Of a stretch of 53,127 nucleotides of DNA, positions 1 through 53,127 are shown piece after piece. Position numbers and translations under genes: made by a program. The stretch is from NCBI GenBank assembly GCA_013298545.1, contig JAAFIA010000023.1, forward strand, positions 1 through 53,127, given 5' to 3'. Numbering within the stretch: position 1 is the first letter of the stretch; each line of letters starts with the position of its first letter. The DNA is from Bacteroidota bacterium (lineage in GTDB: Bacteria; Bacteroidota; Bacteroidia; Palsa-965). Under the pieces are notes generated by a model. That model was not told the DNA's origin, searched no databases, and was given only the letters and a program-made list of their open reading frames with translations.

Positions 1-198
1 AATACCAGCAAAACCAAGTTCGGCAATAGGTGTATCAATTACACGCTTTGCGCCAAATTCGGCCAACATGCCTTGGCTTACTTTATATGCACCGTTGTAT
101 TCGGCTACTTCTTCGCCCATCAGAAACACCTTTTCATCGCGGCGCATTTCTTCAGTCATGGCTTCACGGAGAGCCTCACGGAATTGAATCGTTCTCAT
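1..198 (-). CDS. pdhB: Pyruvate dehydrogenase E1 component subunit beta, 5' end only
   Basis: Only the first 66 codons lie in the window; the gene runs off the left edge. The N-terminus starts [14 protein letters not shown] and carries the [18 protein letters not shown] stretch typical of the thiamine-diphosphate-dependent E1-beta subunit of 2-oxoacid dehydrogenases. The closely related branched-chain E1-beta is possible, but the [14 protein letters not shown] sequence fits pyruvate dehydrogenase best. In the complex the E1 alpha/beta heterotetramer decarboxylates pyruvate and hands the acetyl group to lipoyl-E2, feeding acetyl-CoA to the TCA cycle. ATG at 196-198 is the only sensible start. 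Transcribed divergently from the barrel gene at 418. Confidence 0.88.
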
Positions 199-230
199 CG
201 GTTAAACTGCTTTTTAAAATAGCAGGCCGA

Positions 231-238
231 CAAAAATA
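231..238 (-). promoter_or_regulatory. Candidate -7 box for pdhB
   Basis: On the minus strand this reads TATTTTTG, an exact match to the Bacteroidota TAnnTTTG box, 32 bases before the pdhB ATG. No TTTG is visible at the usual 19-base distance upstream, so only half the promoter is supported. Confidence 0.4.
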
Positions 239-379
239 AGATTTTTGAGGGAGTGAACGACATTTGGAACATTCTTCTGCATTTTCTTGAAAATAAAGCT
301 ATTTAACCAGGCTCTTTTAATAAAAGTGATAAAACGGACTTGGTCTTTGTTTCATAACATATACGCAAGAGATATCAAC

Positions 380-387
380 TACATTTG
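380..387 (+). promoter_or_regulatory. Candidate -7 box for the barrel gene at 418
   Basis: TACATTTG, an exact TAnnTTTG match 30 bases before the chosen ATG at 418. It overlaps the upstream TTG at 385, which is one reason for not using that codon as the start. No -33 TTTG at the right distance. Confidence 0.4.
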
Positions 388-417
388 TTCAAACGATTTC
401 AAATAAGGCCAACGCTC

Positions 418-1062
418 ATGAAAACAGTTATCGCTGCTATACTTTTATTTATACCGCTTCTTTCTGCCGCGCAAAAATTCCAGCCACATTTTTATGCCGG
501 ACTTTCGCTACCCAAACATTCTTATACACCAAGCGGAGAAATTCCCAAACTCAAATTCAATCCTGGAATTACGGTTGGTACTTTACTCGCCGCAAGTATT
601 GCTGAACATAGTCATGTTAACTATTTGATTGGTATCAATTATAGCCAGAAAGGAGGCATTCGCTCATACAAAGACGGGCATGTTTACGAAACACGGTTCA
701 ATGTTTTAGCTATGGAGTATGGAATCATCACCAATCATGCCGAAGCTTCTATTTGGGGGCTTTTTACTCCTGGCGTTTCAATCACAGCGGCTTATTTATT
801 GGATGGTCGAGAAACGTTTCGATTCAATGGCTCCAACATAAACAGAAAATTAACCATTGGCAGAAAAGCCCCTGATGATTTGTTTCAACTTAGCCTTGGA
901 TTTAAAACACATTTGATGGTCAATGTTGGCCCACATTTCGATTTGGGTCTTTGTTACCAAGGCAGTTTCAATGAGCTTGATTTGATCAATAAAAATAATT
1001 TGCGCGATAAAGGTTTCTTTATTACGATTGGGTATTGGATTCATCGTGCGGAAATGCATTGA
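418..1062 (+). CDS. Small outer membrane beta-barrel protein (PorT-like), secreted
   Basis: A 214-residue protein starting MKTVIAAILLFIPLLSAAQ, a clean signal peptide with an SAAQ cleavage site of the kind common in Bacteroidota. The mature part has alternating hydrophobic/polar strands rich in Gly and aromatic residues (FYAGLSL, YLIGINYSQKGG, GFFITIGYWIHR at the C-terminus), matching 8-stranded barrels of the PorT/OMP_b-brl_2 type. The reading frame is open back to a TTG at 385, but ATG 418 immediately precedes the signal peptide. No enzymatic motif. The neighbours (pdhB, etfB) do not suggest a shared job, so the role in the envelope is unknown. Confidence 0.72.
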   Translation: MKTVIAAILLFIPLLSAAQKFQPHFYAGLSLPKHSYTPSGEIPKLKFNPGITVGTLLAASIAEHSHVNYLIGINYSQKGGIRSYKDGHVYETRFNVLAMEYGIITNHAEASIWGLFTPGVSITAAYLLDGRETFRFNGSNINRKLTIGRKAPDDLFQLSLGFKTHLMVNVGPHFDLGLCYQGSFNELDLINKNNLRDKGFFITIGYWIHRAEMH

Positions 1063-1197
1063 ACATGATGTTTTACGCCATGTAACCAAACGTAATTATA
1101 AAGATAAGGCCCTGTACGATTTACTTTTTGTTTGTGTAAACAATTGCACCGGCTAAACTGTCATGTAAAATGAATTTTAATGGCATGAGAAAAGCCT

Positions 1198-1228
1198 TTT
1201 CTCCTTCCGCAGAAAAACCTTACTTTTG
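1198..1228 (+). promoter_or_regulatory. Promoter of the etfB-etfA operon
   Basis: TACTTTTG at 1221-1228 is an exact TAnnTTTG -7 box; TTTC at 1198-1201 sits 19 bases upstream, one base off the TTTG -33 element. The etfB ATG follows 35 bases after the box. Confidence 0.6.
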
Positions 1229-1263
1229 CACCTCTTCAAAAACCAGTTATCCATTTATCGGGC

Positions 1264-2007
1264 ATGAAAATTTTAGTCTGCATCAGCAACGTTCCGGACA
1301 CGACTACCAAGATCGCGTTCGCCAACGATAACACCGAATTCAACAAAACCGGTGTCCAATTCATCATCAATCCTTACGACGAATGGTACGCCCTCGTGCG
1401 CGCACTTGAGCTCAAAGAAGCCAAAGGCGCGGGTAATGTAACCGTCATTCACGTTGGTGCTCCCGATAGCGAAGCCACCATCCGTAAAGCCTTGGCCATT
1501 GGTGCCGACGATGCTGTTCGGATTGATGCCGAAGCCCCCGACGCATTTTTTGTAGCCGAACAAATTGCGGCTTACGCTAAAACACAAAATTTCGACCTCA
1601 TTCTTACCGGAAAAGAAACCATCAATTACAATGGTTCGATGACGGGCGGTATGATTTCTGAACTGCTCGATCTTCCTTTTGTATCGCTGGCTAGCAAGCT
1701 CGATGTGAATGGAAATGTGGCTACGATGGAACAAGACATTGATGGTGGTTCTGCCATTGTTGAATGTGCACTTCCGCTCGTTGTTTCTTGTCAAAAAGGA
1801 ATGGCCGAAGCCCGTATTCCAAACATGCGTGGCATCATGGCAGCTCGTACCAAACCACTCACGGTTGTGCCCGTTAGCAATCCATCAACTTTAACCAGCA
1901 TTGCGTCTTACACCCTTTCTGAAGGACGTAAAGCAGTTAAACTCATCGATCCAAGCAACATGGACGAGTTGGTGAATCTTTTACACAGCGAAGCTAAAGT
2001 CATTTAA
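1264..2007 (+). CDS. etfB: Electron transfer flavoprotein subunit beta
   Basis: A 247-residue ETF beta subunit, full length for the family. It starts MKILVCISNVPDT, contains the NPYDEWYALVRALELK stretch near residue 40 and the family signature region ARIPNMRGIMAARTK near residues 182-197. ETF is a soluble heterodimer holding FAD and AMP that collects electrons from acyl-CoA dehydrogenases and passes them to ETF-ubiquinone oxidoreductase. The beta subunit binds AMP and contacts the dehydrogenase. etfA follows after 23 bases on the same strand, so the two are clearly co-transcribed. The usual E. coli-type FixAB alternative is less likely given the length and signature. Confidence 0.95.
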   Translation: MKILVCISNVPDTTTKIAFANDNTEFNKTGVQFIINPYDEWYALVRALELKEAKGAGNVTVIHVGAPDSEATIRKALAIGADDAVRIDAEAPDAFFVAEQIAAYAKTQNFDLILTGKETINYNGSMTGGMISELLDLPFVSLASKLDVNGNVATMEQDIDGGSAIVECALPLVVSCQKGMAEARIPNMRGIMAARTKPLTVVPVSNPSTLTSIASYTLSEGRKAVKLIDPSNMDELVNLLHSEAKVI

Positions 2008-2030
2008 TTCATTCAAAGCCTTTCAGAAAC

Positions 2031-3011
2031 ATGGCCGTTCTCGTATATACCGAAGGATCTAACGGAAAAATCCGTAAAAACGCACTCGAAGCCGTCAATT
2101 ACGCGGCACATATTGCCAACCAACTTGGAACAACTGTAACCGCTGTTATCGAAGCCGGACACGATGCCGCCTACGCCGAACTCGGACGCGCAGGTGCAAA
2201 AAAAGTCCTCACGCTTGCCAACGATAAATTAGCCAACGCCGACGCACATGCTTGGTCTGTTGCCCTCGCGCAAGTTGCCGAAGCCGAAAACGCTGACGTA
2301 ATTATTTTCTCGCACGACCTCGCTGCGAAAGCCATTGCGCCGCGCCTTGCTGCCCGCCTCAAAGCCGGAATCGTTGCAGGAGCCGTTGAACATCCGACCA
2401 TTGCTGGCGCACAATTCTCCGTTCGCAAAACAGCGTTCTCTGGAAAAGCAACAGCCGTTTACAACATCCTTTCCGCTAAAAAAATCATTACCCTGCTGCC
2501 CAATTCATTCCCTATTCAGCTTGGCGATGGTTCGGCAGAAATTGCAGCCGCATCCATCAACCTCGATGCTGTTTCAAACCGCATTACCCTCAAAGAAAAG
2601 AAAACACGTTCTACCGCAACGGTTGCTTTGCCAGAAGCCGATCTCGTGGTTTCTGCCGGACGCGGCATGAAAGGCCCAGAAAATTGGGGAATTGTGGAAG
2701 AACTCGCTACCACACTTGGCGCAGCGACGGCTTGCTCACGTCCCATTGCCGATATCGGCTGGCGGCCGCACCACGAACACGTTGGACAAACAGGCGTTGC
2801 CATTCGTCCTAACTTATACATCGCTATTGGTATTTCTGGTGCTATCCAACATTTGGCTGGTGTCAACGGAAGCAAGACCATTGTGGTCATCAACAGCGAT
2901 CCCGAAGCACCATTCTTCAAGTCGGCCGATTATGGCGTGGTTGGAAATGCGTTCGAGATTGTTCCGCGTTTGAACGAGGCCTTGAAAAAATTTAAAGCCG
3001 CTCAACACTAA
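2031..3011 (+). CDS. etfA: Electron transfer flavoprotein subunit alpha
   Basis: A 326-residue ETF alpha subunit. The N-terminal half is the nucleotide-alpha-hydrolase-like domain; the C-terminal half is the FAD-binding domain, recognisable from LVVSAGRGMKGPENW (about residue 205), GQTGVAIRPNLYIAIGISG and IQHLAGVNGSKTIVVIN, and ADYGVVGN near the end. These residues line the isoalloxazine and ADP parts of FAD. It pairs with EtfB directly upstream to form the electron carrier of fatty-acid and amino-acid oxidation. The base composition is slightly richer in C at third positions than the flanking genes, as expected for highly expressed genes. Confidence 0.95.
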   Translation: MAVLVYTEGSNGKIRKNALEAVNYAAHIANQLGTTVTAVIEAGHDAAYAELGRAGAKKVLTLANDKLANADAHAWSVALAQVAEAENADVIIFSHDLAAKAIAPRLAARLKAGIVAGAVEHPTIAGAQFSVRKTAFSGKATAVYNILSAKKIITLLPNSFPIQLGDGSAEIAAASINLDAVSNRITLKEKKTRSTATVALPEADLVVSAGRGMKGPENWGIVEELATTLGAATACSRPIADIGWRPHHEHVGQTGVAIRPNLYIAIGISGAIQHLAGVNGSKTIVVINSDPEAPFFKSADYGVVGNAFEIVPRLNEALKKFKAAQH

Positions 3012-3073
3012 TTGCGGGGAATACTTATCTTTAGATTCACCGAACAACACCTACCGATCCTTTGAGCGGCGAT

Positions 3074-3703
3074 ATGAAGAAAATAAAACTGGAGATTGTC
3101 GGCCTGTCGTATAGCCAGACACAATCTGGTGCGTATGCACTTGTGCTTGGCGAAGCAAAAGGCCAACGTCGTCTGCCCATCATTATTGGTGGCTTCGAGG
3201 CACAAGCCATTGCCATTGAGTTGGAAAAAATGACGCCCAGCCGTCCGCTCACGCACGACCTTTTCCGAAGTTTTGCCGAAGCATTCAGTATTGTGGTTGA
3301 AGAAGTGGTGATTTACAATTTACTCGAAGGCATTTTTTATGCCCGTTTGGTTTGCGACGACGGCATTCGCAAATTAGAAATAGATGCTCGTACTTCCGAT
3401 GCCATTGCATTGGCTGTGCGTTTTGAATGTCCAATCTACACGTATGAGTCCATTCTGGCTACGGCTGGAATTATTCTGGACGATGAGGCCGTTAGCAAAG
3501 ATTCCGACATCGAATCCGATTTGCCCGAAGTAAGTGTCGAAGATTTGACCTTGAGTGATGACGCAACTTCTGTGGGTCAGTCAGAGTATTCTCGCAAATC
3601 AGTTAAAGAACTCGAAGAAATGCTCAACAAAGCCTTACAAGAAGAAAATTACGAAAAAGCTTCCCGCATTCGCGATGAATTGAATCACCGCAAGGCTGAA
3701 TAA
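3074..3703 (+). CDS. Bifunctional nuclease (BFN) domain protein with C-terminal UVR motif
   Basis: A 209-residue protein. Residues 1-140 form the BFN/DUF151 domain (GLSYSQTQSGAYALVLGEA, LPIIIGGFEAQAIAIELE, DARTSDAIALAVR); members in plants and Thermotoga have been linked to nuclease activity, but the bacterial role is poorly defined. The last ~35 residues (VKELEEMLNKALQEENYEKA, then SRIRDEL) are a UVR motif, the helical hairpin through which UvrB and UvrC interact, also present in ClpC/McsA. The ATG at 3074 is preferred over TTG 3062. It lies 62 bases after etfA and ends at a strong terminator, so it is probably the last gene of the etf transcript. Confidence 0.85.
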   Translation: MKKIKLEIVGLSYSQTQSGAYALVLGEAKGQRRLPIIIGGFEAQAIAIELEKMTPSRPLTHDLFRSFAEAFSIVVEEVVIYNLLEGIFYARLVCDDGIRKLEIDARTSDAIALAVRFECPIYTYESILATAGIILDDEAVSKDSDIESDLPEVSVEDLTLSDDATSVGQSEYSRKSVKELEEMLNKALQEENYEKASRIRDELNHRKAE

Positions 3704-3721
3704 GCAACAACACATTTTTTT

Positions 3722-3768
3722 CTCCCGACAAAAAAGTTATGTAAATAACCGGATTGTCGGGAGTTTTT
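3722..3768 (+). terminator. Rho-independent terminator of the etfBA-BFN operon
   Basis: CTCCCGACA (3722-3730) pairs perfectly with TGTCGGGAG (3755-3763), followed by TTTTTAT. The loop is 24 bases and A/T-rich. Confidence 0.8.
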
Positions 3769-3903
3769 ATTTCTACACAATCTCGATGCTACATATTGCT
3801 CCATAGGATTTTTACTCATTGGTGTTCGGAACTTACATGTCATCCCAAAAATGTGAGGCTATCAGCGGTTTTCAGCCCGATAAAAAAAGTGGTAAACTCA
3901 TCA

Positions 3904-4041
3904 GCGTTTGCAACGCGGATGCACGAGAAGCGTTAGCCCAAGGCTAATAACGCGCATTGCATTAAATCTTCTTTAAATCTTTCAATAATTCTTATTTCGC
4001 GTTGCAAACGCGAATCTCGGCCCAACGCGTTGCAAACGCGT
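3904..4041. repeat. Cluster of CGCGTT-gca-AACGCG hairpin repeats
   Basis: Three related inverted repeats: 3904-3916 (GCGTT-tgc-AACGC), 3996-4014 (TTCGCGTT-gca-AACGCGAA, perfect 8-bp arms) and 4025-4041 (ACGCGTT-gca-AACGCGT, perfect 7-bp arms). Between them 3930-3953 can fold through TTAGCC/GGCTAA. The same words recur in the spacer at 46177-46226, so this is a dispersed intergenic repeat family rather than a local accident. Confidence 0.7.
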
Positions 4042-4161
4042 AGGAGTATCAACTCATTTAATAATATGTATTTCAGATAACTAATATTCCGAACAGTAAT
4101 GATTTTTACTCCTTCGGGAACAGGAACAATTTAATGGGTTGAATTTTAATACAGGTATATG

Positions 4162-4185
4162 CCGCAGGATTTCTAAATCCTACGG
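4162..4185. repeat. Second inverted repeat type in the same spacer
   Basis: CCG-c-AGGATTT-ct-AAATCCT-a-CGG: 10 paired bases with one internal mismatch and a two-base loop. There is no T-run, so it is not an ordinary terminator. Confidence 0.5.
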
Positions 4186-4266
4186 AACACGTGATTTTTG
4201 TTTTGAGTGTTTTAAACACGCACGAGTTGCCACCGCAAGTTGTTTTTTATTTCTATGTAATCTTAG

Positions 4267-4274
4267 TAGCTTTG
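4267..4274 (+). promoter_or_regulatory. Candidate -7 box for the permease gene
   Basis: TAGCTTTG matches TAnnTTTG, 27 bases before the ATG at 4301. TTTT occupies the expected -33 position (4244-4247). Confidence 0.5.
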
Positions 4275-4300
4275 AAACTTAACAAAGAGATAAGGTAGCT

Positions 4301-5557
4301 ATGAATATCAAAATTCGTTTGACCGTAATGAGTTTCCTGCAATTTTTTGTGTGGGGTGCGTGGCTTATTACCATTGCCAATTATTGGTTTGCAACAAAAG
4401 GGTGGGGCGGTGCGGAGTTTGGTGCTATTTTCACAACGCTAGGTCTTTCTTCTTTGTTTATGCCAACCATCACGGGCATCATTGCCGACCGTTGGATCAA
4501 TGCCGAACGCTTGTATGGTGTTTTGCATTTGCTGGGCGGTGTAGCACTCGCCTACATTCCGCAAGTGAATGATCCCGGTACATTTTTCTGGGTGTTTTTT
4601 GCGGCGATGATTTGTTATATGCCCACCATTTCGCTTTCTAATTCGGTTGCTTACAGCATTCTGAAATCTAATAATTACGATGTGATCAAAGTATTTCCGC
4701 CCATTCGTGTTTGGGGAACTATTGGTTTTATTGTGGCCATGTGGGTAACCAATTTGACAGAGAATAAAGCAACGGCTTCGCAATTTTACATTGCTGCTAT
4801 TGCTGCATTTGTGTTGGCTGTTTATTCGTTTACATTGCCAGCCTCTCCACCACAAAATAAAAACACCGAAAAAAAAACGCTCATCGAAACGCTTGGTTTC
4901 GATTCGTTCAAGTTGTTTCTCGATTATAAAATGGCGCTCTTTTTTATTTTTTCGATGATGCTTGGTGCGGCCTTGCAATTGACGAATATGTACGGCGATG
5001 TGTTTCTTTCCGACTTTAGTAAATTTCCCGAATACGCCGAATCAATTGTGGTTAAACGTTCCACGATCATCATGTCTATTTCGCAGATTTCGGAAACACT
5101 GTTCATTCTTGCCATTCCGTTTTTCTTAAAACGTTTTGGCATTAAAAAAGTCATGGTCATTTCGATGCTTGCTTGGGTATTGCGCTTCGGACTGTTTGCA
5201 TTTGGCAATCCGGCCGATGGTTTGTGGATGATTATTGCATCGTGCATTGTTTATGGTATGGCGTTTGACTTTTTCAATATCTCTGGATCATTGTTTGTTG
5301 AAACCACAACCGATTCCAAAATCCGAGCAAGTGCGCAAGGTTTGTTTATGATGATGACGAATGGTTTCGGTGCGGTGTTCGGAAGCTTTGCAAGTGGCTA
5401 CCTCATTCAAAATTATTTTGTTCAGGAGAATGGCATGAACGACTGGCGTGGCATCTGGATCACGTTTGCGCTTTACGCATTGGTAGTGGCAGTTTTGTTT
5501 GCGCTTATGTTTAAACATAAACATGATCCGAAGGATATTGCGGAAGTGAAACATTGA
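4301..5557 (+). CDS. Nucleoside permease-like MFS transporter (NHS family)
   Basis: A 418-residue integral membrane protein with about twelve hydrophobic segments. The N-terminus MNIKIRLTVMSFLQFFVWGA followed by WLITIANYWF is characteristic of the nucleoside:H+ symporter family (NupG/XapB relatives), as is GIIADRWINAERLYGVLHLL in the first cytoplasmic loop region. These inner-membrane carriers take up nucleosides with protons; the exact substrate cannot be read from sequence. A TAnnTTTG box lies just upstream. The following DUF1877 frame is open across its stop codon but probably starts later. Confidence 0.85.
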   Translation: MNIKIRLTVMSFLQFFVWGAWLITIANYWFATKGWGGAEFGAIFTTLGLSSLFMPTITGIIADRWINAERLYGVLHLLGGVALAYIPQVNDPGTFFWVFFAAMICYMPTISLSNSVAYSILKSNNYDVIKVFPPIRVWGTIGFIVAMWVTNLTENKATASQFYIAAIAAFVLAVYSFTLPASPPQNKNTEKKTLIETLGFDSFKLFLDYKMALFFIFSMMLGAALQLTNMYGDVFLSDFSKFPEYAESIVVKRSTIIMSISQISETLFILAIPFFLKRFGIKKVMVISMLAWVLRFGLFAFGNPADGLWMIIASCIVYGMAFDFFNISGSLFVETTTDSKIRASAQGLFMMMTNGFGAVFGSFASGYLIQNYFVQENGMNDWRGIWITFALYALVVAVLFALMFKHKHDPKDIAEVKH

Positions 5558-5595
5558 CGAATCATTCAGCTGGTAATATCTTTATAGAGTTCGAT

Positions 5596-6135
5596 ATGGG
5601 GCAGTCGGTAACATTTTATAGAATTAACCAACGTGATTTTTCTGAAATTTCGGATAGCGCGGATTCTATTCTACCTTCTAAAATAGCACAGGGTGAAGAA
5701 ACGTTTGAAGGATCGTTTGAAGGGTTACAATTTGTGTTATCAAAAGGACTTGACAGTTCAGATCGTGATTTGGTTGGACAGATTTTTTCCCCAAATATGT
5801 TTATTGGTGAAGAATTGGATTTTGCCAGTATAGATTTTGCTAACTTACCGGATGATTTTGAAGTTGAGAAACAACCAGTCAGTTATCATTCTCCCGATAT
5901 AATAATGCAGATTTGCCAACTACTAGAGCCAATAACGCCTGAACAATTTCGAGAAAAATTTAATCACGAGGAATTGAATAGTAATGGTATTTACCCAGAA
6001 GGTGTATGGAATACTCAAACAGATGTTGATATTGCTTTTAATGTAAGTCACATGACCGGTGAATTTCAAAAGCTAAAATCGTTTTTTAGAAAAGCAAAAG
6101 ACAATGGTGAATACATTTTAAGTTATTTTGGCTAA
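5596..6135 (+). CDS. DUF1877 (YfbM-like) family protein
   Basis: 179 residues from ATG 5596 (MGQSVTFYRINQRDF); the open frame reaches a TTG at 5554 inside the permease stop, but the family normally begins with MG followed by an xxFYRV-type strand, which matches the later ATG. Conserved features of DUF1877 visible here are the early Ser/Ile-rich segment, the middle LEPITPEQFREKF and the C-terminal FRKAKDNGEYILSYFG. Members are small cytosolic proteins of unknown function (E. coli YfbM is the structural prototype). No operon link beyond same-strand proximity. Confidence 0.72.
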   Translation: MGQSVTFYRINQRDFSEISDSADSILPSKIAQGEETFEGSFEGLQFVLSKGLDSSDRDLVGQIFSPNMFIGEELDFASIDFANLPDDFEVEKQPVSYHSPDIIMQICQLLEPITPEQFREKFNHEELNSNGIYPEGVWNTQTDVDIAFNVSHMTGEFQKLKSFFRKAKDNGEYILSYFG

Positions 6136-6189
6136 ACGGAATAGTTTTTAGAATAGACAGATCATAGATGATAAATTAGATAGAGAACG

Positions 6190-6729
6190 ATGAACAATAT
6201 CGAAATAAAAACACCTCGGTTACACATTGTCTGCCATACTGTAGAAAGCATTTCATTATTGAGCAACCGCGAAGCCATGTTATTGGCCTTAGGATTAAAT
6301 GTCAATACGTTTGAAATCGAGGCTGATTATTTGCCACACATTCTAGGCGCTATTCCTTGGTGGCAGGAACAAACAGAACAATATCCTGAATCGTTTGCTT
6401 GGTATGCGCCTTGGGAACTTGTTTTGCAAGATGAAAATATTTCGATTGGCGGAATTGGTTTTGCTGGTCCGCCCGAGGAATATGGGAAAGTGATGATTGG
6501 GTACCACATCGATTTGCGTTACCGGCGCATGGGCTATATGCGCGAAGCCTTGCAGGCGATGTTGACGTTTGCTTTTAGCGATGCGCGCGTGAAAGCCGTT
6601 ATAGCCAACATTCCACCAACCAATCTAGCATCAATCGCAACAGCCAAAGCTTGTGGATTTGTGTTGGGTGGGAAAACGGAGGACGATGGGATGGAAGTGC
6701 TTTTTTTTGAGAAGGAGAGGGCAGTATGA
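6190..6729 (+). CDS. GNAT family N-acetyltransferase (RimJ/RimL-like)
   Basis: 179 residues. It begins with IKTPRLHIVCHT, the first strand typical of RimJ/RimL-type acetyltransferases, and has the acetyl-CoA pyrophosphate-binding loop YRRMGYMREAL (about residues 111-121), followed by ANIPPTNLASIATAKACGF, the standard motif B helix with a conserved Asn and A-K-GF. It should transfer an acetyl group from acetyl-CoA to an amine; the substrate is unknown. The stop overlaps the next start as ATGA, indicating translational coupling with the downstream secreted protein gene. Confidence 0.82.
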   Translation: MNNIEIKTPRLHIVCHTVESISLLSNREAMLLALGLNVNTFEIEADYLPHILGAIPWWQEQTEQYPESFAWYAPWELVLQDENISIGGIGFAGPPEEYGKVMIGYHIDLRYRRMGYMREALQAMLTFAFSDARVKAVIANIPPTNLASIATAKACGFVLGGKTEDDGMEVLFFEKERAV

Positions 6730-7409
6730 AAAGAGTAATATTCCCCCTTCTACTTTTATCGCTCATGTTCTTCTTTTTAGGAAGTAAAAAAAGAAGCAAT
6801 AACGCCTCTTTGAACGTAAATGTGGTCGATTGTCGGACGCATGATCAAGCTTTTCTAGAAAGTTTTAGTCTTTTTAGAGGAGATAAAAAAGTGAAACAAG
6901 TAAAGCCGGACGATAATGGGAAGTATTTGTTAAAGAATCTAGATACAGGAACATATTATTTAGAGTTTAAATCCATTTTTGAATCCATCGAAAGGCAACG
7001 CATCGATATTAAAAAGCAAGAAGCGTACACGGTTGATTTATGTGTCAATTATTTCGATCATTCAAAAGATACAGCGGCTTGCATTATCGATTTGCTAGCA
7101 ATCAACGATTCGTGTGTATTGTTCTTCGAATCGCATGGATGTTTTCATCATACTCAAGATAGTCTGATGATTTATCGGCAACCAGATGGCTATGAGGTGA
7201 ACTATAAAGGAAAACGTAAAACGCTCACGCCTGAAAAACTTGTCCTGATTCGCAATTTTGAAATTGAACTTCGGCATGGACGTTCGTTTGGTTGTACAAC
7301 GGTAGATCATTATGCTTTTATTTTTAAAAACGATTCAATTTCTATCGGTACAGATGCTAGTTGTTCTTGGAATGGGTTTAGGTTTTTAACCAAACAGCTT
7401 TTTAATTGA
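6726..7409 (+). CDS. Secreted hypothetical protein with a carboxypeptidase-regulatory-like fold
   Basis: 227 residues, coupled to the acetyltransferase by an ATGA overlap. Residues 4-19 are hydrophobic (signal peptide or membrane anchor), followed by a basic SKKRSNN stretch. Around residues 30-90 the pattern DDNGKYLLKNLDTGTYYLEF is the beta-sandwich signature seen in CarboxypepD_reg/transthyretin-like domains, where it is a surface or adhesion module. The remaining C-terminal half has four cysteines and no motif I recognise. Function unknown; probably periplasmic. Confidence 0.6.
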   Translation: MKRVIFPLLLLSLMFFFLGSKKRSNNASLNVNVVDCRTHDQAFLESFSLFRGDKKVKQVKPDDNGKYLLKNLDTGTYYLEFKSIFESIERQRIDIKKQEAYTVDLCVNYFDHSKDTAACIIDLLAINDSCVLFFESHGCFHHTQDSLMIYRQPDGYEVNYKGKRKTLTPEKLVLIRNFEIELRHGRSFGCTTVDHYAFIFKNDSISIGTDASCSWNGFRFLTKQLFN

Positions 7410-7463
7410 GTCTGACGCTCGCTTTTTGTTGAAAATACACTTAAAACCTCTTCCAAAATCCTG

Positions 7464-7484
7464 AAAGCCGCGCAAGCGGCTTTT
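7464..7484 (+). terminator. Hairpin terminator before thyA
   Basis: AAAGCCGC (7464-7471) pairs perfectly with GCGGCTTT (7476-7483) around a stable GCAA tetraloop, running into TTTTG. It directly abuts the thyA promoter box. Confidence 0.65.
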
Positions 7485-7485
7485 G

Positions 7486-7493
7486 TATTTTTG
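7486..7493 (+). promoter_or_regulatory. Candidate -7 box for thyA
   Basis: TATTTTTG matches TAnnTTTG, 27 bases before the thyA ATG. The -33 region falls inside the upstream terminator stem and has no TTTG. Confidence 0.45.
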
Positions 7494-7519
7494 TATCAGC
7501 AATTCGTCTTCGGAAAATT

Positions 7520-8314
7520 ATGAAACAATATCACGACCTCATGCGCCATGTCCTTGAGCACGGCGCTACCAAAACCGATCGTACTGGAACCGGAACCGTT
7601 AGTGTTTTTGGCTACCAAATGCGTTTCAATTTACAAGACGGATTTCCGGTGGTTACCACCAAAAAATTGCATTTGCGTTCCATCATTCACGAATTGCTCT
7701 GGTTTCTCAAAGGCGAAACCAATATCGCGTACCTCAAAGAAAACGGCGTAAGTATTTGGGACGAATGGGCCGACGAAAACGGCAACCTCGGTCCGGTCTA
7801 TGGTTCGCAATGGCGTTCTTGGCCAACCGCCAATGGTGGCCATATTGATCAAATCACAAACGTCATCAATCAAATTAAAAACAACCCCGATTCGCGCCGC
7901 CTCATTGTGAGCGCTTGGAATGTGGCCGAGATCGAAAACATGAAATTGCCGCCTTGCCACGCATTCTTCCAGTTTTATGTGGCCGACGGAAAATTGAGTT
8001 GCCAACTCTACCAACGCAGTGCCGATATTTTTCTGGGTGTTCCGTTCAACATTGCTTCGTATGCGCTACTTACCCTGATGGTGGCGCAAGTGTGCAATTT
8101 ACAAGCCGGCGAATTTATCCACACGCTCGGCGACGCACACTTGTATTCCAACCACATCGAACAAACAAAACTGCAACTCAGCCGCGATTTCCGCCCGCTT
8201 CCAACGCTGAAAATAAATCCTGCCGTTACCAATATCTTTGATTTTAAATTTGAAGACTTTGTACTCGAAGGCTACGACCCACATCCGCACATCAAAGCGG
8301 CGGTTGCTGTATAG
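7520..8314 (+). CDS. thyA: Thymidylate synthase
   Basis: 264 residues, the same length as E. coli ThyA, and collinear with it. It methylates dUMP to dTMP using methylene-tetrahydrofolate, releasing dihydrofolate. The catalytic cysteine is Cys146 in [12 protein letters not shown]; the phosphate-binding arginines lie in DRTGTGT (about residue 20) and SRRLIVSAW (125-133), and [18 protein letters not shown] and the C-terminal [13 protein letters not shown] are intact. folA, which recycles the dihydrofolate, lies 1.9 kb downstream on the same strand, a common pairing here interrupted by one envelope gene. Confidence 0.97.
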
Positions 8315-8428
8315 CTTGTGTTGCAGCGTTTTTTTACAACATTTTTTTTGGTGTAACAACGGCTAATCGGTTTCGATTATTTATCGTTTACCTCTGTTTT
8401 TCTCCGGCTACTTGCGTATTTTCAATCC

Positions 8429-10186
8429 ATGAAACGACTTCTAGCTTTCTGCGGATGCTTTCTCTTATGTGCAACTGTAACGTGGGCACAGACAACCAGC
8501 GATTTGATTGCTTCGGGTATAAAAGATTACAATACCTTGGACGACTACGCTTATAAACTTACTGCTGATAAGACAACCGACGAAGACCTCGATTCGTTGA
8601 AATTTTATAAAGCTAGAAGCGAAGCCTTTTTTGCGCAAGCACGTCCCAACGCCAATTCCGAGCAAGAAAAAGCAATCCGTTATTTCGACATGTTGAATGA
8701 TTACGAAATCGGGTTTGTCTATGCTATGATTGGACGAAATGATGCCGCTTATACTGAATTGAGTGCAATCAAAAGTGAACTAGAATACTTTTCGTCCACC
8801 GATAAATTTCCAATTCGCTATCCCTATTACGGTAAAAATTACATTGTCAAATTCGAGAATTTCAGCCCAAAACTTGCCAAATTTTATACTGGGATGGGCG
8901 AAATTTCAGTTTACCTAAGCAAGTACGAAGAGTCGCTTACATGGTCGCGAAAAGCAATTGCGTTTGCTTATACAACGGATTGGTACAAATACATTGCCTG
9001 CAATAAAATTTTAGAGGTAAAAAAGAAGCAAGATATTTGGGATAAAGAAGTCTTAGATATGGCACTCTATCAATTACAGATTTACGATAAATTAGATACA
9101 AGCTATAAGCGCACCATCAAAGAAAATAAATACCCGAGCAACAAAACAAGCACAGGACGTATCAAAACCTGTTTGGAAAAAAATCCTGAATTGGCTGCTG
9201 GCGAATATCACCGAGGTACTGCTGCTCCTATTTTAATTTCGCTTCGCGATTATGAAAATGGTTTTGCTTTTTATGAAAAAGCGATCAACGGTGGTTTCAA
9301 TAACCAAGATAAAAATTATCTGCTCGATGCGGCGCGTCATGCTGCCAAACAAGATTACGCACGTGTTGGTATTTTAGCCCTCGACAAAATTCGAGAAAAT
9401 TTAAGTAGTTCGCTCACCTGTGCCGAATGGGCAGAGGTTGCAACATTGTACGGTACCTTTGAAAATAAGACAGGTGAAGCCGCAGCGCGAGAAAAGAAAA
9501 ACACGTGCGAAGAAAATGAAAAAAAAGCTGCCGAACGCCAACGAAAAGCAGAGAGAAGAGCCTCGCGCCAATCAGGTATCTATGTTGGCTTTTATCCCGG
9601 CCCGCTGATTACACGCTATGCCCATTATCGCGATTTTGGTGCTGTTGCTGGAATCATGACACGACGGTTAACCATCGAAGGGTCGTATAAAATCATCAAC
9701 CGCAATCACGCAATCTACGATGATCTTACTTTTAAAGATATTGATGTGGATGGTTACAACGTTTTTTGGTCGGGAAATAGGATGCACCTTGCTTTTAAGT
9801 TTCATCCTAAAAATAACAGCAGTAGCGATCGCTTTTACATGGGACCCTTGTTTGAAATGGTCAACCGCGAATTTGAACCCATGTATGCACAGGTTTTGGA
9901 TCAAAATAACACCTTGCTTTATGGTGGTGCGCATCTTCCTTTCCTCGCCAAAGAACGGAGTTATAGCCTATTCCTCAATTATGGTTCTTATGTGGCCAAA
10001 AAGTATTTTTTTGCGGATATTTTCTTCGGGTTTGGGGCTTCGTATTATCAATTTGAGGTGGACGCACTCGAATACCGTAACTCCGCTTTTGTGCTAACCA
10101 ATCCGGTTTTAACCAATCGGAAACCAACTCGTTTTGGCTTGGTCGTGCGTGCGGGGCTTACGCTTGGCCTTTCAACCAGAAGATAA
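8429..10186 (+). CDS. Envelope protein: helical-repeat N-terminal half, coiled coil, beta-rich C-terminal half
   Basis: 585 residues with a signal peptide (MKRLLAFCGCFLLCATVTWA, then Q). Residues ~20-350 are mostly helical with TPR-like spacing (repeated Y/A pairs such as KYEESLTWSRKAIAFAYTTD). A short charged coiled coil (KKAAERQRKAERRASRQ) near residues 362-382 leads into a C-terminal ~200-residue beta-rich part with Gly/aromatic strands (GIYVGFYPG, FADIFFGFGASYYQF) ending in a strand (RFGLVVRAGLTLGLSTRR) that resembles an outer-membrane barrel. No family name is certain. It sits between thyA and folA without an obvious metabolic link. Confidence 0.65.
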   Translation: MKRLLAFCGCFLLCATVTWAQTTSDLIASGIKDYNTLDDYAYKLTADKTTDEDLDSLKFYKARSEAFFAQARPNANSEQEKAIRYFDMLNDYEIGFVYAMIGRNDAAYTELSAIKSELEYFSSTDKFPIRYPYYGKNYIVKFENFSPKLAKFYTGMGEISVYLSKYEESLTWSRKAIAFAYTTDWYKYIACNKILEVKKKQDIWDKEVLDMALYQLQIYDKLDTSYKRTIKENKYPSNKTSTGRIKTCLEKNPELAAGEYHRGTAAPILISLRDYENGFAFYEKAINGGFNNQDKNYLLDAARHAAKQDYARVGILALDKIRENLSSSLTCAEWAEVATLYGTFENKTGEAAAREKKNTCEENEKKAAERQRKAERRASRQSGIYVGFYPGPLITRYAHYRDFGAVAGIMTRRLTIEGSYKIINRNHAIYDDLTFKDIDVDGYNVFWSGNRMHLAFKFHPKNNSSSDRFYMGPLFEMVNREFEPMYAQVLDQNNTLLYGGAHLPFLAKERSYSLFLNYGSYVAKKYFFADIFFGFGASYYQFEVDALEYRNSAFVLTNPVLTNRKPTRFGLVVRAGLTLGLSTRR

Positions 10187-10218
10187 TTCAGTATCTTCGA
10201 CAGCATAAATTCTCTGCT

Positions 10219-10719
10219 GTGAATATTCACCTTATTGTTGCTGCTGCTGAAAACAACGCCATCGGAAAAGATAATCGGTTGTTGTGGCGATTGCCCGAAG
10301 ACATGAAGTTTTTCAAAGAAAAAACCTCTGGTCATTGCGTCATCACGGGCCGGAAAAATTACGAATCCATTCCCGAAAAATTCCGACCACTTCCCGATCG
10401 CATCAACATCATTGTTACGCGACAAAAAAACTACGAAGCACCTGGCGCTTTTGTTGTCGCAACCATTGACGATGCACTTGAATTAGCCCGAAGTAAAAAC
10501 GAAGCAGATGTTTTTATTATCGGTGGTGGCGAAATTTATGCCCAAACCATTTCCATCGCAGATGTTATTTGGCTCACGCGTGTGCATCATACGTTTGATG
10601 CGCATACGTTTTTTCCTGAATTGAATATGCAACATTGGAAAGAAACGTGGCGCGAAGAATTTCCGATCAATGAAAAACACATTTACGCCTTCACCATTTT
10701 GAAGTATGAAAAAAAATAA
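10219..10719 (+). CDS. folA: Dihydrofolate reductase
   Basis: 166 residues starting at GTG (10219): the translated start MNIHLIVAAAENNAIGKDN is the standard first strand and loop of DHFR, and no earlier or later ATG would keep it. LLWRLPEDMKFFK contains the acidic catalytic residue pair ED; GRKNYESIP and IIGGGEIYAQ bind NADPH. The enzyme reduces dihydrofolate to tetrahydrofolate with NADPH, regenerating cofactor consumed by ThyA upstream. The last codons overlap the porin gene that follows by 14 bases, suggesting co-translation. Confidence 0.95.
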   Translation: MNIHLIVAAAENNAIGKDNRLLWRLPEDMKFFKEKTSGHCVITGRKNYESIPEKFRPLPDRINIIVTRQKNYEAPGAFVVATIDDALELARSKNEADVFIIGGGEIYAQTISIADVIWLTRVHHTFDAHTFFPELNMQHWKETWREEFPINEKHIYAFTILKYEKK

Positions 10720-11824
10720 ATCCATCGTAGCTTTTTTGATGCTCAGTCTTTTGCCGCTGTGCATGCAGGCTCAGAAGCTCCGCGTTTATGGCGAAACCTA
10801 TTATCAATTCGATTTGTCAAATCCCTCAAATGGATTACGACCCAATTTTATTTACAGCCACAACCGACACAATGAAGTGGCGTTAAATTTGGGACTTATT
10901 CATTTTTCAGACGAGCGCAACCGCATGCGTTTTGCCTTGGGTCTGATGGCCGGAACGTATGTGCAAGCCAATCTGATTATCGAGCCGGATGCGGTGCGTA
11001 TGATCAACGAAGGCTATGTTGGTTTCGACTTGTCGAAAGAAAAGAAAGGCATCTGGCTCGATATGGGTGTTTTTGCATCGCACATTGGTTTTGAAAGTGC
11101 CATTGGTGCCGATTGTGCAACCTTATCGCGTTCCGTCATGGCCGACAATTCGCCTTATTACGAAAGCGGAATACGACTCGGAAAATCGTTTGGCGAATAC
11201 TGGTCGGGAACCATTTTTTTGCTCAACGGATGGCAACGCATGTACCGCACCAATCCGGCCATGGCGCCATCGTTTGGTTATCAAGTGCAATACAAACGCA
11301 AGGGTTGGCTTTTCAACTCGTCGGCTTACCTCGGAAATGAAACGGCACAAGTTATCCGTATGCGTTTCTTCCATGATTTTTGGATGAAGTACGAAGCCAA
11401 AAATAAAATGACATTTACACTTGGTTTCGACGATGGTTGGCAACAATACGGAAGGGAAGTATTTAGTTCAGATGCCTATGTGTATTGGGGGGGCGCAATT
11501 TTGGTGATGACGTATCCACTGCATAACAAATTGACATTGGCCGCGCGCGGTTGTTATTTCAAAGACAAAAGCCAAGTGATGATTGCCAACAGTCCAGAAT
11601 TGCTCGATGTTTCCTTGGGTTTAGATTTTGCACAAACAGAGAACAGTAAAATACGTCTGGAAGGTCGTTGGTTAAAATCGAGTGAAGAACGCTTCCGCGA
11701 TTTTGATGGCAATCCGACAACCAATAATTTCTGCGTCAGTTTAGCATTTACGTATTCACTAGAACATGTTTTTGTAACCCCTAAATATGGCGGTAAGGAT
11801 CGACCTTCAGACGTGGCTGAATAA
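10706..11824 (+). CDS. Putative porin / outer membrane beta-barrel (BBP2-like)
   Basis: 372 residues with signal peptide MKKNKSIVAFLMLSLLPLCM and cleavage after QAQ. The mature protein is a chain of amphipathic strands with a conserved opening of the OmpL-like barrel-2 type (RVYGETYYQFD, FIYSHNRHNEVALNLGL, FALGLMAGTYVQANL) and the later NSPYYESGIRLG motif found in these putative porins. Probably a diffusion channel in the outer membrane; substrate unknown. It starts 14 bases inside folA, an unusual partner for a porin, so the link is more likely economical packing than function. Confidence 0.78.
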   Translation: MKKNKSIVAFLMLSLLPLCMQAQKLRVYGETYYQFDLSNPSNGLRPNFIYSHNRHNEVALNLGLIHFSDERNRMRFALGLMAGTYVQANLIIEPDAVRMINEGYVGFDLSKEKKGIWLDMGVFASHIGFESAIGADCATLSRSVMADNSPYYESGIRLGKSFGEYWSGTIFLLNGWQRMYRTNPAMAPSFGYQVQYKRKGWLFNSSAYLGNETAQVIRMRFFHDFWMKYEAKNKMTFTLGFDDGWQQYGREVFSSDAYVYWGGAILVMTYPLHNKLTLAARGCYFKDKSQVMIANSPELLDVSLGLDFAQTENSKIRLEGRWLKSSEERFRDFDGNPTTNNFCVSLAFTYSLEHVFVTPKYGGKDRPSDVAE

Positions 11825-11850
11825 ACTACACGTTTTAAAACCAATTGCCC

Positions 11851-12489
11851 ATGGAAGATGTGCTACTCTGGATTAAAATCATCCTACTTTTTGTACTCAT
11901 CATCGGATTCATCATCCTATCAGTTGGCGCTCCGATTTATGTGTTCAATCGGGTACAAAACAAACATTACAAACTCCTTGCAGCAGAATTAGGTTTTACA
12001 GAAATTCATTTGCCGAAACCCGGATTGCTGACGAAGCATCCTTACGTGCGCGGATGGTACCAAGGTGCGCAAGCGCGCGTAGAAGCATCAACTACTTACT
12101 GGACCTACCAAACCGTTCCGAATCATGGCGCGTCTGGCAAAAATTATGGTTTGCTTGCTGTGCGTTTGATGCCGAAAAAATTTCCGTACCGTATTTTTAA
12201 ACTCTATGCAAAAAAAAGTATTTCAAAAGATTTGGCCGCACGTCCACACGAAATAAATGCCAACGATTATTTTCATTTCGAGGTTGATGGGCAAGTTGTT
12301 TCCAATCCGCTCCCCGAGAAAATTGTGCATGCGTTAATTCAATTTACAGCCACACACGGAAAGGCAGCCTGCATCATTCACCGCGATAAAGATGGTTTTT
12401 TGCTCATGCCGTTTTCAACGCAAGTAACGAGCGAGAAGAAACGTAAATTGGTCAAAGATGCGTTGGATCTATTGGTAGCTTTCGGATAA
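11851..12489 (+). CDS. Membrane-anchored hypothetical protein
   Basis: 212 residues from ATG 11851 (MEDVLLWIKIILL); TTG 11845 is an alternative two codons earlier. One transmembrane helix at residues 7-33 is followed by a soluble domain of ~180 residues with several aromatic strands (VRGWYQGAQARVEASTTYW, FHFEVDGQVVSNPLP). I do not recognise the family. It follows the porin by 26 bases and precedes the DUF3817 gene by 34, so the three are probably one transcript. Confidence 0.62.
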   Translation: MEDVLLWIKIILLFVLIIGFIILSVGAPIYVFNRVQNKHYKLLAAELGFTEIHLPKPGLLTKHPYVRGWYQGAQARVEASTTYWTYQTVPNHGASGKNYGLLAVRLMPKKFPYRIFKLYAKKSISKDLAARPHEINANDYFHFEVDGQVVSNPLPEKIVHALIQFTATHGKAACIIHRDKDGFLLMPFSTQVTSEKKRKLVKDALDLLVAFG

Positions 12490-12523
12490 CAACGGGTTTT
12501 CAAAACATAAAAAACAGATTAAC

Positions 12524-12841
12524 ATGAAAAAATATTTCACATCGGCTATGGGCTGGCTTCGCTTTTTAGGATTCTTTGAAGGCATCACCTTATTGATTTT
12601 GGTTTTCATCGCCGTGCCCATGAAATACATCTGGGCCAACGGAATTGTGTCGCAACTTGTAGGGCCGTTGCATGGTGCGGTTTTCGTGATCTATCTCGTT
12701 TTAATTTTCCGCGTTGGTGTCGATCAAAACTGGAAATTGTTTGGTGTTACTGGTAAAATGATCTTGGCATGTTTCATTCCGTTTGGAACGTTTTATATGG
12801 ATGCGAAAGTGTTGCGGGGGATTCATGAAAATGAAAAGTAG
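12524..12841 (+). CDS. DUF3817 domain integral membrane protein
   Basis: 105 residues with three hydrophobic segments. The signature of DUF3817 is visible: FEGITLLILVFIAVPMKY near residues 18-36, then GPLHGAVFVIYL with the conserved His-Gly, then a Phe-rich last helix and the FYMDAKVLRG tail. Members are small three-helix inner membrane proteins, sometimes fused to or beside MFS transporters, with no established function. RBS region is the A-rich AAAACAGATTAACATG typical of this phylum. Confidence 0.8.
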   Translation: MKKYFTSAMGWLRFLGFFEGITLLILVFIAVPMKYIWANGIVSQLVGPLHGAVFVIYLVLIFRVGVDQNWKLFGVTGKMILACFIPFGTFYMDAKVLRGIHENEK

Positions 12842-13042
12842 GTTTTAATTTTTGCAAACCAGTGATACTTAACTAAGCAAAATACAATATTCCCATAATA
12901 GAGATTGCTTGTTGTAGTTGTTATAAACATTTGCATATGACATGAATTATTACAGAAATATGGGTTTCCTGACATTATGACCTTTGTATTAATGTGGCTT
13001 GAGATTTGTTGTAAAGTAAATACACATTTAAAACTAATTAAA

Positions 13043-13171
13043 ATGGGAAAACAACAGCCAAAACCACAGCCCAAACCAAAACCGCAGCCACAGCCTCAAC
13101 CGAATTGGCCAAGCAAAAAACCAGGAAAGAAATCAGGCCCAGACAGGGATAATAACGCTCCTGGAAAATGA
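13043..13171 (+). CDS. Very small Pro/Gln/Lys-rich peptide
   Basis: 42 residues from ATG 13043 (MGKQQPKPQP start), composed almost wholly of PK/PQ repeats, then NWPSKKPGKKSGPDRDNN. The frame is open further upstream to 12977, but that part encodes unrelated Cys/Leu-rich sequence. It has an A/T-rich leader and ends 20 bases before a strong symmetric terminator, which argues that it is transcribed. PK-rich tails are usually flexible spacers or nucleic-acid or wall-binding segments; no function can be assigned. It could also be spurious. Confidence 0.45.
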   Translation: MGKQQPKPQPKPKPQPQPQPNWPSKKPGKKSGPDRDNNAPGK

Positions 13172-13191
13172 GTTGATGTAACTATCAAAAG

Positions 13192-13230
13192 AATAAAAGG
13201 GAATCAAATTTGGATTCCCTTTTATTTTTT
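13192..13230. terminator. Bidirectional terminator between the small peptide gene and clpX
   Basis: AATAAAAGGGAATC (13192-13205) pairs perfectly with GATTCCCTTTTATT (13213-13226), followed by T5 on the plus strand and preceded by A/T-rich sequence usable on the minus strand. It separates convergent transcripts. Confidence 0.8.
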
Positions 13231-13298
13231 TCCAAACATACTTTAATTGATACTCATGTAATTGAATTAAAAAAACGCTTTTTTTAATTCATATTTAG

Positions 13299-14543
13299 CT
13301 ACGCCACCCGCAACTTATCAATCTTTGCTTTCGCTAATTTCTCGCGGGCAAAATCGAGTGTTACGTGGAAACGTTTTTGCCCGATTTCTGCCGGAAGTTC
13401 AAACATCGCATCCATCATAATCGCTTCGCAGATAGAACGTAAACCACGCGCGCCCAGTTTGTATTCGAGTGCTTTGCTTACAATCAAATCATATACTTCG
13501 TCTTCTACGGTCAGTTTTACACTATCCATGTCAAACAAACGCGTGTATTGTTTCATCAACGCATTTTTAGGCTCGGTCAGAATTTGACGCAACACTTCTT
13601 TATCCAATGGATTCAAGTGCGCAAGCACGGGTAAGCGGCCAATCAATTCAGGAATCAATCCAAATGTTTTCAAATCTTGTGGAACAATGTATTGCAACAT
13701 ATTGTCCTTATCAATCTGCTGATCTTCCTGATTGGCGGTATAACCCATTGTTTGCGACTGCATGCGTCGCGCAATTTTTTTATCAATTCCATCAAACGCA
13801 CCGCCACAGATAAATAAAATATTTTTGGTGTTTACCTGAATGAGTTTTTGTTCGGGGTGCTTGCGTCCTCCTTGCGGTGGTACGTTGACGGTGCTGCCTT
13901 CAAGCATTTTCAATAACGCTTGCTGCACACCTTCGCCGCTCACATCGCGGGTAATGGAAGGATTGTCGCTTTTGCGCGCAATTTTATCAATCTCGTCAAT
14001 AAACACAATGCCGCGCTCGGCAGCCGCCACATCATAATCGGCCGCTTGCAACAAACGCACAAGAATACTTTCTACATCTTCGCCCACATAACCCGCTTCT
14101 GTCAGAACAGTGGCGTCGGCAATGCAAAACGGTACATTCAACAATTTGGCAATGGTACGTGCCAACAAGGTTTTTCCTGTTCCTGTTTCACCAACCAAGA
14201 CAATGTTTGATTTTTCTACTTCAATTTCTTCTGCATTTTTCTTGGGCGGTTTTTGGCCAATACGTTTGTAGTGGTTGTAAACAGCAACGGCAAGCACACG
14301 TTTCGCTTGATCTTGTCCGATCACATACTCATCGAGGTGCTTTTTAATTTCTGTTGGTTTGAGTAGCGTTAGCGCCGAGGTGATGGCTTGCGTCTTTTTG
14401 GTTTCGCTTTCTTCTTTTACAATGCGGTAAGCTTGCTGAATACATTGGTCGCAAATATGACCTTGTAATCCGGCAATCAATACCATCGCATCTTGTTTTG
14501 CGCGTCCACAAAAAGAGCATTGTACGTTTTGGTCTTTAGCCAT
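13299..14543 (-). CDS. clpX: ATP-dependent Clp protease ATP-binding subunit ClpX
   Basis: 414 residues. An N-terminal C4 zinc-binding domain (CSFCGR and CDQC, residues ~10-40) recognises substrates and adaptors. The AAA+ core has Walker [12 protein letters not shown] (about residues 117-127), the GYVGEDVE pore loop that grips and pulls substrate, Walker [10 protein letters not shown] and the sensor-2 GARGLRS. The hexamer unfolds tagged proteins and feeds them to ClpP, whose gene lies directly upstream on the same strand. Last gene of the tig-clpP-clpX cluster; an internal hairpin separates it from clpP. Confidence 0.97.
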
Positions 14544-14560
14544 CGGGTTTCGTTATTGGC

Positions 14561-14598
14561 TCAAAAAGCATTCTGACAACTGCCAGAATGCTTTTTGA
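14561..14598 (-). terminator. Hairpin between clpP and clpX
   Basis: TCAAAAAGCATTCTG (14561-14575) and CAGAATGCTTTTTGA (14584-14598) are perfectly complementary over 15 bp. On the minus strand the stem ends in CTTTTTGA, only five T residues, so it may be a partial terminator or RNA stability element that lowers clpX relative to clpP. Confidence 0.6.
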
Positions 14599-14628
14599 GA
14601 AATGATGATGTTGTATTAAACTACAAAA

Positions 14629-15312
14629 TTATTTGTTTGGACGACCCATGAGAATCTCATCGATCATGCCATACGCTTTTGCTTCTTCCGCTGTCATCCA
14701 GTAATCGCGGTCGCTGTCGGCCCAAACTTTTTCGTACGTCTGACCGCTATGTTTGGCGATGATGTCGTACAATTCTTTTTTGAGTTTAGCAATTTCGCGC
14801 GCTGTGATTTCGATATCTGAAGCTTGCCCTTCAGCACCACCAAGCGGTTGGTGAATCATGATGCGTGAATGGGGCAGGGCAGAGCGTTTGCCTTTGGTTC
14901 CGGCACATTGCAATACCGCACCCATCGATGCCGCCATTCCGGTTACAATCGTCGCTACATCGGGCTGAACCAATTGCATCGTATCGTAAATACCCAGACC
15001 AGCATAAACCGATCCGCCTGGAGAATTGACATAGATCTGAATGTCTTTCTTCGAATCAGCCGATTCGAGGAAGAGCAATTGTGCTTGAATGATGTTGGCT
15101 ACTTGATCGTTGATGCCAGTACCCATGAAAATAATACGATCCATCATCAAACGGTCAAATACAGAGATGATTGTTCCTTGTACTGGACGGTCTTCGACGA
15201 TTGACGGCGTAATGTTACGGGGTGTTATTGATTTTGAATAAGAATCAAACGTAATGCTGTTGATTCCCATGTGCTTGGTAGCGTACTTGCGAAATTCGTT
15301 GTGGTCGAACAT
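14629..15312 (-). CDS. clpP: ATP-dependent Clp protease proteolytic subunit
   Basis: 227 residues, slightly longer at the N-terminus than E. coli ClpP, as is usual in this phylum. The serine protease triad is complete: Ser129 in GMAASMG, His154 in IMIHQPLGG and Asp203 in DSDRDYW; the 25- and 49-residue spacings equal those of E. coli. It forms the two-ring barrel that degrades proteins delivered by ClpX. It lies 76 bases downstream of tig on the same strand. Confidence 0.97.
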   Translation of the reverse strand: MFDHNEFRKYATKHMGINSITFDSYSKSITPRNITPSIVEDRPVQGTIISVFDRLMMDRIIFMGTGINDQVANIIQAQLLFLESADSKKDIQIYVNSPGGSVYAGLGIYDTMQLVQPDVATIVTGMAASMGAVLQCAGTKGKRSALPHSRIMIHQPLGGAEGQASDIEITAREIAKLKKELYDIIAKHSGQTYEKVWADSDRDYWMTAEEAKAYGMIDEILMGRPNK

Positions 15313-15388
15313 AAATATTGAGTTTTAGGTTGTTCGTGAATGGTTCAAGTTTGATGCCGTAAACAAAATGCTGTCAGAACGTCGGAGT

Positions 15389-16735
15389 TTAGGATGCCGA
15401 AAATTCGCTGTACGAAACTTCTTTTTCCTGAATGGTACATTTTGTACGATACAAGGTCATCAATTTTTCCTGATATAGGTTTGTAAAGACCTTCTTTGCC
15501 TCATCTTCTTTGCTGAGAATGCGGCGAGCAGTATCGTTCAGTTCATCGTCAGACACTTCGTCGGGATTTCTGCCATATTTGGCAAAATTCTCCAACAAAA
15601 TTTGTTTCACATGGTTGGTCGCTTCTTCGGCAGTAACTTCCAAATTATTGTCTTTGATCAATTTGTTTTCGATCAATTGCCAACGAAGCTGACGGGCATA
15701 CACATCGTATTCGCCTTCTACTTGTTCCATCGTAATTGGCTTTTCGTTTGCTTGAACGAGCCAACGTTTCAAGAACTCGTCGGGCAAATTGAGGTTGGTA
15801 CGCAAAATGAGATCAGCCGCAATTTCGTCGCGCAAGCGTGTGTCTGTATCGCGTGCAAACATGCCTTGCAATTCGCTTGCAATGCGCGCGCGAAGTTCTT
15901 CTGGACTATTGACAACACCTGGGCCGTAAATTTTGTCAAACAATTCTTGGTTGAGTTCGGCAGGATGTAAACGGCTGATGCTTTTGATCGTGAATTGAAA
16001 ATTCGCTTTCAAATCTTGTGCGCGCAACTGATCGATTCCGAGTTTAGAAGCGAGATCGGCAGGATTGTCGGCAATTTGTTCTGGTGTTAAAACAACTTTG
16101 TCGCCAGCTTTGAGGTCAATCATGGATTCGTGTTGTGCGCGAACCGGATTGTCGAGAAACATGGTTGAACTGTGGAAAATTCCGCCAGCAACAATTTCGC
16201 CCGCATCGTTGAGTTCTACAAAATCGCCGTACATCAAATCGCCAGCACCAACGGTATCGGTGTTGCTGATGTTTCCGTAGCGACGGCTCACATCGTTGAC
16301 ATAACCATCAATGAGTTTTTCGTCGATCTGAATTTTGTATGCCGTATAGTTCATGTCTGAACTTAACGAGAGGTTGAATTGTGGCGCGAGGGCTACTTCA
16401 AACTGAAATTCAAATTCAGTTTGCGTATCAAAATCGACATTGTTGTTGACCTCTTCTTTTGGAAGTGGGTTGCCCAATACTTCGATGTTGTTGTCGCGGA
16501 TATAATTGTAAAGCGAGTCGGAAAGGATGCGGTTCAACTCTTCGGCTAAAACAGATTTGCCGTACATTTTTTTAACAAGTCCGGCAGGAACTTTTCCTGG
16601 ACGAAAGCCGGGCATATTGACGCGCTTCTGGTAATTTTTTAAAGCGGCATCAACTTTTGAATTGTAATCTTCAGGACCTAATTGGACTTTCACCACGGCA
16701 TTCAGATCGTCGAGGTGTTCTTTGCTAATGTTCAT
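15389..16735 (-). CDS. tig: Trigger factor
   Basis: 448 residues from ATG 16735 (MNISKEHLDDLNAV). The frame is open 51 codons further upstream, but that part contains the promoter and no conserved residues. The ribosome-docking motif GFRPGKVP lies at residues 43-50, followed by the central PPIase-like region (DTVGAGDLMYGDFVELND) and a helical C-terminal chaperone domain. It binds ribosomal protein L23 and shelters nascent chains. The central FKBP part is divergent, as is common in Bacteroidota. First gene of tig-clpP-clpX. Confidence 0.93.
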   Translation of the reverse strand: MNISKEHLDDLNAVVKVQLGPEDYNSKVDAALKNYQKRVNMPGFRPGKVPAGLVKKMYGKSVLAEELNRILSDSLYNYIRDNNIEVLGNPLPKEEVNNNVDFDTQTEFEFQFEVALAPQFNLSLSSDMNYTAYKIQIDEKLIDGYVNDVSRRYGNISNTDTVGAGDLMYGDFVELNDAGEIVAGGIFHSSTMFLDNPVRAQHESMIDLKAGDKVVLTPEQIADNPADLASKLGIDQLRAQDLKANFQFTIKSISRLHPAELNQELFDKIYGPGVVNSPEELRARIASELQGMFARDTDTRLRDEIAADLILRTNLNLPDEFLKRWLVQANEKPITMEQVEGEYDVYARQLRWQLIENKLIKDNNLEVTAEEATNHVKQILLENFAKYGRNPDEVSDDELNDTARRILSKEDEAKKVFTNLYQEKLMTLYRTKCTIQEKEVSYSEFSAS

Positions 16736-16748
16736 GATTCGTTGTTCT

Positions 16749-16771
16749 AAAAAAATGCCCGCCAATGGCGG
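16749..16771 (-). promoter_or_regulatory. Terminator-like hairpin in the tig leader
   Basis: On the minus strand CCGCC-att-GGCGG is followed by gcaTTTTTTT, ending 14 bases before the tig start codon and downstream of the promoter. A short stem with a T7 tract in a 5' leader could act as an attenuator. The 5-bp stem is weak. Confidence 0.35.
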
Positions 16772-16798
16772 ATTGTTGTGAGTTAAGGAAATGGACGG

Positions 16799-16831
16799 CA
16801 AAGATACGCATTTTGAGTAGCGGAAGTCAAG
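16799..16831 (-). promoter_or_regulatory. Promoter of the tig-clpP-clpX cluster
   Basis: Minus strand: CTTG (16831-16828), 21-base spacer, TATCTTTG (16806-16799), close to the Bacteroidota TTTG-N19-TAnnTTTG consensus. It lies 63 bases before the tig ATG and within the rejected upstream extension of that frame. Confidence 0.6.
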
Positions 16832-16894
16832 CCTAAAAGAGGTTTTTGAGGGCAAGAAACCGCCCCCCGCGCCAAGCCCCCGAAACACTTGTTA

Positions 16895-17251
16895 TTATTG
16901 GATTTTAGGGTAAAAAAGCAAGGCTTCTTTCAAAATCCCTTTAATTTTTTTGATCGGAATATCTTTATTCGGATCAATGGGCAAAATTTTCATGCGCGCC
17001 CGCTTTTCTTGCACCAAATCGGGATGATCGAGGCGGTTTCCTTCCACAATTCCGATGTAAGGCCATCCCGTTTTTTTGTCGCGCCAGAGGTAACAAAACA
17101 TTTTTTTGCCCACACAAAAAAATGGCATGCCATATTTCCACGCTTCGGTAATTGTTGGATCAACTTGCAAAATATGCTTGCGCAAACTCAACAGACAACT
17201 CTGTGCCGGCTCGTCTTGTTTTAAAAACCAATTCTCGAAATCGCGGAGCAT
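16895..17251 (-). CDS. DUF1801 domain protein
   Basis: 118 residues. Matches the DUF1801/YdhG family: helical start with LRKHILQVDPTITEAWKYGM, then PFFCVGKKMFCYLW and the strand with GIVEGNRLDHP. The fold resembles iron-chaperone frataxin-like proteins such as Bacillus Fra, but iron binding has not been shown for most members. The gene lies 12 bases downstream of the DsbA-like gene on the same strand and is presumably co-transcribed with it. Confidence 0.8.
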   Translation of the reverse strand: MLRDFENWFLKQDEPAQSCLLSLRKHILQVDPTITEAWKYGMPFFCVGKKMFCYLWRDKKTGWPYIGIVEGNRLDHPDLVQEKRARMKILPIDPNKDIPIKKIKGILKEALLFYPKIQ

Positions 17252-17263
17252 GCTTTCGGCTAG

Positions 17264-17953
17264 TTAATCGCAGTTTCCGTCCACATCGCACGATTCGCCT
17301 TGCGCATCCAATACAACAGGTTGCGCTTGAAATGCCTGCTCAAGCGCCTTCAAAAACGTAGCCGGACTTTGTGCGCCCGAAACCGCAAATTTCCGATCGA
17401 AAACAAAAAACGGAACGCCACGAATATGGAGTGCTTGTGCTTCGCGCTCATCGTGCAAGACTGCATCTAAAAACTGGTCGGAATCAAGCACTGCACGAAT
17501 TTCAGATGCTGCTATTCCAACTTTTTCGCCCAAGGCAACGAGTGTTTCCACATCATCGGTATTTTTACTTTCAGTGAAATAGGCTTGAAATAAAGCTTCT
17601 TCGAGCGTGTCTTGAACACCTTTTGTTTTAGCCAGATGCGAAATGCGGTGGGCGTTGCGCGAATTGGCAACCACAGCCGTTTCAAAGCGAAAATCCAACC
17701 CAACTTCTGCCGCTAAATTGGTTACATACGCACAGGTTTCTTGCGTTTGTGCCATCGACCAGCCTTTCGATTCGGATAAATAGGTAAATAAACGTTTAGA
17801 CGCATCGGTTTTCAGATCGGGATTCAGTTCAAAACTTTTCCATTCGATGCTGACGCTTTCGCGGCCTGCGAATTGTTCGAGTGCCAATTCAAATTTCCGT
17901 TTGCCGATGTAACAAAACGGGCACATCACATCGGACCAAATCTCTACTTTCAT
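17264..17953 (-). CDS. DsbA family oxidoreductase (FrnE-like)
   Basis: 229 residues from ATG 17953 (MKVEIWSDVMCPFCYIGK). The redox motif is C11-P-F-C14 at the end of the first strand of a thioredoxin fold with a helical insertion; the cis-Pro loop GVPFFVFDRKFAVSGAQ lies near residue 180. This is the FrnE group of cytosolic 2-hydroxychromene isomerase/DsbA-like proteins, which have no signal peptide, and none is present. The C-terminus ends in a second pair, Cys-Asp-Val-Asp-Gly-Asn-Cys, which in FrnE relatives forms a second redox site. Upstream in-frame sequence to 18352 is not conserved and is excluded. Confidence 0.85.
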   Translation of the reverse strand: MKVEIWSDVMCPFCYIGKRKFELALEQFAGRESVSIEWKSFELNPDLKTDASKRLFTYLSESKGWSMAQTQETCAYVTNLAAEVGLDFRFETAVVANSRNAHRISHLAKTKGVQDTLEEALFQAYFTESKNTDDVETLVALGEKVGIAASEIRAVLDSDQFLDAVLHDEREAQALHIRGVPFFVFDRKFAVSGAQSPATFLKALEQAFQAQPVVLDAQGESCDVDGNCD

Positions 17954-18069
17954 GTAATTGATTTTTTGTGTGGTTCGTTCAACCTTGCAGGAGCAAGAAT
18001 GAACCGTACCAAATATCGTGATAAAGTAACCACTTATATAGATTTTGCGTATTAAAGTAACTTTTGCAC

Positions 18070-18077
18070 TAGTTTTG
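18070..18077 (+). promoter_or_regulatory. Candidate promoter for the STAS-like gene
   Basis: TAGTTTTG at 18070-18077 matches TAnnTTTG; TTTG at 18044-18047 is 22 bases upstream, three bases longer than the ideal spacing. The ATG follows at 18125. Confidence 0.45.
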
Positions 18078-18124
18078 CATCCTATATATACAAGAACGCC
18101 AATCCAATGTGCGTTTTGTAAATC

Positions 18125-18529
18125 ATGGCTAAAGAAGCGCTCACCTCCACTGTTTCCATGTCCTTTTGCGAGGACAAAATTCTGCGTATAACTATTTTCC
18201 AAAACGCACACATTGATATTGAGGAAGCCAAAGCAAATTATGCGTCTTCCTACCGGATAACCAATGGCGAGCCTGTTCTCGTATTGGTTGATGCGCGCAA
18301 CGATTCTACCGTTTCGCGTCGTGCGCAGGAATATGCTTCGCAACAAACGCATTTGCGCATTGCAACAGCGGTTATTTCGGAGAATCCATTTACCCGCATG
18401 TTTACGAATTTGTATATGCTGATCTTTCGTCCGGCATCGCCCATTCGTCTATTCACAAACGAGGAAAATGCGCTCGAATGGTTGGAAGAAATGCGTCAAG
18501 AGGCATCCGAAAAAACAAAGTCCGCCTAA
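18125..18529 (+). CDS. STAS/SpoIIAA-like small cytosolic protein
   Basis: 134 residues without signal peptide. The alternating pattern ILRITIFQNAHIDIEEAKAN, GEPVLVLVDARNDS and ALEWLEEMRQ resembles the SpoIIAA-like/STAS-SEC14 group, where a strand ending in VLVDAR precedes a helix and the chain closes with LF-nEenALeWL. The role is unknown; related proteins are often orphan and probably bind lipids or nucleotides. It is divergent from the DsbA-like gene and followed by Nif3 after 78 bases. Confidence 0.6.
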   Translation: MAKEALTSTVSMSFCEDKILRITIFQNAHIDIEEAKANYASSYRITNGEPVLVLVDARNDSTVSRRAQEYASQQTHLRIATAVISENPFTRMFTNLYMLIFRPASPIRLFTNEENALEWLEEMRQEASEKTKSA

Positions 18530-18607
18530 TTTTCGCTGCATTTGCTTGTTGCCGATGGACGAAAAACGAAATTTCAACCGTAATTTCGTTTCCTGATCTT
18601 ATTCGCT

Positions 18608-19705
18608 ATGCAACTTGGTACGCTTCTCGATTATCTGGAGTCTATTGCTCCGCCTGCTTTTCAAGAAACCTATGACAATTCTGGATTACTGACCGGAAAT
18701 CGTTCGATGGAGGTTTCGGCTGCACTTGTTACACTCGATTGTACCGAGGCGGTGGTGGATGAAGCCATTGAAAAAGGCTGTAACCTCATCATTGCCCATC
18801 ATCCGATTGTTTTTTCGGGCATCAAAAAACTCAATGGCAAAACGTATGTCGAGCGGGTGGTTATCAAAGCCATCAAGAATGATCTTGCGATATACGCCAT
18901 TCATACCAATTTAGATAATGTCTTTGAGGGCGTGAATGCTAAAATTGCGGAGCGTCTTGGTTTGAAAAATATTAAAATTTTAGCACCCAAAGCTGGGCTT
19001 TTACGCAAACTGGTTACGTTTTGTCCTACGGCTGATGCCGAAAAGGTTCGTCATGCACTTTTTGATGCAGGTGCGGGCGTTATCGGCGATTATGATGCGT
19101 GTAGTTTTAGTGGTTCGGGCACAGGTACATTTCGCGGCAACGAGCATACCAATCCGTATGTTGGCGAAAAAGGCAAATTGCACAAAGAAGCAGAAGAACG
19201 TATTGAAGTAACGTATCCGGCGCATGTGGAGCGGGCTGTTTTGCGCGCTTTGGACGAAGCGCATCCATACGAGGAAGTGGCGTATGATGTTTATGACCTC
19301 AAAAACGCATGGGCACAAGTAGGTTCGGGCATGATTGGGGAGTGGGAAGAGGCTGTTTCGCAGGAAGAATTTTTGAAGCGGGTGAAAGTGGGGCTAAAAA
19401 CGGCTTGTATTCGTTATACGCCCATTTCGGGCAAATTGGTAAAGCGTGTGGCTTTGTGCGGGGGGGCGGGAAGTTTTCTCTTGCCGCAAGCGTTGGGGGC
19501 GGGGGCCGATGCTTTTGTTACTGCCGACTTTAAATACCACGAATTTTTTGATGCCGAAAACCGCCTTATTATTGCCGATGTCGGCCATTACGAAAGCGAA
19601 CAATTCACGAAAGAACTAATCGCTGACGCGTTGAAGCAAAAATTCATTACCTTTGCCGTCCATCTATCAGAAATACATACCAATCCGATAAGCTATTTCT
19701 CATGA
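18608..19705 (+). CDS. Nif3-like dinuclear metal centre protein (GTP cyclohydrolase 1 type 2/NIF3 family)
   Basis: 365 residues, the long form with a central PII-like insertion. Metal ligands are visible: IIAHHPIVFSG near residues 60-71 with the paired His, AIHTNLDN near residue 99 and DVGHYESEQ near the C-terminus. The family forms hexameric toroids with two metals per subunit; the biochemical role is unresolved although it is nearly universal. Its stop overlaps the start of the zinc-ribbon protein as ATGA, a gene pair that is conserved in Bacteroidota and suggests a shared function. Confidence 0.9.
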   Translation: MQLGTLLDYLESIAPPAFQETYDNSGLLTGNRSMEVSAALVTLDCTEAVVDEAIEKGCNLIIAHHPIVFSGIKKLNGKTYVERVVIKAIKNDLAIYAIHTNLDNVFEGVNAKIAERLGLKNIKILAPKAGLLRKLVTFCPTADAEKVRHALFDAGAGVIGDYDACSFSGSGTGTFRGNEHTNPYVGEKGKLHKEAEERIEVTYPAHVERAVLRALDEAHPYEEVAYDVYDLKNAWAQVGSGMIGEWEEAVSQEEFLKRVKVGLKTACIRYTPISGKLVKRVALCGGAGSFLLPQALGAGADAFVTADFKYHEFFDAENRLIIADVGHYESEQFTKELIADALKQKFITFAVHLSEIHTNPISYFS

Positions 19706-20472
19706 CGACTAAAGCAAAAAAGGCCGATGAAACGCCGGTAGAAGAGAAACTTCGTGCCCTCTACGACCTGCAAACAATCGACGCTAAAATTGACCGAATC
19801 CGCACGGTGCGTGGTGAGCTTCCACTCGAAGTTCGTGACCTTGAAGATGAAGTTGCAGGACTCGAAACCCGTCTGAACAACCTCAACGACGAAATTAAGT
19901 CACTCGAAGAGCAGATTGCCGACAAGAAAAATGTGGCTAAAGAAGCTGCTGCGGGCATCAAAAAATACGAAGCACAACAAGGCAAAGTTCGCAACAACCG
20001 CGAATTTGACTCGTTGAATAAAGAAATCGAATTTCAGAATCTTGAAATTCAACTGGCCGAAAAACGTCAGAAAGAATACAAGATTCAGATCGACGGCAAA
20101 AAAGAACTCGTTGTTGGTGTACAAGCCAACCTCGAAGAACGCAAAGGCGATCTGAAACTGAAAAAAGAAGAACTGGAAGACATCGTTTCTGAAACCCGTA
20201 AGGAAGAAGAAGAATTGATCAGTCGTTCAAAACAAGCCGAAGCGAAGATTGAAGAACGTTTGATCAATGCTTACAAACGCATTCGTCAAAATGTACGCAA
20301 CGGTCTTGCTGTTGTTCCTGTTCAGCGCGATGCTTGCGGTGGCTGCTTCAATAAAATTCCACCTCAACGCCAACTCGATATTCGCCTGCACAAGAAAATT
20401 ATTGTGTGCGAACATTGCGGACGTGTGCTGGTTGATCAAGATTCGTTGTTCGGCAAAAAATCAGAAAACTAG
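19702..20472 (+). CDS. Coiled-coil protein with C4-type zinc ribbon (zf-RING_7)
   Basis: 256 residues. Residues ~15-190 are a long antiparallel coiled coil rich in Glu/Lys/Leu (EVRDLEDEVAGLETRLNNL). The C-terminus is a zinc ribbon: CGGC (about residues 212-215) and CEHC (about 236-239). Relatives are annotated as C4-type zinc ribbon proteins, some called CdsZ and linked to nucleic-acid or division processes; the exact function is uncertain. It is translationally coupled to the Nif3 gene and ends at a strong terminator. Confidence 0.85.
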   Translation: MTTKAKKADETPVEEKLRALYDLQTIDAKIDRIRTVRGELPLEVRDLEDEVAGLETRLNNLNDEIKSLEEQIADKKNVAKEAAAGIKKYEAQQGKVRNNREFDSLNKEIEFQNLEIQLAEKRQKEYKIQIDGKKELVVGVQANLEERKGDLKLKKEELEDIVSETRKEEEELISRSKQAEAKIEERLINAYKRIRQNVRNGLAVVPVQRDACGGCFNKIPPQRQLDIRLHKKIIVCEHCGRVLVDQDSLFGKKSEN

Positions 20473-20486
20473 AATTTCATTATCAT

Positions 20487-20524
20487 AAAAAAATCCTCGT
20501 CAATTGTTTGATGAGGATTTTTTT
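20487..20524. terminator. Bidirectional terminator
   Basis: AAAAAATCCTCGTCAA pairs with TTGATGAGGATTTTTT (one G-T pair) around a short loop, with A/T runs on both sides, between the convergent zinc-ribbon and FadL-like genes. Confidence 0.8.
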
Positions 20525-20553
20525 ATGTGTCGTATTTTGGTCGAAACGAGGTT

Positions 20554-22005
20554 TTAATATTTGAATCCTACCGTTAGCAAAACATTCACCACCGACCATT
20601 TATTATCAACCGGATTGGCCAACGATTGATCGTAGAAATAATATTTGTCTTTCATCTGCGATGTCAAAACTGTTCCATCAACAAAGAAATTTCCTTCTTG
20701 ATCGCGGTAGCCAACACCACCGGTAATGTAGGTGCGTGTAGCATTATTATTTACGGCACTCGTATAAGGACTTCCATACAAGGCAAAGCCAGCACGGAAA
20801 CTCAGTGGCGCTAATTTTATTTCGCCTCCCACCCGGAAATTGCTTGCCCCTTGGTATTTACTTCTAATCGCTTCGTTGGCTGCATTGAATGCAAATTGCG
20901 AAGACCGCAAACGTGCATCCGAATAATCAACATACTCATAATCCGCACTAATCAATCCACGTTTTCCGATAATGACACCCAAGCTCAAAACCGTGCGCAA
21001 CGGTGTACGAACCGTATAATCAAAACGTCCCTGCGGCGATTGGTCTTGACGATTAACTCCGCCAATCAAGGTTGTCATGTCTGATTGATACGTGTCATTT
21101 AAACGCAAAATACTAGGCGTATGTACTGCAATGCCCATGCGTAAAAAATCGGTGGCACGATAAATCAAACCTACACGGAAATTAAAACCACTTCCCTTGG
21201 TAACTAAATTTTGCCGAAAACTCATGTACGAAAAATCGGAAGCACTATCAACCACTTGCTCTTCCGAATACTTGGCAATTTCCTCGTACTTCACTTGCGG
21301 AATACCAATCGAAGCACCAATGTACAAGCGGTTCGAATAATTTCCGGCAAGACCAAATGTCCATTCGCCCAAGCCACCGCGCGATTCGATTGTTTTGGTC
21401 TGATTCAATAGTGTTCCATCTGGAATCGTATCGGTATAGCGTGTCGAATCTCCTGGCAATGTATTGAGCATCCACGTATTCCAAGCCAAGCCTTCGTTAA
21501 AGGCATCTAACCCGCCCGGCCCACTACCCGCAGCCGTTTTGCTCCATGCGTCCATCAACGATGTCGTTGCTTGCCCCGTCATCCGCACATTCGATTGAAA
21601 CGAAGCCAAACGGGTATAAGCCACACCAAACCCAACCGATTGCCAACCTTCTTCCGATTTGGTATCGTTCACGCCAGCAAAAACAAATCCGAAATTGTCG
21701 AAACGAAAATTGAAGCGCGCATCATCCGAAAATGTACCATTATAAGTAGAGCTAACCCGTTGGTTGAAGAACGATGGTGTAAAGGTCAATTCATTTTTGC
21801 GGTAAATCGCTAGACCTGCTGGATTTACACAAATAACAGACATATCGCCACCCAATGCGCCAAAGGCTCCGCCCATAGCATTGTAGCGGGCTGTTCCGCC
21901 AAAACCTAGGCGTGAATAACGGAGCGCATCAGTTTCATTTTGTGCTTGAAGCAGGGTGCAAGAAATAAGGCCAGCAAATGTGGCAATGCGATAAAATAAG
22001 TTCAT
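20554..22005 (-). CDS. OMPP1/FadL/TodX-type outer membrane protein
   Basis: 483 residues with signal peptide (MNLFYRIATFAGLISCTLLQ, then AQ). The segment ALRYSRLGFGGTARYNAMGG, then FGALGGDMSVICVNPAGLAI, is the N-terminal plug region typical of Bacteroidota OMPP1/FadL-like barrels, which may carry hydrophobic compounds across the outer membrane. Many amphipathic strands follow and the chain ends in VVNVLLTVGFKY, a terminal barrel strand with C-terminal aromatic. It lies 15 bases downstream of the lipoprotein gene on the same strand; both likely form one unit. Confidence 0.82.
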   Translation of the reverse strand: MNLFYRIATFAGLISCTLLQAQNETDALRYSRLGFGGTARYNAMGGAFGALGGDMSVICVNPAGLAIYRKNELTFTPSFFNQRVSSTYNGTFSDDARFNFRFDNFGFVFAGVNDTKSEEGWQSVGFGVAYTRLASFQSNVRMTGQATTSLMDAWSKTAAGSGPGGLDAFNEGLAWNTWMLNTLPGDSTRYTDTIPDGTLLNQTKTIESRGGLGEWTFGLAGNYSNRLYIGASIGIPQVKYEEIAKYSEEQVVDSASDFSYMSFRQNLVTKGSGFNFRVGLIYRATDFLRMGIAVHTPSILRLNDTYQSDMTTLIGGVNRQDQSPQGRFDYTVRTPLRTVLSLGVIIGKRGLISADYEYVDYSDARLRSSQFAFNAANEAIRSKYQGASNFRVGGEIKLAPLSFRAGFALYGSPYTSAVNNNATRTYITGGVGYRDQEGNFFVDGTVLTSQMKDKYYFYDQSLANPVDNKWSVVNVLLTVGFKY

Positions 22006-22020
22006 AAGAAAAAGTTAAAA

Positions 22021-23436
22021 CTAACGCGGACGGCTAGATGATCCACCAGATGAAGAATTGCGCGATCCGCCAGATGAAGAAGAACCACTGGAAGAACCAG
22101 ACGAACTGCGGCTTCCGCTGCTGCTACCTGAATTCATAGATCCAGAACTACGACTTCCAGAAGAACTAGAAGACGAACCTGATGAGGTTGATGTGCTGCG
22201 TTCGCGTGGGCGTGAAGGTGCTGCATTTACCGGACGTGCATCATTGCTTCCACCAGAATTTGATGGACGACTCATATCCGAATTTCCATTGCTCGGATTC
22301 TCAGCAGGACGGCTTGTGGTTGTTCCGTTCGATGAACTTGGAGGAGCAGGAACAGTCCATGTATCGCGCGTTGTAGAAGTTCCAGACTGCACGGGATCAC
22401 TTACTTGCTGCGATGGTTCTGCATTGACACTAGAATTTTCGGAACGATTTTCTGGCGCGTTGCTAGTTGATACCGGAACATTGGTTGTACGAATGGTGCT
22501 CGATGATTCGCTTGTTTTCGGGCGACCAACAACAGCTTCATTTACGGCAGCGTTGGTACGGTCTGTATTGTATTCCGCAGCAACAGCATTGGTAAACATT
22601 TCAGAAAAAGTAGATCCACCGTTTCCTGTCGGACGACCATCAGAAGCCATTGGTGTTTCGCGCGGGCCATAATAATTGCTATTGCTGTCAAAACTGTTGT
22701 AATAATTATTGTTGTTCCAGTTGTTGCCCCAACCGTTGTTGCCGCCCCAACCATTATTCCCCCAACCATTATTTCCCCAACCGTTGTAGCCATAAGGGTT
22801 ATAGCCATAACCGAAAGCATAAGGATTATATCCATAACCGTAACCATACATCGGATAAGAAGAGCACCAACCATTGTAGCCCCACGGCGACCAAGGATCG
22901 TAATACGATCCCCAAGGACTTCCCCATGAATTGGCTACACCCCAACCCCAACCTGTATTCCAATACCAGTAAGCACTAGGATAATAGGCGTAGGTGATGT
23001 AAGATGGTCCCCACCAATTGTAGCCATTATAAACACTCGTTCCGTAGTAATACGGATTTTGGTTATACCAATATGAGTTGGTGTAGTAGTTGTTGTAATA
23101 ACCATAACCGTTTACTGGGTTGTAGAAACGGCGCAAACGAGTGGCGTACTCGTAGTCGTAATAATCGTCGTAATTAAAATCCTTATCGTAATAATCTGGC
23201 TGAGCCGCAATGCGGTCTTCGCTTTCTTTAGCGAGGCGAGCTTGCTCTTCTTTTTCGCGTGCTTCTTGCTCTTTGCGCGCTTTTTCGGCGGCAATGCGTT
23301 CGCGCTTGATGTCTTTTTGTGAGAAATAAACATCATCCCCGGCATTGGAATTGGATCCAAATCCATTGCCCATTTTGCAAGAACTGAAACTTAGAATCAG
23401 TGTTGCTGCTGTGAGTGTAGTAAAGAAACGTTTCAT
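22021..23436 (-). CDS. Low-complexity lipoprotein: coiled coil, Gly/Tyr/Asn/Trp-rich repeats, Ser-rich tail
   Basis: 471 residues. A lipoprotein signal ends at Cys20 (ILSFSSC). Residues ~42-75 form a highly charged helix (EKARKEQEAREKEEQARL). Residues ~95-270 are dominated by Tyr, Gly, Asn and Trp, with near-tandem NGWGN/NPYGYNGWG units at about residues 215-245 and DNA-level repeats at about 22720-22800. The C-terminal ~70 residues are almost pure Ser/Gly/Arg. Such proteins occur in gliding and biofilm-forming Bacteroidota but I know no named family for this one. Probably exposed at the outer membrane. Divergent from proS. Confidence 0.7.
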   Translation of the reverse strand: MKRFFTTLTAATLILSFSSCKMGNGFGSNSNAGDDVYFSQKDIKRERIAAEKARKEQEAREKEEQARLAKESEDRIAAQPDYYDKDFNYDDYYDYEYATRLRRFYNPVNGYGYYNNYYTNSYWYNQNPYYYGTSVYNGYNWWGPSYITYAYYPSAYWYWNTGWGWGVANSWGSPWGSYYDPWSPWGYNGWCSSYPMYGYGYGYNPYAFGYGYNPYGYNGWGNNGWGNNGWGGNNGWGNNWNNNNYYNSFDSNSNYYGPRETPMASDGRPTGNGGSTFSEMFTNAVAAEYNTDRTNAAVNEAVVGRPKTSESSSTIRTTNVPVSTSNAPENRSENSSVNAEPSQQVSDPVQSGTSTTRDTWTVPAPPSSSNGTTTSRPAENPSNGNSDMSRPSNSGGSNDARPVNAAPSRPRERSTSTSSGSSSSSSGSRSSGSMNSGSSSGSRSSSGSSSGSSSSGGSRNSSSGGSSSRPR

Positions 23437-23496
23437 GTGATGATAAATTTTTAATACGTTCTATCAATTGAATTTCGCGCGGGGGATGATTTCGCG

Positions 23497-23504
23497 TATT
23501 TTTG
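23497..23504 (+). promoter_or_regulatory. Candidate -7 box for proS
   Basis: TATTTTTG, an exact TAnnTTTG match, 51 bases before the proS ATG; TTCG at 23474-23477 occupies the -33 position. Confidence 0.5.
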
Positions 23505-23554
23505 ACAAAATTCAGTTCCAGTAAAAGTACAATTTTTATACCAAAATTCAAATT

Positions 23555-25030
23555 ATGGCAAAAGAATTAGCCAGCCGATCAGAAGATTACGCACAATGGT
23601 ACCAAGATTTGGTCATCAAAGCCGATCTCGCCGAGCATTCGGCAGTAAAAGGCTGCATGGTCATTAAGCCTTATGGTTACTCCATTTGGGAAAAAATGCA
23701 GGCTGCTCTAGACAAAATGTTTAAAGATACTGGCCACTCCAACGCGTATTTCCCGCTCTTCATCCCGAAAAGTTTTCTCGAACTCGAAGAAGGGCATGCC
23801 GAAGGCTTTGCAAAAGAATGTGCTGTTGTTACGCATTATCGCCTTAAAGCCGATCCGAGTCGCCCAGGAAAACTCATGGTCGATCCCGATTCTAAACTTA
23901 CCGATGAATTAATCGTTCGACCAACTTCCGAAACCATTATTTGGAATACATATAAAGGTTGGATTCAGAGTTACCGCGATTTGCCTTTACTCATCAACCA
24001 ATGGGCCAATGTCGTGCGTTGGGAAATGCGCACACGCTTATTTTTACGCACCACCGAATTTCTTTGGCAAGAAGGACACACCGCACACGCCACCCGCGAA
24101 GAGGCCATCATCGAAACCGAGAAAATGCTCGATGTCTATGCCGATTTTGCCGAAAATTGGCTCGCTGTTCCGGTCATCAAAGGAATTAAAACAGCAAACG
24201 AACGTTTCGCTGGTGCTGTCGAAACATATTGCATTGAAGCACTCATGCAAGATGGAAAAGCCTTGCAAGCCGGAACATCACATTTTCTCGGACAAAATTT
24301 CGCGAAAGCATTTGACGTGAAATTTACCAGCAAAGAAGGCAAACTCGATTATGTTTGGGCCACATCTTGGGGCGTTTCGACACGCTTGATGGGCGCACTC
24401 ATCATGAGCCACAGCGATGATAACGGCTTGGTATTGCCTCCAAAACTTGCACCGATTCAGGTGGTCATTGTTCCGATTTTTAAAACCGAAGAAGAACATC
24501 AAGCCATCATTGCACGTGCCGAAGAACTCGTGAAATCGTTTCGTGCAAAAGGCGTGAGTGTGAAATTTGACGACCGCGACACACACCGTCCGGGCTGGAA
24601 ATTTGCAGAATACGAAATGCGTGGCGTGCCTATTCGTTTGGGTATTGGACCAAAAGACCTTGAAAAGGGTGCTGTTGAATTGGCCCGTCGCGATACGATG
24701 GAAAAAAACAGTGTTCCGTTTGATGGCTTGGAAGATCGGATTGTGCAATTGCTCGATGAGATTCAGCAAAACTTATACACCCGCGCACTCGCCCGCCGCA
24801 CAGATACCGCGCACCATGTAACTACTTGGGCCGAGTTTGAAGCCGCACTCGATAAAGGTGGATTTGTGTATGCGCATTGGGATGGAACATCCGAAACCGA
24901 ACAACGCATCAAGGAAAAAACAAAAGCAACCATTCGCTGCATTCCTTTGCACAACCCGAAAGAAGATGGCGTTTGCATCCTCTCCGGAAAACCTTCCACG
25001 CAACGCGTTGTATTTGCGCGCGCTTATTAA
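23555..25030 (+). CDS. proS: Prolyl-tRNA synthetase (short, ProS type 3)
   Basis: 491 residues, the shorter archaeal/eukaryote-like form without the YbaK editing insertion. Class II motifs: motif 2 [27 protein letters not shown] before it and the ATP-binding [20 protein letters not shown] (motif 3 region). The C-terminus has the anticodon-binding domain (IQVVIVPIF start) and the extra domain of this type, which ends in Tyr as in the family. It charges tRNA-Pro. A hairpin and 54 bases separate it from the next gene. Confidence 0.95.
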
Positions 25031-25040
25031 TTGCTTCACT

Positions 25041-25069
25041 CCTGTTGCTCGTTTCTTGCGGGCAACAGG
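25041..25069 (+). other. Hairpin between proS and the next gene
   Basis: CCTGTTGC (25041-25048) pairs perfectly with GCAACAGG (25062-25069). Followed by AAATAAAAACG, so there is no T-run; possibly an RNA-processing or stability element. Confidence 0.4.
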
Positions 25070-25084
25070 AAATAAAAACGTCCC

Positions 25085-25786
25085 ATGACCGAATCTGCCA
25101 AAGACATTATCCTTCGTTTGTTTGAAGAAAAATCATCACTCAAGCAAGATGTTTTTCATAAGACAATTGCCACATTCAAAGAATTGAAAACGGTGGTCAA
25201 AGAAGTGGTCGAAGAATTTAAACCACTCGCTCACAAAATCGATCCACGTATTATTGTCGATTTTAAAGACCGCAGTGAAGTAGAAATGGAATTGCATGTG
25301 GCCGGCGATGTCTTGATTTTTTACATGCACACCAATGTGTTTGAATTTGATAAAAGTCATCCCATCTGGAAAACATCCTATGTACGCGACGATGTCGCCC
25401 GTTCGTACTGCGGTATGATTAACGTCTATAATTTTTTGGCCGATTCGTTTCGGTACAACCGCATCAACGACTTGGGTTACCTCATTGCGCGTGTGTTTCT
25501 CAACCACGAAGGACATTACTTTGTAGAAGGCAAACGCCAACTCGGATTTTTGTACAACGACTTTCCCCAATCGCAACTCGACCGCGCTGCTTTGCGGAAA
25601 ATTGTGGAATCGGCAATTGTTTATGCGCTCGACTTCGATCTCTTTACACCGCCTTTTGATGTGATGAAAGAAGTAACTGTCAACGACATTATGGAAGCCA
25701 GCTTCAATACCAAAATCCAAACCGGAAAACGATTGGGATTTAAGTTTCAGGCCGATTCCGACCATTTCGAGGCAAAAAAAGATTGA
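25085..25786 (+). CDS. Conserved hypothetical cytosolic protein
   Basis: 233 residues, no signal peptide or membrane segment. Predicted mixed alpha/beta: N-terminal helices (ILRLFEEKSSLKQDVFHKTI), then strands EMELHVAGDVLIFYMHTNVF and a conserved-looking YCGMINVYNFLADSFRYNR. I believe similar proteins occur across Bacteroidota, often alone, but know no function or domain name. It follows proS by 54 bases on the same strand and is followed by the tRNA-Glu promoter. The composition is ordinary for the window, so it is probably a core gene. Confidence 0.7.
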   Translation: MTESAKDIILRLFEEKSSLKQDVFHKTIATFKELKTVVKEVVEEFKPLAHKIDPRIIVDFKDRSEVEMELHVAGDVLIFYMHTNVFEFDKSHPIWKTSYVRDDVARSYCGMINVYNFLADSFRYNRINDLGYLIARVFLNHEGHYFVEGKRQLGFLYNDFPQSQLDRAALRKIVESAIVYALDFDLFTPPFDVMKEVTVNDIMEASFNTKIQTGKRLGFKFQADSDHFEAKKD

Positions 25787-25800
25787 TTTTTTGCTAAATT

Positions 25801-25831
25801 TTTGGTGGAAATAAAAAAATACCTACATTTG
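25801..25831 (+). promoter_or_regulatory. Promoter of tRNA-Glu, full consensus
   Basis: TTTG (25801-25804), 19-base spacer, TACATTTG (25824-25831): the complete Bacteroidota primary sigma consensus. The tRNA begins 19 bases after the box. Confidence 0.85.
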
Positions 25832-25849
25832 CGCTCCCAAAGAGAATAT

Positions 25850-25921
<72 letters not shown>

Positions 25922-25929
25922 CGAAAAAA

Positions 25930-25970
25930 CAAAAAGTGCGTTTGCAAAAAGCAAATGCACTTTTTGTTTT
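25930..25970 (+). terminator. Terminator of the tRNA-Glu transcript
   Basis: CAAAAAGTGCGTTTGC (25930-25945) and GCAAATGCACTTTTTG (25951-25966) pair with one mismatch, loop AAAAA, followed by TTTTT. Confidence 0.8.
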
Positions 25971-26054
25971 TAATACATTCGCATTGCTTTTGCTATCATA
26001 CTTACTTGAGCAATTCCTTTTTCTCCATTTCATTTTTTATTAAACACGTTTCAA

Positions 26055-27464
26055 ATGACCCGCCCCATCTGCATTCTCATTTGTTTGTTGCACTTCAATT
26101 GGTGTTTTGGTCAAGCCCCTTTTTTTGAACGCATCTATGGACAAAGTTTTGCGACCGACGTAGATGTAAACAGCAATGGTAATTTGATTCTTGCAAGCAC
26201 AATTGTCAATGCAGGCTTCACGGGTTATGCCATTGAAGTAAATGCTTTTGGCGATACACTTCACACATTTCAATACCCCAATAGTTTTATGCACAGCATC
26301 CGCTACACTTCCGATGGGGGATTTTTATTCATGGCCGATACGTTGTTATACGGCTCCGACCATGAAGCGCGTTTGTGTAAAACAGATAGCAATGGAATCA
26401 TCCAATGGTGCTTGCCTTTTCCCACAACCGAATTTTTCACCTACAGTGCTTCATTGCTCATCCATCCATCTGGCCTTTATTATGCTGGCTATGTTGACGA
26501 TATGTCCATGATGGACAATTACTATTTCATCAAAGCCGTACAACCCAATGGGCAATTGCTCAACAGCCGTGTTGTGAATGGATCTGCTTCGCTCTGGCAG
26601 TACGATCAAGGATTGCAATTGGCAAATGATTCTGAAATGATTGCCGTCTCTTCGGTCTCTTCGGCTAGTTGTACTGAAGTTATTGTACTCTGCAAAATGG
26701 ATCACCTCGGACAAGTGCAATGGTATAGAACCTATTCCGGCCCGAATATGTATTTTGGTAACAGCATTGTACAAAATACAGATGGTGGTTATTTGATTGC
26801 AGGAACAGAAGAAGCACAAAACAATTGTTCCGCACTACTTTTTAGAAAAGGATTATTGCTCAAAACCGCTGCAAACGGCGATAGCCTGTGGTCGCGCACA
26901 TACGCATTTCCAAATGCCTACGTTCAGTTTCGATCTATTGTTAAAGATACATCGGGGCATTTTTACATTGCGGGAGATTATCGGAATGCAAGTACGCAAG
27001 CAGTTTTATTGATGAAAACAGATTCGCTCGGCGATACACTTTGGACACGTCGTTTTTACGGACAATGGGGCGCCACACCGTACAAGATGATTCTCGATGC
27101 TGCTGGAAACCCTACGATTGTAGGATCGTCTAGACCATCGGCATTTGGAGCAGAACAAATTTATTTGTTAAAAACGGATACCGCTGGTAATTGTTCGTTA
27201 CTATCGGCTGAGGGTGTACAAACACCAAATGCAAAGATGTCCATCTATCCAAATCCAGCAACGGATCAACTTACGATTCAAACATCGGCAGGAATAAAAG
27301 AAGAAGGAGTATTGACTATCCAAACCATGCAAGGAAAAATAGTTCATCAGCAAAATGTACAAACCAATGCGCCTGTTGCGCTTCCTAAACTTGCCTCTGG
27401 ACTTTATGTTGTTGGTTTTTTGCAAGATGGATTTTTGATTACGCAAAAATTAATTATTCGTTAG
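26055..27464 (+). CDS. T9SS cargo protein with beta-propeller-like repeats
   Basis: 469 residues with signal peptide (MTRPICILICLLHFNWCFG, then QA). Residues ~25-370 contain repeated strand units with a xTDGGyli or xdxxGNxxiaG core (NSNGNLILAS, TSDGGFLFMA, NTDGGYLIAGT, DAAGNPTIVGS), which resemble SBBP/propeller-type repeats. The last ~80 residues are a type A T9SS sorting domain (SIYPNPATDQLTIQT, then VALPKLASGLYVVGF and KLIIR), so it is exported across the outer membrane and either released or anchored to A-LPS. Ligand unknown. Confidence 0.85.
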   Translation: MTRPICILICLLHFNWCFGQAPFFERIYGQSFATDVDVNSNGNLILASTIVNAGFTGYAIEVNAFGDTLHTFQYPNSFMHSIRYTSDGGFLFMADTLLYGSDHEARLCKTDSNGIIQWCLPFPTTEFFTYSASLLIHPSGLYYAGYVDDMSMMDNYYFIKAVQPNGQLLNSRVVNGSASLWQYDQGLQLANDSEMIAVSSVSSASCTEVIVLCKMDHLGQVQWYRTYSGPNMYFGNSIVQNTDGGYLIAGTEEAQNNCSALLFRKGLLLKTAANGDSLWSRTYAFPNAYVQFRSIVKDTSGHFYIAGDYRNASTQAVLLMKTDSLGDTLWTRRFYGQWGATPYKMILDAAGNPTIVGSSRPSAFGAEQIYLLKTDTAGNCSLLSAEGVQTPNAKMSIYPNPATDQLTIQTSAGIKEEGVLTIQTMQGKIVHQQNVQTNAPVALPKLASGLYVVGFLQDGFLITQKLIIR

Positions 27465-27577
27465 TGATTATTGCGGTATGGTTGCTTTTTGTTTTAAGCA
27501 TAACGTAGTTTGGAAAATGAGCAAAAATAAGTTTTAGTTGTGCCGTGTTTTTTTAAGTAATTTGAGTTATAGTAGGC

Positions 27578-29605
27578 ATGAATATCATTACACCAAACAT
27601 CATTCAGAATGTTTTTCCTGCCCCTAAGTGGCTTGAACACAGTCGCGCTAAAGTCTCGGTACTTTTTTTAGTGCTGCTCAGTTTGCTTTTTGGGGCAGGA
27701 AGGAATGAACAATTTCCAACGCTGCCAACGCAAAAGAATATATTTCCTTTTCGCGAGAAAGGGCTCTGGGGTTATATTGACAGTTCTGGTAGCCGAATGA
27801 TTCCACCTATCTATCTTGCCGCTTCACGTTTTACGGAAGGACTAGCCGCGGTTCGGGAAGAAGGTAAACCAGGTTATGGTTATATTGACCAGTCAGGGAA
27901 ATACATGATTGAAGCACGTTTCGATTATGCGGAACCATTTAAAAATGGCCTAGCGAAAGTTTATCTGCTTGGCAAGCCATACTTCATCGATTCGATTGGA
28001 AAAATTGTTTTCGAGCACCCGTTTGTAGAGCTACGGAAAATTGAAGGAAGTACTTGCTACGAAGGTGGAACAGCTTCAGGAAAAGCAGCCTTGCTTGATG
28101 CTCACGGAAATTTTCTGACAGATACAATCTATGGTAGTATAAATGATTTTGTTGAAGGAATAGCGATTGTTACAGACACTTCTAAAAAGAAAATAGGGAG
28201 ATATGATTTTTACGATGGAACTTACGGTGCAATAGACACAGCCGGAATAATAATCGTCCCCTTGCATGTTTATAGTACATTGAAACCATTTCAAAATGGT
28301 TTTGCTATTGCTACGAAGCGTGATTCAACACATCTTCAATGCGTACTCGATCGAAAAGGAAAGATACGTTTTGGGCAACAACAGGAGTTGTGGCGATTTG
28401 GTTATGCTGCGGAGGGGTTTTCGGATGGTCTTGCCATTATTGAATTCTATGCAATCTCTTTTGATAGTGCAAGCAATCGATCAATCAAGAAAGTACATGC
28501 AGGTGTGATCGATACATTGGGAAATATTTTATTTCATAATCCAGAATGGGAAAAAATGACTTCTTACTCTAACGGCCGTGCTTTCGTGGAGTTACCGAAT
28601 GATGAATGGATCATGATTGATAAACATGGAAAACAAGTCGGTGAAAATAGATTCATGGAATGGAATGACGGATATAACCATTGCAAGTGGGGAGAGTTCT
28701 ACAATGGTCGAGCTAGAGTTAAAAGAAATGATCACGTTTGGGCTGTTATCGATACGACAGGAAACTTTGTTCCGTTATCCTATCAACAAAACCCAATAGA
28801 TGATTGTCAAATGACACATTTGTTCTACGCTGCAAATACGGAAGAACCCTATATCATTTGGAATTCAACAAGTAATCATCAACTATGCGGGAATTGGAGT
28901 TGGGTTGACCGTGAGACAATTCACGATGATCTGATTCGTGTGGTTTTGGAAAACAATCGGCAAGCCTATATCAATCAATACGGTAAAACCATCTGGATGG
29001 AGCAACATTACAAGCCCCAAAATGATAAGTTAAATATTGATTTCATGAATAGCGGATATTGTTATGCGTCCAGTTTTTGGCATCCGCTATTGAATGGAAT
29101 CGGAGGCTGGGGAAAAGTGAAAAATAGGAGCAACCTGTTATCTCCCAAGGTGAAAAAAGTAAACACGAATAGTTTACAATTAATTATTGATACTAGTTCA
29201 AAAGCAGATTGGTTTGGCTACCAAGGTTGCAAAATTTATCTCGCTAATTTTGGATGGGGGAGGTATTATTTTCGAGCTCAGAATAGTCGTCTTTACATAA
29301 AATTACAAGCGAAAACACCTGCCGATATCTGGAAGGATATTGAATACATTCCCAGTAGCTTTTGTGGTAACAGTTATCATGCGGTATATTTACCATCGAA
29401 GCATTATTGGGCGTTTAAAATGCCTACTTATCACGGAACTTATGCTACTAAAATCCGTGCGATTGTAACCTATAAAGCAAAACTGTTCTCAGAAAAATAC
29501 GATACACTTTACAGTAATGAAATTGATGCCCAAATTAATTTAGCCCAATTTTGGCGAAGGCTGCCGTACTTCTCTACTGGTATCATGGATCCGTATGATG
29601 AGTAG
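27578..29605 (+). CDS. WG-repeat protein with a distinct C-terminal domain
   Basis: 675 residues. A hydrophobic segment at ~27-41 may be a signal anchor. From ~55 to ~460 there are about eight WG repeats (for example FREKGLWGYIDSSGSRMIPP and YGYIDQSGKYMIEARFDYAE), each ending with an F-nGlA unit; the repeats form beta-rich surface modules of unknown binding partner. The last ~190 residues are a separate beta-rich region with no WG motif and no T9SS sorting domain (ends STGIMDPYDE). Function unknown. No operon partner. Confidence 0.8.
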   Translation: MNIITPNIIQNVFPAPKWLEHSRAKVSVLFLVLLSLLFGAGRNEQFPTLPTQKNIFPFREKGLWGYIDSSGSRMIPPIYLAASRFTEGLAAVREEGKPGYGYIDQSGKYMIEARFDYAEPFKNGLAKVYLLGKPYFIDSIGKIVFEHPFVELRKIEGSTCYEGGTASGKAALLDAHGNFLTDTIYGSINDFVEGIAIVTDTSKKKIGRYDFYDGTYGAIDTAGIIIVPLHVYSTLKPFQNGFAIATKRDSTHLQCVLDRKGKIRFGQQQELWRFGYAAEGFSDGLAIIEFYAISFDSASNRSIKKVHAGVIDTLGNILFHNPEWEKMTSYSNGRAFVELPNDEWIMIDKHGKQVGENRFMEWNDGYNHCKWGEFYNGRARVKRNDHVWAVIDTTGNFVPLSYQQNPIDDCQMTHLFYAANTEEPYIIWNSTSNHQLCGNWSWVDRETIHDDLIRVVLENNRQAYINQYGKTIWMEQHYKPQNDKLNIDFMNSGYCYASSFWHPLLNGIGGWGKVKNRSNLLSPKVKKVNTNSLQLIIDTSSKADWFGYQGCKIYLANFGWGRYYFRAQNSRLYIKLQAKTPADIWKDIEYIPSSFCGNSYHAVYLPSKHYWAFKMPTYHGTYATKIRAIVTYKAKLFSEKYDTLYSNEIDAQINLAQFWRRLPYFSTGIMDPYDE

Positions 29606-29675
29606 GACAACGAAATTGAAAGTTTGTTTCATGTATATCTTGTTTCTGCTATCTTCACCGCACGATAGATAAACA

Positions 29676-30551
29676 ATGCCGCAAGGATCAAAATCGCAAA
29701 TCCGTCTCTTCACTCCCGCCATGATCGTCATCACCCTGATCTGGTGTGTAATTTTTTACTTCGCCTTTCCAGAACCGCTTGGGTTGTTTTTCGAAAAATG
29801 GCCACTCATTTTTGTGGGTATTGGCGGCGCGATCATTGGTAATTTAACTGCGATTGGCGGCGGCTTGGTATTTATTCCCTTTACCATGTTTGTGTATCAC
29901 CTCGACCCCGTTAGTTCGCTCAAACTCGCTTTTGTTTCGCAATCATCGGGCATGACGAGTGGTGCTTTTGGGTGGCTAGGTCGTCGCGAAGTTCCCTTGA
30001 AATTGCTGTGGTGGACAGTACCATCCTTAATTATCGGGACACTGATTTCGACGTTTGTTTTTCATCCATCGGCCATGTTGGTGAAAAGTATGTTTGGGCC
30101 TGTTGCTATACTTACGGGTATGCTCACGCTCATCACCATGAACCGCATTGGTACAACGGACAATTTGCCCATCCGCGCCAAAATTCCTGTGTTTATCATG
30201 TCTATGCTTGGCGGCCTCATCACCGGATGGGTGGCCATTGGTGAAGGCGAAATTATTGCGGCTTTTTGTATGATTGCTTATGGCTTAAATGCCAACAAAG
30301 CAATTGGGCTAGGTGTGGTTTTACTCTCTATCAATTCTATTTTGCTCGCTTGTCTGCATGCCTTTTATTTTGGTGGTGTTCCTTGGGAATTTGCCGTATT
30401 CACGATGCTGGGCTGCATGTGGGGCGGACGACTTGGCCCATACATTGCTCAATTTATGCCAACCAAAGGAATCAAACGTTTTTTTGCTTGGATTGCTCTG
30501 CTCGATGGTATGCTCATTACGTGGCAAGTTTTTCGTATGTATCTGAAATAA
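29676..30551 (+). CDS. TauE/SafE family sulfite/anion exporter
   Basis: 291 residues with eight hydrophobic helices in two repeats. The family motif is clear: FVGIGGAIIGNLTAIGGGLV, then a second half starting LGGLITGWVAIGEGEIIAAF. TauE/SafE proteins are inner-membrane permeases that move sulfite, sulfoacetate or related organosulfur anions, usually outward. A SulP anion transporter gene converges on it from the right with a shared terminator; both deal with sulfate-like anions, but convergent orientation does not prove joint function. Confidence 0.88.
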   Translation: MPQGSKSQIRLFTPAMIVITLIWCVIFYFAFPEPLGLFFEKWPLIFVGIGGAIIGNLTAIGGGLVFIPFTMFVYHLDPVSSLKLAFVSQSSGMTSGAFGWLGRREVPLKLLWWTVPSLIIGTLISTFVFHPSAMLVKSMFGPVAILTGMLTLITMNRIGTTDNLPIRAKIPVFIMSMLGGLITGWVAIGEGEIIAAFCMIAYGLNANKAIGLGVVLLSINSILLACLHAFYFGGVPWEFAVFTMLGCMWGGRLGPYIAQFMPTKGIKRFFAWIALLDGMLITWQVFRMYLK

Positions 30552-30586
30552 AAAATGCTTCGTGTAAAGCGAAGCATTTTTTATTT
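30552..30586. terminator. Bidirectional terminator between TauE/SafE and SulP genes
   Basis: AAAAATGCTTCG pairs with CGAAGCATTTTT around TGTAAAG; flanked by A-run and T-run on both strands, directly after the TauE stop codon. Confidence 0.85.
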
Positions 30587-30637
30587 GATAAATCAACTAG
30601 TTTGTAGTTGCACTTATTTCTATTCGGTTGTTTGGAT

Positions 30638-32221
30638 TTAATGAGCTGCCACAGTTGCTACAGCTTCTATTCCAATAATTTCAAGCTCTATGTTTTTTAA
30701 TCGCGCTTTATGATTCTTGAAATCGAAAATGATTTCTATAACATCATAATCAATGTTTTTGGACTTACTGCCATCAATAATCAGCTTAGAATTTGCAGGA
30801 ATATGATCGAGTGTTTGCAAAATACTTCCTTTATTTAGGAAAGTAACTTCTTCCGCCAAGACCATACGAATAGGCTCATTGGAAGACACATCATGATGAT
30901 TTACCTGATGAGAATGTTTGTAGTTTTTACGCAAAATGAAAAAGAAACCAAAGCACATACCTATCGCAATACCTTTTAATAAATCAGTCGAAATGATGGC
31001 TACAACCGTTACCAGAAAAGGAATAAATTGATCCCATCCGAGTTTGTACATGGAACGAAACAACGAAACACGCGCAAGTTTATAACCAACGATAAGCAAG
31101 ATAGCAGCTAAAGATGCCATCGGAATTAAGTTTAGCAAGAATGGAATAAAAATAGCGCAAATCAAAAGCAAACTACCATGTACTATTGTTGACATTTTGG
31201 TTCTTCCACCAGAACCTATATTGGCCGAACTCCGCACAATCACTTGCGTAACAGGAAGCCCCCCCAATAAGCCCGATACAATATTGCCTATACCTTGCGC
31301 CTTCAATTCCCGATTTGTTGGTGTAATGTTTTTCATCGGATCAAGCTTGTCCGTTGCTTCTACACACAACAAGGTTTCGATACTTGCAACAATGGCCAAT
31401 GTAATAGCTACTTCGTACACTTTGGGATTACTTAATGCGGAAAAATCGGGAAACGTAAAGAAATGCAAAAAATCAGTTGCGGTTTTGGCTACGGGAAGTT
31501 TAACCAAATGCTCACCATCTAAAATTAAATCAGGACCGAATGCTATGTATAGCTGATTGATGACAATACCTAAGAAAACAACAAGCAAGGAACCAGGAAT
31601 AAACTTGAATACTTTAATTTTTTTCATAAAAGCTGTTTCAAATAACAACAGCAAACCAAGCGATACAACTGAAATGAGAATAGCACCAGGACTATTGAAA
31701 ATCAAGGAATAGTATAGCTCTGTAAATGTATTATGTCCGTCTTTCTGGATAAAACCCAAATCGCCCATTTCGTCTTTATCATAACCCAAAGCGTGAGGAA
31801 TTTCTTTCAGAATCAAAATGATACCAATAGCTGCGAGCATTCCTTTAATGACAGAAGAAGGGAAATAATGTCCAATTACACCCGCTTTCAAAAAACCCGC
31901 TAACACTTGAATAACTCCAGAAAGCACAACCGCAAGCAAAAAAGTTTCATACGAACCTAAGCTTATAATCGCAGCAGAAACAATGGTTACTAAACCCGCA
32001 GCAGGGCCAGAAACACCCAATGCTGATTTGCTGACAATACCTACAACAATACCCCCAACAATTCCGGCAATAATGCCCGAAAAAAGTAAATCAGAGCGAC
32101 CTGTTGATGCTGCTGCAATACCTAAACAAAGTGGTAGGGCAACTAGAAAGACGACAAGTCCGGCAGGTAAATCGTTTTTAAGGTTTCCGAAAATGGATTC
32201 AGATTCTTTTTTGGGTGTCAT
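30638..32221 (-). CDS. SulP family inorganic anion transporter with STAS domain
   Basis: 527 residues. Begins with a short cytosolic head and the SulP signature segment DLPAGLVVFLVALPLCLGIA, then SGIIAGIVGGIVVG and further transmembrane segments (~12-14). The C-terminal ~110 residues are a STAS domain (VTFLNKGSILQTLDHIPAN, KLIIDGSKSKNIDYDVIEII). SulP proteins move sulfate or bicarbonate across the inner membrane; Bacteroidota homologues are often bicarbonate transporters, and the substrate is not decided here. A small secreted protein gene lies 108 bases upstream on the same strand. Confidence 0.9.
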   Translation of the reverse strand: MTPKKESESIFGNLKNDLPAGLVVFLVALPLCLGIAAASTGRSDLLFSGIIAGIVGGIVVGIVSKSALGVSGPAAGLVTIVSAAIISLGSYETFLLAVVLSGVIQVLAGFLKAGVIGHYFPSSVIKGMLAAIGIILILKEIPHALGYDKDEMGDLGFIQKDGHNTFTELYYSLIFNSPGAILISVVSLGLLLLFETAFMKKIKVFKFIPGSLLVVFLGIVINQLYIAFGPDLILDGEHLVKLPVAKTATDFLHFFTFPDFSALSNPKVYEVAITLAIVASIETLLCVEATDKLDPMKNITPTNRELKAQGIGNIVSGLLGGLPVTQVIVRSSANIGSGGRTKMSTIVHGSLLLICAIFIPFLLNLIPMASLAAILLIVGYKLARVSLFRSMYKLGWDQFIPFLVTVVAIISTDLLKGIAIGMCFGFFFILRKNYKHSHQVNHHDVSSNEPIRMVLAEEVTFLNKGSILQTLDHIPANSKLIIDGSKSKNIDYDVIEIIFDFKNHKARLKNIELEIIGIEAVATVAAH

Positions 32222-32329
32222 AAAACATAATTGAATGCGAATAGCTAGGCATCATCTGCGCACCGTTATTCTGTGGTTAGTAGTTAAACAAGAAATGTAG
32301 AAATTAGTCTGCAAAATCCGAGAGGGATA

Positions 32330-32641
32330 CTAGCAGACGCTAGATTCCGGAGGTGAAAAAATTTCGCCTGAATAGGAAGACGTTGAAATACTAAAATCAA
32401 GCAATGAATGACCGCTTTGCAAATCGTGCGTACAGGAAAAAAATACAACAGCTGAAAAAAATGTATCTGTAAACTCCTTTTCACTTGTTCTTTCTTCCTT
32501 ACCTGTTTCTTCTTCCGAATCAATTTGTGCTAACACATAAAATTTCTGATCAAAGACCTTTTCGGTAAAAAAAACAAGCGAATCGTAACGCGATGCGAGT
32601 ACGAAAAAGATCAGTAAAATGCTTGAAAGTGCTTGTTTCAT
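32330..32641 (-). CDS. Small hypothetical secreted protein
   Basis: 103 residues. N-terminal hydrophobic segment (MKQALSSILLIFFVLA, residues 1-16) followed by a polar, Glu-rich middle (QIDSEEETGKEERTSEKEF) and a tail SYSGEIFSPPESSVC. No family recognised; small proteins with a hydrophobic start and a closing PP motif occur singly in Bacteroidota genomes. The start is supported by a TAnnTTTG box only nine bases before the ATG. It lies upstream of the SulP gene on the same strand and might share its transcript. Confidence 0.55.
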   Translation of the reverse strand: MKQALSSILLIFFVLASRYDSLVFFTEKVFDQKFYVLAQIDSEEETGKEERTSEKEFTDTFFSAVVFFSCTHDLQSGHSLLDFSISTSSYSGEIFSPPESSVC

Positions 32642-32649
32642 GATAATTA

Positions 32650-32657
32650 CAAATGTA
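32650..32657 (-). promoter_or_regulatory. Candidate -7 box, almost no leader
   Basis: Minus strand TACATTTG, exact TAnnTTTG, ending eight bases before the ATG at 32641. With the usual short distance from box to start site, the mRNA would have at most a few leader bases. Confidence 0.5.
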
Positions 32658-32688
32658 ACGAAATTTCCTGCTAGATTTTTGTTTCTGC

Positions 32689-33342
32689 CTAAACACCCTG
32701 TACGCGTTGCAATACAGACTCCATTTCGCTAAACATCATTGCCGTTGCGCCCCATAGCAATCTCCCTTCAATCCGATAGCCTGGCGCATCTAAAAACTGA
32801 TTTTTACCAACCGCAATACGTTCTATCGTTTTAATTTCCTCCTTCAGAAAATACTGCAAAGGAATATCAAAAATTTGTTCAACTTCTGCGTCTTGTTTGA
32901 TGTAGTTTGGTCGCTGCGCAAGAACCGCTACAAACGGATGCACCAAAAAATTACTAACTGGAATATAGACCGGAGTTAGTTTTCCAGCAAGATGTTCAGT
33001 TTTCAAAAGAATACCAACTTCTTCTTGTGTTTCGCGAATCGCTGTTTGTTCGATGGTGCCATCAATTTCTTCGTATCGCCCCCCCGGGAGCGCCAATTGA
33101 CCACTGTGCACACCATCGTATGTTGGGCGTAAAATGAGCGAAGTGTGAATTTCACCCGCATGAAAAAATAAGGGCAACACGACTGCACTTTGCTTGTGAT
33201 CTGGACGTTTTTCTAACCACTCTTCGGTTGGAATCCGCGAACGTGCAGTCATGCGATTTTGTGCAGACGCGCCCGGAAGTTCTTCCGAAAGTGCCTGACG
33301 AAGTTTGCTGAAAAATAAATCCGGTGTTGTAAAAATACTCAT
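32689..33342 (-). CDS. NUDIX hydrolase, CoA-pyrophosphatase type
   Basis: 217 residues. The NUDIX box runs from GGRYEEIDGTIEQ to AIRETQEEVGI (about residues 86-110); the preceding strand RPTYDGVHSGQLALPGG and the downstream FLVHPFVAVLA are typical of the NudL/CoAse group, which splits CoA into 3',5'-ADP and phosphopantetheine. The exact substrate is inferred. The start overlaps the end of the M23 peptidase gene as ATGA, so it is the last gene of the envelope operon although its function looks metabolic. Confidence 0.87.
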   Translation of the reverse strand: MSIFTTPDLFFSKLRQALSEELPGASAQNRMTARSRIPTEEWLEKRPDHKQSAVVLPLFFHAGEIHTSLILRPTYDGVHSGQLALPGGRYEEIDGTIEQTAIRETQEEVGILLKTEHLAGKLTPVYIPVSNFLVHPFVAVLAQRPNYIKQDAEVEQIFDIPLQYFLKEEIKTIERIAVGKNQFLDAPGYRIEGRLLWGATAMMFSEMESVLQRVQGV

Positions 33343-34337
33343 CGCGAAGCCGTAATTTCTGGAGGCTGAATCCTAACCGCTTGGCCTTTGCGTAGCCGAA
33401 TCGAACTCGTCCAACCATTCCACATTTTTAAATCGCGCAAGGCAATGCCATACCGTTGAGCAATTTTCGACGGCGTATCGCCACGCACAACATAATGATA
33501 AACAATATTTTCTGGACGCACACCATAGCCTTGCTTGTTGCGAATCAAGCGTACTTGAAAAGTGAGTAGCGTTCGATTTTCCAAATCAATGAAAAATTCA
33601 GGATTGATGGCAACACCCCGAAAACGAACTTCAAAATGCAAATGCGTTCCCGTCGAATGCCCCGTCGATCCGCCCAAACCAAGTAACTGACCCGAAATCA
33701 CAATATCGCCCGGCTTTACGTTGATCTTCCACAAATGTGCATACACCGTTTCCAAACCATTGTAATGCCGAACAATCACCACATTGCCAAAGCCACCCGA
33801 ACGCCCCGCAAAACGAACCATGCCTGTAAATGCCGCATGCACACTATCGCCCCGATTCAAATCAATATCAATGCCGCGATGAAATGCCGAATCGCGCCAA
33901 CCATAGCGCGATGTTACCAATCCAGGGAAAGGAAAATAAAAATCACCACTAATCGTTGGCGAGAGATCTAAATGCGTTGCCGTATCTGATTTGTACAACG
34001 AATCCGAATACGGAAAAATATGTTGCGTATCCCAAACGCCATAAAACCGATTGCCCGGATAAAGCGAAAAACCACCCGCAAACTGATTCTTGGGCGAAAG
34101 TGCATGTAACGCATCAGCCCGCAAACGAATAAACGCAAACAAATCGGGATCGGCATTCGGTGCATCAAAAAGCGAATCGAGCAACAGATTTAATTCCGGT
34201 TCGCTCATATCTTCAATAGACGCACGAAATGAATCTAAGCGCAACAGCGTGTCTTCTTCCAACGCATAAACATTGGAATGAACCAACAAACAAAAAAAGA
34301 CCAGCACCATTGCGGCGCGCCGGAATATGTTTTCCAT
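33339..34337 (-). CDS. M23 family metallopeptidase with C-terminal LysM domain
   Basis: 332 residues with signal peptide (residues ~1-25, ending NVYALEE). The LytM/M23 domain has the zinc-binding HRGIDIDL (His...Asp) and the downstream HLHFEV with the paired His; between them are the expected YAHL and GSTGHSTGTH. The C-terminus is a LysM module (HYVVRGDTPSKIAQRYGI). The ligands look complete, so it is probably an active peptidoglycan endopeptidase rather than an EnvC-like activator. Fits with the D-Ala-D-Ala ligase upstream in the same operon. Confidence 0.9.
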   Translation of the reverse strand: MENIFRRAAMVLVFFCLLVHSNVYALEEDTLLRLDSFRASIEDMSEPELNLLLDSLFDAPNADPDLFAFIRLRADALHALSPKNQFAGGFSLYPGNRFYGVWDTQHIFPYSDSLYKSDTATHLDLSPTISGDFYFPFPGLVTSRYGWRDSAFHRGIDIDLNRGDSVHAAFTGMVRFAGRSGGFGNVVIVRHYNGLETVYAHLWKINVKPGDIVISGQLLGLGGSTGHSTGTHLHFEVRFRGVAINPEFFIDLENRTLLTFQVRLIRNKQGYGVRPENIVYHYVVRGDTPSKIAQRYGIALRDLKMWNGWTSSIRLRKGQAVRIQPPEITASR

Positions 34338-34395
34338 GAACTGCGTGTGTGTCGTTCGGGGAAAACGAAGATAATCAGAAAATTGAAATGTTTAT

Positions 34396-36312
34396 CTAGC
34401 GCGCAATTACCATACGTTTGGTGCTCATCAACCCAGTTTCCAGATCCGTGAAGCGAATCAAATAAACGCCTTCTGCAAGTCCGCTCACATCGATAGTTGA
34501 TGTATCAACTAATTTTTCCGAAAGCACCTCGCGACCAGAAATTTCATAAATCGTATAGCCAACTGAGCGGTCTGTTGCAATACGCACAAGATCCGTTACC
34601 GGATTTGGATATAAATTAACTTCTGGCCCTTGTGTCGGTTCCGCAATTCCTGAAACATCGTACAAATCGCCAAACACCGGACGCATCATCAACGAGCCAT
34701 AAAAAGAAGACGTTAGCCAAGAACCATTTGTATTGTAATAAATTTCTGAAGCATGATTGGTGTTGAAATCCATACCAATGTACAAGCGATCCGGCGCAAG
34801 CTGAACCCAGCCAATGTAATACGTTCCATTCAACACAACCAAACCACTATCAATCGTGTACGTTACAAACCGATTAGGGCCTTCAATCATGTAATTAGGC
34901 GTTTCTCCCGCTTGTTGGTAGATGATAGAACCCGGACGGTTGTTTGCTGCATCATGCGACCATACCGTCAATCGGAATTCGCGCAAATCCACATTCGGTA
35001 AATCTAAAACGGGTAAAAAATACATTTGAATCGCACGTAAAGTATCGGTTACCGATGGCGCCATTGTAAACTTATACGCAAGCTGCGAGTACTGTCCCAG
35101 CAAGCCATACCCAACTTCTGCCGAACCATCATCGTAAGCATAATAGTTGTACATTTTTTGACGGTACGAAACAACTTGTGTATCGGAATTACTCTGTTTC
35201 AAATAATGGCGCACTTCAAAATAACCACTATCGCCACTGATTCCGGGGTAGGAAAATGGTGAAACCGCAGGACTGGCAATGGCAGAAACCGGACAGTAAC
35301 CCGTTCCAACATAAGGTGCTAAATTGGGATCAACAGCGTTTGGATAGCTATACAACAAACTCAAACTAGAATCAAAAACTTTATATGTGTACGTGATGTT
35401 ACTCGCCGCAATTTCGTTGTTGCGAATGGCAATCGGAAAATTCGTGGCCATCATCGACGGTTGAAAATGCGATGCCGGAACAGAATGGTAATTGGCAAGC
35501 AGCGAAGGCGCATCATATACAAACCATTGCCAACGCGAAACCGTATCGTTCATGGTGCGTTGTTTATTCAAATACACATCGTCTAAATGCCAATGATCGT
35601 TGCTACCACAAGTAGAAGCAATATTGCGAAACCGGAATCGGAAACCATTCACAAAATAATCGGGATCATCCATTTTCAACATCACCAAATTGAAATTGGT
35701 ATCGTTTGATGATGGATTAAATCCTTGCGAAAACCAAATTGTTCGCCATCCTTCTACATTGTTCACATTCCACGACGGTACATGAAATTCGAGCACAAAA
35801 GAATCGAGTGGGTTGGGGAAATAACCACGCCCTTCGGCTTGATACCAAAAACTCAAATACAACGAATCTGAAATCTGATTGCCACTCAAATCAATTGCCA
35901 AAGAAGTCAATTCATCGGCACGACCACTTTGATTTACGTTAGAACTCGGCGTATAGGGATAACCATTCCAGCCCAAACCATCAAACGTTGCGATGCCCAA
36001 ATTGACAGGAGCAATCGCCCAGCCACGGTTGATGAATGTACCACCAACACCATAATTCTCGTCCCATAAACTGGTATCCGGTGTATGTGAATCGTACGTG
36101 AAATTATCACGCAGTCCTTTTGGACTAGGGATGGTGATGGTATCGCTGATACTAGCAGCCGAACGTTGCATGCCACGCGCACGTGCATACTCCGCTTGAA
36201 CGGCGTTGATTTGCAAAGGCACGGTTACTTCGCCTGAATTTTGCGCATGCAGACGCGTTGTTAAACCAACAAATAAAAAAAGGCAATAGCGAAACAGGGA
36301 AGAGAATTTCAT
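34396..36312 (-). CDS. T9SS cargo protein, large secreted beta-rich
   Basis: 638 residues. Signal peptide MKFSSLFRYCLFLFVGLTT and cleavage near LHAQN. An early region (DNFTYDSHTPDTSLWDENYG) and paired strands with NHWHLDDVYL near residue 240 resemble the jelly-roll/choice-of-anchor type modules of Bacteroidota cell-surface proteins. The last ~80 residues are a type A sorting domain (NLYPNPVTDLVRIATDRSV, then GLAEGVYLIRF and KRMVIAR). It starts 2 bases after the PASTA gene stop. Ligand and enzymatic activity unknown. Confidence 0.85.
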   Translation of the reverse strand: MKFSSLFRYCLFLFVGLTTRLHAQNSGEVTVPLQINAVQAEYARARGMQRSAASISDTITIPSPKGLRDNFTYDSHTPDTSLWDENYGVGGTFINRGWAIAPVNLGIATFDGLGWNGYPYTPSSNVNQSGRADELTSLAIDLSGNQISDSLYLSFWYQAEGRGYFPNPLDSFVLEFHVPSWNVNNVEGWRTIWFSQGFNPSSNDTNFNLVMLKMDDPDYFVNGFRFRFRNIASTCGSNDHWHLDDVYLNKQRTMNDTVSRWQWFVYDAPSLLANYHSVPASHFQPSMMATNFPIAIRNNEIAASNITYTYKVFDSSLSLLYSYPNAVDPNLAPYVGTGYCPVSAIASPAVSPFSYPGISGDSGYFEVRHYLKQSNSDTQVVSYRQKMYNYYAYDDGSAEVGYGLLGQYSQLAYKFTMAPSVTDTLRAIQMYFLPVLDLPNVDLREFRLTVWSHDAANNRPGSIIYQQAGETPNYMIEGPNRFVTYTIDSGLVVLNGTYYIGWVQLAPDRLYIGMDFNTNHASEIYYNTNGSWLTSSFYGSLMMRPVFGDLYDVSGIAEPTQGPEVNLYPNPVTDLVRIATDRSVGYTIYEISGREVLSEKLVDTSTIDVSGLAEGVYLIRFTDLETGLMSTKRMVIAR

Positions 36313-36314
36313 GC

Positions 36315-37133
36315 TTAATCAGGGTCTTTAGAATCAGTAGTATCTTTTTGTGCGCTCAGTTTAGCACGGTCGTTAGTCAGAAAAAGATCAACTGTTGCGC
36401 CACGCACCAAACGTTTGCCCGGGCCAGATTCCGGCGATTGGTTATAAATCAATGCGGCCAACGTATCGCTCACACCTTTATCCGTAACGAGTACCCATTC
36501 CAAACCTAAATCAACAAGTTTGCCACGCGCTGCACGAAACGTTAATCCATGCAAATCGGGAACAGCCATGCCATCGCCACTTTCGCCAGCACCTTTGCCA
36601 ATGAGAATGGTAATTTTTGAACCTTTCGGAATCATCGTTCCAGGCTCAATGCGTTTACCATTCATCCGTTGTTCAACAACACAACCATTACAAATATCAT
36701 TGGTCATTTGCGACGCATACTCTAAACCATAACTTTCGCAAACCGCAATGGCTTGGCGAAGCGATAAATCTTCGAGTTTCGGCATCGCAATTTTGGGCGG
36801 TACCAGTGCGGTAACGTAGAGGTAAATTTTACGTCCTTTTTTTACCATTGTTCCTTCTTCAGGATCTTGGCGAATGACAACTCCTTTTGGCTTTTTAGCA
36901 TCCCAAAGCGAGTCGATGATTTCATAACTCACTTCTTTGTCCTCAATGAATGCATCGAGGTTGCTAGTTTTTAAGTCCAAGAACTTAGGAACCGGATGTG
37001 TATCACCGTGGCGGGTGTACGAACTCATCCACGTAAAAATGAGCCAAAAGATGAGAACCAAACTAGCAAGCGCAATCGCTAGATTGATCCAAAGGCTACG
37101 TGTTTTGAAAAAGGAAAGCAGATTATGTAACAT
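36315..37133 (-). CDS. PASTA domain membrane protein
   Basis: 272 residues from ATG 37133 (MLHNLLSFFKTRSLWINLAI). A short cytoplasmic head and one transmembrane helix (residues ~16-36) put the rest in the periplasm. Three PASTA modules follow, recognisable by VPKFLDLKTSNLDAFIE, MPKLEDLSLRQAIAVCESYG and VPDLHGLTFRAARGKLVDLG, each ending in a V/I-x-Q-x-P or similar turn. PASTA domains bind peptidoglycan stem peptides or muropeptides. There is no kinase or PBP domain attached. It directly follows the Ddl gene (4-base gap), consistent with a wall-associated job. Confidence 0.87.
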   Translation of the reverse strand: MLHNLLSFFKTRSLWINLAIALASLVLIFWLIFTWMSSYTRHGDTHPVPKFLDLKTSNLDAFIEDKEVSYEIIDSLWDAKKPKGVVIRQDPEEGTMVKKGRKIYLYVTALVPPKIAMPKLEDLSLRQAIAVCESYGLEYASQMTNDICNGCVVEQRMNGKRIEPGTMIPKGSKITILIGKGAGESGDGMAVPDLHGLTFRAARGKLVDLGLEWVLVTDKGVSDTLAALIYNQSPESGPGKRLVRGATVDLFLTNDRAKLSAQKDTTDSKDPD

Positions 37134-37137
37134 AATA

Positions 37138-39858
37138 TTAACGCGCCGCCCCCACAGCATTAGTCGATCGCTGTTTTTTAGCGAAAGCAAATTCAAGGAT
37201 GCGGTCAATAAATTCATACGGTTTGTACTGATCCAATGCGGCTTGGTGGAAAATACACGTGGCCGGAGTCATGCCGGGTAATGAGTTTACTTCAACAAAA
37301 ATGGTTTCAACCGAAAGCGGCGAATTGTAAATTCGTACAAACGCATCAATTCGGGTATAGCCATTGATACCGAGAAGACGGGCGGCCTTGCCCAACGTTG
37401 CCTTTACGTCATCAGAAATTTGCTGACGTTGTTTCGCATCCTGCGCATAGCGCGCTGGTGTAATGTTTTGGCCTTGTCCGGCAAGAAATTTTTCTTCCAA
37501 CGATAACACTTCACCTTCCGAAAGGGCTTCCGACGCTTCAAAAACCTGATAACTCACATTCCCATCGGCATCGTAATGCGTGAGCATACCGCCTGTAACT
37601 TCCAAGAAATGATCGGCATCGCGTTTTGAAATCAACTCTTCAATCAGGAAAACAGGCTTGAGCGGAAATTCTTCTTTGGCTTTGATTTTTAGTGTTGCCG
37701 CTGCTTGCGCATCGAGTGCTTCTTCTTTTCGGAAAATGAGTTGCACAAAGGCTTCCAATTCAGCCATTGTTTTAATTTTCCGAACAGCCGAACTGCAACC
37801 GTCATCCACCGGTTTGGCAATAAACGGCCAGTGAATTTTGACTTCGATTTGTTGCAAAATATCCGCTTTGCGTGTCGTCCAATCGGCTTCGGAAACAAGC
37901 AAATGCTCCGCCACTAAAAAACCGTTCTCGCGCAAAATCTCGTTGGTGCGAAATTTATCAATGGTGATTTCAGAACTTGCTTTATCCGAACCGTTGTAAG
38001 GCAAACCGATGGCTTCCAGTTTTTCCTGAATGGCGCCATCTTCGCCCGGACGGCCATGCAAGGCAATAAACACCACATCGCATAACTGCGCCAAATCGGA
38101 ATACGAAATGCGGCGTGGTGCTGCAAGCGCTTGCGCCGAAGCATACGTGTGTGTGATGGTTGAGCAAGAATCAATAATCTGCTGAACAACCGGATGCACA
38201 TGCCAATGGTCAATTTTTTCTTTGATGTCATCGGCATTGTCTTTCAACAAGGCATTGATTGGAATCTGATACAACTGATGGTCGTCCGAATTTCCAGTCA
38301 GAAAAATTGGAACAGGTGCATACTTCGACGACGATGCTAATTTCTCGTAAATATTGCGACCACTTTCGACCGAAATATGACGTTCCGAAGAATAACCGCC
38401 AAGAACAACAGCAACACGTGTTTTGGTATCGCTTTGCTGACGCGCTTGGTGCATGGCCGCATCGAGTTGTGATAACAACAAATCGTAGCGGCCACCAAAT
38501 TTATCGGCGCGAATACGTTGCTGAATCGACGTGCGCAAAATAAACGTCAAAAACTGCGACGGATTAAGTCCAATTTCGGCTGCTTGATGAAAGAAAAAAG
38601 AAGAGGGCATCATGCCCGAAGTCGTATTCGGATCGTTTAGGAAAATTTTTCCTTCATCCGTAATAAATCCATCAATGCGGGCATACACATCGAAACGCAA
38701 TGCAACAAACAAGCGCTCGCATTCTTGGCGAATGGCTTGAATGGTGGCATCGGGCAATTCGATGGGTGTAATTTTTCGGGAGAGACCCGGTAAGTATTTT
38801 GAGCGGTAATCAAAGAGTTCTTTGCCTTTTCTGATTTCGGTGGGCGGAAGCGCAACAGGCAAGCCATTTTCATCTTGTACAACAATGCATGAAAATTCTT
38901 TTCCAGCAATAAAACCTTCCACCAAAACTTCGCTTTCAGCATCGCGCGAAGCCAGCAAAACAGCTTGTTGCGAATGATTGAAATGAGCTGTCAAGGCTGC
39001 TTGCAAAGCATCGGGATGATATATTGTTTGTTCGGCACTACCATCGGAAGTGAATACAAGTGGCAGGCCAATGCCTTCACGAATATCGGTAAGTGTGCGT
39101 ACTAAATTGGTTTGATCTGCCGCCGAAAGCCCTGTCCACGCAGCATGGGTGAGCGTACGCGTAAAAAAACTTTTATTGACTGCTTCGCAAAAAGCGGCTT
39201 CCGAATCTTGATGTAAAATCGAAATACCAATAGACGAACCTTGCGTTGCAGCTTTCACCACCAAAGGGAAACCAATCTCTGCTTTTGCGCGAGTATAACC
39301 CGCTTGCTGATTCGTAAACCAGTGAGTACGATCAATTGTTAGGAATTTTGGCGAAGCAAAACCAGCATTGACCATCAGTTTTTTCTGAACAGCTTTGTCA
39401 ATGCCAATCGCTGAAGGTAGTAGCCCGCTTCCAGAATAAGGAATGCCGAGGTATTCGAGCAAGCCTTGAATGCGGCCATCTTCGCCGTATGGGCCATGCA
39501 AACATAGAAATGCAAAATCCATGATGGAGCGCATATCATCTGTTGCTAAGACCTTGCCTATTTGCGAAGCCATAGCCACTTGCAATGCAGCATCTGGATT
39601 TAAACTTTCAGCATAAATCTGAAAATCGCCTGCTGAATGTGGAACGCGGTCGAGTGGGGGATAGAAGTCGCGGATGCTTCCTTTGTAAACATATTCCCAA
39701 TCGAGGAGGATAAAACGCCCGAAACTATCAACAAAAACAGGAATAGCCTCAAATAGCGATTTATCTAGATTATCGTAAACCGTGCGTCCGCCAGCGAATG
39801 ATATTTCACGCTCTTTGGAAACGCCGCCAAAAAAGATTCCTACGCGGATTTTAGTCAT
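37138..39858 (-). CDS. Double-length D-alanine--D-alanine ligase (two fused ATP-grasp Ddl modules)
   Basis: 906 residues from ATG 39858; ordinary Ddl has ~310-370. Module 1 (1-475): GGVSKERE 11-18, LHGPYGEDG 120-128, VVKAATQGSSIG 200-211, omega-loop DYRSKYLPG 350-358, YARIDGF 392-398, and the Mg-binding segment is DPNTTSGMM 409-417 in place of the usual E-x-N-x-x-PGMT. Module 2 (480-906): GGYSSER 487-493, LHGRPGEDG 600-608, YTRIDAF 834-840 and a canonical EVNSLPGMT 856-864, but the ATP loop reads DDGCSSAVRK and no DYxxKY is present. Each half thus lacks something the other has. It makes D-Ala-D-Ala for peptidoglycan precursors; PASTA and M23 genes follow in the operon. An upstream ATG at 39897 is possible. 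Confidence 0.87.
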   Translation of the reverse strand: MTKIRVGIFFGGVSKEREISFAGGRTVYDNLDKSLFEAIPVFVDSFGRFILLDWEYVYKGSIRDFYPPLDRVPHSAGDFQIYAESLNPDAALQVAMASQIGKVLATDDMRSIMDFAFLCLHGPYGEDGRIQGLLEYLGIPYSGSGLLPSAIGIDKAVQKKLMVNAGFASPKFLTIDRTHWFTNQQAGYTRAKAEIGFPLVVKAATQGSSIGISILHQDSEAAFCEAVNKSFFTRTLTHAAWTGLSAADQTNLVRTLTDIREGIGLPLVFTSDGSAEQTIYHPDALQAALTAHFNHSQQAVLLASRDAESEVLVEGFIAGKEFSCIVVQDENGLPVALPPTEIRKGKELFDYRSKYLPGLSRKITPIELPDATIQAIRQECERLFVALRFDVYARIDGFITDEGKIFLNDPNTTSGMMPSSFFFHQAAEIGLNPSQFLTFILRTSIQQRIRADKFGGRYDLLLSQLDAAMHQARQQSDTKTRVAVVLGGYSSERHISVESGRNIYEKLASSSKYAPVPIFLTGNSDDHQLYQIPINALLKDNADDIKEKIDHWHVHPVVQQIIDSCSTITHTYASAQALAAPRRISYSDLAQLCDVVFIALHGRPGEDGAIQEKLEAIGLPYNGSDKASSEITIDKFRTNEILRENGFLVAEHLLVSEADWTTRKADILQQIEVKIHWPFIAKPVDDGCSSAVRKIKTMAELEAFVQLIFRKEEALDAQAAATLKIKAKEEFPLKPVFLIEELISKRDADHFLEVTGGMLTHYDADGNVSYQVFEASEALSEGEVLSLEEKFLAGQGQNITPARYAQDAKQRQQISDDVKATLGKAARLLGINGYTRIDAFVRIYNSPLSVETIFVEVNSLPGMTPATCIFHQAALDQYKPYEFIDRILEFAFAKKQRSTNAVGAAR

Positions 39859-39864
39859 ACCTTG

Positions 39865-39872
39865 CAAAGGTA
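39865..39872 (-). promoter_or_regulatory. Candidate -7 box directly before ddl
   Basis: Minus strand TACCTTTG matches TAnnTTTG only six bases before the ATG at 39858, which would give a leaderless or near-leaderless mRNA. It makes the longer start at 39897 less likely. No -33 TTTG. Confidence 0.4.
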
Positions 39873-39928
39873 ACGATTTGAGCCATTTATGAAGCATGGG
39901 AGAACCTGCTTTTTGAGTGCTTTATGGG

Positions 39929-40009
39929 TTCTTTTGAACAAGTGTGTATCTATTTTTCATAAATGATTTTTTGGGGGGGCGAAAATGAACAAATTTGCAC
40001 CGCGATTGT
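39929..40009. repeat. Direct repeat, copy 1, left of the vapBC-like module
   Basis: 81 bases matching 40738-40818 without gaps, 9 mismatches by eye. The last 40 bases (GGGCGAAAATGAACAAATTT core, ending GCGATTGT) are the best conserved. Confidence 0.85.
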
Positions 40010-40034
40010 CGATCAAAATCCCCGAAAGATTTTT

Positions 40035-40042
40035 TATATTTG
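40035..40042 (+). promoter_or_regulatory. Candidate -7 box for the antitoxin gene
   Basis: TATATTTG, exact TAnnTTTG, 49 bases before the antitoxin ATG. Confidence 0.45.
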
Positions 40043-40091
40043 TATAATAAGTTGATCTCAAAAAAGATTGCTAACTTGTTATTCCTTTTTC

Positions 40092-40313
40092 ATGGAAACA
40101 ACCGTAACTGTAGAAATAATTAAAGCACTTCTCAATCTCTCGGAGAGAAAACAAAATCGCGTACTTGCATTTATCAATGACCTCTCGCAAGAAAAATCAT
40201 ACTCAGGCAAAGAATTAAAAAAATATGCTGGTTCGTTTTCGAAGAACGACGTTCAAGAAATGAAAAAAGCAATTGAAACTGGTTGCGAGAATATTGATCG
40301 TAATGAGTGGTAA
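40092..40313 (+). CDS. VapB-type antitoxin (DUF2281-like)
   Basis: 73 residues from ATG 40092 (METTVTVEIIKALLNLS). Helical N-terminus, then SERKQNRVLAFINDLS, and a tail KKYAGSFSKNDVQEMKKAIE-TGCENIDRNEW that resembles the toxin-wrapping C-terminus of antitoxins paired with VapC in Bacteroidota. It overlaps the toxin frame by 11 bases (toxin ATG 40303), the usual arrangement for coupled translation. The antitoxin frame is intact while the toxin frame is not. Confidence 0.75.
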   Translation: METTVTVEIIKALLNLSERKQNRVLAFINDLSQEKSYSGKELKKYAGSFSKNDVQEMKKAIETGCENIDRNEW

Positions 40314-40695
40314 CGCGATTTTGCTTGATACTAATTTCGTAATTGCGCTATTTTCTGGAGAAAAAGCCGCCGTTTAAAAAATTGATTTGTACGATAACGT
40401 ATTTCTTTCCACAACCATTGCTGGTGAATTGTATTACGGTGCCGAAAACTCATCACGCAAGAAAGATAATATTCGAAGAATAGATCATTTTGTTGAAGAT
40501 TGCCTTGTTTTGCCCATTGATATTGATACGGCTAAAAAATATGCTGTAATAAAAGCAAAACTCAAAATCATTGGAAAACCAATACCTGAAAATGATATTT
40601 GGATTGCCGCAATTTCGCTACAATATAATTTGCCGATCGCTACTCGTGATCAACATTTCAACGTAATTGATGACATAAAGCTAGTTACTTGGTAA
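40303..40695 (+). pseudogene. vapC: VapC-type PIN-domain toxin interrupted by an in-frame stop
   Basis: The 130-residue PIN-domain frame runs from ATG 40303 to the stop at 40695, but codon 25 is TAA (40375-40377). Both sides read as VapC in the same frame: MSGNAILLDTNFVIALFSG before it, and STTIAGELYYGAENS, KPIPENDIWIAAISLQYNL and ATRDQHF after it. The four acidic residues of the RNase site are present on the two sides (Asp9; Glu in GELYYG; Asp in ENDIW; Asp in TRDQ). Restart at TTG 40387 would lose Asp9. A CAA-to-TAA change would explain it. Probably an inactive toxin unless the stop is read through or is a sequencing error. Confidence 0.85.
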
Positions 40696-40737
40696 TTTTC
40701 GGATTGTTTGATCAAACTAAATTTGCATTCACATCCC

Positions 40738-40818
40738 TTCTTTAAAACAAGCATTGATCTATTTTTCATAAATGATTTTTTTGAGGGGCGAAAATGAACA
40801 AATTTGTACCGCGATTGT
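40738..40818. repeat. Direct repeat, copy 2, right of the vapBC-like module
   Basis: Partner of 39929-40009, ending 29 bases before the TonB receptor start. A perfect 12-base palindrome GTTTGATCAAAC lies just to its left at 40706-40717. Confidence 0.85.
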
Positions 40819-40847
40819 TTTTATTACATCCAAACTAACTATTTCCT

Positions 40848-43238
40848 GTGAATCGTTTTTTCTTCATTTTTACACTGTTTGCTTTGCTTTTTTTGCAACA
40901 GGCAAACGCACAAACCGGAATTATTCGCGGTAAAGTTACCGATGCGGCAACCAATGAACCCATTCCTTTTGCCATTGTTTCCCTAGAAGGGACTTCGATT
41001 GGTATGGCCTGCAATATTGAAGGCGTTTATGAATTGAAAAACCTGAATCCGGGTTTGTACAATGTTCAGGCAAAAGTCATTGGTTATAAATCGCAAACGG
41101 TTTACGAAATTCAAGTAACGAATGTCAAAGCCGCGGAAGCTAATTTTGCGCTCGAAGCCGATGTCAATAAATCCGATACGGTTGTGATTCAAGCATCGCC
41201 ATTCAACAAAACGGCTGAAAGTCCAGTTTCGTTGCGCACCATTGGTGTGGCCGAAATTGAACGCAATCCGGGTGGTAATCGTGATATTTCGAAAGCCATC
41301 CAATCTTTGCCTGGCGTCGCTTCGTCAAACGCCTTCCGCAACGACATCATCATTCGCGGTGGTGCGCCAAACGAAAACCGGTTTTTTCTCGATGGTGTTG
41401 AAGTTCCAAACATCAACCACTTTGCTACGCAAGGTGCTTCTGGCGGACCAGTAGGCATGATCAATGTCAATTTTATTCGGGAAGTTGATTTTTATTCGGG
41501 TGCGTTTCCTGCTATGCGTGGCAATGCAATGAGTTCGGTCTTTGATTTTAAAATGAAGGATGGAAATGCCGATAAACTCATTACCACTGCAACCATTGGC
41601 GCATCTGATTTTGGAATTACGTTTGATGGACCAATTGGAAAACGAACCAATTTTATTTTCTCGGCACGACGTTCGTATCTGCAATTTCTATTCAAAGCAC
41701 TTGAATTGCCTTTTCTTCCTATTTACAACGATTTTCAACTCAAGACCAAAACGAAAATTGGTGAAAAAGGCGAATTGAGTTTTATTGGATTAGGTGCAAT
41801 CGACAATTTTGAACTTAACCTCGATGCCAATGAAACCGAAGATCAGAAATATTTATTAGGCAATCTTCCCGTTTACCAACAATGGAATTATACAAACGGT
41901 TTGACCTATCGCCACAACCGCGACGATGGGTATTTGTTTTTTGTATTGAGCCGAAACATGTTGAACAATACAATCACAAAATACGTCAACAACGATGAAA
42001 GTTCGATTGATAACCTCATTCAGAATTATAAATCGCAAGAGAGCGAAAATAAATTCCGATTCGAGCAAGTGATTTATAAAAAGACTTGGAAATTTTCTTA
42101 CGGTACAGGTACTGAACGTGTTCGTTTTACAAGCGATACCTACCAGAAAGTCGCTTTACCTTTTGGTGTTTACACCTTTGATTACGAGTCGAAATTAGCG
42201 TTTCAGAAATACAGTTTGTTTGCGCAAGTGAGCCGTAAAATGATGGAAGAGCGTTTGACGCTTTCGGCTGGCTTACGCACAGATTTCTCAGATTATTCCA
42301 AAGAGATGAGTAATCCGCTTGATCAGCTATCGCCGCGTGTATCGCTTGCGTTTGCGGTAACGGAGAAAATCGCCATCAACATCAATGTAGGTCGTTATTA
42401 TCAGCTTCCGGCTTATACCGTTTTGGGCTATCGCGATACGGCCAATCAACTCGTCAATAAAAACAATGGTGTGAAGTATATCCGGTGCGATCATTTGGTT
42501 GCGGGTATTGAAATTGCACCTTGGAACAATGCAAAAATTACGATCGAAGGGTTTTATAAAATTTATCAGCACTATCCTTTCTTGCTCACCGATTCAATTA
42601 GTTTGGCCAATCTCGGTGTTGATTTTGGGGTGATTGGTAATGCGCCGGTTACATCAACATCGAACGGACGGAGTTATGGCGCGGAGTTTTTAATTCAGCA
42701 AAAATTATTCAAAGGATTTTATGGTATTGCGGCGCTTACATTGGTACGCAGCGAGTTTAAAACAAAGAATGATGTGTATGCGCCATCGGCTTGGGACAAT
42801 CGTTTTATTGTAGCGTTGACGGCTGGGAAAAAATTCAAAAAGAATTGGGAATTGGGCGTGCGTTGGCGTGTGCAGGGGGGAACACCGTTTACTCCTTACA
42901 ATGTTGCTTTATCGTCGCTTAAAACGAGTTGGGATATTACTGGTCGCGGTATTCCTGATTACGATCGGTTGAATGCGAGTCGCTTGAGTACATTCCATCA
43001 AATGGATGTTCGTGTTGATAAAAAATGGTTTTTGAAAAAATTCTCGATCAACTTGTATATCGACATTCAAAATGTTTACGGTGCGAAACAACAGAGTGCG
43101 CCTATTCTAACGGTTGAACGCGATAGCAATGGCAATCCTGTAACCGATCCCAATAATCCGAACGCATATAAAACCTATTTCATCAATCAAGTGAGTGGAA
43201 ATTCGCTGCCAACCATTGGTTTGATTGTGGAGTTTTAG
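40848..43238 (+). CDS. TonB-dependent outer membrane receptor
   Basis: 796 residues from GTG 40848 (MNRFFFIFTLFALLFLQQAN, then AQ). Residues ~23-110 are a CarboxypepD_reg-like domain (GIIRGKVTDAATNEPIPFAI, SLEGTSIG, NLNPGLYNVQAKVIGY), followed by the plug (SLRTIGVAEIERNPGGNRDI, then SLPGVASSNAFRNDIIIRGG) and a 22-strand-type barrel. No SusD partner is next to it, so it is more likely an iron, cobalamin or peptide receptor than a glycan one. Energy comes from TonB-ExbBD elsewhere. The stop is followed by a 9-bp GC-rich hairpin (43246-43269) without a T-run. Confidence 0.9.
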   Translation: MNRFFFIFTLFALLFLQQANAQTGIIRGKVTDAATNEPIPFAIVSLEGTSIGMACNIEGVYELKNLNPGLYNVQAKVIGYKSQTVYEIQVTNVKAAEANFALEADVNKSDTVVIQASPFNKTAESPVSLRTIGVAEIERNPGGNRDISKAIQSLPGVASSNAFRNDIIIRGGAPNENRFFLDGVEVPNINHFATQGASGGPVGMINVNFIREVDFYSGAFPAMRGNAMSSVFDFKMKDGNADKLITTATIGASDFGITFDGPIGKRTNFIFSARRSYLQFLFKALELPFLPIYNDFQLKTKTKIGEKGELSFIGLGAIDNFELNLDANETEDQKYLLGNLPVYQQWNYTNGLTYRHNRDDGYLFFVLSRNMLNNTITKYVNNDESSIDNLIQNYKSQESENKFRFEQVIYKKTWKFSYGTGTERVRFTSDTYQKVALPFGVYTFDYESKLAFQKYSLFAQVSRKMMEERLTLSAGLRTDFSDYSKEMSNPLDQLSPRVSLAFAVTEKIAININVGRYYQLPAYTVLGYRDTANQLVNKNNGVKYIRCDHLVAGIEIAPWNNAKITIEGFYKIYQHYPFLLTDSISLANLGVDFGVIGNAPVTSTSNGRSYGAEFLIQQKLFKGFYGIAALTLVRSEFKTKNDVYAPSAWDNRFIVALTAGKKFKKNWELGVRWRVQGGTPFTPYNVALSSLKTSWDITGRGIPDYDRLNASRLSTFHQMDVRVDKKWFLKKFSINLYIDIQNVYGAKQQSAPILTVERDSNGNPVTDPNNPNAYKTYFINQVSGNSLPTIGLIVEF

Positions 43239-43320
43239 GGTGTTTGGTTGCTGGAAAATTCTAGCAACCCGAAATCCTATTTAAATTTTAAACAGCCTCT
43301 GAGTTTTTTTATAGTATTTA

Positions 43321-43352
43321 TTTGACTTCTAGTTATTGAGGTTATATATTTG
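43321..43352 (+). promoter_or_regulatory. Promoter of the Panacea module
   Basis: TTTG (43321-43324), 20-base spacer, TATATTTG (43345-43352), close to full consensus. The first ATG of the module follows at 43442, leaving a long ~85-base leader. Confidence 0.65.
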
Positions 43353-43441
43353 TGTATTCATATTTGAGGTAGCATTGCTAATTATTAACTTTATTGTAGC
43401 ATCATTTCTTACTTATATTTATAAACCGTTCTTCACTCAGC

Positions 43442-44020
43442 ATGTCAGACAATCCATACTTTCAACATCAGGAAGTTTTTGAGAAAACAGGAAATGTAAT
43501 TCGTTTTTTTGCCGAAAAAATCCCTGATTTATACATTACAAAACTCTCTAAGTTGCTTTATATACTAGATGAATTGGCTGTTCAAGAAATTGGTATGCCT
43601 GTTACAGGTCTTGATTATAAAGTAGCGAAAATGGGACCACTAGCTGCTACCGTTTGGACATCGCTCAATTACAATACAGGCGATTTCGATTCATTTGTTT
43701 CCGTAGCCAAAGGAAACGCTTGGGTGCGTATTTCGCCAAGAGCTAGTTCCGTTTTTAATGATTCGCTGTTTACTGAGTTTGAAATGGAATTGCTCGAAAA
43801 AGTAGTTATCGATTTTGGTGCAAAGAAAACAGAAGAATTAATCGACTTTACACACCGTGAAGGTTATCCGTGGTCTATTGCAACAAAAACGCACGACATA
43901 AATTTTGATAAAGTAGATGATCCAAACGTAACAGAATTCATTATTGATTTTTCTTCATTGCTTGATACAGAAATCAAAAAAATAAATTTTCAGAATTATT
44001 TAGCGAGTATGAAGTTTTAA
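43442..44020 (+). CDS. Panacea-domain (DUF4065, SocA-like) antitoxin
   Basis: 192 residues. The Panacea core is clear: VIRFFAEKIPDLYITKLSKL-LYILDE (about residues 18-45), then GMPVTGLDYKVAKMGPLA (about 52-69), and the later LLEKVVIDFGAKKTEELIDF with THREG. Panacea is a promiscuous antitoxin domain that neutralises unrelated toxins in bicistronic modules. The next gene starts 6 bases after its stop, the layout expected of such a module. Intact in this sequence. Confidence 0.85.
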   Translation: MSDNPYFQHQEVFEKTGNVIRFFAEKIPDLYITKLSKLLYILDELAVQEIGMPVTGLDYKVAKMGPLAATVWTSLNYNTGDFDSFVSVAKGNAWVRISPRASSVFNDSLFTEFEMELLEKVVIDFGAKKTEELIDFTHREGYPWSIATKTHDINFDKVDDPNVTEFIIDFSSLLDTEIKKINFQNYLASMKF

Positions 44021-44026
44021 GTGTTT

Positions 44027-44505
44027 ATGTTAGAACCAAGGTCGATATTATACATTACCGATTATGAATTTGAAGAACAAGTAGCACGAAGAAATAAATA
44101 CTTGATTGTCCTGCATTTTGCGCACGATCAAACAATTCTCGTATCACTTACAACCAGTAAAATTCATGTGCCACAAGCCATGCTCAATTCAGGAAAAACC
44201 TGTTTGCGTGATGAGCAGAATAATATTCATTCGTACTTTTTTGAAGCTACAAAAGTTATTGGCGAAAATGGATTTAATTTCCTTGTCGATACATGTATTG
44301 ACATCAACAAGTCACAAGTTTTTTTAGGAACAAGACGGACTTTTCGGCAAAATACATTGAAACAGGCTTTGCTATACAAAAAGGATTTCTTCACGCGACC
44401 ATTTATTACGATTTACTTTATTGTATTTCTAAAGGCAGACACATTCCGAAAGGAATTCAACGGCAATTAGAAGCCATTCTAGAAGACTACTATTCACAAA
44501 ATTAA
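44027..44505 (+). pseudogene. Putative toxin partner of the Panacea antitoxin, frameshifted near its 3' end
   Basis: The frame from ATG 44027 (MLEPRSILYITDYEFEEQVA) ends at 44470 after an odd, uncharged-looking tail. Inserting one A in the run at 44378-44382 restores a coherent tail: KKGFLHATIYYDLLYCISKG, then RHIPKGIQRQLEAI-LEDYYSQN, ending 44505. The mid part, with YLIVLHFAHDQTILVSLTTS and KIHVP, looks like the beta-barrel core of MazF/PemK-type RNases, but that is a guess. The slip site C-AAA-AAG could also allow programmed -1 frameshifting. Alternatives: sequencing error, or a toxin killed by mutation. Confidence 0.65.
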
Positions 44506-44539
44506 TTTCCGAACGGCTTCTAATCCCTACCTTTAACAC

Positions 44540-45454
44540 ATGAAATCACTGTTGTGTTTTTTCATGTTGGTGTTAAGTGGCTTGAGTATTGCCCAAGAAG
44601 ATACACTTCGTTTATTTCAAGCTTCGCCGCAACGCAATCTGAAACGGCTACAAGTTGTTGTGGGTGGCGAATTGCTTGCTGGTGGCGGCTCGCTCGTTGT
44701 ACTTGGAACTGCTTGGTACAAAGATTATCCACGCACAACATTTCATGCTTTTGACGATAATCGCGAATGGTTGCAGATGGATAAAGCTGGTCATGCGGTT
44801 ACGGCATACACACTTGGTCGCTATGGAATTGGATTGATGCAATGGGCTGGCGCAACGCGAAAACGAAATGTGATTTATGGCGGTTTGCTCGGTTTTGCTT
44901 ACCTCGGTGTGGTCGAAATTTTTGATGGATTTTCGTCGGGCTGGGGATTTTCTTCGGGGGATTTAATTGCGAATGCTTTCGGAACAGGTTGTGTGCTCGG
45001 GCAACAATTGGCATGGAACGAGCAACGCATCACCCTAAAATATAATTTTAGAAAAACACGGTATGCGCAGTATCGACCTTCGTTGCTTGGTAGTTCTGTT
45101 GCCGAACAATGGTTGAAAGATTACAACGGACAAACGTATTGGCTTTCGTTTAACCTCGCCTCTTTTTTTTCGGAACAAACTAAAATTCCGGCCTGGCTTA
45201 ATGTGGCTATTGGTTATGGTGCGAATGGCATGACGGGTGGGCACGAAAATCCAGTGTATAGTTCAGCTAATGGAACGCAATTGTCATTTGCGCGTTACCG
45301 TCAATATTACCTTTCGGTTGATGTTGATTTGACGAAATTGCCCATTGAATCGCCTTTCTGGAAAGCATTTGTTGGAACGTTTGGTTTCTTGAAAATTCCT
45401 GCTCCTGCGCTTGTGCTTGAGCAAGGACGTTTGCGCGCGTCTGTACTGGAGTAA
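44540..45454 (+). CDS. DUF2279 family envelope protein
   Basis: 304 residues with signal peptide (MKSLLCFFMLVLSGLSIAQE). The family motif WLQMDKAGHAVTAYTLGRYG near residues 79-98 and the later FDGFSSGWGFSSGDLIANAFG are characteristic of DUF2279, predicted periplasmic proteins with conserved His/Asp near hydrophobic helices, related to YfiM lipoproteins. The C-terminal ~100 residues form a barrel-like tail ending in GRLRASVLE. Function unknown. Starts 34 bases after the toxin-like frame but belongs to a core-type family, so the linkage is probably accidental. Confidence 0.8.
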   Translation: MKSLLCFFMLVLSGLSIAQEDTLRLFQASPQRNLKRLQVVVGGELLAGGGSLVVLGTAWYKDYPRTTFHAFDDNREWLQMDKAGHAVTAYTLGRYGIGLMQWAGATRKRNVIYGGLLGFAYLGVVEIFDGFSSGWGFSSGDLIANAFGTGCVLGQQLAWNEQRITLKYNFRKTRYAQYRPSLLGSSVAEQWLKDYNGQTYWLSFNLASFFSEQTKIPAWLNVAIGYGANGMTGGHENPVYSSANGTQLSFARYRQYYLSVDVDLTKLPIESPFWKAFVGTFGFLKIPAPALVLEQGRLRASVLE

Positions 45455-45615
45455 TCGAACGATATGTTCCGCGGCGTTTGTAGCTGATGAGGAGCGCAAT
45501 ACGAGCAATTCGTTTCAGTCATGTTTAGGTTAATTGATCTCACAAAAAGTTTTTTTTTATTTGTGCATGATCGGATAATCATTTACTTTTCGGCTCACAC
45601 AAATACATACACATT

Positions 45616-46074
45616 ATGAATATCGCCGAAATTTCTCCGCTCGTTGAAGCGAGCCTAGCAGGTCTCAAAGTAGATCCCGCACTTTGCCGTGGCGCGAAGC
45701 CCGGACAATGGTCGTACAAACTCAAAGATGCAACCGTCTGGATTGATGTTTTTGCTTTTGATGCCAATCCCAATAAATTTTACATTCAAGTCATGAGTCC
45801 GCTCTGTGCCGTTCCAGATCGTAAAGCCGAATTGTTTGCGGTCGATTTGATGGAGATCAATTACAAAATGGTTGGCGCTTGGATGTGTAAAAAAGATAAT
45901 TTCTATTATGTGCTCAACTTGCGCGAAACAGAAAATATTGACCAAAGCGAAATTGATGCAACGCTCGACCGTGTGGCGTATTATAGCACAGATTACTATG
46001 CAAAACTTGCGTTTAAATACGAAGGTTGCTGGAATCCAAAACCACCTGCATCTACCGACGGTAGCCGTGGTTAG
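45616..46074 (+). CDS. YbjN-like/type III chaperone-fold protein
   Basis: 152 residues, no signal peptide. Alternating strands and a long helix (QWSYKLKDATVWIDVFAFD, KFYIQVMSPLCAVPDRKAEL, FAVDLMEINYKMVGAWMCK) match the YbjN/T3SS-chaperone fold: a sheet followed by the L-E-N-- helix. These are small cytosolic proteins with suggested chaperone or regulatory roles, including modulation of stress responses in E. coli. It ends before a strong terminator. Confidence 0.68.
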   Translation: MNIAEISPLVEASLAGLKVDPALCRGAKPGQWSYKLKDATVWIDVFAFDANPNKFYIQVMSPLCAVPDRKAELFAVDLMEINYKMVGAWMCKKDNFYYVLNLRETENIDQSEIDATLDRVAYYSTDYYAKLAFKYEGCWNPKPPASTDGSRG

Positions 46075-46092
46075 TATTGGCTTATTGATTTT

Positions 46093-46127
46093 AAAAACTC
46101 ATTCGTTTAAACGGATGAGTTTTTTTA
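46093..46127 (+). terminator. Terminator of the YbjN-like gene
   Basis: AAAAACTCATTCGTTT pairs with AAACGGATGAGTTTTT (one G-T pair), ending in T7. Confidence 0.85.
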
Positions 46128-46158
46128 TGTGTTAGAAAGTGGGAGGGGGGGATGGTTT

Positions 46159-46268
46159 GTGTTAGAAATGATCGCAGCGCGTGTTTCAAACGCGCTTCTC
46201 AAGCATCCGCGTTTCAAACGCGGATGAGATTTAGTTTTTTTATGTGTGCTAGAAATGATCGCAGCGCG
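46159..46268. repeat. Repeat-dense spacer: 23-base direct repeats and CGCGTTT-c-AAACGCG palindromes
   Basis: GTGTTAGAAATGATCGCAGC plus GCG (46159-46181) recurs at 46246-46268 with one mismatch, period 87; a partial copy GTGTTAGAAA starts at 46129. Between them lie 46177-46195 (imperfect GCGCG...CGCGC) and 46204-46226, a perfect 11-bp-arm palindrome CATCCGCGTTT-c-AAACGCGGATG. The vocabulary matches the hairpins at 3904-4041. Confidence 0.8.
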
Positions 46269-46312
46269 CGTTGCATTCCGGCCCCCAGTTTCGGGACCGG
46301 AAACTGATGAGG

Positions 46313-47542
46313 TTATTCTTCCTCCGCCTCGCGCCGCATCCACGCGCGTATGAGGAAGTAGTACAAGACAATACCAAACGCATACAAAGCAGCCGTAATC
46401 AAGAAAATCGAAACATAGGGCCAACCCGTTCCGCGCAAGGCTCCAAAAATAAAACGGGTACTGATAAACCAACTTCCCGACCAAATCGCTGAAATTAATG
46501 CACTCGTAATTTCTTGGTTGCGTTTTCCTACATAACTCATCGCTACTTCCGAGGTCATTGGTCCGGCAACATTCATCAATGGCTGCCGCAATAAATAACA
46601 ACCAATCGCAATCCAAACCGCTGCTGATACAGTGCTGTACCATTCTGTGGTTGCCAATAAAATCAAGGAGATTACCGCAAACGATTGTGTCATGGGTATC
46701 GCAATTTTATAACCAAGTGTCGCTTTGATTTTCGGAACAAACAATGCTGCAAGCGCAACAAGCAAGGCCGCAACAAAATTCCACAACGAAATGGTATGCG
46801 TTTCTAAGCCATGCACCCGTGCAAAAAATAAGTTGATGAACGGAATGGTTAATCCAGCTCCAACCGCAATCACCAATGCCGGAATCAATGCTTGCGCAAT
46901 CAATTTCCAATCATACGCACGCAGATCCGTTTTGCGCTCTTCCGATTCGTGTACCTTTTCTTCCATTCGAATACGGCTCAGGAAATAAATTCCGGCAAAC
47001 GAAATCACCGTCATACCAATCAATAAATTACGTTCTGAAAAAACGATGGCGTTATAACTGTTCAAAACCCAAACCAACGCAGCGCTCACGATGCCAGCCA
47101 AACTCCAAGTCGAATAACTCAACGAAATAGAAGCCGTATGCGTTTCTGGTTTTGCATTGCGAAGAATGAAGGGAAGAATTGGAATTTGCATAAACGTAAA
47201 CGAAGCACCCCAGAACAATTGCGCAACAATCAACCACGCATGTTGCTTTTCATGTACTGCCCACAAAATAGCAAGCGCAAAAAGTGGCACACCAACAGCC
47301 GAAAAATAAAAAAGCGGACGCACTTTTTTTCCTTTGATGATTAATCCCAAGGGAAGCGCCAACAGCAAAACACCGGCAAAACGCCACGAAATAAAATCAG
47401 CAATTTCAGCATCTGCATACCCTTCTGCTTTCATGTACAAGGGCTGAAGATTCATAAACGTAGCATTCACCAACTGAATAAAAAATTCGGCGATGATGAC
47501 GAGTATGATTGGTCGTTGTATGTTTCGGTAGATCGAAAGCAT
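46313..47542 (-). CDS. MFS transporter, probable exporter
   Basis: 409 residues with twelve hydrophobic helices. The start MLSIYRNIQRPIILVIIAEF and the segment LALPLGLIIKGKKVRPLFYF near loop 2-3 match major facilitator exporters. A central cytoplasmic loop with RMEEKVHESEERKTDLRAYD separates the two six-helix halves. Substrate unknown; possibly a drug or metabolite exporter. It starts 5 bases after the upstream 184-residue gene, so the two are co-transcribed. A charged C-terminus RAWMRREAEEE ends the chain. Confidence 0.82.
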   Translation of the reverse strand: MLSIYRNIQRPIILVIIAEFFIQLVNATFMNLQPLYMKAEGYADAEIADFISWRFAGVLLLALPLGLIIKGKKVRPLFYFSAVGVPLFALAILWAVHEKQHAWLIVAQLFWGASFTFMQIPILPFILRNAKPETHTASISLSYSTWSLAGIVSAALVWVLNSYNAIVFSERNLLIGMTVISFAGIYFLSRIRMEEKVHESEERKTDLRAYDWKLIAQALIPALVIAVGAGLTIPFINLFFARVHGLETHTISLWNFVAALLVALAALFVPKIKATLGYKIAIPMTQSFAVISLILLATTEWYSTVSAAVWIAIGCYLLRQPLMNVAGPMTSEVAMSYVGKRNQEITSALISAIWSGSWFISTRFIFGALRGTGWPYVSIFLITAALYAFGIVLYYFLIRAWMRREAEEE

Positions 47543-47547
47543 GGTGC

Positions 47548-48102
47548 TTAGTCTTCAATCGTTTTTAATTTTTTCAATAAGGCTTGAACGCCATCCAGTT
47601 CTTCTACATTTTTTACAGGCGAAAGTTCAAGCCAACGGCTTCGCAGAAAATTAATGGCGCTTGTTTTTAACGCTTGCTTGGGACACATGCACACCCACGC
47701 CAGTGCTGTACGCAGCGCGCCCGCCTTCGCGCGAAAGGTGTGCGGCGAATAACGTGCAGGATGAATATGGATGTAATGTGTTGGCATATCGCCCCGCCGC
47801 AACACCCAACGCGCCCCATCGCTCGTCATGCATTCATGAAATCCAGATGGTTCCAATAAACGCAAAAACGCAATTTCCTCCAGTTGATTTTGTTTCTCCA
47901 ACAACGCGCCTAACTCGTTGCAAATTTCGATAGCACTCAATTTTCCTTCATACACATCCATCTGCGATGCACCAATGCGTTTGAGCACCTGCAAGAAATC
48001 TGTTTGTTGCTCGGGTACATAATTTTCCACAAGCGCTTGCAACACACCGAGGTGATGTTTCGGTGTGTGAAAAATAAACGGTGCGGGAATTTCTGTAAGC
48101 AT
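47548..48102 (-). CDS. Conserved hypothetical protein upstream of the MFS gene
   Basis: 184 residues without signal peptide. Mostly helical at both ends (HHLGVLQALVENYVPEQQTD at the start; VQALLKKLKTIED at the end), with a middle strand unit RWVLRRGDMPTHYIHIHPAR rich in His and Arg that might bind a phosphate or metal. I do not recognise the family. The start lies after the ettA terminator; the end is 5 bases before the MFS start, so its job is probably tied to that transporter. Confidence 0.65.
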   Translation of the reverse strand: MLTEIPAPFIFHTPKHHLGVLQALVENYVPEQQTDFLQVLKRIGASQMDVYEGKLSAIEICNELGALLEKQNQLEEIAFLRLLEPSGFHECMTSDGARWVLRRGDMPTHYIHIHPARYSPHTFRAKAGALRTALAWVCMCPKQALKTSAINFLRSRWLELSPVKNVEELDGVQALLKKLKTIED

Positions 48103-48114
48103 GGCTGTTGAAAT

Positions 48115-48146
48115 AAAAAAGCACGAAGACTGACTTCGTGCTTTTT
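48115..48146 (-). terminator. Terminator of ettA
   Basis: AAAAAGCACGAAG pairs with CTTCGTGCTTTTT around ACTGA, with T-run on the minus strand, directly after the ettA stop. Confidence 0.85.
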
Positions 48147-48165
48147 GTGTTTTTGGACATCAAAA

Positions 48166-49842
48166 TTACATCGCCAGTTTTTTGTGACGGAAACGGGTTG
48201 GTTGTGTTTCGCCCAAGCGTTTCTTTTTGTTCTCTTCGTATTCCGAATACGAGCCTTCAAAATAATACACTTGTGAATCGCCTTCAAAAGCAAGAATGTG
48301 TGTGCACACACGATCGAGAAACCAACGGTCGTGCGAAATGATTACGGCGCAGCCTGCAAAGTTTTCGAGCGCTTCTTCCAAGGCACGCATGGTATTTACG
48401 TCAATATCGTTTGTTGGCTCGTCAAGCAGCAAGACATTCGCGCCGGAGCGCAGCGTGAGCGCGAGGTGCAAGCGATTGCGCTCACCACCAGAAAGTACTT
48501 TTACTTTTTTGCCCTGATCTTGGCCGCTGAAATTGAAGCGCGAAACATAAGCGCGCGAATTGAGTTTGTGTCCCGATAATTCAACATATTCTGTTCCACC
48601 CGTAATCGCTTCAAAAACCGTTTGCTCTGGATCAATATCCGAGTGCGCTTGATCGATGTAGGCGACTTTTACCGTTGGACCAACTTTAAATTCACCCGCA
48701 TTGGCTTCTTGTTCGCCCATGATTAAACGGAACAAGGTTGTTTTACCTGCGCCGTTTGGACCAATGATACCAACGATTCCAGCAGGTGGCAATTTGAAAT
48801 TCAGATTTTCATAAAGCACTTTGTCGCCAAACGATTTGGTTACGTTGATGGCTTCGATGACTTCGTTTCCTAAACGTGGACCATTCGGAATGAAGAGTTC
48901 TAATTTTTCCTCTTTCGATTTTACGTCTTCGCCCAACATGCGTTCGTAATTGGCCAAACGCGCTTTCGATTTTGTTTGACGGCCTTTCGCGCCTTGACGT
49001 ACCCAATCCAATTCGCGTTCCAAGGTTTTGCGACGTTTGCTTTCGGTTTTTTCTTCCTGTGCCAAACGCTTCGACTTTTGATCGAGCCATTCTGAATAAT
49101 TTCCTTTCCACGGAATACCTTCGCCACGATCCAATTCCAAAATCCATCCCGCAACATTATCGAGGAAGTAACGGTCGTGCGTTACGGCAATAACAGTTCC
49201 TTGGTAATCTTTCAAAAACTGCTCCAACCAATCAACCGATTCAGCATCCAAATGGTTCGTTGGCTCATCGAGCAAAAGAATATCAGGCTGTTGCAAAAGC
49301 AAGCGACAAAGGGCAACACGACGGCGTTCGCCACCCGAACAAACACTAATCAAGGCATCGCCATCAGGACAATTGAGTGCATCCATCGAACGTTGCAATT
49401 TACTTTCGATGTTCCAAGCGTCCAGTTGTTCAATTTTATCGGAAAGTCGTGCTTGACGTTCGATGAGTTTATTCATCTCCTCGTCTGTCATTTCTTCACC
49501 AAATTTATTGTTTACTTCTTCGTATTCGTTCAATACATTGGTTACTTCCTGAACGCCTTCTTTCACAATATCCATGACGGTTTTGGTTTCGTCAAATTTG
49601 GGTTCTTGTTCTAAAAAGCCAATAGAATAACCAGGCGAAAAATGCACATCGCCCTGAAAATCTTTATCAACTCCAGCAATGATGCGCAACAACGACGATT
49701 TACCCGAACCATTGAGACCGATAATCCCAATTTTTGCACCGTAATAAAACGAGAGGTAAATGTCTTTAAGAACTTGTTTTTGTGGTGGGTGAATTTTGCT
49801 CACGCCAACCATTGAGAAAATAATTTGTCTGCCTTCCGACAT
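48166..49842 (-). CDS. ettA: Energy-dependent translational throttle protein EttA (ABC-F ATPase)
   Basis: 558 residues, two ABC domains on one chain without membrane segments. Domain 1: Walker A GLNGSGKSS, signature CSGGERRRVAL, Walker B LLLDEPTNHLD; domain 2: GPNGAGKTT, LSGGERNRLHL, LLLDEPTNDID. The linker EREWDWVRQ-like ERELDWVRQGAKGRQTKSKA between them contains the basic P-site tRNA-interaction motif. Length and the RQTKSKARLANYE linker identify EttA rather than Uup or a drug-protection ABC-F. EttA binds the ribosomal E site and gates the first elongation steps according to ATP/ADP ratio. Confidence 0.95.
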   Translation of the reverse strand: MSEGRQIIFSMVGVSKIHPPQKQVLKDIYLSFYYGAKIGIIGLNGSGKSSLLRIIAGVDKDFQGDVHFSPGYSIGFLEQEPKFDETKTVMDIVKEGVQEVTNVLNEYEEVNNKFGEEMTDEEMNKLIERQARLSDKIEQLDAWNIESKLQRSMDALNCPDGDALISVCSGGERRRVALCRLLLQQPDILLLDEPTNHLDAESVDWLEQFLKDYQGTVIAVTHDRYFLDNVAGWILELDRGEGIPWKGNYSEWLDQKSKRLAQEEKTESKRRKTLERELDWVRQGAKGRQTKSKARLANYERMLGEDVKSKEEKLELFIPNGPRLGNEVIEAINVTKSFGDKVLYENLNFKLPPAGIVGIIGPNGAGKTTLFRLIMGEQEANAGEFKVGPTVKVAYIDQAHSDIDPEQTVFEAITGGTEYVELSGHKLNSRAYVSRFNFSGQDQGKKVKVLSGGERNRLHLALTLRSGANVLLLDEPTNDIDVNTMRALEEALENFAGCAVIISHDRWFLDRVCTHILAFEGDSQVYYFEGSYSEYEENKKKRLGETQPTRFRHKKLAM

Positions 49843-49866
49843 GGTATATAGAATTAAAAAGTGTGG

Positions 49867-49882
49867 TTCCGAAATTTCGGAA
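49867..49882. promoter_or_regulatory. Perfect 16-base palindrome upstream of ettA
   Basis: TTCCGAAATTTCGGAA, exactly self-complementary, centred 32 bases before the ettA ATG, in the expected leader/promoter region. Could be an operator for a dimeric repressor or simply an RNA hairpin. Confidence 0.5.
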
Positions 49883-50046
49883 TGGTGTATTCTGGCCGCA
49901 AATATCGGAAAAAGAAAGCCTCAAGGGGCATGCGTCAAAGCACAATTTTCCGAATTCCAAATGTAAGCTGTAAAAAGATCTTGTGTTTTTCTGCGCGCGG
50001 TGCCTAAGCAGACGTGAGATATGTGATCGCACAGGCTTTCGCTCAA

Positions 50047-50101
50047 TTGGTGAATTAGTGAGTTATGAAATTGGTAAATCAGTAACTCACAAATTCACCA
50101 A
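50047..50101. repeat. 19-bp-arm inverted repeat in the ettA upstream spacer
   Basis: TTGGTGAATTAGTGAGTTA (50047-50065) and TAACTCACAAATTCACCAA (50083-50101) pair over 19 bases with one mismatch; 17-base loop. The spacer 49843-50228 has no gene. Confidence 0.85.
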
Positions 50102-50109
50102 CTCACTCA

Positions 50110-50172
50110 GTCTCCTGTCTCCTGTCTCAAGTCTCCTGTCTCACGTCTCTTGTCTCAAGTCTCATGTCTAAA
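50110..50172. repeat. Degenerate heptanucleotide tandem repeat (GTCTCnn)
   Basis: Eight uninterrupted 7-base units from 50110 (GTCTCCT, GTCTCCT, GTCTCAA, GTCTCCT, GTCTCAC, GTCTCTT, GTCTCAA, GTCTCAT) followed by GTCTAAA. The same 7-base rhythm can be followed through the preceding inverted repeat. Confidence 0.88.
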
Positions 50173-50228
50173 AAAAACGAGCGAAGCGAGTGATAAAATA
50201 AAAACATTAGCATTTGGAACTTTAATTT

Positions 50229-52088
50229 TTACTCCCGAACAAGGCGTTCAGAAAAAAGAACCGTTCCATCCGCCGCTTCTGCGCGGAGCAAATAAACACC
50301 TGACGCAAGCGATGCTGGCGAAAAACTCAACTGCATGCGTCCTGCACGGATTTTATCTTCCAACAAAATTTCTACCACACGACCTTGCATATCGTACAAC
50401 ACAAAACGTACTTGTTGCGTGGTGTGTTGCGTAAACACCAATTCAATGCGATCTTGAAACGGATTGGGATAAAGTTGTTGTTCGGCAACGGGTGTGCTTA
50501 CTTGCGGCACAGCCACATCGGGCGAAACACCAATTTCGGCAATCCAAGTAGCGTGTGTGTGCGAGGATAAACCGTACATGCCATTGACCCAAACGGTTCC
50601 GCCCAAATCGTATTTGCGCTGAATGCCTGTGTAATCGCCCCAACGCTCGTCGCCATTCAATACATCGATATAACCTGCGCCATTCTTGATGTTTAGACGA
50701 GGCGAAAAAGCACCATTACCATCTGTGGTAAATGCAGAATAGCCAGGGAAGCCATTGGCACTCGAATGCAGCACCATGATGATCGCTGTATTATCCGTTG
50801 GGCCATAACCCGCGTAAGCAATGTTGGGATAACCGAATTCTAAAAGTGTATCGCTGAGGATGTAGGTGTTTAAGGTTGGCGAACTACTGACGTTGGTGAT
50901 GACACCGTTGTAAATAGCCGGATGTCCGGTTGCCGTATCTAACGTATTGCCGACAAATTGAATGCGATCATTTTCCATAAACGCACCCAAAATTCGCGCA
51001 TCGTTTGTGGCCAAATTTTCGTTGTTGGGATCGTTCTGACGCGCGTTTACAGGCATGAAATATTTTACCGGAGCAATTAAAGGTGTTACCGTAATTTGTT
51101 GTCCGGGCGCGTTGATTGTATCGGTCAAATGCACGAGGAAAATGGTGTCGTTTGAAGGATCTAAATTGCGGTCAGATACAAACCATTGGTCGCGGGTTTG
51201 TTGTGGAAAACTACCGCCTTCAACCGGACACAGGTTCCGTACTTTACGATTACCATAAGCAATGTTGTTGTGCATTTGCAAATTCAGCGAATCGCCGTTG
51301 TAGCCATCCCATTTGTTGATTTGCCAGATGAGTGTTTCTACAAAACCGAGTTGCCAACTCGAATTGTCGCGCAGGAGGTTGACGGTAACAAACAATTCTT
51401 GATGGTTCACACTCATCATCGGATAATCCGTCCAAATTGTATCGTTGTAAGGATTTCCGGGAATGTCGTATAAATTCCAACTTCCGTTTACACTGTCTGA
51501 AGTAGAGAAGGCGAGGAGGATGTGTGTGGAGTTGGATGAAAATCCAGCCAAACACGCAACAATAAAGCGATTGGCTTCTGGATCGTAAATGACTTTGGGA
51601 TCGTATTTGGTGGCGGTAATACCGAGTGGACCAAAGAGCGAGGTAAGGCCCCAACTGCCCATTGTGGTATTGGTTGCGGTATTGTAGCGGTAGAGGTTGC
51701 TGTTTTGTACGGAAATAATTTTGCCGGAATCGGAGATGGCAATTTCGTTATCGTTGGGTGTGCTGTTGTTGAAATTATTGCCACCAAAATTGCGGTTGAG
51801 GTAGGGCGCGCTGACAGAGGCGGTGGCTTGGGTGGGTTGTTGGCGGTTATTTTGCGCGCTTGCGTTTTGCGCGGGGTAGCGTTGTGCGAGGCTGTCTTTG
51901 ATAATATCTAAACGCGATCCAGAAATAGGTTTCGGAAGTTCTACCGGACGAACAACTGGATTGTAGGAATTATCGATACCAGAACTGTTGATGACAGCGG
52001 CGCGCGGGATGGCGCGGGGGCCTTGTTGTGCGAGGGCGGGAACGACAATTCCGAAAGTAAGTAGAGCAAGCGCGTAGAGACGGATCAT
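50229..52088 (-). CDS. T9SS cargo protein, large secreted
   Basis: 619 residues from ATG 52088 (MIRLYALALLTFGIVVPALA, then QQ); the frame is open to 52178 but the longer start lacks a signal peptide. The body has repeated beta segments with NDTIFLVHLTD-like units and GYNGDSLNLQMHN, compatible with a propeller or lectin-like fold. The last ~80 residues are a type A sorting domain (QLYPNPFQDRIELVFTQHT, then PASLASGVYLLRAE and SERLVRE). Ligand unknown. It precedes, with its own start, the repeat-rich spacer towards ettA. Confidence 0.85.
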   Translation of the reverse strand: MIRLYALALLTFGIVVPALAQQGPRAIPRAAVINSSGIDNSYNPVVRPVELPKPISGSRLDIIKDSLAQRYPAQNASAQNNRQQPTQATASVSAPYLNRNFGGNNFNNSTPNDNEIAISDSGKIISVQNSNLYRYNTATNTTMGSWGLTSLFGPLGITATKYDPKVIYDPEANRFIVACLAGFSSNSTHILLAFSTSDSVNGSWNLYDIPGNPYNDTIWTDYPMMSVNHQELFVTVNLLRDNSSWQLGFVETLIWQINKWDGYNGDSLNLQMHNNIAYGNRKVRNLCPVEGGSFPQQTRDQWFVSDRNLDPSNDTIFLVHLTDTINAPGQQITVTPLIAPVKYFMPVNARQNDPNNENLATNDARILGAFMENDRIQFVGNTLDTATGHPAIYNGVITNVSSSPTLNTYILSDTLLEFGYPNIAYAGYGPTDNTAIIMVLHSSANGFPGYSAFTTDGNGAFSPRLNIKNGAGYIDVLNGDERWGDYTGIQRKYDLGGTVWVNGMYGLSSHTHATWIAEIGVSPDVAVPQVSTPVAEQQLYPNPFQDRIELVFTQHTTQQVRFVLYDMQGRVVEILLEDKIRAGRMQLSFSPASLASGVYLLRAEAADGTVLFSERLVRE

Positions 52089-52162
52089 AGGAAATGTATT
52101 TTCCGAAAGATACAAAAAAGGGAGGGATGGAATAAAAGTTCGTTTACAATTAGCCTCATCAT

Positions 52163-52202
52163 AAAAAAACTCCACCATAAGTAAATTGAGGCGGAGTTTT
52201 TA
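52163..52202 (-). terminator. Terminator of the downstream lipoprotein gene pair
   Basis: AAAAACTCC-acc...ggc-GGAGTTTTT: nine paired outer bases plus two inner, one mismatch, T-run on the minus strand, 27 bases after the stop at 52229. Confidence 0.7.
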
Positions 52203-52228
52203 TGCAAAATGATTTTTGTTTGTTCAGA

Positions 52229-52666
52229 CTAGCGTTCCCAGATATTCGTGTACCAGTAACTACCATCATTCCCTCCGGAATAGTAAGGGTGTTGCAGAAT
52301 CATCATAGAATCTTGATTACACTGAAAATCTAGGCTAGGCTTTTTTTTATCAAAAAATATGATAGAACCATTAATTGTAAAGGGGGCATCTGGTGGTGAA
52401 GACGCTAACTCAATTTTATAACGCTCTCGTTTTTCTACCCCGTTATCTACCATAAAAAGATAGCCATCAGCATGAAAATCGAGTGTGTGGCTATCGCCTT
52501 GATGTGCTGTTGCGGCTATTTGTGGATACTGATGAGTAACAGTATATTTCAAAGTTTTAGTCCACGTCCATTTGCCTTCAAGCACCAAAGCAGGACCTTC
52601 TAGTTCTACTTTTTTGCAAGTGGTGAGAAAGATAGAAAGAGAAATAAATAAAAAAAGGCGTTTCAT
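52229..52666 (-). CDS. Small lipoprotein, paralogue of the gene at the window end
   Basis: 145 residues from ATG 52666. A lipoprotein signal ends at Cys17 (IFLTTC), followed by KKVELEGPALVLEGKWTWTK. The body looks like a small beta-barrel (lipocalin-like): EGKWTWTKTLKYT, TLDFHADGYLFMVDNGVEKR, SIIFFDKKKPSLDFQCNQDS. It resembles the next gene to the right in order of motifs (GKW-W near the start, DF/EF-G-NG in the middle). Function unknown; members of such lipocalin-like families sit in the outer membrane. The frame is open 9 codons earlier but the signal fits ATG 52666. Confidence 0.7.
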   Translation of the reverse strand: MKRLFLFISLSIFLTTCKKVELEGPALVLEGKWTWTKTLKYTVTHQYPQIAATAHQGDSHTLDFHADGYLFMVDNGVEKRERYKIELASSPPDAPFTINGSIIFFDKKKPSLDFQCNQDSMMILQHPYYSGGNDGSYWYTNIWER

Positions 52667-52731
52667 GTTTTGTGGATTAATGATGAACGACAATGCGCTT
52701 TTTTGCGGCTTTTTTGGCGAAGAGCATGTGT

Positions 52732-53127
52732 TTAGTGTTCGCGCACGAAGATATTAATAGGCACATGTTGTCCCCAATTACTGAACGGGAATGCATAAAC
52801 CCAAAGCGTATCAGGCTTGTCAAGCCGATGAAGAAATCGAAAAGACATTTTAGAAAGCCCACGCCCATCAACGTGTCCGCCAACGGTATCGCCAATAGTT
52901 TGATCGCTGATTTCCATTCGTATATGTTTTGTTTTTCCGTTTTCGGTCAAATACACTTTCCCATTTGTACGAAATTCCATTTGATAACTTTCTCCATTTT
53001 CTGGCCAACGACGGTAATCGAAAAAAAGTCGATTGTGATACCCGTACTTCCGCATATCAGAACAGACCCAATTCCATTTACCTAAAATGGCTTTCATCTT
53101 ACCTGTAGGAACGTCTTTCTTGCAATT
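52732..53127 (-). CDS. Lipoprotein, paralogue of the previous gene, 5' end missing
   Basis: The frame continues past the right edge: before the ATG at 53097 it reads NCKKDVPTGK, i.e. the lipobox Cys and the start of the mature chain, so the true start lies outside. The mature chain begins GKWNWVCSDMRKYGYHNR and has MEFRTNGKVYLTENGKTKHI in the middle, matching GKWTWTK and LDFHADG-NG in the neighbour. At least 131 residues. Two tandem diverged copies suggest duplication. Function unknown. Confidence 0.7.
   Translation of the reverse strand, partial: NCKKDVPTGKMKAILGKWNWVCSDMRKYGYHNRLFFDYRRWPENGESYQMEFRTNGKVYLTENGKTKHIRMEISDQTIGDTVGGHVDGRGLSKMSFRFLHRLDKPDTLWVYAFPFSNWGQHVPINIFVREH

Follow-up and report, generated by a model that had tools for sequence, protein, structure and literature searches.

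D-Ala-D-Ala ligase (Ddl) is an essential enzyme and the target of D-cycloserine, and its product is the target of vancomycin. Among ATP-grasp enzymes more widely, CarB of carbamoyl phosphate synthetase joins two ATP-grasp halves whose roles differ, and the substitution E270D (DdlB numbering is used here for equivalent sites) reduces activity in some ATP-grasp contexts. With reference to the published studies, it can be seen that Ddl enzymes are dimers in crystals (PMC6899670), that Phe versus Tyr at the site of DdlB residue 216 sets depsipeptide (D-Ala-D-Lac) versus dipeptide activity in lactic acid bacteria (PMC5996685), and that E. coli DdlB with the substitutions Y216F and S150A gained weak D-Ala-D-Lac activity (PMC7691350). 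An allosteric inhibitor site was also reported for the Ddl of S. aureus (PDB 2i80/2i87). No description of a tandem Ddl was found in the open-access literature, and the fusion family presented here, which databases label simply Ddl, is large, conserved and apparently undescribed.

In this study, a window of 53,127 nucleotides, meaning the whole stretch of DNA analysed, was investigated from the genome of a Bacteroidota bacterium. An open reading frame on the minus strand, running from an ATG at 39858 to a stop codon at 37138-37140, encodes 906 residues; an alternative in-frame start, the ATG at 39897, would lengthen this to 919 aa, and the start at 39858 was favoured because the homologue alignments begin at residue 1-4. 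Pfam detected two PF01820 N domains, together with a Dala_Dala_lig_C domain in each half, and frame and domains therefore confirm what the first-pass annotation had claimed, namely two complete Ddl modules in one 906-residue chain. The fused gene (37138..39858, supported by the frame, Pfam and homologues; all its parts below are likewise on the minus strand) consists of half 1, a Ddl module of residues 1-450 (38509..39858), a poorly conserved linker of residues 451-477 that is mostly helical in the AF2 model (38428..38508), and half 2, residues 478-906 (37141..38427), with a full Ddl fold according to alignment, AF2 and fold matches. The AF2 model of the whole chain, obtained with 51 sequences, reached a pLDDT of 87.8 and a pTM of 0.88, consistent with the two halves being held in one fixed arrangement. 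Both halves match Ddl structures along their whole length: the half 1 model matched, for example, 3e5n with Z 36.4 over residues 2-454, and the nominal top match of the half 2 model was 1ehi, the D-Ala-D-Lac ligase of Leuconostoc (Z 38.7), tied with ordinary Ddl, so that the modelled fold of half 2 does not discriminate its substrate class. Half 1 missed all the NCBIfam Ddl cut-offs (225.8 against 262, 223.4 against 245.65 and 220.1 against 243), as did half 2 (149.4 against 243), and the whole chain passes such cut-offs because the two half scores add. The Van-type NCBIfam cut-offs were missed by both halves, with best scores of 154.9 for half 1 (VanG) and 107.9 for half 2 against 495.

The possibility, raised by the first-pass annotation, of a separate ordinary ddl elsewhere came to nothing in the window's genome, which is 97% complete. 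Its other PF07478 matches were named by sequence as two biotin-carboxylase-like proteins, one CphA-like protein and PurK, so that a separate ddl was ruled out and the fusion is the only Ddl of this genome. The gene of the CphA-like (cyanophycin synthetase) protein lies at G000:C75:5495-8740 (L007). A search with PF01820, the Ddl-specific N domain, covered 51 genomes, comprising 48 fusion carriers and three with a shortened form, family f91; no separate ddl was found in the 48 fusion genomes, each of which gave exactly two matches, those listed lying within the fused frame. MurF, the consumer of the Ddl product, was present in all eight genomes checked, the window's included. Two MurF genes were recorded in the window's genome (G000:C46:44307-45539 and G000:C78:34277-35554), one standing alone and the other within a longer frame of 838 aa, probably MurF-Alr. 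A tie between this pair and the fusion was ruled out, as the same pair also accompanies single Ddl. Nor did the genomes reveal a downstream partner for such a second product, stand-alone MurF and MurF-Alr occurring both with and without the fusion.

The fusion is widely distributed among the Bacteroidia. Among 396 Bacteroidia genomes drawn evenly, each at least 90% complete, matches were observed in 164 genomes and in 83 of the 198 genera, four of the 164 being of the shortened f91 form, and 21 of 38 near relatives carry the fusion, some of them split at contig ends. Named isolates with the fusion include Hymenobacter properus, Rufibacter roseus and Adhaeribacter soli, of the family Hymenobacteraceae. 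Outside the Bacteroidia, no match at fusion strength was found among the sampled genomes, which show single Ddl. In trees where the fusions alone were sampled, half 1 formed one clade and half 2 formed one clade, and this is consistent with a single old fusion event. The stem of half 2 is long, at 2.9-3.1 changes per site in trees without the lactic acid bacterial Ddl. Tandem duplication and the fusion of two different ddl are both candidates for the origin of half 2: the identity between N- and C-terminal halves is 25%, no higher than to single Ddl, and the long branches meet in the trees; an F/Y-HQ motif after S281, common to both halves and not seen in single Ddl, favours their common descent, though it may be convergent. 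Among the homologues, one (L083, 4001-6712) has a stop codon inside its frame, and a Hymenobacter relative (L185/L194, G302) carries a repeat-like in-frame insertion, EHQALSTKHQAPST, in half 1 directly ahead of the LNDPNTT motif.

With regard to the surroundings of the locus, a PASTA-domain gene with a transmembrane helix was found downstream of ddl (36315..37217, minus strand; PF03793 in three stretches). Its frame from the first ATG overlaps the end of ddl, and it probably starts at MLHNLL instead. Within the same class, such a PASTA gene was found beside six of eight loci with a single-module ddl and, in flanks reaching up to 4 kb, beside 34 of the 75 fusion loci read; since it accompanies both fused and single ddl, the fusion looks like an occupant of the ancestral ddl locus. 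No Van-like gene setting was seen near the fused gene. In the co-oriented run after ddl (window 32689-37217, minus), the PASTA gene is followed by genes for a secreted protein carrying a type IX sorting tail, for an M23/LysM peptidase and for a NUDIX protein, and on the other side ddl is adjoined by a plus-strand pair (40068-40695) of an 81 aa protein without Pfam match and a PIN-domain protein, which looks like a VapBC-type toxin-antitoxin pair. In one other genome (L181, G429, 1447-5046, plus), the double Ddl is fused via a transmembrane segment to the PASTA protein in a chain of 1200 aa, as read from its sequence a membrane-tethered Ddl-Ddl-PASTA protein, the PASTA protein being elsewhere a separate neighbour.

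During the residue survey, 95-114 fusions per position (with one or two rows gapped at some) were compared with 32 single-module Ddl in a MAFFT alignment, the fusions, up to 114 in number, diverging to about 42% identity. Both halves keep E15, H63, E68, K97, E180, E187, K215, R255, D257, N272 and G276 in every row read at these columns, and K144 in all rows but one, which has Arg in half 1. The two halves nevertheless do not align normally at all catalytic residues: the substitutions are real, and the 32 single Ddl carry the canonical residues at the substituted sites, Y216 and S150 being 100% conserved there. Different residues are invariant in each half across the fusions aligned, which bears out the proposal of complementary, fixed substitutions in two asymmetric modules, and on this alignment such half-specific substitutions are non-random and far from chance. 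Constraint on half 2 matches or slightly exceeds that on half 1, the mean pairwise identity being 60.5% for half 2 and 58.4% for half 1 (correlation r 0.94).

Half 1 retains the complete substrate pocket. Its residues E16, S208, Y355 and S420 correspond to DdlB E15, S150, Y216 and S281, and this triad of E15-S150-Y216 plus S281 reads E, S, Y, S in every fusion covered. The omega-loop motif DYRSKY (38794..38811) supplies K354 and Y355, the equivalents of K215 and Y216, and an insertion of residues 216-305 (38944..39213), placed by the alignments after the serine loop and ahead of the VLVEGFI strand, is missing from short Ddl and found in f91 too. The first-pass annotation had quoted DYRSKYLPG and DPNTTSGMM correctly, but the apparent loss in the latter motif (38608..38634) comes down to E270D, P275S and T278M with N272 kept. 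Asp was observed at the E270 position in 112 of the 112 fusions read at that column, and Ser at the P275 position in every fusion read. Of the Mg ligands, D257 and N272 are thus kept and E270 is replaced; E270D is a conservative change, and an Asp can bind Mg.

The changes of half 2 are of another kind. The first-pass annotation's motifs were again found as quoted, namely the canonical metal motif EVNSLPGMT (37267..37293), which is followed by T867 (S281T), a changed DGCSSA loop and the absence of DYxxKY; the omega-loop Lys is, however, retained, as K790 (DdlB K215) adjoins Phe791 (Y216) in the motif SLEEKF (37486..37503; Y210L, Y212L and Y216F, with F in 114 of 114). What had been called a changed ATP loop is a real change, but mainly one of S150C and G153A in DDGCSSAV (37783..37806; C in 114 of 114), S150 being part of the substrate triad and of the serine loop. 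S150C, Y210L, Y212L, Y216F and S281T are fixed in every fusion read as compared with the 32 single Ddl, the last being conservative, and the triad reads E, C, F, so that the canonical one is absent and the Phe beside the conserved Lys presents the signature of Phe-type depsipeptide ligases. K97, K144, E180, E187, K215, R255, D257, E270, N272 and G276, which cover the ATP, Mg and oxyanion functions, are kept in half 2 in every row read. A loss of E187, suggested by a hand alignment that placed His750 there, was rejected, as MAFFT of the 95-114 fusions places a conserved Glu at the site, probably E753. Because the changes of half 2 hit the pocket and spare the catalytic machinery, they are unlike decay.

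Family f91 provides a natural deletion. It was found in four genomes (L190-L193) of three genera, 6.4-8.0 Mb in size, and its proteins of about 550-560 residues, of the same length in the four genomes and ending in HITERYV or close to it, consist of half 1 with Asp at 270 and a degenerate half 2 remnant of about 70 residues without catalytic residues. The remnant corresponds to residues 500-572 of our chain (38143..38361) and is predicted to be folded (pLDDT about 95). In the three f91 genomes tested, a single PF01820 match each was obtained and no other. The family nests within the half 1 tree of the fusions as sister to Hymenobacteraceae (98/91), and the catalytic part of half 2 was therefore lost secondarily. 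Since f91 keeps half 1 with Asp as its sole Ddl, half 1 is very likely a working D-Ala-D-Ala ligase and the Asp no fatal defect. Talk of defects in the halves is hence not upheld, half 2 also retaining all its Mg, ATP and oxyanion residues, and of the proposed obligate asymmetric dimer, the asymmetric modules in one chain stand while half 2 is not required in every case. The f91 loop that follows the Asp is back to PGM(S) as in ordinary Ddl, with P275 regained and a shift toward T278/L282 (S and L), from which we infer that the two halves of the fusion are coupled; its half 1 may accordingly need half 2.

Taken together, we tentatively read the tandem Ddl as a covalent asymmetric pseudo-dimer serving as the cell's only Ddl. 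Half 1, with its full D-Ala pocket and Asp as Mg ligand, is very likely the maker of D-Ala-D-Ala. Half 2 is possibly a working ATP-grasp ligase too, which by analogy with Phe-type Ddl would take an acceptor different from D-Ala, a D-hydroxy acid or another D-amino acid being the most plausible, and the halves presumably pack in a single fixed arrangement by way of the N-terminal portion of half 2. We favour such a second ligase with altered specificity, at modest confidence, because half 2 keeps the ATP, Mg and oxyanion residues and changes sites 150 and 216, with a depsipeptide-type Phe. The suggestion that one half has a different substrate or a regulatory role therefore remains live given the fixed pocket changes, and the regulatory version, in which half 2 is a pseudo-ligase that binds ATP, and perhaps also D-Ala or D-Ala-D-Ala, but does not ligate and instead stabilises half 1 or regulates it, is nearly as likely as the second ligase, though itself somewhat doubtful. 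S150C, Y216F and the lost omega-loop aromatics could abolish ligation, and some of the changes are not known to be shared by Phe-type Ddl (S150C, G153A, Y210L, Y212L, S281T), so the ATP site could serve sensing; f91 retains only a non-catalytic, folded, scaffold-like part of half 2, its half 1 reversion points to coupled halves, and the allosteric inhibitor site reported for S. aureus Ddl (PDB 2i80/2i87) offers a parallel. Against this, the Mg and oxyanion residues of half 2 are invariant, including K215, R255 and G276, which serve catalysis only, and half 2 is conserved no less well than half 1.

That both halves make D-Ala-D-Ala, with substitutions that are neutral or mutually compensating and a fusion that merely fixes the known dimer (PMC6899670), is improbable: the full fold of both halves and the conservative nature of E270D and S281T agree with it, but different invariant residues per half across many families argue for different jobs, and the complete conservation of Y216 and S150 in single Ddl speaks against neutrality. 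A division of labour within one reaction, one half activating the substrate for the other as in carbamoyl phosphate synthetase, has the precedent of CarB, but it is very improbable given that f91 manages without the catalytic part of half 2. That the fusion is a decaying duplicate, or an artefact of sequencing or assembly, is refuted: the frame runs unbroken over its full length in well over a hundred independent genomes, among them the Hymenobacter, Rufibacter and Adhaeribacter isolates, and both halves are under strong constraint.

Returning to the asymmetric pseudo-dimer with a second ligase, it seems that much of the Bacteroidia relies for the Ddl step on a fused and asymmetric double enzyme alone. 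It is conceivable, though we hold it to be rather unlikely, that in many Bacteroidia a second ligase inside the essential cell-wall enzyme forms a dipeptide or depsipeptide different from D-Ala-D-Ala, and that part of the peptidoglycan precursors, or another product of the cell, ends differently; such a Ddl would be a two-product housekeeping enzyme of Gram-negative bacteria. Should half 2 prove active, the chemistry of the precursors in these bacteria would have been assumed rather than known. The fusion is also a natural test of the determinants of dipeptide versus depsipeptide specificity and a natural Asp-for-Glu metal site, and f91 a natural deletion separating the roles of the halves.

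Comparatively, the fusion shares with ordinary Ddl (DdlA/DdlB) the fold, the domain order, the standing as the genome's only Ddl, and E15, H63, E68, K97, K144, K215, R255, D257, N272 and G276 in both halves, and it differs in having two modules per chain, Asp for E270 in half 1, large insertions, and C/F/T for S150/Y216/S281 in half 2. With the Phe-type D-Ala-D-Lac ligase LmDdl2 (1ehi, F261), half 2 has in common the Lys-Phe at the K215-Y216 site, whereas the identity is low (22%), the pocket carries extra changes and LmDdl2 is a single module. The VanA/VanC/VanG-type ligases (D-Ala-D-Lac, D-Ala-D-Ser) belong to the same superfamily, but both halves fall far below their curated cut-offs. MurC-Ddl (NCBIfam NF011171) is likewise a cell-wall ligase fusion, against whose cut-off of 1015 our chain scores 178, and CarB likewise joins two unlike ATP-grasp halves in one chain; unlike either, a Ddl is here fused to a diverged Ddl. 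Judged from its sequence, the fusion would work like a Ddl and is, strictly, a variant of that enzyme.
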